Notes under the pieces: model-generated | What the model saw: the letters and a program-made list of their open reading frames with translations, nothing else | What the model was told of the DNA's origin: nothing | Database searches by the model: none | NCBI GenBank assembly: GCA_947568835.1 | Contig: OX387603.1 | Location: 7,166,701-7,230,700 of the forward strand | Reading direction: 5' to 3' | DNA from: Protonemura montana | Lineage: Eukaryota; Arthropoda; Insecta; Plecoptera; Nemouridae | DNA length: 64,000 bases | Translations under genes and position numbers: made by a program | Shown here: piece after piece, positions 1-64,000 of the stretch | Layout of the letters: each line of letters opens with the position of its first letter | Position numbering within the stretch: the first letter of the stretch is position 1

Positions 1-1055
1 GATTTCTATTCCATGGCTATCTCCGCAGAGGAATCAGCCACGGAAATCCGTGATTTATTCTTATTACTTATGTTTGGATGTCACGAATGGTAGAAAACAA
101 GATTTTTCAATGTTTGTATCCCATGGAGGGAAGATGAAACTATTTTAGCATCTATGGTTTATTTTAGTTTTATATGAATAACTTTTCGATTGTGAACATA
201 CAACTGTTGTTAATAAACGAAAACGAAGTAACAAAATTCTCCTCTGCTGACTCTGTTTTCAATGGCACAAATGCAATGCAAACATAGTGCAAAATGGAAA
301 TGGTAAAGTTGCCGTACAAGATCATAGCAATTTACAAAGAAGTCAATAACGGACGATGTTTACTGATGATCGCTCCCTTGATGGCAAATACCAATAAATC
401 AAGAATCTTGCACCCTGTTGCACAAGACTCTAACCTCAATTAGCCTTCGTAACTCCCACTCCAATATTTAAATAGCGGTAAGCGAATGCGAGACTGATAA
501 TATCTATTATAGTGTTTTGTAATAGTAATTGATAGATTCATTTATTATTTTATTATTGTTCTTTTTAGCGCAGATTTACTAATATGTAATGTTCTTGTAT
601 AAACTTTGAAGCCACTTATGAAACACAAATAGATCTTCATATTGCAACGGTCGTCTGAGACTGCCGTGTTATGTGCTGCCCCCGTTAGAGGGTGTATGCA
701 TCTCGTTCGAAAAAGCTTGCCGGGAGCTGTTAGCTTCACCATCGCTTAGCGGGTCTGTTTCGGAGAAAACGACATCGCAATTTGATATGATGTTATTTAC
801 GTGAAATAAGGTATTCGGACATGCAAGGCACCGTACCATCCGCTACCGTTGTATAATCCACTGAGTGCGCATGCCACAACGTTCAAGGGGATTTGGGGTT
901 AGCGAGGAAATACAAGAAAACACAAAGAAAAGCCAGTGAGACGTGGAGTTATGTGTGAGTGGGGTGGAAATATCTATAGTTCTGTGATTTTTTAATTATC
1001 TGAGTTGGTAATTAAATATTGTCTACTGGAAAGAAAAAAACTGACGTATACGTAT
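1..1055. other. AT-rich non-coding block
   Basis: I see no gene here. Open frames are short and lack codon structure or splice borders. The block ends at the left inverted end of a MITE. Confidence 0.5.
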
Positions 1056-1483
1056 GGCTAGGTACTACGCAGACTAATGCGCATTATTCTAAAGCGAATT
1101 AGAGATAATTCGCTTTAAGTTGCGTGGTACATGCAGCGTAGAAACCGCTTCACCTCAATTTGTGGCATACGTTGTAAAGCGCTTCACCTGTGCGCGCGCG
1201 CACCCCATAACTACCGGCCTTTTATTTTAGGTTGTGTCGACAAAGCTTCATTCAGCTCTGTATTTTCATCGCTAAAACGAATTAACGAAGCGAAGAAACG
1301 TATAAAATGTCAAAAAAGTAGGTCGGGTAAACCCTAGTCGACCAACTGTCAGGTGTCTCTCCGTCGGCCACATTTAAGTTTGAGATGTGAAGCGGTTGTA
1401 TGGTGTACGGAATTATGAGCCGAATTATTTCTCATTCGCATTTAGAAATAATGCGCATTGTCCTGCGTGGTGTACGTAGTCAG
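1056..1483. mobile_element. MITE-like element with long terminal inverted repeats
   Basis: The two ends are inverted copies of each other. The left arm (about 1057-1160) and the reverse complement of the right arm (about 1365-1483) share GTAC, ACGCAG, AATGCGCATTATT, a GCGAAT..AATTCG hairpin core and ACCGCTTCAC in the same order, with small indels, over roughly 100 bp each. The left arm also contains a perfect 12-bp hairpin (TAAAGCGAATTA, positions 1090-1101, pairing with 1106-1117). The central part has no transposase frame, only a GCGCGC run near 1193. Short length, long inverted ends and no coding sequence fit a non-autonomous DNA element. I cannot fix the target-site duplication, so the outer borders are good to a few bases and the superfamily is unknown. 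Confidence 0.75.
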
Positions 1484-3943
1484 CAAGTGATGAAGTTTGC
1501 TAGAGTTTCAAGGTCTTGAAAGGTCCTTTCCGAGTGTATACTCTACCAAGACGAGAAACTGGGTAATATCATTTAGACTCCATTATTAGTCGTCAATGGT
1601 TTTAAACCCCCATTGGTATCGCATATCTAGTCATAGAAGATTGTCACCTCTCAACGGACGAAAAAAAAAATATCCCGTGAAAAAGAACAAAAAAAAGGGT
1701 GGAAATAAATTGCCTCGGTAGAAAATGATTCGGTGTGGGAACTCACAGCGTCCATAAGTCTCAATATTACTAAATAAATTCGCTCGACGTGCGGGCGGGG
1801 ACCAAATCTAAATCGAACTTTTTACTCAAGGTATCATCGCGCTATTGAGCAGATATGATGATTTATGAGCAATGTATTGATCACGTTGGCCTATATAAAT
1901 CGAATCCTTGCTCATACCAATATACCGATGACGATTCAACCACGACTAATGCACCTCGATCAATCATTATCGCGCAGCGACGCTCATTTCGTCTCATAGA
2001 TGCACTCCCTGTAAACGCTCTCATGCATACACTCACCGACGACCCGTGCATGACGACCCGTGCATGACGACACCCACATTTCGTTCTCAGCCTTCATTTC
2101 AAATTTCACATCTAAATTTTAAGTTACCTTACCACAATCTTGGAACTAACCATTAATTCTTTCAAACTGTACGTTTATTTTCTGTGTATTTTTTTATTAT
2201 ACCACACACGTTTGACATGTCAGTAATGCACAAGGATTTTTTAAATATCAGTTTATTTTACTGCAACATTGCCATGGAGTCGGCGTGGGTTATAAGTTAT
2301 CATACCAGACTGGAGCGTATTTTCTGTTCTGCTATATGCACAAACCTGCCTCAACATAACCTAGACCAGCGAATACCGTAAATAGCAGACGGCCAAGTTG
2401 TTCGTAATGTGACAGATAGTATTTGACATGTGTGTTTACTACCTCGACAATCCTACACAAACTTAACCGCAGATATTCTAACTCTGAAGCGTGCTCTCTG
2501 CCCTTGTTTCGGAGTGAAAATTAGTGCAGTACTTTGTAGGTCAACTGGGTCATGGCCCAGTTCGATATATTTTACTAGAGCAAACATTAGAAATAAATGT
2601 AGGTATACAAAATGCGATGAGTAAATACGCTAGGGGCTGAAATATAAATCAAATACTGACAAAAATGTGCTAACATATTTTACTCTCAATTAACTATCCG
2701 CTATAACTCGGCGAAAATAGAGAATCAGTTGACGAAACATTCGGCTATGACAACTATAACAGTAACTAACTAATAGACAGGTTCCGATTTTGTCAGTTTT
2801 CCCTCCCTTTATTTCGCTGGTTGCCCTACTTAGTGCTAGAAAGAGAGCGCATGGTATGTGTGGGGACGTAGCCCCCTGCTACCCCCCTGGCGTCGGCACT
2901 GTTCCGGTGGGGGGCATACGAACCATGCAGTGCCGTCGAAGGTCGCGTGGGGACTCTAATGTGGGGCGTCGCGACGCCAGCGACGCTGCTAGGGCATGGT
3001 CTCGCTTCTGTTGAGAAGCGTCTAGACACATCTCGTGCGGCGCCGTGCGTCGTTCTTGACACAACAAGGTATTGATTCGATATCGCCTTGACGTGTCCTA
3101 TTTTAGATAATGCTTTTGGAATTATTTGTTCGGGTTATTACCACTAGCTTTTATTTGAGAAATCTTTCTTGTAAAAAAAAATGTATTCAATGTTCTTCTC
3201 TCTGTGATAGGTGTGAATTTGTGTCTGTTTTTTTGACACTTTGGCAGCTCGCTTGTTGGAATATCGGATATATTTTTTTTTGAAGAATCAAAATGTATGG
3301 GAAAAATGTCAATCAGATCCGCCAGAAGGATTTTCATCCTCGCTATCTGCGGTGGAAAAAAATGATAAACGTTTGACTCCGTTGTAGTTCTTGTCAATCA
3401 CTATTGCCAACGGGTGTTTAGAATGAATGATTTTGCGAGAATTGTGGCGAGAATCTGTCAAAAGGTAATTTTCGAGCAAAATCTTTTCATGCATCGTTGG
3501 AAAAAACGCATCTATCGAAGAATACTTCATAGTGAAGCAACGTTGTTGTTGGAGAAGAATTAAAAGTGCAAGCGCGACTTCATTTATTTTGTGGCTGGGT
3601 GACTGTGAAAAGCGGGGATGGGAAGGGGGTTGCACATGTTGATAATAAATATTCAAAAGTAGGCCATAGTTTGATCGTGCTGAAAAAAAAACGATTTAGT
3701 ACATAATCGGAGGTCCTGCTTATGTCGAACATCAAGGACACAACAATTAATGTATACAAGCCAAGTTTTTCTGTAAAAAGCGTCACTTTCTTGTAATTAA
3801 TCGCACTGCATGAGTACTTTCTCATCTTTTCACCGCGGATAAGTGACATAAAAAATTTGATAAGCGGAAAAAGGGACCTGGCACAGCTCACATTTACTTG
3901 AGTAGGCATATAGTTTCTCGTGTTATGAGATAACGAAAAGACC
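1484..3943. other. Non-coding block with a CpG-rich patch
   Basis: Mostly AT-rich with no recognisable gene. Positions 2860-3060 are strikingly rich in CpG and G/C runs and contain a perfect 14-bp palindrome (GGCGTCGCGACGCC, 2965-2978). That patch could be an unmethylated regulatory region or part of an old transposon. Two antisense frames of about 115 and 123 codons at 3309-3951 match no family I know and overlap each other, so I treat them as chance. Confidence 0.4.
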
Positions 3944-4070
3944 ATGTCCATTAGCTCAATTGGTCAGAACTATCTGTGGTTAAAGCAACTCCCGTGACAG
4001 GCGGAGATCGGGGTGAGAGTCCTCGGTTGGGCACCAAGTTTTGAGAGGTTATTAGTGTTAGTGTAGTTCT
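3944..4070 (+). mobile_element. SINE with tRNA-like head, copy 1
   Basis: The sequence at 3950-3967 (TTAGCTCAATTGGTCAGA) is a clear tRNA A box with D-loop. About 45 bases later GGGTGAGAGTCCT (4011-4023) is a worn B box, and the head ends in GGGCACCA. The head is too degenerate, and the spacing too long, for a working tRNA. The segment GCGGAGATCGGGG plus the ACACCA-type end recurs in inverse orientation at 61,536, which shows that it is dispersed. The 3' end is not defined. Confidence 0.7.
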
Positions 4071-4935
4071 AAAATATTCTGCCAATCGCAATTGAAATTG
4101 CAATTTAAATAAACAGTTCAGGCCAACTTTCGTTTGAATTAGGTTGAAAATAGCCACTCCAATGTTTATTGAGAGATTTTCTCGCAGGAAATCTGAACTG
4201 CAAGTCTTCAACTTTTCAGTAACAGTTCTTTCAGGAGATTTACATCCGTACACAACCAACATTTCATCTGAAAATGATTGAAACTTCCAAAACCCCCCGT
4301 CGCTTCACGAATGAGATGCCATAAAGTTAGGGAAGATGATGGAGTGTAGGACTCAATAATATTCTTTCAATGACACGTGATTTATTTCAATAAAAAAGTA
4401 ACCTGATTTGAAAGACATATCAAGGAAAGCTTGGATTAAAATAAAGTCTAGAAGTTCCAGGATATCAATCGCATTTTCCTGCTACCAAGGGAGCTTGCGG
4501 ATTAGAGAGGGATGATAAATCGGGGTGCTTAATATATATAGGCTCACATAATTGGGCGCTCGTAATGCTTATTGTGAGCCACTTGGGGTATGAAGACCCA
4601 TTAGTGTTTTGAAGCAGCCAGGGTGGAATTTAAATGGTCCCGACGGTATACCTATTATCGTAAAATTTAGAATCTATTTCATTGGCTTACTGCCACACGG
4701 TAAAACACGAGTAAAATGCACACGTATATCTACTAAATTGATACTCTTATTGTTATGAACACTTACCGTAAATGGGACACTATAACTACCAACATGAGGC
4801 GCATCACCAGCAATTTTTTCCTATGTGAGGATAGAGCACAAATTTGTACATCAAAATTTCATTAATATAAAACAAAAACACAGCTTAACTTAGATAAAAT
4901 CCATAAATTGTGGTGTATTCTGTTTATCCCTTATC
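4071..4935. other. AT-rich non-coding block
   Basis: I see no gene or clear repeat between the tRNA-headed SINE and the first 5S-headed SINE. Confidence 0.4.
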
Positions 4936-5352
4936 AACGGTTCGCATGAGCTCACCGAAGTTCAGCAACACTACGCTGGGTCAGGTATTGAATGGGTGAC
5001 CATCACACACATGACCAGTTCTGTTTGGGACAGAAGTTTGAGGGTTGCCTGTTAGTACAATTTCACTCGTCTTGCTTACTAAACTCTCGACAGCATGGAT
5101 TTGTGGAGGAATCCTGTTTTTCGCGTTGTACCGTCCTTCGGAAGGGACGTTAAGCCGGTGATCCCCTTGGCATGATTTTCGACAGGAGTAGGCTAAGTGC
5201 CGGCATCGGATTTCCCTTCCTTCCTTCTAGGCTAGGTTAGGTTCATCATCATCCTCATCATCACTCACTCATTCAACGACGTCACTAGACCAGTGCCATG
5301 TGACCCGTTGTCAAAACATTGCGTCGTTAAACCCCACTAAGCAATCAATCAG
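4936..5352 (+). mobile_element. SINE with 5S rRNA-like head, copy A
   Basis: The first ~80 bases resemble 5S rRNA around its internal promoter: CTCACCGAAGTTCAGCAACA followed by GTATTGAATGGGTGACC, matching the 5S A box (AAGTTAAGCAACACTG) and C box (TACTTGGATGGGTGACC). The body carries CTTCGGAAGGGACGTTAAGC, GACAGGAGTAGGCTAAGTGC, CTAGGCTAGGTTAGG, a (CAT)n-like stretch and a tail ending near CGTCGTTAAAC then CAATCAATCA. The same order of blocks recurs at 10,804 on this strand and at 20,543 on the other, so this is a family. It is close to full length and would be transcribed by RNA polymerase III if active. It has no coding capacity. Confidence 0.85.
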
Positions 5353-5447
5353 CTTAAAGCATTGACCCCGAACCTAGAGCGACAAAAATGTGCACAATAT
5401 TCAGCGACTGTGACTTCAGATTTGCATTTGGTGGCTTTATCCTCACA

Positions 5448-5720
5448 CAGTGATGATCAACTAAAACCCGGTATGCCTTCTTGATAATGCTACCGTTGAT
5501 AATGCTCCGTAGCATCGGTTGCTAGTTGTGCTGAAATCAACATCTCGAGAATTGTTGCAAAATGGCACTCTAGGTCGGGGTTCGGGTCGTTTCATCTAGC
5601 TCCGTGGTAGCACCTTAGAGAAAAGAATGGGTGTAGCACGTAAGGTAGCGCCACCAAACGACCATTCGAGGTCGGGGTTTTATATAATACCACCTGTCGT
5701 ATAATCTAGCACCATGGTAC
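5448..5720 (+). repeat. Dispersed repeat R2, copy 1
   Basis: This shares an ordered series of blocks with 9650-9840: AGTGATGATCAAC, a run near CTTCTTG, CGGTTGCT, TGCTGAAATCAACA, ATTGTTG, GGCACTCTAGGT and GGTCGGGGTTTTA. Part of the block (CGACC plus AGGTCGGGGTT) is repeated inside this copy at 5574 and 5668. I recognise no coding potential or known family. Confidence 0.6.
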
Positions 5721-6524
5721 ACCCCTGCGTGTCGTGTAACAGGTTTGATTTTCGGCAGCATCTTAAACCTGGATGGAATTGATTCGCAGGATAACGGGTG
5801 GATACGACAATTGTGATTAATGGATGAAGCTAACATGGTGCAATGACGTGATTCAATTTAGGGTTGACTGAACCGCTTTGTTTGGATTCTAGCTCGAATG
5901 GGTTAGTTCATAATTAAAATAGAAATACAGATTATTATATTATGCGAAGGCTTAAGTAAAAAGTTAAAAAGTCTGGGTGAAAACATTCAAGTTTGCTGGT
6001 GGTAGAACGGGCTAAAAGTATTCTGGGTACTTTCCATAATAATACTGGAAGTGTTCGCTTCAAATGGAGTAATTTATATTCTTAAAATCGGGAGGTAGAA
6101 GAAAATGCGAGCGGCCGGTGATGCTTTCTTTAATCTAAAACGTCACTAAAATTAATCAAAGTTGCTCTTGTAGAAGAAGCCAGAAGGAATATAGACAGTG
6201 GCTCTTCAGTCGTCAGCGCTTGACTTAGAATATGGATTACCGGAAATCAGGATTTTGACTGTATTGCTGAGCACTAACTAATTGAGCGCACATCATTTGA
6301 AATCGTAAGAGGGCTTAAATAATATTAACATAGTTAATTTTTTTAAAGGAGAACAAAGCCAATGGAGGCTTTTATTTCTTAATCATTTTCTTCCTTTTAA
6401 TCTTGCGTTTTTTATATTTTTCAAACGATTTTAAAAATGTATTAATCATTGCCATTCAATGTTTCGTCAACTTTTTCAATTGCTACGATGCTTTTAACCT
6501 GCGATGTTTTTGCGATGTTTTATT
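5721..6524. other. AT-rich non-coding block
   Basis: I see no gene, repeat family or splice-bordered exon here. Confidence 0.4.
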
Positions 6525-6720
6525 TGTATGTGGTAAAGTAATGCATTGTGAATGTGTTGTCATCCAGTCCAGGACTGTCATCCAGCCCAGGACTGTCATC
6601 CAGCCCAGGACTGTCATCCATGTTGCTATGTTTAAAATGTCAAGTATCTAAAGTTCGTATAAAATCATCTGCAAAATTTGTTCTAAAAAAATAAACAAAC
6701 ATACAGACATACAGATAATG
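6525..6720 (+). repeat. Dispersed repeat R3, copy 1, with an internal 18-bp array
   Basis: It shares GGTAAAGTAA, AATGTGTTGTCATCCA, GCTATGTTTAAAATGTC and a final ACAGAC-rich tail with 7255-7420. At 6559-6620 the copy contains about 3.4 units of an 18-bp tandem repeat (GTCATCCAGCCCAGGACT) that the second copy lacks; it has a single GTCATCCA there. A 3' tail of short ACAGA units is typical of RTE-type LINEs and the SINEs they mobilise, but no reverse transcriptase sequence is present. Confidence 0.6.
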
Positions 6721-7254
6721 CGGAGTAATGTAACGTTGTAAACGACGAAACTGAAGTTCACCTAGCAGCTTATGATGATACTAAATAAACGTTCAAATCT
6801 GGTATTCATAGCAACAAAATAGCGATGATATACCTTACAGTTTCTTGAATTAACCAGTGGAGGCGTAGCAGGTACCCGCAACCACGCAACTGGTGCTTAA
6901 GGTTGAGGACCTATAAGGACTTCATTGAGTCTGGTAGCTCCCTGAAAGAAGGGCCCAGACGAGCGCAAAAGGAAGGCCTACGCCCCTGCTCGCGGGTATC
7001 GCGGTCTGCCCGCTCTTTTGACTTTTTTTATTTCAGGTTCGAGGCTCACTGTCACTTGCCGTTCAAAAAAAAGCTGTTTATTCAGATTCAAAAAACTGTT
7101 ATGCCAAAATTATTATGTAACCACTGAACAAGTTGCTAAATTTTGAAAACACATTTTGTTTTTCCTTTCGCTCCGGATTCATAGATAAAATTACCACTTT
7201 ATTATAAAACCTAGTTGAACTCTCAGTTTAACCTAGTTTCACCTTTAAAGGGCT
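6721..7254. other. Block between R3 copies with a GC-rich patch
   Basis: Positions 6855-7019 are richer in G and C than their surroundings. They are followed by TTTTTTTATTTCAG at about 7022-7035, which looks like a splice acceptor, but no open frame after it carries recognisable protein. This could be a decayed transposon piece. Confidence 0.3.
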
Positions 7255-7420
7255 CATATTTGGTAAAGTAACGCATAGATCTTTCTCAACATTTAATAGA
7301 ATGTGTTGTCATCCAATTCTTGGCTATGTTTAAAATGTCTTTATCGCACTGGGAAGTTTATTTACAATCAATTGCAAAATGTGTACAAGACAAACAGACA
7401 GACAGTCAAACAAACAGACA
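7255..7420 (+). repeat. Dispersed repeat R3, copy 2
   Basis: Second copy of the repeat at 6525, with the same blocks in the same order. It ends in CAAACAGACAGACAG and related short units. It lacks the 18-bp expansion. Confidence 0.6.
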
Positions 7421-9650
7421 AGAAAGCGACCTTTGAAGAAAGAAGTTGAAAATAGTTATTCTCCCGGGCATACCACAGTCTTCGCGGATCGATAAGCTTT
7501 CTAGATCAAATATCGTGCAAAATTCATCCAGGAAAGTTATTTTCTACACAAAAAAACACCGTCAGAGGTGAATGACAAGTTCGTGGTAAATATTTACCTT
7601 CTATTTGCATCATAGAAGTAACCAACTGCACGTTGTAGATTTGCAGAATTCTCCGTCTATCTCTCTGTCCTCATCTAGATCTGTCATCCGAGTGCCTTCG
7701 GGCATAAAACACGTTGATCGATCTGCTCTCTGCAATTGATGATAGGAAATGAATTATTTTATTACAGAAGGTTACAAAATAAACGTAGCGATAGTTTCTG
7801 TTCTTGACAGCGAGCGACCCAAAACCTTTATCGGCGAAGAAAACTAGGACAATTTCCTCACGGAGAGTGATTTTCATCGTGAAACACCGAACGTTGAAGT
7901 AGTTTTTTTTTTTCGGTTTTATTCCCCATTTCGACGTTGCAAGTAAACGAACAATAAACAACGAATGGGTAGCACGAACTAAATAAATGTGAACAGAAAG
8001 AAGAACTTGGAACTGAAACGTTCTTGAATGGCAGATTCTCATCACATCACTCGCTCTCTTCAATCTAACAGTAATTGGGTATTATTATTCCGTGCGTTCT
8101 ACGAAACGTACAATCACGGAAAGGATGTTGTCTTCTTGAAAAGTCTAAAATAAGACAGTTCCAATCGCAATGTATAGATATATCATAAGCTGACTCAATC
8201 ATTGAATCGATCCTGGGACCCCGGAGTTCATGCGCAGTTTATTTTCTGTGACCAAACCAACTGCCAATTTCGTTCACGACGTCTTCACCTTCATTCATTG
8301 CTTGCTAGGTAAGATTGGCTGTAAATCTCTCGCGATATAAAACTGCTGGGCCATAAAAATTATCCAGATTACTCTGTTCAACAAAGACAACGCACGATGG
8401 CAAAAGTTTTTAAGCTTTTGAGCTTTAAGATCAAGTTTAAACTTTTAATAACACGCCAGGTTCATACTTATAGCCACGGGTAATATAATCATGAAAAAAA
8501 AGACGTAGAAATTAATTCAATTGGATAGCAGTGAGTCGAGAGCGCAATTAAGATATTCCAGGCAAGCTGGCAGACTCTCTTACGGACACATTTTTCACGT
8601 ATCTATTTTCAGAGGGTGATGCTAGAGAACGCCACAGTGCAGCGCTGCGGACGCTCAGCACAAAGTTTGAAAAAGTTTCCAAGTTAATTAACTGCCGAAG
8701 CGTTGGCTTATGGGCGATCAATAATGGAGACGAGATTTTTTAAGATATTTACTTCATTATTCTGACTTCTGAGCTAACTAAGCCGCTGTTATCGGAAATC
8801 AATTCATAAATTTAGGTGTGTTCCTGAAATAGGTATATAAGAATGTAAATTGAAACCCCTGCTGATTCCGTAAGGGGGCTAAAATTGAAAGGTTTCGTTG
8901 TATATACTGATTCACTAGTAGGTATTCGTATTTTAGCTTCGAATCTGTCAGAATAACAGTTCTACAAGGACGCATGTGTTCAAAACATAACGTGTTAAAT
9001 TCCGACTCGAGTTGTGAGTTATTCCTCTCATCACATCTAGCACGTGATAATATTATGATTGTTCGAATCCGATGTTTGCTGTGTTCTTCAACCCCGCGCT
9101 CGCATTGCAATTTCTCTGAAGCGACTTCATGATTTCGGTGACGTCAAGCGCTCCGTTTGGCATACAATTGCCACGCAGCATCGTACCCGACCGATCACGG
9201 GTTATCTTGCTCACGTGCAGAATGGGGCTTGCGGTGATGGATTGCAAAATAACGGACCATGTAAGTGTGATGCATTTGCGGTGGAAATGTTGTAGATGAA
9301 CCGAATTTTCTCAAGTGTTTAACGTCTGTGTGTTTAACATCATTTTCTTGAACGTCATTGCCAGTTGCCAGCAACTTACAACAAATAATAATAGAGTAAC
9401 TCATGGTGCGACGGACACTGTGTTCAATCACCCCGAAGATTTCGTTATAAATAATAAGACGAACATGCTTGTTACATAATGGAAAAAAATGCAGAAGCCT
9501 TACCTAGGACGGTAATTTCGTAACCCTGGCAAGTCTATACTTTATAAACACCACCAATTTCAAAGCACTCTGTGTACATTTTGTTTCCGTAGCTATTCAA
9601 AGGCAAAACAGGCCAAGATGTCTTCGAAAGTGAAGGTTTTCCCTCACTGC
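7421..9650. other. Non-coding block
   Basis: I recognise no gene. A sequence ending CTATTTTCAG at about 8615 is followed by a 24-codon open stretch but has no donor. The patch 9059-9260 is more GC-rich than its surroundings, is open in several frames and ends in CCATGTAAGT, a good donor. It could hold an exon, but no frame resembles a known protein. Confidence 0.35.
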
Positions 9651-9840
9651 ACTGTGATGATCAACGGAAACCCAGTACATCTTCTTGGTAGGTGCTGCAA
9701 TTGTTGCACCTCGGAAATTTCGGTTGCTGAAATCAACAAGCATTGTTGAAAAAGTGCCACTTTAGGTTAGGGTTTTATAATTCAACAAAAAACGACCGGT
9801 CTAGGTCGGGGTTTTAATCCAGCACAAAAGTTTTCCTTTA
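9651..9840 (+). repeat. Dispersed repeat R2, copy 2
   Basis: Second copy of the repeat at 5448. It shares TGTGATGATCAAC, CTTCTTGGTAGGTGCT, CGGTTGCTGAAATCAACA, ATTGTTGAAAAAGTGCCACT and TAGGTCGGGGTTTTA. Indels separate the copies, so they are not a recent duplication. Confidence 0.6.
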
Positions 9841-10803
9841 CTGTACTAGACCCAACGGACTGGAAAAAAGTGCGTTCAAAATGCATGTAATTATTGTGTA
9901 CCACACCGTTTCTTCTCCTGTCTTCCGAGCGTCGTTTAGACTTTAATTTAACACCCGCCAGCATTCAGTATTTTAACGTCCCTGACGAGGTTTCCCGCCT
10001 CTCAAGCTCCTCATTTACAGACTCGACTCCCCACGGTTGTGTTGGGTTGCGTCTTCCCTAGTTCCGAGTGAAGTGTCATCGCGCTTTTCGCACTCACTGC
10101 GGCAATTGCAATAAAGACTTTCCGCGTTTCATTTAGCGAGAATGCTCGACGAGGTACAGATGCGAAATTCTAGTGTTGTCGAGAGACATTTCCGACGGAA
10201 TGAGAGGAAACAATGAAACGGGACTGCCTCATCGTCGAAACTGTGGGAGAATTTTTACAGGAAAATATACATTATCATCAATTTATTTTTGACGCAAAGA
10301 TTATAACTGCCGGTCAACGTGCATAAGTGCCTTGCCAGTTTTAATCTAAACGTGATTGATATACAGTTCTAATGCTTGTGTAAAGAACGGTACAGAAAAA
10401 GTTAATACAGTGTACCAGCATACACTTTCTATTTCTCGTTGCTCGAGTCAGACAAAGATTGATGAGCCATACCTCCCACACATTGTCGTCGTTGACATTG
10501 GCCATCAGCTTCCGTAGCAGCACCCTCTTTGTTGCACTCATTGACGCACTACACGGTGATAAGATATTTCCACGCGTTTTGTACGCAACGGCTTTAAAAT
10601 TGATCAACACAATGCTCGCATGTTTGATTGATAGTCCACTGTGAAACCGCGTAAAGTTACTTTGTCATACAGGAGCCAAAAGCCAGACCGAGGTAGTGCA
10701 TTTTTTATTTCGCTTTACCATCCGTATGAAATCAAAGTCAGACAAGAAGAGGTATGGGCATCTGAGTTTCTGTCCTCCGACTAGCTGACCGATTCAAAGT
10801 TTT
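9841..10803. other. Non-coding block
   Basis: No gene recognised. The stretch 10,000-10,150 is moderately GC-rich. Short overlapping frames on both strands around 10,341-10,644 look like chance. Confidence 0.35.
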
Positions 10804-11230
10804 GGTCACGCCACAACCGAACGGTTTGTTGTGTTGGAAACACCGGTTCCAGTTAAGCAACACTGCTTTGGCTCAAGTATTGCATGGGTAACCATCATAC
10901 GCATGACCAGTTCTGTTCGGGAGAGAAGTTAGAGGGAGTAAAGTTAGCACACCAGCTTCATTAAACTTGACTATCAACACACATTTGTTGAGTAGTCCTG
11001 TTGTTCGAGTTGTATCGTCTCTCGGAAGGGAAGTTAAGCTGGTGGTCCCCTTGGCCTGTGGTGCTCTTCGACAGAAGTAGGCTACGTGGCAGCACCGGGT
11101 TTCCCATCCTTCTTTCTAGGCTAGGTTAGGTTCATCATCACCCACATCATCATCCACTCATTCACTGACGCCTTTAGACCAAGGCTATAAAGGTCCAGTT
11201 GTTAAAACAAAACTTGGTTAAACATAAATC
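10804..11230 (+). mobile_element. SINE with 5S rRNA-like head, copy B
   Basis: It has the same body as copy A at 4936: CTCTCGGAAGGGAAGTTAAG, GACAGAAGTAGGCTACGTGG, CTTTCTAGGCTAGGTTAGG, CATCATC units and a tail ending GTTAAAAC..GGTTAAAC. The 5S-like head (AGTTAAGCAACACTGC, then GTATTGCATGGGTAACC) is preceded by CCGAACGGTTTGTTGTGTTG, which matches the junction between head units of the array at 20.9-21.6 kb. So this copy keeps part of a second, upstream head. Confidence 0.85.
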
Positions 11231-12304
11231 AAAGTTTTGGTCGTGCTCTTTCGATGTCAACGTTGGCAAAATTTTTGTTATCTAGCAAGGAGGTTCAATT
11301 GCAGATTCAACGTTTGGTAGCATTGGGTCATTGGGATTAGGGAGATCGCCTGGCAGATTTTCAGCTCCATGTGTTCTTATGTGACTAGGGGCACAATGCC
11401 ATTCCTCCACGCCAGCGTTTAACTTTTCCCCACGCTATTTGAGCGGTATATAAGATGAGAGTGAATCAGGTGTATGCTTTCCATGCTACAGTCGGAAATT
11501 TGAAGTCATTTTTTACCCGTGTATCTGGCGTCTAAGTGCCAACATATGTACGCTACTGCCACACGAAAAATACATTTTATTTGCTGCTGCTAGCAAATTT
11601 TTGCTGCGAATTTCATCTTAACCTTTGCCCACAGGGTATTCGATACTGAAATGTAATGTTGACGATTACAAAGAAACACACGGCAAATAGGTATTGGTAA
11701 ACGAAGTGTGAAGAAAGGTTTGTTGCGAACGAGAAAGGAAAATGGTTTTGGTTGACTAACTGACTGGAAAAACTGTGTGTGTGTGTGTTTTTTCTGAGTG
11801 TTTTTTTTTATGTTTCTTGCCTGCAGTCTGTTTTGTGCAGGAACACAATATGAAACGAGGTAAATATAGTACATCATTAGGGTAAACAACTCAGCAAGCC
11901 AGCCAGCACACACGGTATTCACGGGGGTAGAACATTTTCAGTGTGATTGCCCCAGATTCGAGCGTCGAGTAGATCGCAACATATATTGTTGTGCATTTTG
12001 CTCATTTCTATAAATGGACGGCAGTCTGAAACTCTGGAAGCTTGATAAAATGTTAATTATTCTCCATTGAAATTGAAATACGTAATGTTTTATGAATATG
12101 GGTGGAACAAATGACTAATTAGCAATACACAGTGTAATGTTAGTGGTCTGATTTTTAATTCATTCAGCACAGCTAGAAACAAGTATACTGTTCCAACTGT
12201 TCCATGCATACCTGATGAGTGCCAACTTCTTAATTCTGAATTGGGTCACTCTTCTTTTGAAATCTACAGCGAATTAACTAATTCTTGTTTCCTTTTGCTT
12301 ACAG
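11231..12304. other. AT-rich non-coding block
   Basis: I see no gene. A short GT run lies near 11,776. The final 30 bases (12,275-12,304) are a pyrimidine-rich splice-acceptor tract belonging to the candidate exon that follows. Confidence 0.4.
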
Positions 12305-12367
12305 ATTGAGTTCGTTCTGGATGGTCGTGGAAATTCTCCTCTCAGCATATTTCTTCTTGAAAATTAT
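12305..12367 (+). CDS. Candidate 63-nt internal exon, gene unknown
   Basis: A strong pyrimidine tract (TTCTTGTTTCCTTTTGCTTACAG) ends at 12,304 and a near-perfect donor (TATGTAAGT) begins at 12,368. The 63 nt between are open in two frames. Frame 1 reads I E F V L D G R G N S P L S I F L L E N Y. The frame shifted by one reads L S S F W M V V E I L L S A Y F F L K I, which would make a membrane-spanning helix. The third frame has a stop. I recognise neither peptide. It could be a coding microexon, a 5'UTR exon of the + strand gene at 39 kb, or a chance pairing of good splice sites. Confidence 0.35.
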
Positions 12368-12405
12368 GTAAGTGTCATACAGTTTTAATATTAGTTATCT
12401 ACTAT

Positions 12406-12975
12406 CCCGTGGTAACATAAGAAAGCAGACTTGAGAAGCTCTGTCATGCGATCTCAGCATCTCCATGGCCACCAAACGTTGAATCTACCATTGAACCTCC
12501 TATGCTAGGCCATGATATACCCGTGGTAACATAAGATAGCAGAATTGAGAAGCTCTGTCATGTGATCTCAGCATCTCCATGGCCACCAAACGTTGAATCT
12601 ACCATTGAACCTCCTATGCTAGGCCATGATATACCCGTGGTAACATAAGATAGCAGAATTGAGAAGCTCTGTCAAGCGATCTCAGCATCTCCATGGCCAC
12701 CAAACGTTGAATCTACCATTGAACCTCCTATGCTAGGCCATGATATACCCGTGGTAACATAAGATAGCAGAATTGAGAAGCTCTGTCAAGCGATCTCAGC
12801 ATCTCCATGGCTACCAAACGTTGAATCTACCATTGAACCTCCTATGCTAGGCCATGATATACCCGTGGTAACATAAGAAAGCAGACTTGAGAAGCTCTGT
12901 CATGCGATCTCAGCATCTCCATGGCCACCAAAAGTTGAATATGCCATTGAACCTTTTATGCTTTACAGTATTTTT
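12406..12975 (+). repeat. 114-bp tandem array, five units
   Basis: Units start at 12,406, 12,520, 12,634, 12,748 and 12,862, an exact 114-bp period. Each begins CCCGTGGTAACATAAGA and contains GAGAAGCTCTGTCA, GATCTCAGCATCTCCATGGC, GTTGAATCTACCATTGAACC and ATGCTAGGCCATGATATA. Units differ at only a few positions; the last decays at its end. The first and last units share AAGCAGACTT where the middle three read TAGCAGAATT, so the middle ones descend from each other. Single older copies lie at 16,037 and 57,655. I see no protein frame running through the array. Confidence 0.95.
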
Positions 12976-13355
12976 TGTTTTCATAGTTGACAACGCAAAT
13001 AATTTGATGTACAAACAGTTTAATAGCCACTTTAAATTAAATTATGCACTGGATAGGTGCAAGGTATTGTTTGATATGCATATCCATTTAGACGTGTCAG
13101 GGAAATTGGTAAACTATTATTAGGATGTGTAAGAAGGAGAAGCGGATGAATAAATCTTGCTAGCACATCGCCCCTTTCTGGTAATGTAGTAACCATGTTA
13201 CGAGCTTACTTCAATTACAGGTCATCTCCCTCGTGACGTTGTCAGATTACTTAGATATCAGTTATTACTTTCATGTAGTCAGGTGCTTGGATGGTTTTGT
13301 GTCCTGAAAAACTGAATGCACGAAAATACAAAACAAGTCATTACACATATTTAAG
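12976..13355. other. AT-rich non-coding block
   Basis: Nothing recognisable between the tandem array and the open-frame patch at 13.36 kb. Confidence 0.4.
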
Positions 13356-13790
13356 CTAAGCCAGTAACGCTAGAAAGAAATCAATCGAAGAAAAAAATGC
13401 AATGGAAAGCGCAAAATAAAAATCATAGAACAGACATACTAAAATAAGTATACAATATTCATTCATATAACCATGCGTCCCACTGCAGAGCAGGATAATT
13501 CCGACGACTGCCGCGCAAATGATATCGACAAAAGGTGACACGAAATGCCTCGGAATGGCATCTGCAATCTGCATGGACTTTTCCAGAGGCTCGCCGATTT
13601 GATGCTCAATTCTCGGGACAATCAATCGGTGCTCATGAAAAACTCTGGAATTCCATCGCTTGGAATATTTTCATTAGACAAATTCCAGGCTCGTTCGGAT
13701 TCACTCGCCAGGAATCGCCGATAGCAACAGCAATGACCTCTTGTAATCAGAGCCTGGTTCACGTCAGTCATCACCAGTTTGCAGCACTGG
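13356..13790 (-). other. Patch with long overlapping open frames, possible exon relic
   Basis: This patch is visibly less AT-rich than its flanks and is open in more than one frame on the - strand. One frame (about 13,670 down to 13,358) contains R I E H Q I G E P L E K S, then P R H F V S P F V D I I C A A V V G I I L L C S G, which has a plausible membrane helix. A second frame covers 13,790-13,625 and stops just before the first frame becomes informative, as a frameshift would produce. I do not recognise a family, and no convincing splice sites border it. It could be a decayed exon or chance. Confidence 0.25.
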
Positions 13791-13799
13791 GAACATAGG

Positions 13800-16036
13800 A
13801 AAATTGCGCAAGCGACGCTATTGAATTGAAAAGATGGAACATATTCTTATCTGTACAAAATAAATAATAAAATTCCTTTGGCAGCAGCCAGCAAGTAATA
13901 TCCATATGAATTGCAATCCGTGAAAATGCTAGACAAAATTAAATTTTTTTGAGTGTGCTTGCGAATACAGCACTGTTAATATTACTGCAATATCTTTTGA
14001 ATGGTTTTTATTTTCTTTTTGAAAGCGGGGCTTTTCCGGCGTTCGTCGTTCTGCTTTGGGAAATACCGTGTAGCAATGGAGGCAAATATTCTGTCCAAAC
14101 AATACTAGCGGGTGGTTTGTGCTCTTGAGGTAACAAAATGTCTTGGTGCTGCAAAGTTTTGCTAACCGACACAAACTGTAACAACACCGATAACGCCCCC
14201 ACATCTACAACGGACGGTGGCTAGGGGACGGGGGACGGGGGGGGGGGGTCGTTTTTTTTTCTTTACCCAGGGAAATGTCCGAGTTAACACAAAAACGAAG
14301 GATCGGATTTCGCGAAACTTTTTCAATTAATTGTACATGAAGCTTATGCGCATCGAACGAGTAATTAGTGTTTTTTTTAAAGTTCATTTAAGAAGCAATT
14401 TAATTTAAAACAGCGAAATTACAAAAAGCGTGTGGCATTTGTTACGTTTCGGTCGGGGATTTGCTAATGAAAAACATGCTTAGAACGAGAGCTAAGGCTT
14501 ATGTGATTTAAAACAGCGACGGTTTACTTGTTTTACAATCAATTGTGTGCGAAAGAGAGAGATGGAGTGTGTTAAAGGGATTGCGCGATAAGGGGATGAA
14601 AAATCGGGAACTCCTGAGTCCCGACCGAGCTTTGGGGGTGCAAATCACATGAGGCAGAGATGAAAAATCTAGGAACTCCCGATTGGGCGTAACGGCACCC
14701 TAGAGTCGGCTGCTTGGGGGAATGGGGGGGGGGGGGGGGCTCATTTGGGGGAGATAATTATGCACTTAATTGGCTATGAAGCGCAATGGTTATCTTCTGC
14801 TAATAGCAGCCATTTAAAACAACTAACCCCGCGAGACTCGGCAAGCTGCTTAAGCGAGCTAATGCCGAGACGGCGAACCATTTTCCAGCAGATTGAGTCG
14901 AAAATTAAGGGTTGTATTTGGGAATAAAGATACACGTTTCCTACGTGGGTTTATCAAACGCTGACTTCGTGGGCTTATCAATTTTATTCTTGCGATATTT
15001 GCTTCCATTTAGTCGAAATCTAATTATTTCTCAGAAGCGAAGCAATATGATTTCTAATTCTATACAGATTGGTGCCAAAGGCTGTACCAACCTACCTTAA
15101 AAGATCATTGCGGATCCAGGTCCCAGAATCGAGACCAGTAATCTTATGAGGGTTCAACTGACCTCAAACTCTTTCGCGTTAACTCGTTAGTGAGACCTTA
15201 TGGCATGGCAGTAGTTGGGAATTTCATCCCCGTTTCTCCGTACTTGCCAATAAAATGGGTGACGATAATGCCATTAGGCGTGGTCAACGTCGATAGGGGT
15301 GGGATATGTCACCCTGGTTTTAGGAGAACCGATTTGAAGACAGCAGAGATTCTGTGTGCTGGCAGCAATCGATTCCTCAACCCTCACTCCTATCCCCATC
15401 GGCCATAGATGCCAAAATTGGCACACATGCCCTATTGGTTTGGTTTTCACCAAGTAAGGAGAAGTCGTCTGATTGTTCCTGGAACCGAAGAGTAAGGAAT
15501 GGGTTGGTCAAAACACAGGATGAACCAACGGTGTAATGCTGGAAAAAAAATTGAGTAGACGGTATTTTCTAATAACCGAGTGGCGAGAGGGGGTCCTGGG
15601 AGGCAGAACTAAACTTTTTTCAACTTTTCTAAATTATTTTAAAATTACAATAACTCCAAATTTTTAACACAAGCAATTATATGAAATACGAGTAAGAATT
15701 TTTATAGCAAACTCACAAAATTATGCCGTATCCCATCGTATTTCTTGAATAAAAAAGTGGGTTTACGGTAATTTGAAATATAATCTGTGGGTATACGCCG
15801 TATACCTCAGAGTATTCTTACGCCGTACGACTTCACCACTGACTACGACTAGAATTAGTGCACGTCTCGGGGTTGGTAGATTTTTAGAACGAACATTGTT
15901 TTTGAAAACGCGGCTCTATGTTTGCAAGGGGTTGCAATAATAATTTAGTGACTTTTTCAACTATTTTCTATTTTGACATAATGGGGTGGATATTTCTTAC
16001 TTTATCGACTCCATCCGACCTCTGCATTGTGGCCTG
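13800..16036. other. Non-coding block with two poly(G) runs
   Basis: It contains a run of 12 G at 14,237-14,248 and of 16 G at 14,724-14,739. The stretch 15,100-15,550 is less AT-rich and has 60-72 codon frames on the + strand but no known protein motif. It may be an old transposon fragment. I see no gene. Confidence 0.4.
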
Positions 16037-16178
16037 TTTATACCCGCGATAACACAAAAAAACAAACAGAATTGAAATTTGAGAAGCTCGGTCTGTCAAA
16101 AGATTTCAGCAATCTATCAATGGTAGATTCAACTTTTGGCAGCTTTAGAGATACCATTGAATCTCGTATGCTTGATAG
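16037..16178 (+). repeat. Single monomer of the 114-bp repeat, with an internal inversion
   Basis: It matches the array at 12.4 kb in order: CCGCGATAACAC, AGAATTGA, GAGAAGCTC, TTTCAGCA and ACCATTGAATCTCGTATGCT. In the middle, TCAATGGTAGATTCAACTTT is the reverse complement of the block other copies carry as AAAGTTGAATCTACCATTGA. Perfect 8-bp inverted repeats (CAATGGTA 16,118-16,125; TACCATTG 16,152-16,159) flank the inverted segment. Confidence 0.65.
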
Positions 16179-18604
16179 TCTTTTGTTGTTGTTGTTTTGT
16201 TTTATAAGTTGGCTAGCCTTAGAAAATGATCTATAATGCATGCGACTATACTGTTCGCTTGCTGTTTGTTAGGTGGCTGCTTTTATGCAGACAACATGAA
16301 AATTAAGCATTTAAAAGTGGGTCTACCAAGGGTTGAGATCAGGAAAGCAAGTTGTACGCATTTTTTTATCTTGCAATTTATTAGTGGCCTTTACTTATAT
16401 TTTTAGCATTGCCCGTTTCAATGCAAACAACAATAACACTAATAAGAATAACTAAAGCTACCAACAAAACAGCCAACAATGAATCTTCTTCCTTCAGCCG
16501 AGCTTGCCGTTGCATATACCACGCATAATAGAACCTTTCTGGAATATTTCTCTGATTTTAGGAAGAAATTACCATCACACGCGGTCTTTGCGGCTCTTGG
16601 TACGGTAGACACATTTGATTGTTGTAAGGTTTCGCTTATCAAACTAAAAAAACGTAGCCAAGAGTTAGGAAGAAAACAATGATTTATTAAAAGAGGTGTT
16701 ATTTCGGCGGACCGGTGACTCTCCTCCGGGTAGCAGCCCTTCCGGATCGTCTATCTACCTACCTGCCCCTGTGGAGGGTCAGGTTACTAACCGCACAAAG
16801 TGGCGGGAACGTTACATGGTCACCAAGGGCATTCAGCAAAGACAATCACAGTTGCAATATAAACATTACAAAACCTTATCATTATTATTATTATTATTAC
16901 AATATCTCATGAATATCTCTTAGCTTTTTTGGATAAACCACCTTGTAGCTTACGTAACGAGCATCTTACGTCAAAAAGAGCGTTAAACCCACTCAGGATA
17001 GCTGTACACCCATCTAGGAGAGCTGCATGGCTGCCGCCCGCATGGCTGTACCCGTGGCTGACGTTTGCAACAAAACGCTATTTTATCGAATAAATTAAAT
17101 TTGCAACACGATGATATTGATGCTGGCTCGAGATATGCTTTCCTGGGGCAAGTTTATTATGTCCACCTCGCGTCTCCCTTTCATCGAGAAGTAGTTTGGT
17201 AAAGGAGAGTCAGTGAATGTGATTGGGACAAGCTTCCAGCGCAGGAATGTATCGCATTTGACTGGATTTTGAGACCATAGGTCGGCATATGAGTGACGTA
17301 TTGTCAGTTCTAGTGTAGCTGGAGTTTTCCATGGCAAAATGGCTTCGCACTGGGGCACTGGATTCGTCGTCGAGACCTCCGGGTGTTGAACGGGTACTTG
17401 TAGAGTCTTGCGTAGCGAACGAAGGGATTTGCACGAGTTGCAGTTGACATGCTTTGGGTTTCTGGAAGGTGGCATCTTCTTTTGAAAAGTCCCTTGTGGA
17501 TCTTGAATGAAGATTACTGCCGATTGTGCAATCGGAGAGAGGGTATATGTTGCAGTTGCATCATCTGAAAATTATGGGAGATTGCCAGAAGTTTTGTTTG
17601 GATTTATTCAAGCTTAAAACAATTTAAATCAAAGAATTGTTTACCTACACTTATATAATTTATCTCACTTCAGCTCATAATCCGCACTAAGTCATGACAT
17701 CTATAAATAACAATGCAATGGTGTAATACGGTAAATTTCAAAATAACTTATTTGGCTATCATAATATCATAAGAAATCCTGTTTTGCTTTTTGTAGGTCA
17801 GGCATGATCAATGATTAATAATAATTGTGCACTGCAGCTACTTACTGTAACGAAAATGCGCTCGCCGACAAATCGGAAAGCTGGCAATAGGTTGGGAAAA
17901 ATAATACAAATACAAAGAAATAACACCTATCGAACTAAATCTGAGTGATGTATGACAAAGACTAAGTGAAGGAGTGCGATGGTGTCTTGGTCTGAGGGCT
18001 GTTGACCAAAAGCAAGACAAAAGGGCACATGATTCCCCCTCCAACGACACCACAAGTGCTATTTCGATGAGACCCAGTTTTAGCAAAGACGAATACCAAT
18101 CACATGCAGTGCATGATAGTCAGAGAAGAATCTGGTGGAACCCTGCCTAAGGCAACCATGGGCGGTGAATTCAAGAAATTTCAAGAAATTTCTTAATTTT
18201 ATGAATATAAATCAGAAATAGCAACGTTACTGTTATTTGGCCCGCACTACATTGAGTGTGAATATAGTTATGCTTTGGTTATGCCTTTAGTTATACCGAA
18301 CGCTTTAATTTATATAAGTGAATCTTAGATGAGATACCTGCGATGAGGATGGCAGATCCCTCTGTGACCAAGACCACAATTTCACAAAGTTGTATTTGTT
18401 TCCTCCTATATATATATAACGCTGGTCTCTTCTATTTAGTTACTGCCACCCGCCTATTCTAGCATAGATTTGACACTCAGACTGGGACTATACCTCGACC
18501 AAAATGCCAAGGCCGCCTCCTTTTCAACACCCTCCATTCATCCTCACAGCGTCCGAAATACACAACCTACGATCTCATCTTCGGCCATCGCCCGCCTTCC
18601 ACAC
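16179..18604. other. Non-coding block with a TTA microsatellite
   Basis: A (TTA)n tract lies at about 16,880-16,903. A 126-codon antisense frame at 17,095-17,475 shows no known domain. A short TA run lies near 18,409. No gene recognised. Confidence 0.4.
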
Positions 18605-18700
18605 TGCGTGTCGGCGCCGGGTTTCCCCCCTCCCATACCAAGCTCGTCCATTCACCGACGCCGTCAGACCAGTAATACCACAGGGTCGTTGTCATAACGG
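18605..18700 (+). mobile_element. 5S-headed SINE, 3' fragment (copy F)
   Basis: Matches the distal body of copies A and B: TGTCGGCGCCGGGTTTCCC, then CCATTCACCGACGCCGTCAG, ACCAGTAATACCACAGGGTC and GTTGTCATAACGGC. The head and middle are missing, as in a 5'-truncated insertion. Confidence 0.6.
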
Positions 18701-19030
18701 CACGTCACCAACCGGCGCCAACGAACTGAGCCGAGCTACAATCTCGCGCGCCCAGTGCTTGAGTTTTGACTCCAATGTCGGCGTGGTGGTTCTCGAGCGA
18801 GGCGGCGGCGGCGGTGGCGACGGCGTCGACGCGGCGCGCTTGCTGGCGCTGCCGGCGTGAGCTGCCTCAGAGGCATCAAAACGTCCGTCGAGCGCGCTGA
18901 GTATCAGGCGCACAGCCCGACGATGGGTAACGAGGTCATCGCTCGTCGTCGCAAGCTGGCTTGGCTTGGTGTGTGACGTACTGCAGCTGCCTTGGTATTG
19001 AGCGCCGACACAGGGTCGACCCGCTTCGAT
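18701..19030. promoter_or_regulatory. CpG-rich block, possible promoter or 5' exon
   Basis: It is dense in CpG and includes a GGC/GGT triplet run near 18,801-18,822, in marked contrast to the AT-rich flanks. Open frames on both strands here reflect composition. A methylation-protected promoter or first exon is possible, but I see no TATA box, start codon context or supporting splice donor that decides it. Confidence 0.25.
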
Positions 19031-20542
19031 GTAGGGGAGTTATTTGTCCCCCCACTTCTCTCAGATCATAGAAATGTTTTTGGGTGACGCACATTGAACG
19101 TAAGCATAGTTGTGTTTCGTGAAGATTTTAGAGTAGAGCTAACATAATTGACGGTTATCTGCAACTAATTTAGCCAGCATATACTTTAGATTGTCGATTA
19201 TTGCCGCCCATAGCATAACTATAAAGAATTTCATGAATATTTTCTTTTCATCAGCTTAATATTTATTTATAGCGTTGGCATCTTCGCTCGTTTAACGGAT
19301 GACATATAATTTTCTTTATAAGTAAGAGTAAAATAAATCCAGCACAGGCACAGCGTCATGTATTATTCATGTAACGTGATGCGTATTTCAATAAATGCAA
19401 TACATTTTAAGGATTAACATTACGTCCGAAATGAGTGACTTATTAGATGGGACAGCAGACAAGCACATAGCATGCAGTTAGATTGTGGCGAGGTGCGTGC
19501 GGTATTCCGGCAGATGTGTCCGACGGGATCATCTGTCAAGTCTGGAGAGCCCGCAGCCGAGGAGGCGTGAAATGACCGCGTTAGAGACGATTTAGTTACT
19601 GCAATTTTTAAACGTACTGCCGTAAAGTGCATCCTTTTTCTTTTTCCTAAGTACTACGTTCTTTTTATTTTTACACAGTTTTTTTGTTTTTGTAAAGTCA
19701 TGAGAGTTTTTGAGATCCTGACGGGAATCCTCAGTTCAGCTCCTCCCTCAGGTGCTATTAGCGACGGGTCGTGGTGGAGCGACATGTGGTAACGTTATAC
19801 ATATACGCTTTACGGCCATAACGCTAACGTTCAACTGTCGTCGTGAGAAATAACCACCAAATGACTTCTTTACCGACAAAGATGGAAGTGAAATTGAGTC
19901 TAAAATGAACTTCATTTCGTTATTTCTCTCAGATTTGTCGCATTTATAAAACTGGTGTACGCGCAATTAGTTTGTAGTAATGTTAACTCAACGTGTGATA
20001 TACATGACGCAATATTTTGAATCGTTATTATTTTATTTGTTAAATTTTTTTTCGTTATTTTATTTGAGGTTTGTTAAAAGGGGTGCGGTCGCAAGCGCTA
20101 TCGGGTATCATCCTCCGTTTCCACGTGTTGCTGGCTCGATTTCTCAGCAGAGAGTGTTACACTAACGCTGGTCCTCTGACTGTATCTATAAACTCAGCGA
20201 TTGTATGCTTATAACCGAAGGTTATTCAGGTGGGGGTCTAAATCAACCAGAGATTTTTTGCCACGAAAACGCATGTACGCAGTGCATCAATTGGTGAACC
20301 CGGATAAATTGTTTCATTGTTGGATCAATTGTTTGGCGTGCTAGAAAGAAACCCCTAGAAGTCCATCATGCGAAAGATGAGATTGAACTGCCGCGTTTAA
20401 GAGAGGGCTGAAGTGGAAAATGATTTTAAATTTAGGACTTTCTTTGGCACCGAGGGTAAAAAGTGACAGGCCAAAGAGGCGGGATCCACCGGCAGTAAAT
20501 CAGGCAGTATTATTGTTACTCCAGTCTGTTTTATTTGTGGTA
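19031..20542. other. AT-rich non-coding block
   Basis: I see no gene or clear repeat family. Confidence 0.4.
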
Positions 20543-21564
20543 TTTAACGACGCGCTGTTTTGACAACTGGCCCTGCGGCACTGGTCTAATGGCGTCGGTG
20601 AATGAGAGAATGATGATGATGAACCTAGCCTAGCCTAGAAGGAAGGAGGGGAAATCCGGTGTCGGAACGTAGCCTACTCCTGTCAAAGAGCACCGAGAGG
20701 ACCACCGGATTAACGTCCTTTCCGTTTTCTTCCATTTTCATGTTTTTCCGGTGCACACGAACTACAAGATTAACTATACAAATCCATGCTGACGAGAGCA
20801 AAGATGATAGTGTGTTAAACCTTCAGTCGAGAGGTTAATAATAAGCAAGGCGAAGGAAGTTGTAGGGCTAAGTAGTCTACACCATCTCCGGAACAGAACT
20901 GTGCGTAATTGTAAGATGGTCACCCATCCAATATCGGACCCAGCGCAGTGTTGGTTAACTTCATGTGAACTCACGAGAACAGGTGATTCAATCACGCCAA
21001 ACCGTTCGGTGGTGACCCATCCAATACTTGACTCAGCGCTGTGTTGCTTAACTTTGGTTATCTCAGTAGAACCAGTGTTTCCAAGACGCGGAACCGTTCG
21101 GTGGTGACCCATCCAATACTTGACTCAGCGCAGTGTTGCTTAACTTCACTCATCCCACGAGAACAGATGATTCCATCACGCCAAACCGTTCGGTGGTAGC
21201 CCATACAATATACTTGACTCAGCGCAGTTTTGCTTAACTTTGGTTATCTCAGTAAAACTAATGTTTCCAACACACGGAACTGTTCGGTGGTGACCCATAC
21301 AATACTTGACAAGCGCAGTGTTGCTTAACTTCACTCATCCCACGAGAACAGATGATTCCATCACGCCAAACCGTTCGGTGGTAGCCCATACAATATACTT
21401 GACTCAGCGCAGTTTTGCTTAACTTTGGTTATCTCAGTAAAACTAATGTTTCCAACACACGGAACTGTTCGGTGGTGACCCATACAATACTTGACAAGCG
21501 CAGTGTTGCTTAACTTTGGTGATCTAACTAGAACCGGTGTTTCAACACGCCAAACCGTTCAGTT
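20543..21564 (-). mobile_element. SINE with a tandem array of 5S-like heads, copy C
   Basis: Read on the - strand, this starts with seven tandem 5S-like head units and ends with the SINE body seen in copies A and B. The unit junction (AACCGTTCGG or variant on the + strand) recurs at 21,000, 21,092, 21,184, 21,278, 21,369, 21,463 and 21,553, a 90-94-bp spacing. Each unit keeps GTTAAGCAACACTGCGC and a GTATTGGATGGGTCACC-like block, the 5S internal promoter regions. Two unit types alternate, and the pair at about 21,107-21,292 is repeated nearly unchanged at 21,292-21,478. The body (20,543-20,735) carries TAACGACGCGC, CTAGCCTAGCCTAGAAGG, GTAGCCTACTCCTGTC and CCGGATTAACGTCC. Several internal promoters on one element is unusual. 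Confidence 0.85.
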
Positions 21565-22160
21565 CTAAATTAAGTTTGTTTTCACGTGATATTGCTGTCA
21601 AATTATAAACTAGGTTTACCTAGAAATCGATTATAGCAAACTGCAAACTGAAACGAACAATCTTTAGTGAAGGAACTTGAGATTATTTCCTTGCAATTGC
21701 TAATAACGTATTTGCAATTAGTTTTTAGTGGCGTTCTGAATTTAAGCAATTAGCGTTTTTATGCGTGTTCGTGCCCCAAAATAACCGACTAACACTGAAA
21801 TAAAAAGTCCCCCTCCCGTTGTATTGACACATAGCAACTGAAAATAATAGAAATAATTTATATTATTTATTTACTACATTAATTAATATTAATAAATTGA
21901 AGTCATAAGTATGGCTATATCTTGAAGCTAAAGACGAAAGATGCAAGTAAAAATATCGAAAATCGAAGGATATCGAAAAAAGAGTTTGTATTGCTATTTG
22001 CAACATAGCTTATCACCCAAAACCTATAAATATAAATTGTATTGTAATGTATTTTATTGTATTTATATTTGGTCCATGGTATATTATTAAAGCAATAGAT
22101 AAAGCAATCCCAATATGAAATGCTCATAATTTTCATACATAATTTGCTGTCATGTTGATG
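21565..22160. other. AT-rich non-coding block
   Basis: Very AT-rich. I see no gene or repeat family. Confidence 0.4.
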
Positions 22161-22445
22161 TAACTGAAGCCGTCGTTACGCACACGTTGGCAACAAAGTA
22201 ACGAATGGCGATGCGTACGATAAGAATACAGCACGACAGCTACGTCGCTGCCGAACGCACGATTCGTTGGCCGTGGAATGCACTGGGCCGTCCTTCGACG
22301 GTCTCGGCGGCTGGCACGGTGGTACGCTCGTTGCCGTAGTGACGCTCGGAGGGGACGTGCTCGCTCGCATGCTAGCCTGGTATACGGTGGCCGCAAACGA
22401 GGACTTTGTGGCACACGCTTACCCTCCATTCGAACCAGCTGACGT
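22161..22445. other. CpG-rich patch
   Basis: A sharply bounded GC- and CpG-rich patch inside AT-rich DNA. Frames of 64-98 codons on both strands overlap each other and show no motif, so I do not call a gene. A second, similar patch lies at 24,130-24,345. Confidence 0.3.
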
Positions 22446-22887
22446 CACACACACTCTAAAGAATTCTGTCATGAGACGTTTATTTCGATTTGAGGTGTTT
22501 TATAACGGGCTAAACGCCTAGAAACATAATAATACTAATAATAATAATGTTGTTTTATTGTCCAGGATGATCATACACAGAATGATATTTAGACAGTCAT
22601 CAAATGTTTACATTAAAAAAAAAAATACTTTTACGTGCTTTTACTTAAAAAAAAAAATTCGTTTATGTGATAGAAGCAATTTTCTAACAAGAAGTCATAT
22701 AGTTTAGTTTTAAAATTACATTCTTTCCCTACTTTAAGATGCGGTGGCAAAGTATCGTATAGTTTAATTTTATGGTTAGTTATAGTTAATTAATGGTACA
22801 TATTTATTTAGAATTTAGAATTATTTACTGCCGACATTTTAAAAGTTTATAATAAAATCAATCAATCGAGAATTGCAGTCATGTGTG

Positions 22888-22922
22888 CGCATTGTTTCTA
22901 TCCCAATGATAGAAACAATGCG
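22888..22922. repeat. Perfect 15-bp hairpin
   Basis: CGCATTGTTTCTATC (22,888-22,902) pairs perfectly with 22,908-22,922 across the 5-base loop CCAAT. It is too short for an animal microRNA precursor. It could be the core of a decayed inverted-repeat element. Confidence 0.8.
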
Positions 22923-24562
22923 GCTTGGCGTGTAAATTTTTTAATTTCCTCAAATTTATTAATAAGTGGGACTTTTCTTGTCCCCCCACACTTTTCTTGA
23001 CTCGCCATACCAGCCCCACTGTTAGACCAAGGGAGAGATTATATTACTTTAGTGATTTTGATATCATTCGTTTTTTGAATAAAAGTTACACAATCGCACC
23101 CCAGTAAGAGTTTAATTGCAATTAAGGGTGATCAAAAGTGCACATAGCTTGAAATACATATTTGTCATATCACCGAGGAGCGGTTGGTTAGGGAAATCAC
23201 GACCCTCCCCCTTCTAGCTTACTCGGCAAAGAAATGCAACCATTTTTTAAAAGTTCTGGTAATTAACTGGTAACATGGAAACGAAAATCCACGGTGCGAT
23301 TTACGGACCTTAGTTACTTTGAATTTGTTGTCTTGGTGGAAACGAAGGATTGTGGTAACGGACCTGTTAAACGAATTCAACTCTTGCATGCACTGCTTGT
23401 TATTTTATTAGCATGTCAGCATCAAATTTTGCAATCTGCTTAAAATAAAAACGGATGTAAATAAAATTAAATATCTAGGCACCGGGTTGATTGCCCTTAG
23501 CCTAGTTCTTGTATAGTTCTGTCACGTGACTGAAATCTTTAGATGGAGGTGGTTTTACTTATGTGTTTGCCCCGTAGGAGTGCGCAGAGCTGGGGCTCGA
23601 GTACCTGTTGAAAACTAGGCGAAATTAAAAGCTAATCTAACCAACCTGTTCACACTGAGAGGCAATTAATATGCAAATTCCAACGCACATTGTCTATAAT
23701 TTAGAGAAGAGTATATAAACACAATTTGAAAATCGTGTAACACAATGGATCCGGTGGGTGACGTCTTGTAAAATAGAGGGTTTGTGGATTGGCCCGTTCC
23801 AAAATATGAAAGAAATCACTATCTAATTAGTAATTACACAGACAATACACAAGTTTAAAAACATGAAATAAGTAAAAAAAGTGAAATTTGAAGACTGCTA
23901 GTTCGGACCTTTGATTTGATATGTTTTGGTATGTTTATTAGGCGGGGCTCAGGCCTACACTCCCCCCCCCCCCCCCCTTACGTATCTATGCTGTTGCCGC
24001 AGGTATACATCTTTAAATTGCTATCTTCATATATAGTGGTTGAAGATAAGAAGCCAAATGCGAAAATAATATTTACATAAGTAAATCATTCTGATACCAT
24101 ATAAGAAAAGAAAATATCCCGTGATTCCGAGAATAGTGCAGTACTTCTCTCGCGTCGCTCCGTGCTATCGATCGGCGTGCTGCCGCCACAGCGAAGCGAC
24201 CATCGCTACTTCCTCGACGGCATGCTCGCCTGGTGTCGTCCGTGCACGTTGCGACTATCGGTCGGGGTCGCTTGTCCACCACACACTCCTTCCGTCGTCG
24301 CCCTATCTCCACAATCAATGCCCACCAGCTGTCATAGAGAAACTCCATTATGCCCAAGAAATATAACTAGAATCTTGTACATAACCATGTTATTTTGATT
24401 GCTACTCGTAATTCAGACGCCGCCTCGAAGCGTGTTTTGGAAAGGCGTAGGCTCAGCGACGTTATATGTAGATTGTTTTAAAATTTGGTGTTGTTTTCGG
24501 ATACAATCTCCGAAACTTCGAGTATAAGTACCTTTCCATAGACGCTTTTGTACATGTGTGAA
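22923..24562. other. Non-coding block with a poly(C) run
   Basis: Contains 16 C at 23,962-23,977 and a CpG-rich patch at 24,130-24,345. No gene recognised. Confidence 0.4.
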
Positions 24563-24812
24563 TTTTGTACAGGATTTCCTGAAAGCAGGAGTTGACTTCT
24601 TCATGGCCAATGCTTTTTCCAAGTAATGTTAACTCTGGAGGGGCTCGCTGGACCAAAATTGATATCCGTCGGAAAATGGCGCGTTATAAATTTCGTACAG
24701 GATTCCTAAAAGCAGAAGTAGAATTCTTCATTGCCAACTTCTATGTCCGGGAATGGTTATTCTGGAGGGGGCGTTCGGTGAACACACATTTATATCGGCT
24801 GGAAAATGGCGT
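24563..24812 (+). repeat. Two-unit tandem duplication, about 125 bp each
   Basis: The units at 24,563-24,687 and 24,688-24,812 share GTACAGGATT, CCTGAAAGCAGGAGT (CCTAAAAGCAGAAGT), CTTCTTCATGGCCAA (ATTCTTCATTGCCAA), TCTGGAGGGG, TATCCGTCGGAAAATGGCG (TATCGGCTGGAAAATGGCG). They have diverged considerably. I find no further copies in the window. Confidence 0.75.
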
Positions 24813-27800
24813 TTCCTGCAATCTTCAGCAGCAACAGAGCCTCGAGTTGTATCATGGTGTACTGTAGAGTTGAACTACTTTCATCGACTCGTACCTGATC
24901 TAGCGATGGTGAATTCCTTGCGTTAGGTATCCCAAGGTGGCAAGCCCTCGGAGGAATTCAACGGGGTTATCTTTCATATACAAAGCACATGCCATTGAAG
25001 TATGAAGTCGGGGAGGGTATTTTCTTTCGTTCAATAGAAGGCGAGACAGTCTGCTCAATGCGAAATGCTGTATAATGGCATGGTGTGTATAGAAAGTCAA
25101 GACTTGGTTGCGGAATCGGACACATCAAACACGTAATGGTGCCGGGCTCGCCTTTGATGCTGAGATCTGCTGTGTCTTGGTGTCTTGACGGTGAGCATTC
25201 ATTTGGTTATCCGTTGAAAGGATGTGAAGGAACGCATACTCTGGGGCTTGCATTTCTTTCCATTTCATCCGGAACTTGGATAGACTATCGTTGCCAATTC
25301 AATTCTACACCATTTTCGACTGTCCAACGCCTCTGACAATTCTCACACTCTCGACACTGCAATGGAGAGGCAAATCACTCGAAGATAATTGCCGTCAAAC
25401 TCAAGAGAAGTGTCGCGAACATCTCGTTTCGTCACTGAAGCACGCTGCAGAGAGGAAGGAGACTACTCACGACAAGGCTCCGACTATGAACGTCATTATG
25501 GGAAAATTCTAGTGACGTTCAAGGTGCTTCACGTGCCAAGTGGCATGGGGAGAGGGCTCACGGGTTGCACATGAGCGTGGCCCTCGTCAATCAGGTCGAC
25601 GATCACCGGATTAACATGATAAACTCGCTCATTCGAATGCCGGGATAACTATCTCCATTATGGCTGATAACGCCCTACCCTCACGCATCACTGAATGCGT
25701 CGCTGCGTTGTTAGTGTTGTTGACTCGCATTAATTTCGGCGCACACATGTTGTTGGGGGGGTTAAAGGGAGATGCAGAGGATTTTCGAGTAACATTGAAT
25801 CGGATTCATCCGACTGATTGCGTGGACCAATACACATTGGCGTCGGATGGTAAATGGAAATCATTCTGTAATTGAAAGCATATTCAGGCGGAGCTTTGTG
25901 AGGCGGTAATATATGAACGGGGAGGATTGTAACCGGGGAAGGGGGAGCGGGGTTGACAAGGCTTTATGTCGCTATCAAACTGTAAATTAATGCTTTGCAT
26001 GAACTGGCAATTGTTTCATATAATATTCCACCACGTGCAGTAGAAACAAATTCACAGCCAGACGCCACTTAAATTAAACATTTTTTTAAAACATTGTAGG
26101 TATCTATTGTACACAATGTCTAGGTACTAAACCTAGAAACTCGATGGTTTTACTGAACTTCAGAACCTTCTTACTTAGTAAATTCCAACCTTGCATATTT
26201 AAAGTAATGTCGTGCATGCATTTTTTTGCAACTATTTTGCAACCATGGACAATCAATTGCAATCAATTGCAAATCGAAATCAATTATTAAATTTTAAAGA
26301 GCTGCCCTTAGTGCTCGCCGACGAAAAAGGCAACCTGAAGTCGGGGGCTGAACAAGCATTGCGGATTCCCGATTTAAACCGCCAGGGAGGAACACAGCCC
26401 CCTCCCTCCTCCGACTCGCTGCCAAACATCGAAATCTCCTGCTCCAGTCGCGTACAGAAATATATCAAATCACAGGCGTCGTCTGGTGGTGAAAGACGAA
26501 ATAAATGAATTTGTGCGTGGATGAAAAAGGCCGGCCGTGCTTTTACCCGGGATTCGGATAACAAGTGCTGGCAAAACTGCGTGCTCGGGTTTAGGGTAGG
26601 TGGGACGGCGATCCCAGCAGCGGTCAGGAGATGCGATACAAGGGGAAATAGGGGGGGGGGGGGGGGGGGGGGGGTAATTCGTTTGAGGAATTGTCTTGCG
26701 GCCAAGCGGATTTGGGCTCGGCAGTTGCACGAAAACGACGTTGAAATTCAGGTGGCAGTGAGAGAAATACTAAGATCACCGAGTTTTTTCGGCGGCCAAT
26801 AACTCATAATTATTGGAAGGATTGATTTATGACAATTTCTCTGAAATCATGTTAGCGAACATTGAGAAATATCTTGTTCTTCGTTTTATAAGAATTGATT
26901 TGATTTTTGCAATTGCTGTACTGCAGCATTTTCAGTAAAAGTTAGAGAGATTCCCTCTGCATTACAAAACGAATACCCCAATTGCACGTCATTTTGGTAA
27001 AGGTTATAGGGGTTGATAGACGACGAACTAAATGATCAATCTACGACCTTTTGTTTGGAGTGGATCTTCCTTCCGGATATGATGTCAAGATTGAAGGATT
27101 GCCGCCCCGCCCACCGAATGCAATCGAGCTAAGACAAGCGTCTTGAGCTTTATGCCTGCAAGTTATTACACAGGTTGTCACCACCAGCTGACGACAACAC
27201 GAAGCACTCAGGGATGGGAGAAACATGCTAATCAGAATTACAAGTTGGAATTGCCATAGCATGTTTCACTGTACCGAAGATTTATCAGGGAATATTTTGG
27301 GACGTTGAGTAGGTATACGCGACTCATAGAGCAGCTGACGCTTAGAAACCTACCATTAATTAATTCATTAAAGCTATGATTAAAGTCGACTTTTGAAATA
27401 GTTAGTACGACCCTAGTATGGTTTGGATCTCGTAACAAATTGGATTGATAACGTCAAGAATCAATATCATATCATTTCTGTTCTATCAAGGATGATACAA
27501 AGAAGTGGTCCTCAAATAGTCGCGACCTATAATAAAATATAGACTGGTAATATCCAGTTTCACTGCAACATTGTTAAGGATCTTGGAAACATCTCAAAGG
27601 GAGATGGTTCGCCCACAACCCTTACAATACGGCCATATAAAAAGCAAGCAGAAGAAACGACGTGTTGTCGTCGCACGAGTACAACGTGGGAGTTAGCAGA
27701 AAGACTGCCACGCGCGCCACTCCACGCACTCGACACCCACTCACAGGGAAAATCACGACCCTCTTCGTCTCGCAAACCGAAACCCTGTGAGCGCTGATTT

Positions 27801-30800
27801 TCTAGAACTGTTGACCTAGACATGTTCCTTGTAATCTGGACGCTATTGACTTTGACAATGCGCCCCTAATTTTGGGTAATGAAGCTCACCGCAGGGCGCT
27901 ATTCTTTATGGAGGTGTTACTCGTGGTCAGGGGTAAGTGGTAACCCGCAATAGATTTTAAGTAGATATGACTTCTCCGCTTGAAAGTTTCTACTCTGTAA
28001 ACTTAAAGTGACACATTTATCTCTGCGAAGCATTGAGGTGACTTGCTAAATGATACGAAGAAAAAATCAGGAAAATACCATTATAGCTTTTTAAATTTGA
28101 AGTTAATTTATATGGGAATGACAATGAGCCAATGTTTGTTAGTAATTTTAAAATACATGATAAAGACGCCAGGCAAAAGCACGTCTTAAGATGTAAAGAA
28201 AGTAGAACAGAAATGCAATTTATATGGGACCAATCCTATGTAACAAACTGCCTCGATGAATGAATGGGAAATAAGTGACACATCGAAAATATGACAATTT
28301 CCAAAGCCTGTTTTTATTAATTATAAAATGAAACACCATGGCATGCATATTTTACAACGGGAAATAAATTACAAATTATAGAGAGTACATGATAAAAGAA
28401 GTACAGATGAAGAAGGAAAACGATTTCAAAGAGAATATATATATTTATGCAAAAGTGAAAACAGAGTGAGTCTTATTCGAATTCAAAATTGTGCGTTGTG
28501 AAGATATAAGGACAGACACATTTTGGTTTGCTCTTTACTTAAATCATACCGAAAACATGCACAAGAATTGCTAGTACAGTACGCGGTTTCGCCCAGGTTT
28601 CTAGAGTCGCCCAAATCTTGGACTTTCCCTCGATTTTCGGACATTGCAGCCGCCGGGTCGTGGTGCTTGCGGTTGGCAATCGATGACGAGTGTCGCGTCT
28701 TGATAGTGGAAAGAGGTTGGCAATGGGGGTATTGTATTGATTGATAGCAAGTATCGGTTTAGCGGAACGCGTGGGGTTACGTTGGAGGCGTGTAGGCGGC
28801 TGTGACTTTAAGCTCGCCGATAACACGATGCAGGAACATTTCTGAGTAATGGGAAGTAATCAATCGGTGAAGTAATTCTGATTTGAAGCGGTGAGTAAGG
28901 ACAATGCTAATGATGCAATTCGAATTCAGAAATGATACATAAACAGGGTTCGTGGACGCAATCTGTGACCTGTATTCCTCACGATCACTCACGATGAGAC
29001 TAAAAATGCATGCAAGGTTACGATGGCCACACTCTTTAAGTCCAAAATCAAAACGTACGGAAAAAAAGCATATCTTTGGTGTAAAGAGATGTTAAAGTTA
29101 AACAAAGATCAATCTCATAAACCCTAGAAATGCTAAAATTAATTGAAAATATTAGGCGAAATGAGCAATAAAAAATCATGAATAATGTGTATAGACCTAA
29201 AACAAGCTTCAGAAATAAACAACATTTTGTTTACATTATGGGGAAGTTTGATAAACATTGAAAAAGCGTCTCCGGTTTTGCAGAGGGGAAAATTCTGAAA
29301 CTTTCCGAAAAACGTACATTTTTCGGAAGATTTTACCCGATTTAATGAAACAGTTGGGTCTCATTTGAGAACTGATCGAGGTTTCCTGAACATTTCTTCA
29401 CAATCGAATATGGTGGCTGTCCGAGGGAGTGACAAACACACCCACGTTGCAATTCCTTGCTCTTTGCAGCCCTTGCACTCTGCGCTCTTTAAAAATGTTG
29501 GTCTCTCGCGTTTCACATTTCATGCAAATAAGAAGAGAGAAGCGGGATGTGAAACTGCAAAGTGCATCATATATAAATGTCGCTCATGCCATCTTTATCT
29601 TATAGGAGAGTGACGTCCACGTTTTCCTAAGTTTCAATGGAACACCATGCATATTTAACAATTTCTCAGAATCTTGCACCCGAGCCTATTTCCACGGAAA
29701 ACGCTGCACAACTTTGGATCATCTAAGTCGTTGATCTGTTTTCATGCCGTTAATCAAAATAACCAACGATTGGAGGTTGCAGCAAATTGCTGGCAATTTA
29801 AACAGAGATAAAAATCCTACCCGAATAAATCCCGTTCTAATAATTTTGATTGCATTTTGGTTCTCAGGGCAATAAAAGTAACCACGGCGTATCATGGGAC
29901 CTCGGCACTACAGGAAATATTTGCATGGGTTGAGGGAAAGAAATAAGAGCCCGCTGTAGGGTGTAACGTTTTTAATATCGAATATCGAGCAAGTAGAAAG
30001 TTTTAAGAATAGAAAGAAAAAACAGACAAAGCGTGTTTCCCATTTTTTTTTCTTGGCAGTAACGTTCTAACTGCATTTTATACCTAGTTTTGCTTTAGTC
30101 GTTTTCTTTCCTACCGTTTTCTGTTATCGAGTTTTCGGAAGTTGAACATCTCAGCAAGCGTCTCTATCGTGTCGAAAGCAAGCTGAGCTTGAAATTGACA
30201 GCTGGGTGGAGTTGGTCTTCTGAATTCGTTCCAATTCTTCTCGAGATTTCAATTTGTCCGGGAATTCTCAAAGGAAAAAATAAACTCTTTTCACAAGAGA
30301 AGAATCCGTTTGCCCTATTTAGGTTCCTAAAGTTCTTTTTTTTTAGTTCAAAGCCACCAGAGATTCTGGTGGTATCAAACGACTCCAAATCACCAACACT
30401 ATTGCAGCTATAAGATTTCCTGTATTGTATAACCAAACATCGACGTATTGTTTGTGTTGATTTTTTAAGAAAAATAGTCCACCATGGATTTCTTGTAAAA
30501 AGTCAGATTTAATTAATTTTTTCTCCCAGTTAAGTTTAATATTTGTCAAGTTTGTTTGAGTCCCACGATGATAAGGTTAGTTATTATACATTTTTACCTT
30601 AATCTTTCCAGGTTTATGCATGGCAATATGCGTGGTCAATCAAAATCTGTAAAATAAAACATCAGGTTATCAACAGTGACCAAAGATGTTTTGAAATTGC
30701 ACATTGCATACAAAAGTCCCAAAACAGCCCCAAAAACCCAGAGAAAGAAACCCTCCCTACAGTACAACATGAAGATGCTGTACCAAGCCAAACTGAAAAC

Positions 30801-30889
30801 TATTTCAATTTTTGGTTCTATCAACAAGAAAAACGCTTTCTTTGGATCGTATCTCGCTTTCAAAAATATAAAACAATCATCGGATTGTA
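24813..30889. other. Long non-coding stretch with a 24-base poly(G) run
   Basis: The run of 24 G at 26,651-26,674 is the longest homopolymer in the window. Frames up to 141 codons flank it on both strands but consist of proline or glycine runs read from the tract and lack motifs. A perfect 8-bp inverted repeat (CCACCAGA, 3-base loop) lies at about 30,354. I see no gene in this stretch. Confidence 0.35.
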
Positions 30890-31230
30890 CCTGCCATTGC
30901 CGCCCGCCTCGACGAAGTTTCCACGCAAGCCCCGGCAAAAACTCGGCGAGGCTTCGCGCGTCGCTGGTCGCGCTGCAAAGAGGACGTCGCTGACGTGCGG
31001 TTGACGTGCGGGTACGTAAACTGTCGGAACATTAACCAGGCGCGCAGCCCGTCGAGGAGTCAGCGGTTAAGGAAGGCGAGGGAAGGCAAGGCGAGGGCAG
31101 GCGGCGCGGTGGCCACTGGAGGCGGCGTCACTGCAAGACTAGATGGCTAGGAGGGGGGGTGATCGCGGCGGAGTCGATGGAACTTCCCCGCCCAGTACGA
31201 GTTGAGCACGATGAATGTGCGTAGTAGGTC
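30890..31230 (+). promoter_or_regulatory. CpG-rich block, possible promoter and first exon of the 39-kb gene
   Basis: An abrupt CpG- and purine-rich block with GGCGAGG and GGCGGCG units. It contains GCGGGTACGTAAA at about 31,007, which would serve as a splice donor on the + strand. The giant exon at 39.3 kb begins with a splice acceptor and a stretch of 5'UTR, so at least one non-coding exon must lie upstream. This block, about 8 kb upstream on the same strand, is one candidate; 18.7-19.0 kb is another. Only position and composition support it. Confidence 0.25.
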
Positions 31231-32825
31231 GATGCAAGCGGGTGTCCGCAGTACATCCACTGAGTTAGGTCGTGTCCTCAAGGGGAACGTTAGGATACTC
31301 GGGTGTTTCATGGGGTTTAATACAATTTAACCAATCAAAAATATTTGTTAATGAAACTCGTGCAAGAAGAATGCAACTCACCAAAAAGAGACGCAAATTA
31401 GTCAGAATTTTATTTTATTTTTATTTTTTTTTGCTGCATGAATTCAATATAAGTTTGAAAATTTTGGATATTCCATTGTTCCACCGCTATTAGATGCTCG
31501 AAAAATGATCTTATGACCAAAAAATAAGTTGAGTTCTACCAGAACTACCACTGGAACTAATCAATGTCCATGAAATGCCACTCGTTTTGATCTGGGGACG
31601 TGCGATTGCCCAACGATTTCCATCTTGTCTGCCCAAATGTTGACTGACAGTGGGGACCATGATGGGGACAACCACGACGACGTGTCGGAATTTAAGATGA
31701 GTTTACGAACAAAGATTCCCGAGTCTATAGTTTCCAATGGAGTCATGCCTGTGGCACAGACCTTTTGGGTGGCTTTTATGAACAAAGTATATCTCCATAC
31801 CATGTTCCCGCTCTACGAATTCCTTCCTAGCTTCTATGAATTCTTCGCAATCCTCTATGTCTTTAAGACTTCTTTTGACTCTTGTGCCTGTCACAAAATG
31901 CATAAATTCCAATTCGATTGCATATACCGTTTTCCGATAGTAGGTACTATGCTAGATCAAAGATGAAAACCTTTTTTTTCCATTTTTTTCTTTCGAAACA
32001 TATCTTCCAACAATTCAGAATGCAGTAATTACTTCTCTTTAGCAAACATTTTCGAACGTAATTTGCGTATCCTAATAAAACGTGTCCATATATACCTACC
32101 ATTTTATATTGCGCGATTTAAATCAATAAATTTAACCAAAATACTACTGGGTTTACTTCACAATAAGCCTACAGTTATTTGAAAATAACAACCAGGTGCG
32201 TTTTAGGGATGACTGTGACGAGGTAATTGGTTAATATATTAATGGTTCTTTTGTTATCGGAGTAAAGACAGGACATAATTCGTCACGGGACGTCGGGAAA
32301 TCCAGCTACATGTTTATACGCAGCAATCAAAAACCCCGTTTAAAATTTTTTTTTAATACAAAAACACTGTCGCGTTTGGCCACAAACAAATTTAGTGAAT
32401 TCTTTTCCGAACACGACTGGCAAATCCCGGGGTGCAACGCACCGGAAAATACCCACACACGCTTCATTACGCATTGTATCGCGCTGGTTTGCGGTGTTTA
32501 CAGTTAAGCCTTGCGTGTCGCATGTACGCACAGTGACGCTTGGGATGATTGATTACGAATCATGTACACGAATAGTGATACCTACAGCCGCAGAGAACCG
32601 AACCCCGGCCGTTTGAGTCGCGTTAGGTCGCATCATATGTCGCATGATGCTGCTTTCAGATATAGGCGACGATGACATAGGTGTATGCTTTCGTCCGGCA
32701 GACGCACGGTAAACCGATCAACTATACATTGTGCGATGGGAAATTTGAACCGTCCGATTGTTTAATGGCAGTGTTGTTTCAGTCATCAATTATGCGAATT
32801 GTTACGGGTTGACAGCAATTGAATA
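31231..32825. other. Non-coding block with unassigned open frames
   Basis: At 31,561-31,966 there are open frames of 69-113 codons on both strands. The - strand reading contains V K R S L K D I E D C E E F I E A R K E F and an overlapping frame with F I K A T Q K V C A T G M T P L E T I D S G. They could belong to a frameshifted transposon or gene relic, but I recognise no family and see no splice sites. The rest is AT-rich. Confidence 0.3.
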
Positions 32826-33010
32826 GGAATTACAGGTATAGTACAGTTGGTAAAGCATGTGATAAATTATGACAGTAATTACCGCATTAGAGAGATAGCA
32901 AACTTTCAACAAAAAAAAATAAGAAAAATTAATAGGATACCAATTTATTCGAGGATCTTCTGATTGGCTGTTACCAAGCAAATACAAAATTAACGAACAG
33001 TTAAGTTCAT
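32826..33010 (+). mobile_element. Degenerate tRNA-headed SINE, second family, copy 1
   Basis: TAGTACAGTTGGTAAAGCATGTG (about 32,838-32,860) is a good tRNA A box. The body has GATTGGCTG, then CCAAGCAAATA and AAATTAACG, shared in order with 37,836-37,870. The B box region is worn. Confidence 0.5.
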
Positions 33011-34203
33011 AACAAAACAGTGAAAAAATGAACTTTTAATAAACGCCCATAGAGGTTGAATTGGTAAAGCTAAGAATATGGGAAAACAAAAGTAAAACTA
33101 TGCCGAAATGAATGTCAATATTCAAGGAATATTCAAGGAATACTCAAGGAATGCTCAAGGAGCGACACTCTAGACCAACTTACGTAGTGTATATACAAAT
33201 ATATATTACGTACAGTGAATTTAAAAAACTCACGCTCGTCGTTTCAAGAATAGGACCATTCTTTACGCGTTTGTAGGAGTCATTTTTTTTCTGAAAGACG
33301 TTAGTTATCAAAATTGATTTACTGGCTGCGCTTTCGAATTTATCTTCCACCGAGAGTAACCCCAGTGCGTTTGGATTTTTGGAAATATTACTGGTTTACC
33401 TTACTGTCTAGGGGCAGAATAGGTACCTACTTGAGTTGACACTGGTAAGATAAACACAGATCGAACAAAAACGCTCATCATTTCCACTTGAAAACTTGAA
33501 AAATTATACATCAGAGTTTTTTGGATACAACATAAACGGCCTTATAAATTTTTAGAATTTGACAAACATAGTTCACAGATAGTTTCACAGATGAAGATAT
33601 TTGTGATTCAAGGTATTCTTTTGAGGGCTCCTTTGCAGCAAGCTCCACGCAAATGGCCGGATTCGGCAATAGTTCCTCGCCTGTGACATTGTTCTCGCGT
33701 GAGAAATCTACTACGCAGATGCGTATACAAACAAAAGCTGTGCCGCATGCGTATTGTTGCGTAGAAATGAATGACAATATATCTTGGTAGTCAATCTTGA
33801 CAAACACACTTTTGGCAAGAAATAAAGGTCTGTGCCTTTTCACACGGTACGAGACACGTCAATTCCAAGAATTTTCTTAATTAAGTTGTGACCCTAAACT
33901 ATCCCGTAATTTCAATTGGCTTGCGTTCCTGACTGTTTTTGCATATGGTGATATTAAAAAAGACTCGTGTCGGTTTGCAATTCTTTGTTGTAAGTATTTC
34001 GTGGTAAGGAATAATTCATTTTTCATTTCATTTAATTTTCATTTAATTTATTTACAGCTTAGGAGCAGATACAAGTGCATAATGTAGGCCTCCGGTGGCT
34101 GAATAGTAATTAAGAATTGTTGGTCCAAGTGGTATATAACATTATTATGGAACGGAATATAGTAATAGGTAGTAGGAAATCTGTTATTTTATAGAATTTT
34201 ACA
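33011..34203. other. AT-rich block with an 11-bp minisatellite
   Basis: Four units of about 11 bp (ATTCAAGGAAT and variants) lie at 33,120-33,163. A 110-codon antisense frame at 33,511-33,843 has no recognisable domain. No gene called. Confidence 0.4.
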
Positions 34204-34315
34204 GTGATGATGATAGGGTTGATGATAGGGGTGATGATAAGGGCTAGGCTGGTGGCGTAGTGGCATGCCTGTAGTCATTCTCTTGTCAAAGACCATATGA
34301 TTAACGTCAGTTACA
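34204..34315 (-). mobile_element. 5S-headed SINE, worn fragment (copy E)
   Basis: Shares GATGATGAT units, GGGCTAGGCT, GGCGTAG, TCTTGTCAAAGA and ATTAACGTCAG in the order seen in copy C on the same strand. It is heavily diverged and has no head. Confidence 0.45.
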
Positions 34316-37300
34316 AAGTTTTTTTCTTTTTTTAGAATCTAGAGTTTGATAAGAAATGCGAGTGAAGCTGCTGACCAAACTTCAATCATTACGAACTTTC
34401 ACTTTGTCATAAATGTCACATTTTACGCGGAAATATACTGACTTTTTGCTTGTTAAAAAGCAAGGCACAGCTGTTTTTAATAATTTGTGGGTTTAAATTT
34501 TCTTGGAATGAACAATCAAATCGCAAAGTTCGTACGGTGAATTGAAGCCGTAATTGGACCAGTAAAGTAGTGACTGACAAAATGACGAAAATATATTATG
34601 TTGCCGCTGTACTTGATAAGAGAGCGAATTGTTCCTATAATATGAACTAGCAATTATGAGTTGTTATTCCTCGCCCAGGCGAGATGAGAAACTCATTGCG
34701 CATATTTGCATAACATTGTTATGAACAACAACATTTGTATTCCATGAAATTGTTCCCATTTCTGACTTCGACTTTCTTTTGCAAGAAAATTATATTTGAT
34801 TACCATATCTTGAGGTATTGTTTATAAATCATTGGATAAAAAAGACCGTTGAGAGTGAACCATGTGTAGTTCAAATTTGAGCGAGTTCACGCACACTCAT
34901 GATCTAGTTCAAAGATAGTCCACATTTGGACTTCGAGAAATGTTTTATTCACTTGACATGCGAAGGGCTGCAAATGCAGTTACACCAATTACTCACTTAA
35001 AATATGTTTTCTACTGTACAGAAACATTGATTACCATATGTAAATTCAAAAAAGGAAATACTATGAGAAAGTATGTAAAGAATCAACAGGAGTCGGATTC
35101 ATAAACCAGAGTTTCAAGGGTTCCTTATAGTGATTACAACTTAACCCACCAATTTATGCGGGGGTACGATAAACTCTGCGACGTGGATTCATCCCCAGAA
35201 AGTTTTCTCTGTTTTCCCTTTCCAACAACGATTTTTTTTTATCAAATAACATATTTTTTTAAATAATTTTATTTCCCTCATCATTCGTTTACTGTAAAAA
35301 TTACAAGCTATACGTGCAATTATAAAATTACAAATAAGCTACCACTTCATTTCACCTAGCTTCATTTACCAACTCGTTAACATTCCACAGTTCTCTGTTC
35401 TTCCGACGTCTTCTCTTTGACTCAAATTTTCGCGAAAAATTCTCTGGCATAAAAGTCCAAACATACACGCTTGGTACACGATGGTGAGGGGGGGGGGGGT
35501 TGGTTAGTAGAGCAATGCAATGCCACTTGACGCCGTCACAGCATTCGTGGCGGCTTGTAACATTTAACGAGGGGAATTTAATCCAGGGCGACTTAATGAA
35601 TCCAGGTACGTGAGAGGATATCAGGTCTCCACTCTAAATACCTGCACACGAGACGTAATAGGAGGTGCTGGGAGGTTCGGGCGGAATTTGCGCTCAAGAC
35701 CTGACTCGTGAACGTCAAGAACGAAACATAAAAACAAAAATCCAAACGTGGGTGTGAATGCTGTAATCATACTGAGTTAGACATCACTTAGCATTAAAAA
35801 ACAAACGAAAAAAAACTACATAAATTGTAGCTAATGATGTAATGCCCTCAAAATAACGAAATTTGTCCTTATCGATCCTCGTTGCTCTCGGTGCTCAAAG
35901 TGTGTACTGCTCTTTTTGGGCTCAAGTTGTCGCAAAATTGATAATGTATATTTAGTTTTAAGTTTTAATCATTACCCAAAGTTGAGTTATAGGTCCAGGG
36001 AAAATCTGCTCGGCTTTCATAAAAGTCGGGAGCCCAAAAAGCCTAAACGTACGCCGAGAAATGTCAATCCATCGCTTATGATATGTTTTTGAGGCAGATA
36101 TAACAACGTTTCAAACAATACAGCCAAACTTTTTTCCAAAATAGAACCCTAAATGTGTAGTTTTTTTATTTTCTGTTGTTAGATTTCAATGACTCGTCTC
36201 TTTATGGTGTGAATTTTGGCTACGCTGTGGCCACTGATAGCAGAAGTAATGTGCGACTTGTATAGCTGTATTGTACTTGTTAATCATGTATTCCGGGAGA
36301 CAGACCTGGAGCCAAAGCACACCCATTATCACTTTCGTAGAAAAATGGAAATAATTCATCTTCCCATCTAAAAACCCGAGATTTTCGTTACCCACACATT
36401 TATATTTTTCTCTCAAATCAGGAACATTACCTGGAGTACCACGAGTGTGCATCAGCATTGATTTATCATAAATTAAGATTTTAAATTAAACGATTTTATA
36501 AAAATTCTAGTAATGTAATGCGGTGGTATACACACGCAGAGCGGACAACGTTGAGTGTCGCTTTTAGTTACCGTGAGAAAAAGCTTTAAGTACAGAATTC
36601 TCACTTAGAAACGGCGCCAAATGAAATCGTGTAAGTACAAGCCTCTTTTCAGTTAAAACAAGCAAAGGGCAATATCAACAACAAGAAGATGTTGAACTAG
36701 ATGAGGAATTAAATGCCACTCAGTGTTGGTACCCCGAATGTAATCAGTATGCGGTTTTTTTATTTCTCTTTTTCTTTTGACTTGCAAGAAAGAGACCTCA
36801 TGCATGAACGAAATTCGCTCCCTTTTTGTAGCAGGTTTTGTTATTCTTCTCCTAGACTTTCCAACCCAGTAACCTACATGTCTCCTTTGAGAACGTTTAA
36901 TTCAAACGTGCCCTATTTATTCTCGACTGACCTGTTTTCATGAAATGCGTGAAGAAAGTGGAAATTTATGACATGGTTATGAATTATGATAACTCACAAA
37001 TCAAACAATGGTATATTTTTTTTCGATTTCGTTTGAGTTTCTGCGAGAACTTTTATGTTTTATGTTTAATGTAAGATGGGACTGTAATAAATTCCATTAG
37101 TTAAACTTGGGTAAACGCGATATAAATATTAGAATGGTATGAATGTCAGATGCGGGGAAATACGAAACAGATTCAATTAAGTAGAGGAGGATTTCAAGAA
37201 AATAATTCAACGGAGGGTGATAATTTAAAACACATTTTCACAAAGCACCGATCATTTGTTTTCCCTCTCTTAATTTTAATGAAAATGAGATAAAAGGAAC

Positions 37301-37724
37301 CATAGAAATTCTCTCAAGCCACGACGTATATTTACGGTGATATTCCTTCTTAATTTGAGTTATTTTTTTTCCTATTTTCTTGAAACGCACTTGTCTGACG
37401 ACGCTCAAGAAGTGTCGAGAGGAAAACTCGGAGAAAACTCGGAAAAGTGAAGTAACACGAGCGAGAATGGAGCAACGGCGAATTTAATGAGGTGGGCTGA
37501 AGGGTTCTGTGAGGAGGGAAGAGGGGGTTGGCAACTTGACACATTCAGAGCGACAATCTGAGGACAGAGGCTTAAAACAAATGTAAGAATTCAAGTTGTT
37601 TTGTTGAAAGGAAAGTCTGTAATAGAAATATACAATTTGCATCTAGTCAAACCACTATCGTCGTCCATGCTGAGTGATTTACAGTAACCACTTGTACAAC
37701 GAAGCTAATGGCGTAACCTGTACC
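34316..37724. other. AT-rich non-coding block
   Basis: A run of 12 G lies at 35,488-35,499. I see no gene or assigned repeat. Confidence 0.4.
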
Positions 37725-37930
37725 TTACACGTCAACACATGTTGACATCTAGTACGATTCCCACCTCACCCAAAGATCATGCGTTCAAATTCGAGGTTAT
37801 AGAGACAAATATTTTTACCGCTTCAAACAATAAACATATTTTGATTGGCTGCCAAGCAAATATCAAATTAACGGACTGTTACGTTGTAACGAACTACAAA
37901 AAAACCGATAATAAGTTTTCATAACAAGAG
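37725..37930 (+). mobile_element. Degenerate tRNA-headed SINE, second family, copy 2
   Basis: GCGTTCAAATTCGAGGTTA (37,781 onward) fits a tRNA B box and T-stem. The body GATTGGCTGCCAAGCAAATA then AAATTAACGGACTGTTA matches the copy at 32,826. An imperfect hairpin (GTCAACA / TGTTGAC) lies just 5' at about 37,731. Confidence 0.5.
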
Positions 37931-39301
37931 CCAGTTTTACAATGCCGAAAAAGATGACGTTCAGTTAAAGACTAATCTCCAAGATGACAGCTAATAAGAT
38001 ACTTTCATTCTCATCTGAACTCCGGGTTGCCCATTGAACATGAGATTGTAAAACTAGACTTATGCGGGCCCTTATCAGGGTGCGTTTTTTTCATGCTGTC
38101 CGGGGTATCAACCCTTTATCCTTTTGGGAAGTCGCTAAAACTGAATTCTCAACAACAAGACACGCAGTATCTACCTAAAGAGGATTGAATTTAGCTTTTT
38201 TCAACAAGGGGGGGGGGGGGGGGGGCTGTAAGAATGTAAACCCCCTTACTCCTCATGGTGAAATGCAGTATGCACCATATGCAAGAGTTCCTGTGAGCGA
38301 TTTGCTATTCATGCATTTGTTTACCTCCTTCCAATGCAGTGACAGGAATAGATCTAAGTTCTGTATCTTCTTTGATCTTATATAGTGTATCGCGAATACA
38401 AGGGAGACTTGTTGTGCTGGTTTATTTTATCAGCTTTACGCTGTGTACAATTTTGAAGTGAAGTGTTGAGTGGCGGATTTCTCGACATCGCGCCCTGATT
38501 GTCAACTCGCGGCGCATGTGTGCCGCACAAAAGAAAACAGGCAGCAAAAAATTATAAAACACTTTGATATTTTCTAGATGCATACACCGCTAATGAAAAG
38601 AGAGTTGTTTTGTTTTCATTTCGATGGTAACAGTTGTAATGACCAACGAAACTTTTTGTATTTGAATGCAAAAAGCATATTTTTCCATCCTAAAAAGAAG
38701 TTTTAATTTGAAATGACTGCGTGACACAGTTTTAACAACGCGCTGGATGAGGTTCATGTTATTTCGAAACATTGCCTAGTGGTGTAAAGATAATGATAGT
38801 GCAAACACGACCTGGAAATGTTGGGCAACATTTGTTTGTGTTTCTGCATCGCCGTGTAGCATCTATACCCACATAGCATGTTGCAGTGTGTGGTTTGTGT
38901 GCTGATTTGGTGTGTCACGTGGTTGTTTTGTTAGTTCGTCAATCCTCCCCGTCAGTTTGAACCACGTCGAGAGCGTCAACGCACATGCAACGAGTGTAGC
39001 TTTTGTTGGATGTGCAAAAGCGAAGAATCAATTTGACTATAACACCCCGAAAAATGGGGTTTCACGTTTTTTAGAGTCACTTCATTTTTATTTTCTCTTT
39101 GAAATTGTTATTTTTTTACCGAAAGTGCCCCTTGGCCATTCTATCTTCGATACATTTCAGCCCGCGAAAGTCGAAACACTAACTGATTTGTCACTCGAAG
39201 AATTCCACGAGAGCTAAGACAATACCAGCTTACTTTTCAATAGAGCCACTTTGAAGTAATGCTCTCCACTTTTTAAAATAATTACTTTTTCTGAGACAGG
39301 C
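37931..39301. other. Probable 5' intron of the giant-exon gene
   Basis: Contains 18 G at 38,208-38,225. If the acceptor at 39,318 is real, this is intron on the + strand. I could not identify the upstream exon. Confidence 0.4.
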
Positions 39302-39318
39302 GTGCGTTTCTGTTGCAG
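39302..39318 (+). other. Splice acceptor of the giant exon
   Basis: GTGCGTTTCTGTTGCAG is a pyrimidine-rich acceptor with AG at 39,317-39,318. From 39,319 the reading frame of the protein meets a TAA at 39,340-39,342. So the first 66 bases of the exon are 5'UTR and the preceding exon must be non-coding. Confidence 0.6.
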
Positions 39319-39384
39319 GTGCAGCGTCCAGAAGCGCGATAACGTCGAGTGAGAGCTCTTAAAAACTCGCCCAATCTTCCCATC

Positions 39385-42300
39385 ATGGATTCGTGCACGC
39401 GAAACATCCGAATCGCGAGCTCCTCTTTTGTTTGCCAAGACAATGAGGGAGATTACTTACCTCCGCAGGAGAAATACGTCTGGAAGAAAAAGGCAGCAAT
39501 GAAAGATTTACCCCGGTTTGCAGACGAAGAAAATCGAAAGAACCCACCATTAACGGAGTCGAGTAGTTTTTTTGAAGAGGTGTCTTACATTAAAACAAAG
39601 CAGGAAACAGAGTTATTGGAGGGCGTTTTCACCTCTCCGGTGCCAAATTGCGAACGGGTTAAGATCAGAAGTCCACGCGAGACACAGGACATAGACATTG
39701 GTGTGGTGTTTACAGTGAATATCTTACAAGTTTCGAAGGGTAAGACCGATGATAATGACCTCGACGAGGACAGAGATTGTAAAGACCACCACCTCGAGAG
39801 AATCGGGTTTGATATGTTTCAAATTCCAGAGCTCTGTGATTTGAACGGCGTCGAGCTGTCCCCTTCTGACGGAGACGACTTTTCGGAAGAGGATTGGAGC
39901 CCCAGGGCGCCTATCGCTGATCTGTCCCTTGAGACAGCGCCATCGCCGACGCTCGACGGACGTCGCGGGCGTCGAGAGCGGCCCGTGCCCCATGGGTTGG
40001 CGATTTATTCAGACGACGTCGGGAAATTAGGAGACGAATTAGCTGCTTGCGAGGCGAGCAAAGAAAACTCGGATGTTAACGATGACAAGTGTTTAAACAT
40101 TAGTAAAGATGAAGAAAGATATGCGCGAGCTGAGCGGGAAAATTGTTATCAAGATAAAGCTGGACTGACAGCAGAGGTATTGATTTTAAGACCTGACGAG
40201 CAGTCGTCGACGTCGTCGTCTTCGTCTGATGAGGAGGAGCACGGAAGCACTGTACTGAGTAATGCATGCTCGCTGAGTGCGTACAATCCTTGGAGTGACA
40301 GAGACCTCTCCGATGTGCAGGAGGAGGACGAGGACGAAGTCGACGCCGAAGCCGAGAACGAGCGCGATTTTTCCGGCACCAAAAGTGAAGTACAAGACGT
40401 CGTCGAGCGTGAAGAGACTTTGGTACAGCGCGAGGTTGATAACACATTTGACGAGAAAAGTAAAGGGGAATACGACGCGGAGGAGACGTTGATTCCAGTC
40501 GCGCTGAAGGAGCGACGATGCGAAAAGAACGACGCAGACATCGACGCCGAGGGTAGGCCGATAAGCTGCCGAGGGGAAGATACCGAAGCGATGGGGGCGA
40601 CGTGTCCCGAACAGCGAAAACCTGCAGCAGCGTCGTCGGTCGCGGTCGAAACCCAAGCCTGTGGAATCGCGGCGAAATACGACACGCCGATGCTGGCAGA
40701 CCACACCGACGCCGTCCCACATGTGTTCGTCCACATAAGAGCAGAACAAGATGTCGTAGATAACCGCATCTCCCTCGACAACAACAAGGCGTTGAAATTC
40801 GCAGGCGGTGGCGGTAGAAAGGGGTCAAGGTCTAGGGATAAAGACAGTCCTCTGCGGCGAGAAGAAGAGGAATTGGGTTACGCAAAGGAACTTAAAGCGC
40901 CAATCGACCTACGGCAAGAAATAGGGGCCAGAGCGTCAGAGCATGGCGACGAGGTCCGTGGCCTTGCGAAGGGGCGTCGGGGCGAATGCGACGCGATCGC
41001 CCGGCAGACGGCGGGCAAAGAGCGTGACGACGTTCCCACGGGGTGCGCGTCGGACAACGGAAGCGGCGTTCACGCGGAACGCGGGCGGGAAGGGCTAGTG
41101 CAGGACGCAGTCGAGCACGCGAGTGGCGCCGGGGACGGCCGAAGTGGTCCCCGCATACAGTCGACAGACGTGTATGATAATCGCAAACGAGTGGAAAGTG
41201 AAGTAGTTCATCATCTTTACCGTGGGAGCCGTCATGGGAACGCGCTCGACGGCGAGAGTAAGGCGGGCTCTAATCTGAACAACAACAACAACGACATTGA
41301 GTGTGTACGCGCAGACGAGTGCGGCGTCGCTGCATGTCGGGACTGGGTAAAAACGTCTTGTCAATCTTGTTCGCGGGCCGCGCGACGCAGACACAAAGCA
41401 ATTCCTTTTATCGAGGAGACCAGTTCGTCGGCGACATCGACGGAGAATTCTCCGCGCTCCGATTGCGGCTGCGAGACTCGCGAAGGTGGCACGAGCGCGT
41501 CAATGCTCCTGTCGGAAGTTCCGTACTCCTGCGAGGAGATGCCTTGCTGTCAGTGCCAAGGGTCACTCCAGGGCGGGACGTGTCTGCCGCCATCCCGGGA
41601 CCAGCTCGTCTCGGTCTCCTTGGTCCAGAAAGTCCAGCATTCCGACAGCTCTTCCGCGCCGTCGGAGTTGAGCTCAGATTCCGAGCAGGACGCCGACGTC
41701 TACCTGGCCGGCCTCGTCGAGAGCTATACGCATATCTTACAGCCTCTACGTAAGCTCTCCGAATTCAGCTGGGAGAGCATTACGGTGAAGCCGACGCCGA
41801 CGCTGCCAGGCGATAAGCCTACGGCGCGTCGCCTCCTCGCCTGCCGGTGCCAGCGCGCGAGCGGATGCCTACACCTGCACCTCGCGTCGGCGTCGGCGGC
41901 AGAGGGTGGCCTATCGAGCGGAGGCGGCATGACGGCGATGGACCGAGCGGCGGAGGCTGAGGACGAACGCACGCCGACCGAACCCGACTTCATGACCGAC
42001 CGCGATGGAATATTGACCCAAAAAGGAAGAGAAATGGCGGTTAAAACACACACTGGTAACAGAGACGGAGCGGCCTGCAGCGAAAGAGAGATGATCGGCC
42101 GAGCGGAGGCTGCCGGACACGGCGACAACGAGTCGGACAGAGACGAGGATATTTGGCACGAGTGCGAAAGCGAACCGAAGGGAGGTTCGGCGAAGGCGAC
42201 GCCGAGCGCGACGGAGCGATGGGAGGACCGCGAGCGCGACGAGGACGCAGGGTGTGGCGCGGCACGGAGAGTGTCCTTCGCGTCGGCGCGGCGGTCGCAC

Positions 42301-44734
42301 GACGCCGCGGAGGCGGACAGGGCACACAGTAGCGGCAGCGACGGAGCAGGCAGCATCGCCGGCAGTGCACGGGACGTCGACGCCGTCGACAGCACAGCTG
42401 AGTCGTTGACAGCCGGTGCAGGGGACAGCGAGCGCTGTGCACCGAGGCCCGGGGACAGCGGTGACCCGCGTGCGTCGCTCCAGCAGCACAGTGGTGACAG
42501 CGAACGTAATGGAGTGAAACGTGCGCTCGTAGAGCGGCATGCAGTGATTAGTTCGGCAGACAATGCGCATTGTTTAGAGGAGTCACGCGGTGGGAACGAG
42601 CGTGCTGCGCGCGGTAACCTCCAGGTGAATGGCTCACGTGGGCCAAGTCGACAACTAGGCAGTGTTTTTGTGTCGTGCGACGCGAGTGGTGGAGACGTTG
42701 TTGACTCGTCGAGTGAAGGCGTCGCGAGGTTACAAAGCGTCAGCTTGCAAAGCGTGTGCGTGAAATCATCGTCCGCACGTCTCGATCACGGCACGCACGG
42801 TGCAGCGGGGGTTCCACGTGGCGAGTGCATTGGCGACCGAGCAGGAAGTTGCAAGGAAGTTAGTGACCTGGTTTTGACTGTCGACAGGGACCGGCAGGGG
42901 AACAAGCCGTCGTTTGCAAAGAGTGTTTGCCACTCGGACGGCGGCGCGTCTTTGGAGAAACCAGGCGCAAACGTCAGCGAATTAGACGCGAGAGCTCGAG
43001 TGGCGTCTGAATATGGGCCTGACGAAGAGCGACCAGATTCTTCACGTAACGAGCGCGCCGGGGCAAAAAGTCGCTGCGGTCTAGAGAGTGGAGTGTTCGT
43101 GTCGGACCGAGGTGCTCAATCGCCTCCGATAGCAAACAGTAAGCTCGCCTCACCTAAAGGAAGCAGTGGACAGAGTCAAGTGAGCGATAACGAGGTTAAT
43201 TACTTGGCTATTTTATCAGGCATTACCGAGTCGGCAATCGAATTGGAAAGCAATATCAAGAAAAACTTAGGATTGTCGATTTCCGATTTGAAAACATCGT
43301 CCGCAATCAAGCCAAGTGAAGCGATCGAAGCAACTCGATATTCTGGCTTAATTAATCGGGAAGAACACGACTCGACTAATGAGCGATGCTTAATTAGTAA
43401 TGTGAATGCCAATTCAGAGTTTCACGGTTGCTCGGCCACTCCACCCAAAGACGCCGAGACTCTTGAGAAAATAAATCAAGTCCTTTCTGGAGAACCTACG
43501 TTATTAGAAAACTCCGATAGCAACACAGAAACTAGTCAATTGAAACTTTGCCAAAGACCGACTGCGTCGATACCACGCCGTTCGGTAGGTGACAAGCCCG
43601 GAGTCCGTCCCGTGACCGAGTTAGCAAACACTGGTGGGTCGCTGCCACCCTCTTCAGGTCCAGTGCCCGTTGGCCTAAACGCGATCAGCATTGGTTGCAG
43701 TTGCAGCACTGGCGAAGTCCATGGTTCGACAGACAGTTTGGCGCTGCCGCCTTTTCATTACAAAGACAGACGTTTAGCCGGCGGAGGGCAGGCGGGGAAC
43801 GAGCCCCAAAGTGCGAATGCGATCTGCAGCAACTTGCGAGCGATCCTCAGTCCCGATGGGTGTGCATTGAGCGACCAAGATGAGTGTAGTTCTGGAGGGT
43901 GCAGAAGTTTTGACATCTTCGGCGAAGGCTACGAGGAACGGTTAGTGCACAGAGGGGGTGATAAAGCTAATGGAACGACCTTCACCGGCGCTGCTGACGA
44001 CTTAAACGGACAACGCGAACAAGTTTGGACCACACAGAATTGTCTTCTTGACTTTGACAAGCACGAGGCAAGTTTGTACAAGAGTTTCCGCGATCGTGGC
44101 TTCCACGAGGAACATGCTTACGCGCGAGATGCTGACGACGGAAAGTGGACGCACGCCGAGGCCGAGCTGTTGACTTGCCAGGTGTGCGACCATCCCGACG
44201 ACGACACCGACGCCATGAGGCAAAAACATAAGGGCTCGTCGAGCGACATCGAAGACGCCGACAAGGCACCGACGACGGTGGTTGTCAAACAAAACGGACA
44301 GATCACCAAGTCGATACTGAAAACGATAGCGAAACGTTCGAATTCGAAGAAATCGAAGAAAGAACCGACCAAGAAGAAGAACCGTGTGATTTTTAACGAG
44401 AGTCTGAACACGTCTATCGATGCGGACTACGTGATCCTGGTGCGCGAGGAGGAAGAGTATGAGTACGAGTGTTCGGACGATGTAGCTTGCACTTGTAACA
44501 TGAGGCCGGTGGAACGCGAGATGGTCAGGATTGACAGGAGTGGCGGAGGGTACGACCTGAACATTGCGGACCAGTGTTCAGCGTTCGAGCCACCCACTGA
44601 CTTTGTCGACCAGCTCACGCTGAGCCCTCCTGAGGGGTACAAGGATGGCAACTCGCATTTTTACTACCATCAGCCGCTGAGGAACATCAGCACCAAGGGG
44701 CCGACGCCGGATGAGGTTCACGGCGAGGAGTCTG
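39385..44734 (+). CDS. Giant exon: acidic disordered protein with PP1-docking motifs, N-terminal 1,783 residues
   Basis: I do not recognise the family. The start is the ATG at 39,385 (CATCATGG); a GTG further 5' lies in the 5'UTR and is not a credible start in an animal. A TAA lies in frame at 39,340. The exon ends at TCTG followed by GTAAGT, leaving phase 1, so the protein continues and the TAG at 44,743 is intronic. Most of the 1,783 residues are Asp/Glu/Ser/Arg-rich and look disordered, with serine runs before acidic clusters (about 270-292) typical of CK2 sites. There is no signal peptide or membrane helix. Cysteine-rich patches lie at 640-662, 694-733 and 820-828. A helix-like stretch lies at about 1,272-1,310. 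Near the C-terminal end are SILK (1643-1646), a Lys/Arg-rich stretch resembling a bipartite nuclear signal, and RVIF (1667-1670), followed by an acidic run. A further RRVSF lies at 961-965. Inference: a PP1 regulatory or targeting protein. Coding status is very secure; the role is not. Confidence 0.93.
44311..44394 (+). other. SILK plus RVxF PP1-docking pair
   Basis: SILK is encoded at 44,311-44,322 and RVIF at 44,383-44,394, with 20 residues between. Known PP1 regulators that use both motifs carry SILK on the N-terminal side of RVxF, as here. The spacer is strongly basic and the flank after RVIF is acidic. The order and spacing make a chance pair less likely, but short linear motifs always need a binding test. 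Confidence 0.6.
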
Positions 44735-44740
44735 GTAAGT
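44732..44740 (+). other. Splice donor ending the giant exon
   Basis: CTG followed by GTAAGT is a consensus donor at 44,735. The coding frame is left in phase 1. Reading on would add only Gly-Lys-Ser before TAG. Confidence 0.85.
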
Positions 44741-46335
44741 CATAGTTTAGCTGACGAATCCTAGCTTTTGGGAAATTGTATATCTCTTGGATCAGCAGGT
44801 TCCTTCTCTCATTTAAAAGCGTTGTTCTAGCCTAGAAAGGACTCGTCACAATTTCTACACCACCTCTAAAATACCAAGGTGAATGCTCTATGCACACTGG
44901 CATGCATGCCGAGCTGTCGGAAAATCTGTCAGAAAGCTTCATAATAACAAGCCTGGTAACCCTTTTTGATGAGAATTTAGTAATTTACGCAAAGAGCCTG
45001 GAACAGCACGTCATGTGGTTATGCCATGAACTTTAAAATGGGAACACAGAAATTATGTTCAGCTTTTGAAAACACATGGGTTAGCAGTGTGGCACTTCTA
45101 TCGTCTTGTAGCGGGTGCGGCACTACCACCGTAAATAGAAATATGGTGATTGAAATTAAAGGTGATCTCAAGCACGAGCACTAACAATTTGATCTTCACA
45201 GAGGGTGCTTTAAAAAATTTTGACTGAATTAATCCAAGGGATGTTTGAAAATGCCTGAGTAAGTCGCAGATCACGGCACTTCCACTTATTATTGAAACTC
45301 GTGTAAGCGGATTGAAGCTTTAGTCGTGCCTTGTCAACCACTAGATCCATTCACAAGAAATCTCGTAGAGTTATATATGAAAATTCAGAAAACCTTTTAT
45401 GTCAAAGGTCAATACCGCGTTTGGAATTTCTCGAGCATGAATTTGGTCGAGTCTCCTTTCGAAAAGTTTTCATGCGTCGATGAACTTCCATGTAATTCCC
45501 AGAACCTCTGAACCCCGATTTTCCATTAGACTTGGTCGTTTCTTTCACTCGGGAAAACTCGCTCATGATAATTTCATCAGGGAAAATTTATTTTTAGAAC
45601 GCAATATAGATTTCTCGCGGAATTGTCTCGCTACCTGAAGTCTGAACAACTGTTTTCCTTTGCTCTTTCATTGCGTCTTTACTCGACTGCGTGGACATTT
45701 AGAAGCCGTCTATTTTTAGACGACTTTTGATCCAAAGACAGATTTTATTTTAAGAAAACACGAAGCTGTATCCAGTTAAAACACGACATTTCCCTTCTCA
45801 TTAAACGACAAGGAAAATCTAGAACGTATTTTATAAAATGTTAGCTGCACAAAGCTGCACATTGAATTAAAATTAACTTGATTTTCTCGTTTCAATCTTT
45901 ACATAAAAATTCAATATACGTTTTTTTTCCACTGTTGGCGCCATCAGCCCTGCTCAGCGTACCGAGGATTTTTCCAGAGCATGACATGTTTTAGTTGTTT
46001 ATTTTGGAATGAATTGTGGATCTCGCAAAGCCATTCTGCGATCAAAGCCCGCTCTAGACAGCCATTGCAGGGACGAGACGAGACAGTCAAGGCCTGAGCA
46101 GAAGATTCAGACTTGAAACTCTCGCGAGGCTGTGACTCGGAAAATGTCAGTAACTTTTCCTGACTGTTTGGCAGTTGTTAAATCGATTCAGACGAATTAA
46201 CGAGACGAAGTTCTCGGGAAGTTTATTGTTTATTTGATGTTCGGATTTGCGTTTGACGTTGAGCTTTGCAAGTCTTCGTTACTGGATTTGAAATTCTACC
46301 AAGTACATTGAATTGTAATTTTTAAGAACATCTCT
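44741..46335 (+). other. Probable intron after the giant exon
   Basis: AT-rich, no secure exon. A candidate acceptor at 45,188-45,201 would add E G A L K N F D and a stop. Other good acceptors, such as CATTTTCTCTTTCAG at 47,338-47,352, also give only a few codons before a stop. I cannot choose among them from sequence alone. Confidence 0.4.
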
Positions 46336-46462
46336 GGTTTGACAACGGGTCTTATGGCACTGGTCTTAAGGCATCGGTGAGTAAGTGATTTATAATGATG
46401 AAAATAGCCTAGCCTAGAAGTGCGGAGGTTAAGTCCGATGCTAGCACGAAACCTAGAAGTCA
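46336..46462 (-). mobile_element. 5S-headed SINE, 3' fragment (copy D)
   Basis: GGTTTGACAACGGGTC, GCACTGGTCTTAAGGCATCG, GGTGAGTAAG, ATGATGAAAATAGCCTAGCC and TTAAGTCCGATGCTAGCACG follow copy C in order. It stops before the head, as in a 5'-truncated insertion. Confidence 0.7.
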
Positions 46463-49400
46463 AATAAATGTAAATGCAAACTGAGATAAAGGTATACAGG
46501 TAGATTTATACTATGCAAGCGCATTGTGCGACAAATTACGTTAATGAAATCTAGATTTCTCTGACGATGACAGACGTATCAGGGGCGGTTTATTGTTTTC
46601 TTCCAACAAAAAATGCCCCTTATGTAGCCTTTTGTACAACTTTGTTGCGAAAAGAGCACATCGATCGCTATCGCAGTTGGGGGTTTTATATGGAGTATAT
46701 CACATTGGAAGTTTTACCATTAGCAAAACTTCTCAAACTTATGACGTTTCTTTCATTTAATGGTTCGTATATTTATAGTTATCGCTTTAATTTCCAATCT
46801 TTTCAATCAGTTGGGGCCGCTGCCTCGGTGCTCGCAAATCATAGCTTGGTAAACTACAGTCTGGTGCTAGCAAAACGATGACGTGCACAGCGAATTGAAG
46901 CAATTTTCAGAGATTTGCACGCAAGATCGATCACCCGCCTACGCTCAACAGCAGCACCTATTATTTCACTGCCAGAGATCGCCATTTGTGCCTCTCTCAA
47001 AACGTTCATTGCTATAATGTAGACCGTTTTCAATTTTGAAAGGATTACGTTGATCTGCGATGCCACTTTTTGGTCGCTCTTCTGGGACGTCCCATAAAAT
47101 CTCATAATCCGGAACATGGACGCATTTCTTCAGCTGAGCATTCTCAAAGCTGACAACTACCACAATGAATGATGTAATTATACCATTCATATCTCAGAAT
47201 TATTATCTCTTTTTGGACAAAACTTAAGAAATATGTTGCCCGCGAAACACTCTTCCCGTTATTTTATGAAATATTGCCGGAACGAACGTGAAAACAAAGA
47301 CCCAACGTTGATATATGAAACGATTTCCTGTACCTGACATTTTCTCTTTCAGTAGATCAGTAATTCTCCGGTTCAAATACAAACCCGTGGGGCTTTAAAA
47401 GAGCTTACCCGAGAGATGGTGGTACATTCGGCCACTAGAGCCCCCACCGGCCACCGGCGCCCCGTTCCAACCACCCCACCGACCACGACCTAACTACGCC
47501 CGCCGACGTCGTTAATTATTCACAGTGCTGAGGAATGGTTGGGAGACTGTAGCTGTTGCTTGGGGTGAGATGCCCGTAGAGCAGGCAATGGTGATAAGGC
47601 CCGTGTTTTACCTGCATCGTTTGCGAGAGCAAATTCGCGAGGGGCGCAATTTGCTATAGAAGCCGATAAATTAATTGCAAGACTCGGTACAAATTTTATG
47701 CGTTGCCATGTACGTTCTCTATCATTGGAGCGATGCTACTAGAGAAAAATAATCAAATACAGTCTAGCCCGTGCGACAGTCTAGCCCGCTAGAAAAGATA
47801 CCAGCACAAGGACTGTCCCCTGCATTGCTATATATTTATGAATTTAATTTCATTTACGAATTTAGTCTTAGGATTTCAAAATACTTATTACATGAGCAAA
47901 ACAAAAAAATCCAAAGACTGCTTTATAATTGGTAGAAAAACACTTATAATTTCTCAAAAAACAAAACATCTTGGCACGACAAAAGCTTTAGCGCAAAAGG
48001 AAAATGGCAGACACAAACGGTGTGATTTCTACTAGTTTTTTAAAATGACAGTTGGCCCACATGACAACCCAAAACGACCAGTAGCGCCTCTGACGGAAAA
48101 ATATGCTGAACGGAGTATAGATCTCTGTTATAATCTCTTTTTATTTTGATCGTGAATGCTGGATGGTAGCGAACAACACTTATAACTTCCACTGTCTCAA
48201 CTTACACTAACACACGCGGTCATTGTTAGTAACAGTTATGTGTTATTTGTGCACGAGGAGAGACACGTTACGCTGTACGTGATTGTATTTCGATATACTT
48301 CGGACATGTCTGCATTGTTTGTTGGCATAACACCTATCGCGTAGCTCGAAGTGCCCATCCCTCATTTGAATCGTTGTATTGGACATTGCATGCACCGTCC
48401 CGTGCCCGTTTGGAAACGATTCGCCATTTGCGAGCACGCTTTGCAAAACGAACCATTCTTGACCTTAATTTGCACGATTGTGCAACGGGTAAGTTTGCTT
48501 TGCTGATACTAGATGTATATAACGTGCAAGCAATTTATTTCAAGAATAATTGCATTGGTGCTCCGCCCAGATTTTTTTGTGTGGAAATTTTGTAATATTT
48601 ATATGGAAGTTTTGTGAGAGAAGAATATGGGGCGTGTTGAATTATGGCTGTGAACGTTTATTGAGGCAATTTAGCGGGGTTTTTGGCTAATAAATTCGAT
48701 TCCCGAGCACACATTCTTAATTATGAGGTCCCGCCCATAAAGAAAAGAGGGTTTCAGAAGTTATGCGGAAGAAATTAATAAGCGTAGGTCGAGGAGGAAC
48801 GAGGTGCAAAGAATTAATCGGGAGCTGGGAATTTTAATTTTATACGCAATTCCGCGCCTTTCCTCTAAATTGTCTCATAAAAATGCGAAATGAGTGAATA
48901 TTTAGTGACAAAGTTTAGAAGATGTTGAGCTAATCATATACTCTTGGGATCTGATAGCCAGGATCTGCCACACCGACGTTGATCAAACGAATCATAACAG
49001 GACAATTTTGGAAAAAAATGAATATACAAAATAACGGTTAAAATGAGCCAGTAGATACTTATTTTCTGTTTTGGTGTTGTAAAAAAAAATATTCCCCATG
49101 GAAATGAAAGACAATGACATGTTAAAATATGAAAACCGCTCAGTTCCTTGAACTTTTCTGCAGCGATCAATGTACCTAAACGTAACCGCTTTACTTAACC
49201 TGAATTATTTTAACATTTTACACCTCATTCGAGTAATGAATTGTGCAAGAAGTGAGCACTTATCACTTAACATAATATCTTTATCACGTATAGTACAACG
49301 TCGGTTACTTTCGTTAGCGCCTCATTCATCGAGATAGAAACATTACGCTTGTCCGCACCAGCATTTTGTCGAGCTAATTGTGTAAAAGAAGTAAAGAGAG

Positions 49401-50440
49401 TGACTACTGCGGCAATGTCATGTAGCTGCACAGAAAGATACATGTGATATGCTCTTAAAATTGGCCTCTGCCTTTCAGTGTTTTGTCCTATTGTCTGTTC
49501 GTGCGCGTGGAGAATGTCGCGTGGACAGGCGCCACCTCTCCGCAGCGCCACACGTGTACCAAAGAAAGTATGTTCTGTCTTTTATAATAATGGGAAGAAA
49601 ACCAGGACGCCTACAGCCCAATGATGTCGAAGCTTCTTTTGTTAAGAGGTCTCAAAAAGACTTCGGGCTGTCCATGTTTTAGGCTTTCTTAAAAAATAAA
49701 ACACGCTAAACGTGAATACAGCCAAAGAACGGTTTCGAAGCAACAGAGGATAATTTATGAAAATGCGGGATGTTGTTACATACAAACTGAAAAGCGTTCG
49801 GGTAATTCGCGCGTTCGCAACGCAGCAAGGAATTGTCGACAAGATGTTGTAAAGAACTCTTTGCGTCTAATTAGGAAGAAAATATCAGCACGAGGTGAAT
49901 GGTTGGATTTGAAAATGTCGGAAGGAAAACTTGATAATTACAAAGGGTCTCTTTTATAAACGCGACGCGCGTGCAATTACGATTTCCACGTCAATGACTG
50001 TTTCATCTTGGGGCTGTGAGTTCCTCATTTGTCATGTTGTTTGATCTTGGTTGGATGTAAAACATATCGTGGGATGGGAAGGTAACATATTCACCTTAAC
50101 TAGTGACATATTGTTGGGTTTAGAATGGCAAGGTAGTTCAAAGTCGCGGACTTATGGTTTAATTTTGGTTGATTTGGTAGATTGACCTGGGTTGATGTTT
50201 CGTTGCCAACGCCGATGAAAAGTCGACCCAAGTCCTTTCAAGGACCAAGAGTCAATCCAAAGTCCAAACAGAGCAAAACTGTCCAATATATACATTGCCA
50301 ATGTTGGGTTTCTAGTTTTTCAGAGTCTCCGCGCTAATATTTAACGTTCCATCAACCTAACGAACCTCCAATACGAGTTAAAGGTTGTGGCCAGCCGATG
50401 ACGCTTGCTGCTGCCTTTTTTAGCAATCCCTTAAAATGAA
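46463..50440. other. Non-coding block, likely intron or intergenic
   Basis: Includes a short GC-rich patch at 47,440-47,520 and a strong acceptor-like sequence at 47,338-47,352. Open frames of up to 104 codons have no motif. No gene recognised. Confidence 0.35.
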
Positions 50441-50800
50441 ATGTTACGACTTAAAATACCGATAAATATATACCAATTGTTGAGGTAAGCATTAAATAAT
50501 GCAATGAGCTTAAACCAGTCTCAAATGCGAGTAATCTACGAGAAATAAGCTAATGCAATGTCTTAACACCCGCAACGACGGCGATGCCATCTTTGGGCGA
50601 CTTTCATATGTGTTGCTATAGTAGTAAGCAGTTTCGTGAAGACGTTTAACGTTAGCACTGGGACTCTGACCAACAAATTTAAGAAGTGCACGTCTTGGGG
50701 ACACGAACAGTGTACCAATTTTGAGTGGTCCTCACCATAGCACGCATGCAATTTATCAACGAAAGACATCACTCTAGTACATGACACTATTGCTTGAGCA
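50441..50800 (-). repeat. Diverged duplicate pair, member 1
   Basis: It matches 53,455-53,800 on the same strand across about 300 bases, including TAAACCAGTCTCAAATGCGA and GTAATCTACGAGAAATA (+ strand). On the - strand an open frame ends S L R V L R H C I S L F L V D Y S H L R L V. The partner reads T F G V L R N F N L V Y L V D Y W N L R L V at the same place, so similarity persists at protein level. The product is unknown; frames break upstream. Confidence 0.5.
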
Positions 50801-53454
50801 CAGAACCTCTCTAAGTGATTTCAGTCGTCGCAAAACCTTGTTGAGAGACAATGCTAATTGCCAGATGCATTTCTCTCACGATTCTCTTGAGCGTTGACAA
50901 AAGGCAGTAGCGACGGTCGCGACACTCCAGGCTCCGTCGCTAAATGATTCAGGTACGGCAAAGTGTGAGCAGGTTATAGGGAATTTGTCAGGTGGCTTCT
51001 TTATCAATATTTCTAGAGGAATAAAAGTGATCGATTGATGATGCGAGCGCGTCCGGTGCTCGCTGCGGACTAGTGGAACTTCGAAAGTGCGCCTGGGAGT
51101 TACCTTCTTCGGGGGGAAAATTAAATGCGTCGTACCCTGTAAAGAGCTTCTCTGGTGGAATAATTTCGCGGCCTAATGAAATATTAATGTTTCTGCTTCG
51201 TAGCTTTGCTGGACCAACTGGAAATGTGGAAAAGTCGTGGACGTCACGAGCGACGAATTTGTAAAATCTGTGGTTGTGAGTTGGTGACATTTATAATGCC
51301 GTTCATAGGGGGAAAAAGTGTTGTTTAGCTTACAATTGATGGGAACTCTTGATTACCGTGAACCGTTACATTAAAGATGTAAATGTGAATGAGTTCTTCA
51401 AAGAGAGTTTTACGTTTTTTTCATCTTTAAATTAAGCTAAATGGTAATTATACAACAGAGTAGAGTATGCAAGTACGAAAGTGTCGTATAGCATCTTTAT
51501 TAATTTTATACTCCAAAATTAAACACCACCCACGTTCAGTGGTATTTTCTATCTCTATTAATCTCTCTCTCTCTCTCTCTCTACTCAGAGTATGGTTTTG
51601 CTACCAGAATTTCATCTACAAAACGCAAGTGCGTTTCTTTATTACTCATAATATTTTAGAATTAAACATGTGCCTATGTGCACGTATGAAAGTAGTAGAT
51701 ACACGAAGCAAAAATCTGAAAACTCGTCATATCTCAACTACATGTGGTGATGTTTCACTACCAAAGTTAATGTATTTTGCCAGCTACAATCATAAAATGG
51801 GTTTAAATTACCCATTTCAACCGAGATATCCATTTTCTGCTTTTAATCTAATATATATGTGACTGAAAGAATTAAACTGGTATTCATTTCCACCTGATAT
51901 TAAACATTTAAACTGCGCTCCCGTAAACCACCCACATCATTATACCTCGAAATACCAAGCAATAGCATAGCAATATTACATGAATTGTACACATATATAT
52001 ATCTATATATGTGTGGCTACGGTTATTACATTCATAACAATAATATACGCCAACGCGACCGAACAATGGCCTGAACACCATCATGGACTATTATACACAA
52101 GGCAGTAATTCCAAATTGTGGCTATGCTTGGAAGAGAAACAGTCAGGGACGTCCATCCTCCAAATACCCGCCAACTATCCCTAAGCAGTGACGAGATCGA
52201 TTACCGAAAAACTAATTCGACATTACCCAGGGCATTAGGATCAAATAATTGGACAATCAATTACCAAGGCGTTAGATTAATACCTATAGGCTACGTCTCT
52301 GAAATGGTTTGTTGAAGTAATTGATAGTGCGGACGAGCAAGGCTCGAATGGTGATAGTATAAGTATTCTTGTATTACCTGAAAGCCTTCAACTTGATATC
52401 AGGGCATCAGGTAATCCCATTAAGTGTCTATTCGATTAAGCCACCACGACACCGTGTCAGCGTCTTCCCATGCGCGTAAGAACATGACAATCTTATACTG
52501 GGTAATGGAAAATTCAATTCTGAGGGGATTGTACTACATACTTTTCTCATGGAAGCTTACCATGAGCCTGATTCTATAATTAATCCAGGGGTAAATCTAT
52601 ATTGCTTTAAAATTACTCCTTCGGCTTAGGTGAGCTTTAATCCAATTGTCTATAGGTATTATAATCAAATTAAAGTCTGCTTAATCTGCTTACTTGATTA
52701 CCAAATATGTCAGCTGTGGCAACTGCTCTGGGAATTTGAATGCTATGGCTTATCACCAATAGCAGATTACACCACCATATTTTTGGCATTGAATGAGTTT
52801 ACACGGAAAACCTACAGATATAGACATTCCACGAGAGACGATCGATTAAAAGCATCCCTTGTCAGAGAGGACTTGGTGGAATGCTGGCCCGTTTTTCGGG
52901 GGTTGCTGCGAGCCGGGATGGTCGCATCTGTTCCAACTCCAAAGTGGCCCGACCCCACCCATCAGCCGCCCCCCAACGGCCCTGTAATACAGTGGTCAGC
53001 GTATCTCGCTGGAGAAGCCCGAGTCTGCATCGGTCATTAGAGGATCGCTTCTTGCTGCTCGTTACAGTTTTGTCACGTACGACAAAAAGTAGAAACAGAA
53101 GCCCTCGCATATACATAAATTGAAATGAAAATGAAATATCTTCTGGGGGTATAGTCGTTTGAGCTTTTCGGCTGGAAGTGATTAAATCGACGTAATTTGT
53201 TTTGTTATGGGGCCTCTTGAATATTGTAGTTAATCTGGTAAGCAAGTGGAAAAAAAAGGGGTTTAGTTACTTACACAATAAGATTAAACCTCTAGAGAAA
53301 TAAAGTAAACATAATATAATCATGTTTCATATATGAATTTTCTTGCCAATTTTTATAGCCAGAAGAATGCACGAAACAATATTGTAAAACGTAGACTTTG
53401 AAGACCCGATGGAGCTTGCGTTTGTCCTTTTTAACAAACCGTTACTACCGTTAA
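50801..53454. other. AT-rich block with CT microsatellite
   Basis: A (CT)n tract lies at about 51,561-51,582 and an AT/GT-rich simple repeat near 51,993-52,015. A 136-codon frame at 52,630-53,040 and an antisense frame over its 3' half have no recognisable domain. No gene called. Confidence 0.35.
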
Positions 53455-53800
53455 CAACCGTATAATAATAACTCGAAATATCGATAAATTTATGTCATTC
53501 GCTGATCATTAGTAGAGATTAATTTAGTGTAAACTAGTCTCAAATTCCAGTAATCTACAAGATATACCAAATTGAAATTTCTTAAAACTCCAAACGTCTG
53601 TGAATCCACCACCTATACTATCCATCTATCCTCCATTTTTGCCCAAAAAGTAGTAATTTGGCGGAAAGTTTTTGCAAAGTTAGCGCTATTGTAGTACAAT
53701 AATATTTGACTATTCTCCTCATTCCTTTCGCGACTATGGCAATGAAAATGCACTAAACACTTCAGCATCTGGATCGATTGTGAGCAAAATAAATGTCGCA
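53455..53800 (-). repeat. Diverged duplicate pair, member 2
   Basis: Partner of 50,441-50,800, about 3 kb away in the same orientation. Shared blocks on the - strand include a TTAGTGCATTTTCATTGCC region matching TTGGTACACTGTTCGTGTCC, GCTAAC, TTACTAC and CTTGTAGATTACTGGAATTT. In-frame stops (for example a TAG just after M E D R W I V) break the reading frame. This looks like a relic of a tandem or transposed gene or element. Confidence 0.45.
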
Positions 53801-56800
53801 CCAAGCCGTTTGCAGACCGCCTTCCTACATTGTCTTAGTAAGTCACTCGGCTCCTGACTACTTGTGTCAAGTTTTCGACGCCTTGGAGAACAGCGTTTAG
53901 AAAGTTTCAACAAGCTTTGTACCAACGAGAACCAACATCGCCACTTGAAACTTAGTCTTGCGCAAAGCCATACCGACATACTAGACATTTTCTCGAGGAA
54001 CATTTTGACCCGAAGAAGATTTCCATCGTAACGCTACGCTGAAGTCTTTGGCTTTGGGTGCACTTAGTTTTATAAACATGTTAATATAAAGTTTCAACGT
54101 GTTTTTTTTTCGGTTTCTGTGAGAAGTTTAGCTGTTTTTAGTTTTTAGTTTTTAGTGTAGGTTCTTTAATTCCGTATGATAATAAGCTGCATGAAGAGCT
54201 TCTTCAGCGCTGCGGTTATTCTCCGACCTACAGCTCGAGTGCTTCGACATTCTTTCCTATCCAAACCGCCTTTTTCTGTAATTCTCATGGTGATCTTTTT
54301 CTGAGAAACGAGACATGAAAGTTTTGTGTAATTGACTGAATACAATTATCCTCTCTTAGTTTTCTTAATCCTTCTCTTCTTCATTTGTTGTAACCTCCCT
54401 CCAGCGAGAGCTGGTTTCGTGGACGGAAACAGAGAGAAAATTACAACAATGATGGCAAAGAGGTTCTTAACAAAAACAAGACAACGGTGGGGAGAGTGAT
54501 TAATTCTGATCGATTACATCAACGATGCTTTGTTCCGTGTTACGTCAAGATTATCTCGTTTCCATCAAAGTTCTGTTTCCGTGACTGAGTTCGGAAGATT
54601 TTTTTTTCAGTTAGTTCTGCAAAAAAAAAGTTTTTCCAACACAAAAAGAAGCTGTAAGAGATTTTTTGCCACGTAAACTTTTGCCTGGAGCACAAATTAT
54701 CGGAGCTAAGACGCCTGAATCGGCCATTGTTTCTCTCAACCCAAAAAATTGGAAAATTACCTCACAGATCTACTCATACCTATCCTAAAGATGCGTCAAC
54801 TACTATTGGTTACTTTACATCTGTTTTCTAAGTATAAGTAATTAACCTTTAGATTTAGAATAGCAAGATTATTAGAAGACCATGCTCTAATTGACAAAGT
54901 GCACTTTCTTCTACAATATATTCTGAAAGCATATCGGAGAAAATTGTATAATTCTGGTCTCAGAACACCGCGGGGTGCCACGCCCCACGAAGCTTTTGAC
55001 CACAGCTAATTCAGAACTCTGTCCAGCGAATGGTATCAATATTTAACCCACATAACCACTATTTTTCCAAAATACGCCAGCACACACGCGGATATAGAAA
55101 ACACTATTATGACACACGCCTCTCCATTTCCCACTCATTTTCCACGTTGTGCACGAAATCCAATACGAGTCGGTAACAGCTGACATTCGCGGACCACGAA
55201 GGATCTGTCGCAGATTATTACACGTGTATCAAACGTGATGAAGCCATCGCGTCAAAGCGGCACACGACATCAAAGGGGCCGGCAGTTGTCAATCAATTGC
55301 AGCGCTCTTTGCCGGGAGTCGCGCTTCTACCCCGTGGCTTGAATCGCGCTCAGCGGGACGACGTGCACAGCGCTAGAGCGGCTGACAGAATACGCGTACT
55401 GAGGCTGTACTTTAGGGTTCAAATTAAATGCGCAATACATTTAAAATGTAATGCATGTCTATGTAAAACAGTAATGTATCTAATTTGTCTCTCAAACACT
55501 GAAATAATCTAATTACAGGTTTTTACTAAATCTCTCAATTATATGGTACGATTTCAGAAATCTTTCCTGAAATGCACTGTTTTTGCGAAACTGAAAAGTG
55601 ATATTTTTTGAAAGCAAAGACACCTCGATACCGGATCCTCAAAAGAGGGACATTCACAAAAGAGAGTTCTAGCTTAAAATCGGAGCTTAAAGATGATTTG
55701 CCAATCACAGATTTTCCAGATTCGTAGGGGTTGTTACCTTAGTGATAACAACTAACCCCCAAATTTGTAGGGTTTTGAAGATTCGACTTCGGGGGAACGC
55801 GACTAACGACACCTCGAAATTCTTAATGCAGATGTTAATACATTTCTTGTATTTCCGCCATCTTGAATTACAGTCACGATGTATGTATCTCATTGAAACT
55901 TTAACCAACTGTTTGTTAGTCATTCATACTCTCGAAGCTGCTTGCATGTTTTGTATTAACTTTGGTATTGGGCTTGGTACTTGCCCCTGTCCGGCCCCCG
56001 AATAGTTAGTTTGCTATCCACTCTCGGTGCACCAACTGTGCTGGCTGCAAAATCAATCACCTGACTATCCACATAGGAAATTAGTTTCAAAACTTGTTCA
56101 GCTGCACTTGGAATTCTATTACACCATTGTTTGCTGTTAAATATCATTGAAAGTTTTGATAAACTTTTTAATTAGAAATCAAATCAAACGTGAATGCAAA
56201 TCTCATGCACGTTAATGAACCAAAAACTCTACAAAAAAAAAAAACAGAAGCTAGATGAAATGAACATGCAATGGCGCCGAACCAATGAAGTGTGTGACAT
56301 AATTTTCGTGTATAGGTACTCGCTAGAAGTGAACTCAAACGAGCACTAGCAGCGAGTGACCGACCAATGAATGATCTATCGGCACAACAAAGCTATCCAA
56401 ATATGTACAGCTAAAACCACACGCCGTTTGTTTGTAATGAAAGCGAATGTAAACTATTGACTCAACACCGCTTAAAACATTTAACACGGGCATTTTTCGG
56501 GAATACATGATGGTTTTTAAACTCGTGTCTAATTAATCTAACCTTAGCACTAGTTTTGACAAACACTTTTTAAACTGAGTATATTCAACACACTTCATTG
56601 GTTATGTAGTAAAAAATGCTAAATTTTCGGGGTCATATTTTCGAAAACTAAAAAATATGTTAATTTTTTAATTATTTACTTTGATTATTTTAGTTGGATG
56701 CGTTTAGGTTGCCTGAACTAGGTAATCGTTTTAATTCTTTGTGGTTCTTTTGTTACCGGAAAATTGTCAGGACTGTGTCATTCTTGATAAAGTAACAGGT

Positions 56801-57654
56801 ATAAATCACAAAAAGGTTGGGAAATTTATAAGTTCTTCACTTAGCATTAAAAAGTTTCTGTCAATACTTACACACAATGAATTTAAGAAATGATTCTCTA
56901 TAAATAATTTCAATTTTTAATGAATCGGTAAATACTTATAAACGACAAGAAATTGCCTCCAAGAAGCCCGGGAGTTGTGAAGTGATTTATTTAACTTCAA
57001 AGAAACGGAAAGGGAGTTTCGAATGAGTATGCGCCGTCCAAACACACATTCACCCGTACATCGGTTCGAACCATTGCATCGCTTTCGGGAGATAAGCTAT
57101 TAGCACCGGACAATAAAGTGGCATATCTGCCGTGGCCGGATGTTCTGGTTCATAACACAAAAACAAAGTCACTTCCGGTGTGTTTTACATGTCCGCATGC
57201 GTGATGGCGATGGGACGACGATGTAGGTGAGTTGACAATTGACTCGGGGGGCTGGGCTGCTGATTGCTAAGGTGGTGCATGAACGTCTTTAGGATAAATA
57301 ATTGTCGGTTGTGACTACTGCGTTAAAGTCACTATGTTGTGGGAGAAACTGAAAGTTATTGGCACTGTTCATAATTATTGGAATTTTAGAGACTAATTGG
57401 CATGATGCTTCTAGAACGAGCAAATCGCTTCCGATGCATTGAACGAGAAGAGAATAACAGTAATCTCCCAATGCAGAAGCAGTGTTATTTTCCTGATATG
57501 TCCGGCCTTGTGCTAGGGGAAAGAGATGTTTTCAAGGAATTGGTTTGTTCCCTGTCATTTAAATAATAAAGTTTTAACACAAATAACTTTTTCGTCGGGA
57601 TTTATTTCAGTGTAATCATCTGGACATTTCGAAACAAAATTAAAAGAAAATTAT
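53801..57654. other. AT-rich block with a GC-rich patch
   Basis: A short (GTTTTTA)3 repeat lies near 54,134-54,155. Positions 55,240-55,400 are CpG-rich. At 55,700-55,760 GGGGTTGTTA faces TAACAACTAACCCC, a small inverted repeat. No gene recognised. Confidence 0.35.
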
Positions 57655-57765
57655 AGTCCCGGTTTGATAAGACGGTAAATTTTATAATCTCTGTGAGGCG
57701 ATCACAACATCTAAATGGCTATCAAAAGTTGAATCTACCATTGAATCTCGTATGCTCGAAAGTTT
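57655..57765 (+). repeat. Single monomer of the 114-bp repeat
   Basis: Shares GGCGATCACAACATCTAAAT, GGCTATCAAAAGTTGAATCT and ACCATTGAATCTCGTATGCT with the units at 12.4 kb. It lacks the inversion seen at 16.1 kb and its first half is diverged. Confidence 0.65.
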
Positions 57766-60244
57766 TTTTAAAGTTGGCAACCAAAATGACCTTTTTAGAA
57801 AATTTTATCTTACGAGGGTGGCGACATTTGAAGAAATTTTCAAGGTTATCTCATGACAGAATTTGAACTGACCTACCACTAGCTTGATCTGTATTTTTAG
57901 CGGTAATTTCCGATGCTTGCTTTCATATCGTATGTGATAGAAAAGGAAATACATTCATTAGGCATTCAAGTGGGATTTAAAACATCACAAAATATTCAGA
58001 GCGTAAAATGGACATTAAACGACTCCAAAGTTTCCCTAAATACATATGATTTAATAATCGACTCTCAAAACGTGTATTTTTACAAGAAATATTAAGCCTT
58101 TTTTTTAGTGTTTGTCATGTTAGGTTAGGTTTGTTGAGTATTTTCACGGTGCGCAGAAGAATTTCTGTAGAAGAGGAGGTACATACCAATACCTATGTCA
58201 ATACCGACTTTTTAAGTTTTTTTTTCATCCATTTTCTTATGAAACAAAAAGAAAATCTGATATTAAATGCAAGACAAATGAGCTGTCAAATTGAACTAAT
58301 AATATCGACTTATAATTATAGACCGCCTCGTTTGAACTCTTTCTTGCGCCTAAACTCTATAACTAATTGATAATTAATTGACTAATTAATTCTGATATAC
58401 CACATACAACGTCCAACAACCGCGGAGCTCCAATACAAAATCGATTGTGGTAGAAACCTAAGACGAATCCTGGAAACGAGATAGCGTCGTCAACTAGACA
58501 AAAGAATGCCTGATGACCAGCTGAGATGCTATTTCTTATAAATCTCGTCTCTGTCTTGAGAGACGTAGCCTCATGAATGTCAAAAGATAAAACTTCCCAT
58601 GAGAATAAATTTCAATAAATTTGATAGAAACTTATTCGAGACGTGTATCAGTGTGATATACTTATACTTTCTCGCGCTTTGATAGCACAACTTCTGTCTG
58701 TGATTTGAAATCAAAAAATAGAGGCGTACAGTTCAAGAACTACACTTCACCACATTTGCAAATGGTTTCTGCAAACTAGGCAAATATTATGCAAATATAT
58801 TCGTAAGTTCTCATACCAACAACAAAACATGACTTTCATGAACATGACTAAACGTCATATAAATCATTGCCGATACCAATGATGATGCCCATCAATCCTG
58901 ATGCAATGCCAGTTCCAGTCCAACCATCGGATCAATACGTCGCATCGTAATCGGGAACACCGATTTAAACCACAAAAGGAAGCGATGCCACTATAGACCA
59001 GTTGATTTTGGAGGCAGGTGTCCAGCAATGGAGGCGATTTGCGTGAGGCTCTCTGGAGATTCGCAAGAGTGTTTGCCAATTGTAAATCCGTGCCTATCCC
59101 GTCAGAGGAAGACTCGAGGGACTTCGAATACAATTTGCGTGGATTGCGCAGCAAATTCGCCCCCCCCCCCCCCCCCCCTCCCTATTGCGTTAGTCCACGG
59201 TAATCGTGGTGCTACACATATACCCCAGTTTGCGCCAAGCAGATAAAATTTGTTTGCATTTAGCAATTTTTGAAACTGCGGAGCCTGTGACCTCAAGGTC
59301 GTAAGGCGTTGGTGAATTATTTGGGAGTTTTAGAATGGTGAAAACTATGGAAAATTTAGAACGAAAGAGGGGCAAATAGGTGCCGTAAAGTCGTAAACCG
59401 AAAATAATGGAACGAATGGGACAACCAACTGAAAGTTTCTTCCGAAAGTCGTTATGTCGGTATAACTCGAACAGCAGAAATCCTACGCCAATCCTTGTTG
59501 TCGAATGTTTACGATGCAGTTGCATCAGCATCATCTTCAGACTCCAACAGTGTCCATGTTAATGTTTAATTGGTCGTAAATATACAAAGGTGACATGTTA
59601 CCGTGCTTGGACGCACTAGAAAATGAGGGCTTCTAACGATACGAGGGTTGCTAGAAAAACACGCCTTGTGTGAAATGAAAGGGGCTGCATGGGACTGAGG
59701 GAAATCACCATCCCAGCAAACCCAGACCAATATCAACGAGGAAGAAATGCTTTTCTGGTACACCTAATTTTCCTTTTGGAAACTTTAAACAGGCTCTTTA
59801 TGGACGATACCTGGCGGGATCAATGAGAAGCGTCGATGGGAAATTTCACAAGCAAGATTGCACGAAGCAAAGTTCCCGCTCCTTGTTGATTAATTACTTG
59901 CCGTGTATGAACTTCGCAGAATATTGCTATCGGAGGATGCATGCTGCAGACGGTATTTGAAAAGTGTTTTTGTTTTTGGTTTAATTAAAACTTCGAGCGA
60001 CCTGGATTTGAAACACTAATTGATTGTATTTGAGCTTTGTTGCGGGTATGTTCATTGATTGACACTTTAATTTGATTCGATAGTGATATATTACAAAGTG
60101 ATGTATAGGGTAGCTAGGTCATCAAGATAATACCATTGTCCAACGGTATGGAACTCGATAACGGATTTCCTAGAATGTTACCAAAGTAAATTTCTCTAAG
60201 CCAATAAAATAGCCGTAGCCAAAATAATTGCGTCGCCACCAGAG
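57766..60244. other. AT-rich block with a poly(C) run
   Basis: Contains 19 C at 59,160-59,178. Short frames around it are proline or glycine runs. No gene recognised. Confidence 0.4.
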
Positions 60245-60349
60245 AAACAAAGATCCTTCCACTGCCACCAACGAAACGAAATCCTTCCACTACCACCATG
60301 TAACGAAATCCTTCCACTGCCACCAATGAAACGAAATCCTTTCACTGCC
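60245..60349. repeat. Minisatellite, about 27-28 bp unit, four copies
   Basis: Units read GAAATCCTTCCACTGCCACC plus a variable AACGAAAC-type end, repeated four times with small changes. On the - strand they translate as V E G F R or W Q W K D F like repeats, but I see no gene. Confidence 0.8.
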
Positions 60350-60934
60350 TGGCCAAGTCACAAAAATCTCTTCTTTGTCACCTTTTCTGCGAAAACCCTT
60401 CTCCATGTTACCGATGGTTGATTTTCTAATCAAATTTTTGTAGCAAGCAATTGCCACAATGAACCAAAATAAACAAATTACCCTCCTCTGTTGATGTTGC
60501 TGTTGCTGTTCATAAACAAAGAAGTATTTCATGACAGATATTTGGTGGGTCGCAAGTCAGAGTTATTGAATCATTTAATATGATCAACAATGCACAAATA
60601 GACATTCATATTGCTTTTTTTTTATTTGTGGCATAAATCAAAGTTAACAGCCAATGTACAAAATAAATAATATTTGAAATTATGGCCCCCACTTCGTGAT
60701 TTTAGCACTATTTACAATTATTACTCATTACTTGTAATTATTTATCTTTTGAGAGAGAAAAAAAACTACGATATTAAAGACAACATTACGCTGTTGTGTT
60801 TCGATTTTTCCCAACGAGCGAAAAAGAGAAAGAAAACGATATTATTGAAATCACGTTCTTTTATTGGTAATATTCCAATGGTCAGGAGTCGGTATCTCTA
60901 TTGGCGCAGGGAGATCAGGAATGTACCCCTTCAC
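60350..60934. other. AT-rich downstream flank of the protease relic
   Basis: No gene. On the - strand the protease frame continues after its TGA with V K G Y I P D L, which resembles a chymotrypsin C-terminal P G V Y T x V block, so up to about 90 bases here may once have been coding. Confidence 0.4.
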
Positions 60935-62116
60935 TCATTCTAGAACTTGTTGCGAGCTGACTCTGTGAGACATGACCCCAGCGAAGAGTCCGTCACAGAT
61001 TAGTGCACCTCCGATGTCGCCCCCGCAAATGTCTTGGGTGGAACTCACAGCTTTGGCGCACACATAGAACGTGTCAAAGTGCCAGTCTTGTTTGTCAAAA
61101 TGTTTCTGCAGATACTTGCAGTAAAGTACACCGCCAACGCTGACTAAGAACCAGTTAACTCGCTTTTTTTCTTTTATCTTGTCCGTACGGCCTATGCCGA
61201 CGCCGATGCAGCGAATGAAGTCATCTTCTGTGATGGGTTTGGCCATCTTTGGTATCTGGGTGGGTCACTCGATCTTCCAGGGTTTGCCGACTTTGACGAG
61301 TGCTATGTTGACGTCGAACATCGTGGACACGTGGAGGTAGGCGGTGTGGACGAAGAGTTTTACTCCTGTGCGCTTTTGTGAAAATCCTAGAAATATTTGT
61401 TCCTATAAAGACACGTTTTAAAACCGTCTCTCGTATTTTGAATCAACTGTAAGATACTGGGCTATTTTTGAAACTAAAGAATAAACTATAAGTAACAGAA
61501 AATTAGAACATAATCATGTTATTCTTAGAAACACTGTTTATCTCTCGAAAATTGGTGTCCAAACGGAGACTCAAACCCCGATCTCCGCCTATCACTGGTT
61601 CGAGTCCTTGTTTGGTCACCAATTTTTGAAAAGTTATTTTTGTTTCTAGTAATAAAATACAAAGCACAGTGCAAGCATTTACAATTTACACCATATGTCA
61701 TTGAACAAATTCATTTTTTAGTTCGCTTTGAATAATAAAGAGCTAGATCAAATACATTCCTACTTAATTTCTCTCCTCCAAATTTGGCATCTCCATTCAA
61801 ATCGACCTGTGTACGTCTTGGTCAAACTCACTTCGAGCTTCTTGTCATCGCGCTTCTTCTTGTCGTGGACGATCAGCTGATAGCATCTGGCTGCTGTCAT
61901 GACAAATTCTTTGGAAATCATTGTCGAGGAGCATGTGATGGATCGTGCCTCTTTCTTGCGCCAATACCAAAGTATTTTGGCAGCGTACGGGTATTCGCCG
62001 AACTTAGCGATCGTGCCATCGAGTATTCTGCGATGCCTTGTTTGTGATGGGTTTCTGTCGGCCCGGTAGGGAGGAAAACATGACATGAATAGATATATTA
62101 ACACTAGAAATTTCAT
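60935..62116 (-). pseudogene. Chymotrypsin-like (S1) protease homologue, triad lost, in-frame stop
   Basis: Two exons: 62,116-61,807 and 61,386-60,935, joined in phase 1 to give about 253 codons. Residues 1-19 form a signal peptide (M K F L V L I Y L F). R30 before I L D G matches the activation site; G E Y P Y A A K and C S S T M I S then F V M T A A R C follow the family order. In active enzymes the last block is T A A H C, so the catalytic His is Arg (codon 77, 61,886-61,888). H T A Y L then V N I A L V K V places Asn (codon 130) where the catalytic Asp stands. G G D I G G A L replaces G D S G G P L, with Ile (codon 228, 61,013-61,015) for the nucleophilic Ser. A TGA at 61,265-61,267 interrupts the frame, and the C-terminus stops about 20 residues early. 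Donor and acceptor are inferred; the donor (G followed by GTCGAT) is weak. Cysteines 62 and 78 are kept. A secreted non-catalytic homologue decayed to a pseudogene fits best. Confidence 0.75.
61536..61640. mobile_element. Two tRNA-SINE ends in inverted orientation
   Basis: On the - strand GGCGGAGATCGGGG, GGTTTGAGTCTCC and GGACACCA match the SINE at 3944. On the + strand, abutting it, GGTTCGAGTCC and GGTCACCAATTTTTGA are another such end. Together they form an imperfect palindrome with arms of about 26 bases (61,551-61,576 and 61,597-61,622). It lies within the intron of the protease relic. Confidence 0.65.
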
Positions 62117-64000
62117 TTTTTAAGATATTTTTGGGTTCGGATATTTTGAAGGATGCTAGATACTAATTGCGAGGTTTAAATAGTTTCTTAGGAGATAGGT
62201 TACAAAAACATACTTCGAATTGTAATTCGAAAAATGAAAAGATATTTCCAAACTTGTTATAGGTATTTCGTTATCATGTATCAGCAGTCAATTTCATCGT
62301 TAACTCTAATTATCTATAGAAATTAATCTGTATATCTCGATCTAGATCTAGATCTCTGTCATCCGAATTCAATGTTGTCTACAATTCCAGACTTTCGATA
62401 GGTTGGAAGAGGAATAATATGCACTGAACTGATCTACCTGAAGCATCTCCGTTACACGAATGTTTCTCTTAAAAGAAGATAGATTCAGAAACAGATTTCT
62501 TTTCCGGCCCACTAAACTAACTGACAGGAAGATCTCTGGCACGGCATAAGCCGTAAATCACTTCGCGCCAAGACCGAATACCAACACCGTCTTGCCGCAA
62601 ACGCAACTTCACCGGCGTCTTATTACTTTCTTGGGCAGGGCAACTGTCCGTTGCGTGTTCGGAAGGGTGTGCACTTCCGACCTTTACCCGCCATTGTATT
62701 CGGCCGGATTCGTTCCATTAGAATTTACTGCTGAGAAGTGATTACAGCAACTTCTCGGTACAATCACGAATCACTGCATCGTGATAATTGCTATCGGATG
62801 GATTCCCGCTGATTACAGTTAATTGTATGACTAGTCAATTGCAGGACGTAGGTTTCGTTAGAGATTTCTGTTAAGGGGACGCCACATGCTTTTCGTAGCA
62901 GTGCCACCACGGAGTTTATTTATTTTCACAACCCGATGCTAACATGCACCTTAAACATTTCTAGTGAAATGCTAAAAACTTTCATCGCCGTATAAAAATT
63001 CTTCATCGAATGCAGTAGCAACTTAATTATTGATAGACTTGTTTAGTGATGTGCATTCTTCTCGGAATGTAAAACTATTTTTAAAGTTGCTCCTGCAAAC
63101 GTTGCTAGTTATTCCAATGCAATATCGCGATAAAAAGACCAAATAGGAATCCGCTCGATGTTCATGAAGTAGAAACAGTACAGTAAGTGCATAACTGAGT
63201 AATTGGCTGCAGAGTAGCATACCATCGGAGTAAACAAAACAATTGATCATGTCAGGTAACGGGACCGCTGCTTTGTTTGCTTTATCGACACAAGTTTATT
63301 ATTAATGGAGAGTGACAGTACTTCTGTGATTGATTCATTCTTGTGGCGAGGAATGAATTGCTTAAATTCCGGTCGGAGCGGACTCGTGAAAAACATCTCG
63401 AGGTTACTATTTGTGTTTCTAAAATCTTTCTGTCTCCTGAAATGTGAAATGACAGTGGCTGCCCCGAATCTCTGTGAGCTGATTTACTCGGGTAAATAAT
63501 CCTTGAGGATCATGTAATCCTCGGTCCCTTGGTGCCGCTAAGACGAATGTCCAAGAAATGGTTCAAGATGTCACCGTGATCTGTCAGAATCAATGCGATA
63601 CAAACGATTCAATTTAAGTGTAAGCCAGAACTTAAATTTTATAAGTGGTACTGGGAAATTGCAGGTTTTTCTGTAGATATATCGTGAACTTTTAAACTGA
63701 TTCATATGTTATCTTCATTGCATGTCTTTTGGCAACACTTCTTTACGGGTTGTTCATTCGAAAGAATGAATCCTATCCCATCAATGGACCCATCAAAACT
63801 ACTTACTCCAAATAATTTTTGCATTTAAAGAAAAAGGGGGTTCTGTTTACAGTAGCCCTACCCGAAACAAACCGATCGGCATTTCATGTCTTACAAAAAT
63901 GTTTGCACCGAAAGGTTTTTAACACCATCCTTACAACGTACGTGGTCGTCGCTTGAAGTGCCACCACGGGACCATCCTACGATAACATGGTCGTTCTTTT
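62117..64000. other. AT-rich non-coding block
   Basis: A short GATCTA repeat lies at 62,339-62,355. I see no gene. The first ~150 bases upstream of the protease start have no obvious TATA box. Confidence 0.4.

Follow-up and report, generated by a model that had tools for sequence, protein, structure and literature searches.

Two Large Open Frames on One Strand

The analyzed stretch of Protonemura montana DNA (the window; 64,000 nucleotides) carries a + strand frame, 39343-44745, that translates without a stop for 1,800 codons. The gene search also took in 80 kb of upstream flank and 40 kb of downstream flank (a 184-kb region in all); the sole downstream + strand frame of comparable size, 98795-102391 (window coordinates, outside the window), is open for 1,199 codons. 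The exons to which these frames appear to belong are called A and B below, residues are numbered along the joined translation, and slashes mark splice boundaries.

39319..39384, + strand: part of the exon A 5′UTR; the acceptor TTTCTGTTGCAG/GTGCAG lies directly upstream, and the sequence contains an in-frame stop
39385..44734, + strand: exon A coding sequence, 1,783 residues and one extra base (phase 1), of polar and charged composition, with no known domain
44735..44740, + strand: splice donor CTG/GTAAGT, by consensus score
44735..64000, + strand: the part inside the window of a putative 54-kb intron whose far end, 98822, would abut exon B
98823-102394 from window base 1 (C2:7265523-7269094; L013:4823-8394), + strand: exon B, by open frame and acceptor

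The first ATG of exon A is at 39385, in the context CCCATCATGG. Because the leader holds an in-frame stop, this is the earliest possible ATG start in the exon. The succession of acceptor, short stop-bearing leader, and ATG indicates that the protein probably begins in exon A. The pyrimidine content of this acceptor is only moderate (0.50). The donor at the other end is among the strongest at the locus: of 10,315 + strand GT sites in the 184 kb, 3 score equally high under consensus weights, this donor included. Reading through it meets a stop after three codons, GKS.

Several neighboring features were observed. Exons of a trypsin-family serine protease lie at window positions 60500-62500 on the − strand (Pfam Trypsin, E 1.1e-12), inside the putative intron. 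A Put_Phosphatase gene (L008:8300-9299, − strand; E 2.7e-71) lies ~11 kb upstream of the window, and an 856-codon frame (L008:4010-6590, + strand), ~13-16 kb upstream, is possibly a receptor, with a 7tm_1 match of E 3.2e-6 whose 27.3 bits fall below the cut-off of 30.5. At ~20-22 kb upstream, in L007 and the start of L008 (− strand), a rough exon model predicts exons that we take to resemble a ZMYND11-type gene. Within the window, 20770-21560 (− strand) is apparently repeated DNA whose ORFs reiterate strings such as GHHRTVP and ITKVKQNCAESS.

Family Searches and Composition

Neither exon matched any Pfam family at E values up to 10 (0 families), which fits the original prediction of a protein from an unrecognized family. 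NCBIfam, a prokaryote library, gave no match, and the viral and prokaryote sequence collections held no relative, as expected of a eukaryotic gene. Searches of PDB sequences returned no match for exon A, exon B, or the module of exon B described below, and a single chance-like match for the module of exon A (E 0.63, in a lysine-rich stretch); this search is uninformative, since the SILK exon of the genome's own inhibitor-2 (I-2) also finds nothing. Within the same genome, the C-terminal 155 residues encoded by exon A matched only themselves, and exon B has no copy elsewhere save one weak match (E 0.056).

The chain is probably disordered, judging from its composition and the missing Pfam domains. 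A crude composition index, which does not amount to a disorder predictor, found almost no hydrophobic window.

One lead, Serrano (Sano) of Drosophila—Dishevelled-binding, cytoplasmic, and conserved in arthropods—was compared by description only and set aside: nothing links it to this protein, and in the main text of its source the words "phosphatase" and "motif" each occur 0 times.

A SILK-RVxF Pair in Exon A

Near the end of exon A, a SILK motif is followed by an RVxF motif in the same frame. We refer to this arrangement as module 1.

42265..42279, + strand: RRVSF, residues 961-965, a candidate extra RVxF that has an RRxS context and is not paired with a SILK
44311..44322, + strand: SILK of module 1, residues 1643-1646, by translation
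44323..44382, + strand: basic spacer of module 1, TIAKRSNSKKSKKEPTKKKN, 20 residues, net charge +8 by charge count
44383..44394, + strand: RVIF, the RVxF of module 1, residues 1667-1670, by translation
44395..44514, + strand: acidic flank, the 40 residues downstream of RVIF, net charge −10 by charge count

Translation reproduced exactly the coordinates and residue numbers originally given for SILK and RVIF, which are 20 residues apart, and the basic spacer and acidic downstream flank that accompanied them in that prediction are both present. These two charge features differ in rarity. Among all 20-residue windows in the joined protein (2,953), 8 reach a charge of +8, placing the spacer among its most basic segments, whereas the −10 of the flank is not rare, being matched in acidity by 96 of 2,933 windows of 40 residues. 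RVIF is followed by no well-placed hydrophobic pair, so there is no evident sign of the extended docking seen in some regulators. Exon A holds one further strict RVxF match, RIGF at residue 139; RRVSF may be a chance match.

The spacer also bears on the suggestion that the protein is perhaps nuclear. Its lysine-rich sequence is the sole basis for that location and is equally explicable as an electrostatic contact with PP1, so that a role as PP1 contact and one as nuclear localization signal (NLS) both fit.

A giant exon with a PP1 motif near its end recalls the lemur-type kinases: LMTK/KPI-2 binds PP1 through an RVxF-like motif, and its gene also has one giant exon. That exon A is the tail of such a kinase is nevertheless very improbable. 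Its frame has its own ATG after a 5′UTR acceptor, and tyrosine-kinase regular expressions were unmatched in any of the six frames of the 184-kb region. A looser pattern, applied from 9.5 kb upstream, returned two lone DFG-like matches (49659, + strand; 75734, − strand) that we take as chance. With its own ATG and no match to the tyrosine-kinase expressions within 184 kb, this identity was dropped.

Probable Joining of Exons A and B

Exon B carries a second pair in the same order, module 2, which lies outside the window.

98966-98977, + strand: GILK of module 2, residues 1832-1835, by joined translation
99080-99094, + strand: RNVRF, the RVxF of module 2, residues 1870-1874, by joined translation

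The exon B acceptor ends at 98822 and leaves two bases, complementing the one base left over from exon A; joining the two gives a 2,973-residue product with compatible phases and no internal stop, although a phase match alone arises by chance in 1 of 3 cases. The motif [GS]IL[RK] occurs in this product exactly twice (SILK at 1643, GILK at 1832), each time followed by an RVxF, with gaps of 20 and 34 residues. The 34-residue spacer of module 2 has a net charge of −2 and is thus not basic, so that the two modules are alike in motif order only. RNVRF is followed by an acidic stretch (−14 over 40 residues), matched in acidity by 22 of 2,933 windows. TQT tripeptides occur in exon B at joined residues 1881, 2725, and 2826, the first just after RNVRF; we presume these to be possible LC8-binding sites.

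The intervening DNA was scanned for coding exons. On the + strand, in three frames, no Pfam family in the gap exceeded its cut-off, and a DUF2207_C match inside the putative intron was discarded as noise (13.8 bits against a cut-off of 33). As a control for sensitivity to genuine exons, the same kind of Pfam scan recovers the trypsin and Put_Phosphatase exons nearby. A rough exon model, with exons A and B plus three neighboring open frames as its training set, returned two weak + strand candidates, 49479-49567 and 97118-97234, neither of them convincing.

These observations bear on whether the locus instead holds two adjacent genes with one SILK-RVxF pair each, exon A ending its own gene through the GKS stop or through small exons that escaped the scan. 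The 54-kb separation, the trypsin-like gene on the opposite strand between the exons, and an internal ATG in exon B (ETITMTT) at which translation could start would all suit two genes. They are set against a very strong donor lying just ahead of the exon A stop, matching phases, an exon B frame that is open merely 28 bases upstream of its acceptor, and a gap without a convincing + strand coding exon. The two exons are also dissimilar (BLASTP, best E 3.0), do not look like duplicates, and on this result an origin by duplication was rejected. We regard two separate genes as rather unlikely.

A junction between exons A and B is, by contrast, probable in our assessment. Strand, phase, donor strength, and a gap that yielded no convincing exon argue for it; the 54-kb distance and a moderate acceptor (pyrimidine content 0.64 at exon B) argue against.

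Chance Expectation of the Motif Pairs

Both RVxF sites, RVIF and RNVRF, are canonical in that they fit the consensus [RK]x(0,1)[VI]{P}[FW], and in both modules the SILK-type motif is N-terminal to RVxF, as in a subset of PP1 regulators. For counting, a pair was defined as [GS]IL[RK] followed within 60 residues by this RVxF form; both the consensus forms and the 60-residue limit were chosen once the finding was known.

Composition shuffles of exon A produced a pair in 214 of 100,000 cases, in line with earlier runs (0.185% of 20,000 shuffles, and 0.195% of 20,000 shuffled inside 60-residue blocks). For exon B the count was 33 of 100,000. Among 60,000 shuffles of the joined protein, 130 held at least one pair and 0 held two. 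Across all six-frame ORFs of at least 40 aa in the 184 kb (n = 2,353; 151,003 residues), with 15 SILK-type and 285 RVxF matches, the only pairs were modules 1 and 2. Shuffles and translated genomic DNA of 184 kb are weaker controls than real exons from elsewhere.

A single pair is thus expected in about 1 in 500 proteins of exon A's size, which is suggestive but not decisive on the scale of a proteome: at a shuffle rate of ~0.2%, some chance pairs would be expected in any proteome that includes large disordered proteins by the hundred. One or both pairs could accordingly be accidents of a long charged protein without any link to PP1. Short motifs arise easily in disordered chains, RVxF by itself is common (the 285 matches above), and the controls used shuffled and genomic translations rather than real exons. 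We nonetheless consider an accidental origin unlikely, because two pairs fall in consecutive giant + strand exons, an outcome seen in none of the joined shuffles, because no other ORF of the set carries a pair, and because the SILK-then-RVxF order and the basic spacer of module 1 agree with known PP1 binders.

A Candidate Two-Module PP1 Scaffold

Much of the substrate choice of PP1 comes from its partners. The original prediction took the exon A protein to be a PP1 regulatory subunit; a docking role remains plausible and is strengthened by the second pair in exon B, and the form of regulation would more likely be targeting than inhibition, as the joined protein has no recognizable inhibitory element.

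We give roughly even weight to the full reading in which A and B are two large coding exons of one gene, whose product is a disordered scaffold ~2,973 residues long that docks PP1 through two SILK-RVxF modules, ~190 residues apart and flanking the junction. What the sequence shows directly are the motifs, the open frames, the splice-compatible phases, and the rarity of the pairs; the rest of this reading is proposed. In each module, a single PP1 would receive RVxF in its RVxF groove and SILK in a separate pocket, and its active site would stay unobstructed. In module 1, the lysine-rich spacer would run along the acidic PP1 surface between these pockets, as has been proposed for inhibitor-3. 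The output would be PP1, as one or two catalytic subunits per chain, targeted to partners bound elsewhere on the chain. More speculatively, the LC8-like TQT after RNVRF could dimerize the chain.

Two forms of control can be envisaged. A phosphorylation switch of the kind described for KNL1 (PMC6715587) could act through Ser1643 of SILK, and could not act through the x positions of the RVxF motifs, which are Ile and Arg. Splicing might also set the amount of PP1 recruited. We advance only tentatively, as a possibility on the unlikely side, that one disordered scaffold of ~3,000 residues, its two complete modules split by a 54-kb intron, can hold two PP1 catalytic subunits, and that intron retention yields a shorter form that ends in EESGKS and carries module 1 only.

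None of the literature titles listed concerned such a two-module protein; an orthologue may be present in the supplementary Drosophila SILK/RVxF list of PMC3410773. If borne out, such a scaffold would stand out among PP1 partners, and having two modules makes it cleanly testable by mutation. Should it prove conserved, the PP1 network in these animals would gain an uncharacterized gene. To our knowledge, no PP1 partner with two full SILK-RVxF modules has been described.

Comparison with Known PP1 Regulators

KNL1/Spc105 is marked by MELT repeats and RWD, whereas the giant protein gave 0 Pfam families. In KNL1, PP1 is recruited by SILK plus RVSF, both of which are inhibitable by phosphorylation (PMC6715587). 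The KNL1/Spc105 motifs lie near the N terminus (aa 24-70 were used in PMC6715587), whereas those of the giant protein are mid-chain; and where KNL1 has RVSF, the x position is not Ser/Thr in either RVIF or RNVRF.

Rif1 is likewise large and has a SILK/RVxF PP1 module, which in single-celled organisms follows the SILK-RVxF order found here (PMC3410773). In multicellular organisms the order is reversed to RVxF-SILK, and Rif1 carries HEAT repeats over ~1000 residues, according to the same paper; exons A and B gave 0 Pfam families, a HEAT array included.

Inhibitor-2 (PPP1R2) likewise places a SILK-type motif, GILK, N-terminal to an RVxF-type site. The genome encodes its own I-2 at C2:28.96 Mb, recognizable by GILKN, KETKWDE, AHYNEFEAVKLARDL, and the AHYNE helix (IPP-2 matches). 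The pattern H[YF][NDS]E of the I-2 inhibitory helix is absent from the joined protein, and the IPP-2 Pfam profile matched neither exon A nor exon B. RVIF is canonical, whereas the RVxF-type site of inhibitor-2 is not (PMC10066265).

Inhibitor-3 (PPP1R11) binds PP1 through a SILK-type motif and an RVxF in separate pockets; its linker is basic and is thought to contact acidic PP1 residues fuzzily, and its non-canonical SILK contributes little affinity (PMC10066265). That linker doubles as an NLS (PMC10066265 and PMC10776994). Inhibitor-3 is 126 residues long, is disordered, and places a CCC motif, located after RVxF, over the active site (same papers); in length and in the CCC it differs from the ~2,973-residue, two-module protein proposed here, in which a motif search found no CCC. 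Module 1 itself is built like inhibitor-3 as described in those papers: a SILK-type motif, a short basic linker, and an RVxF, in the same order.
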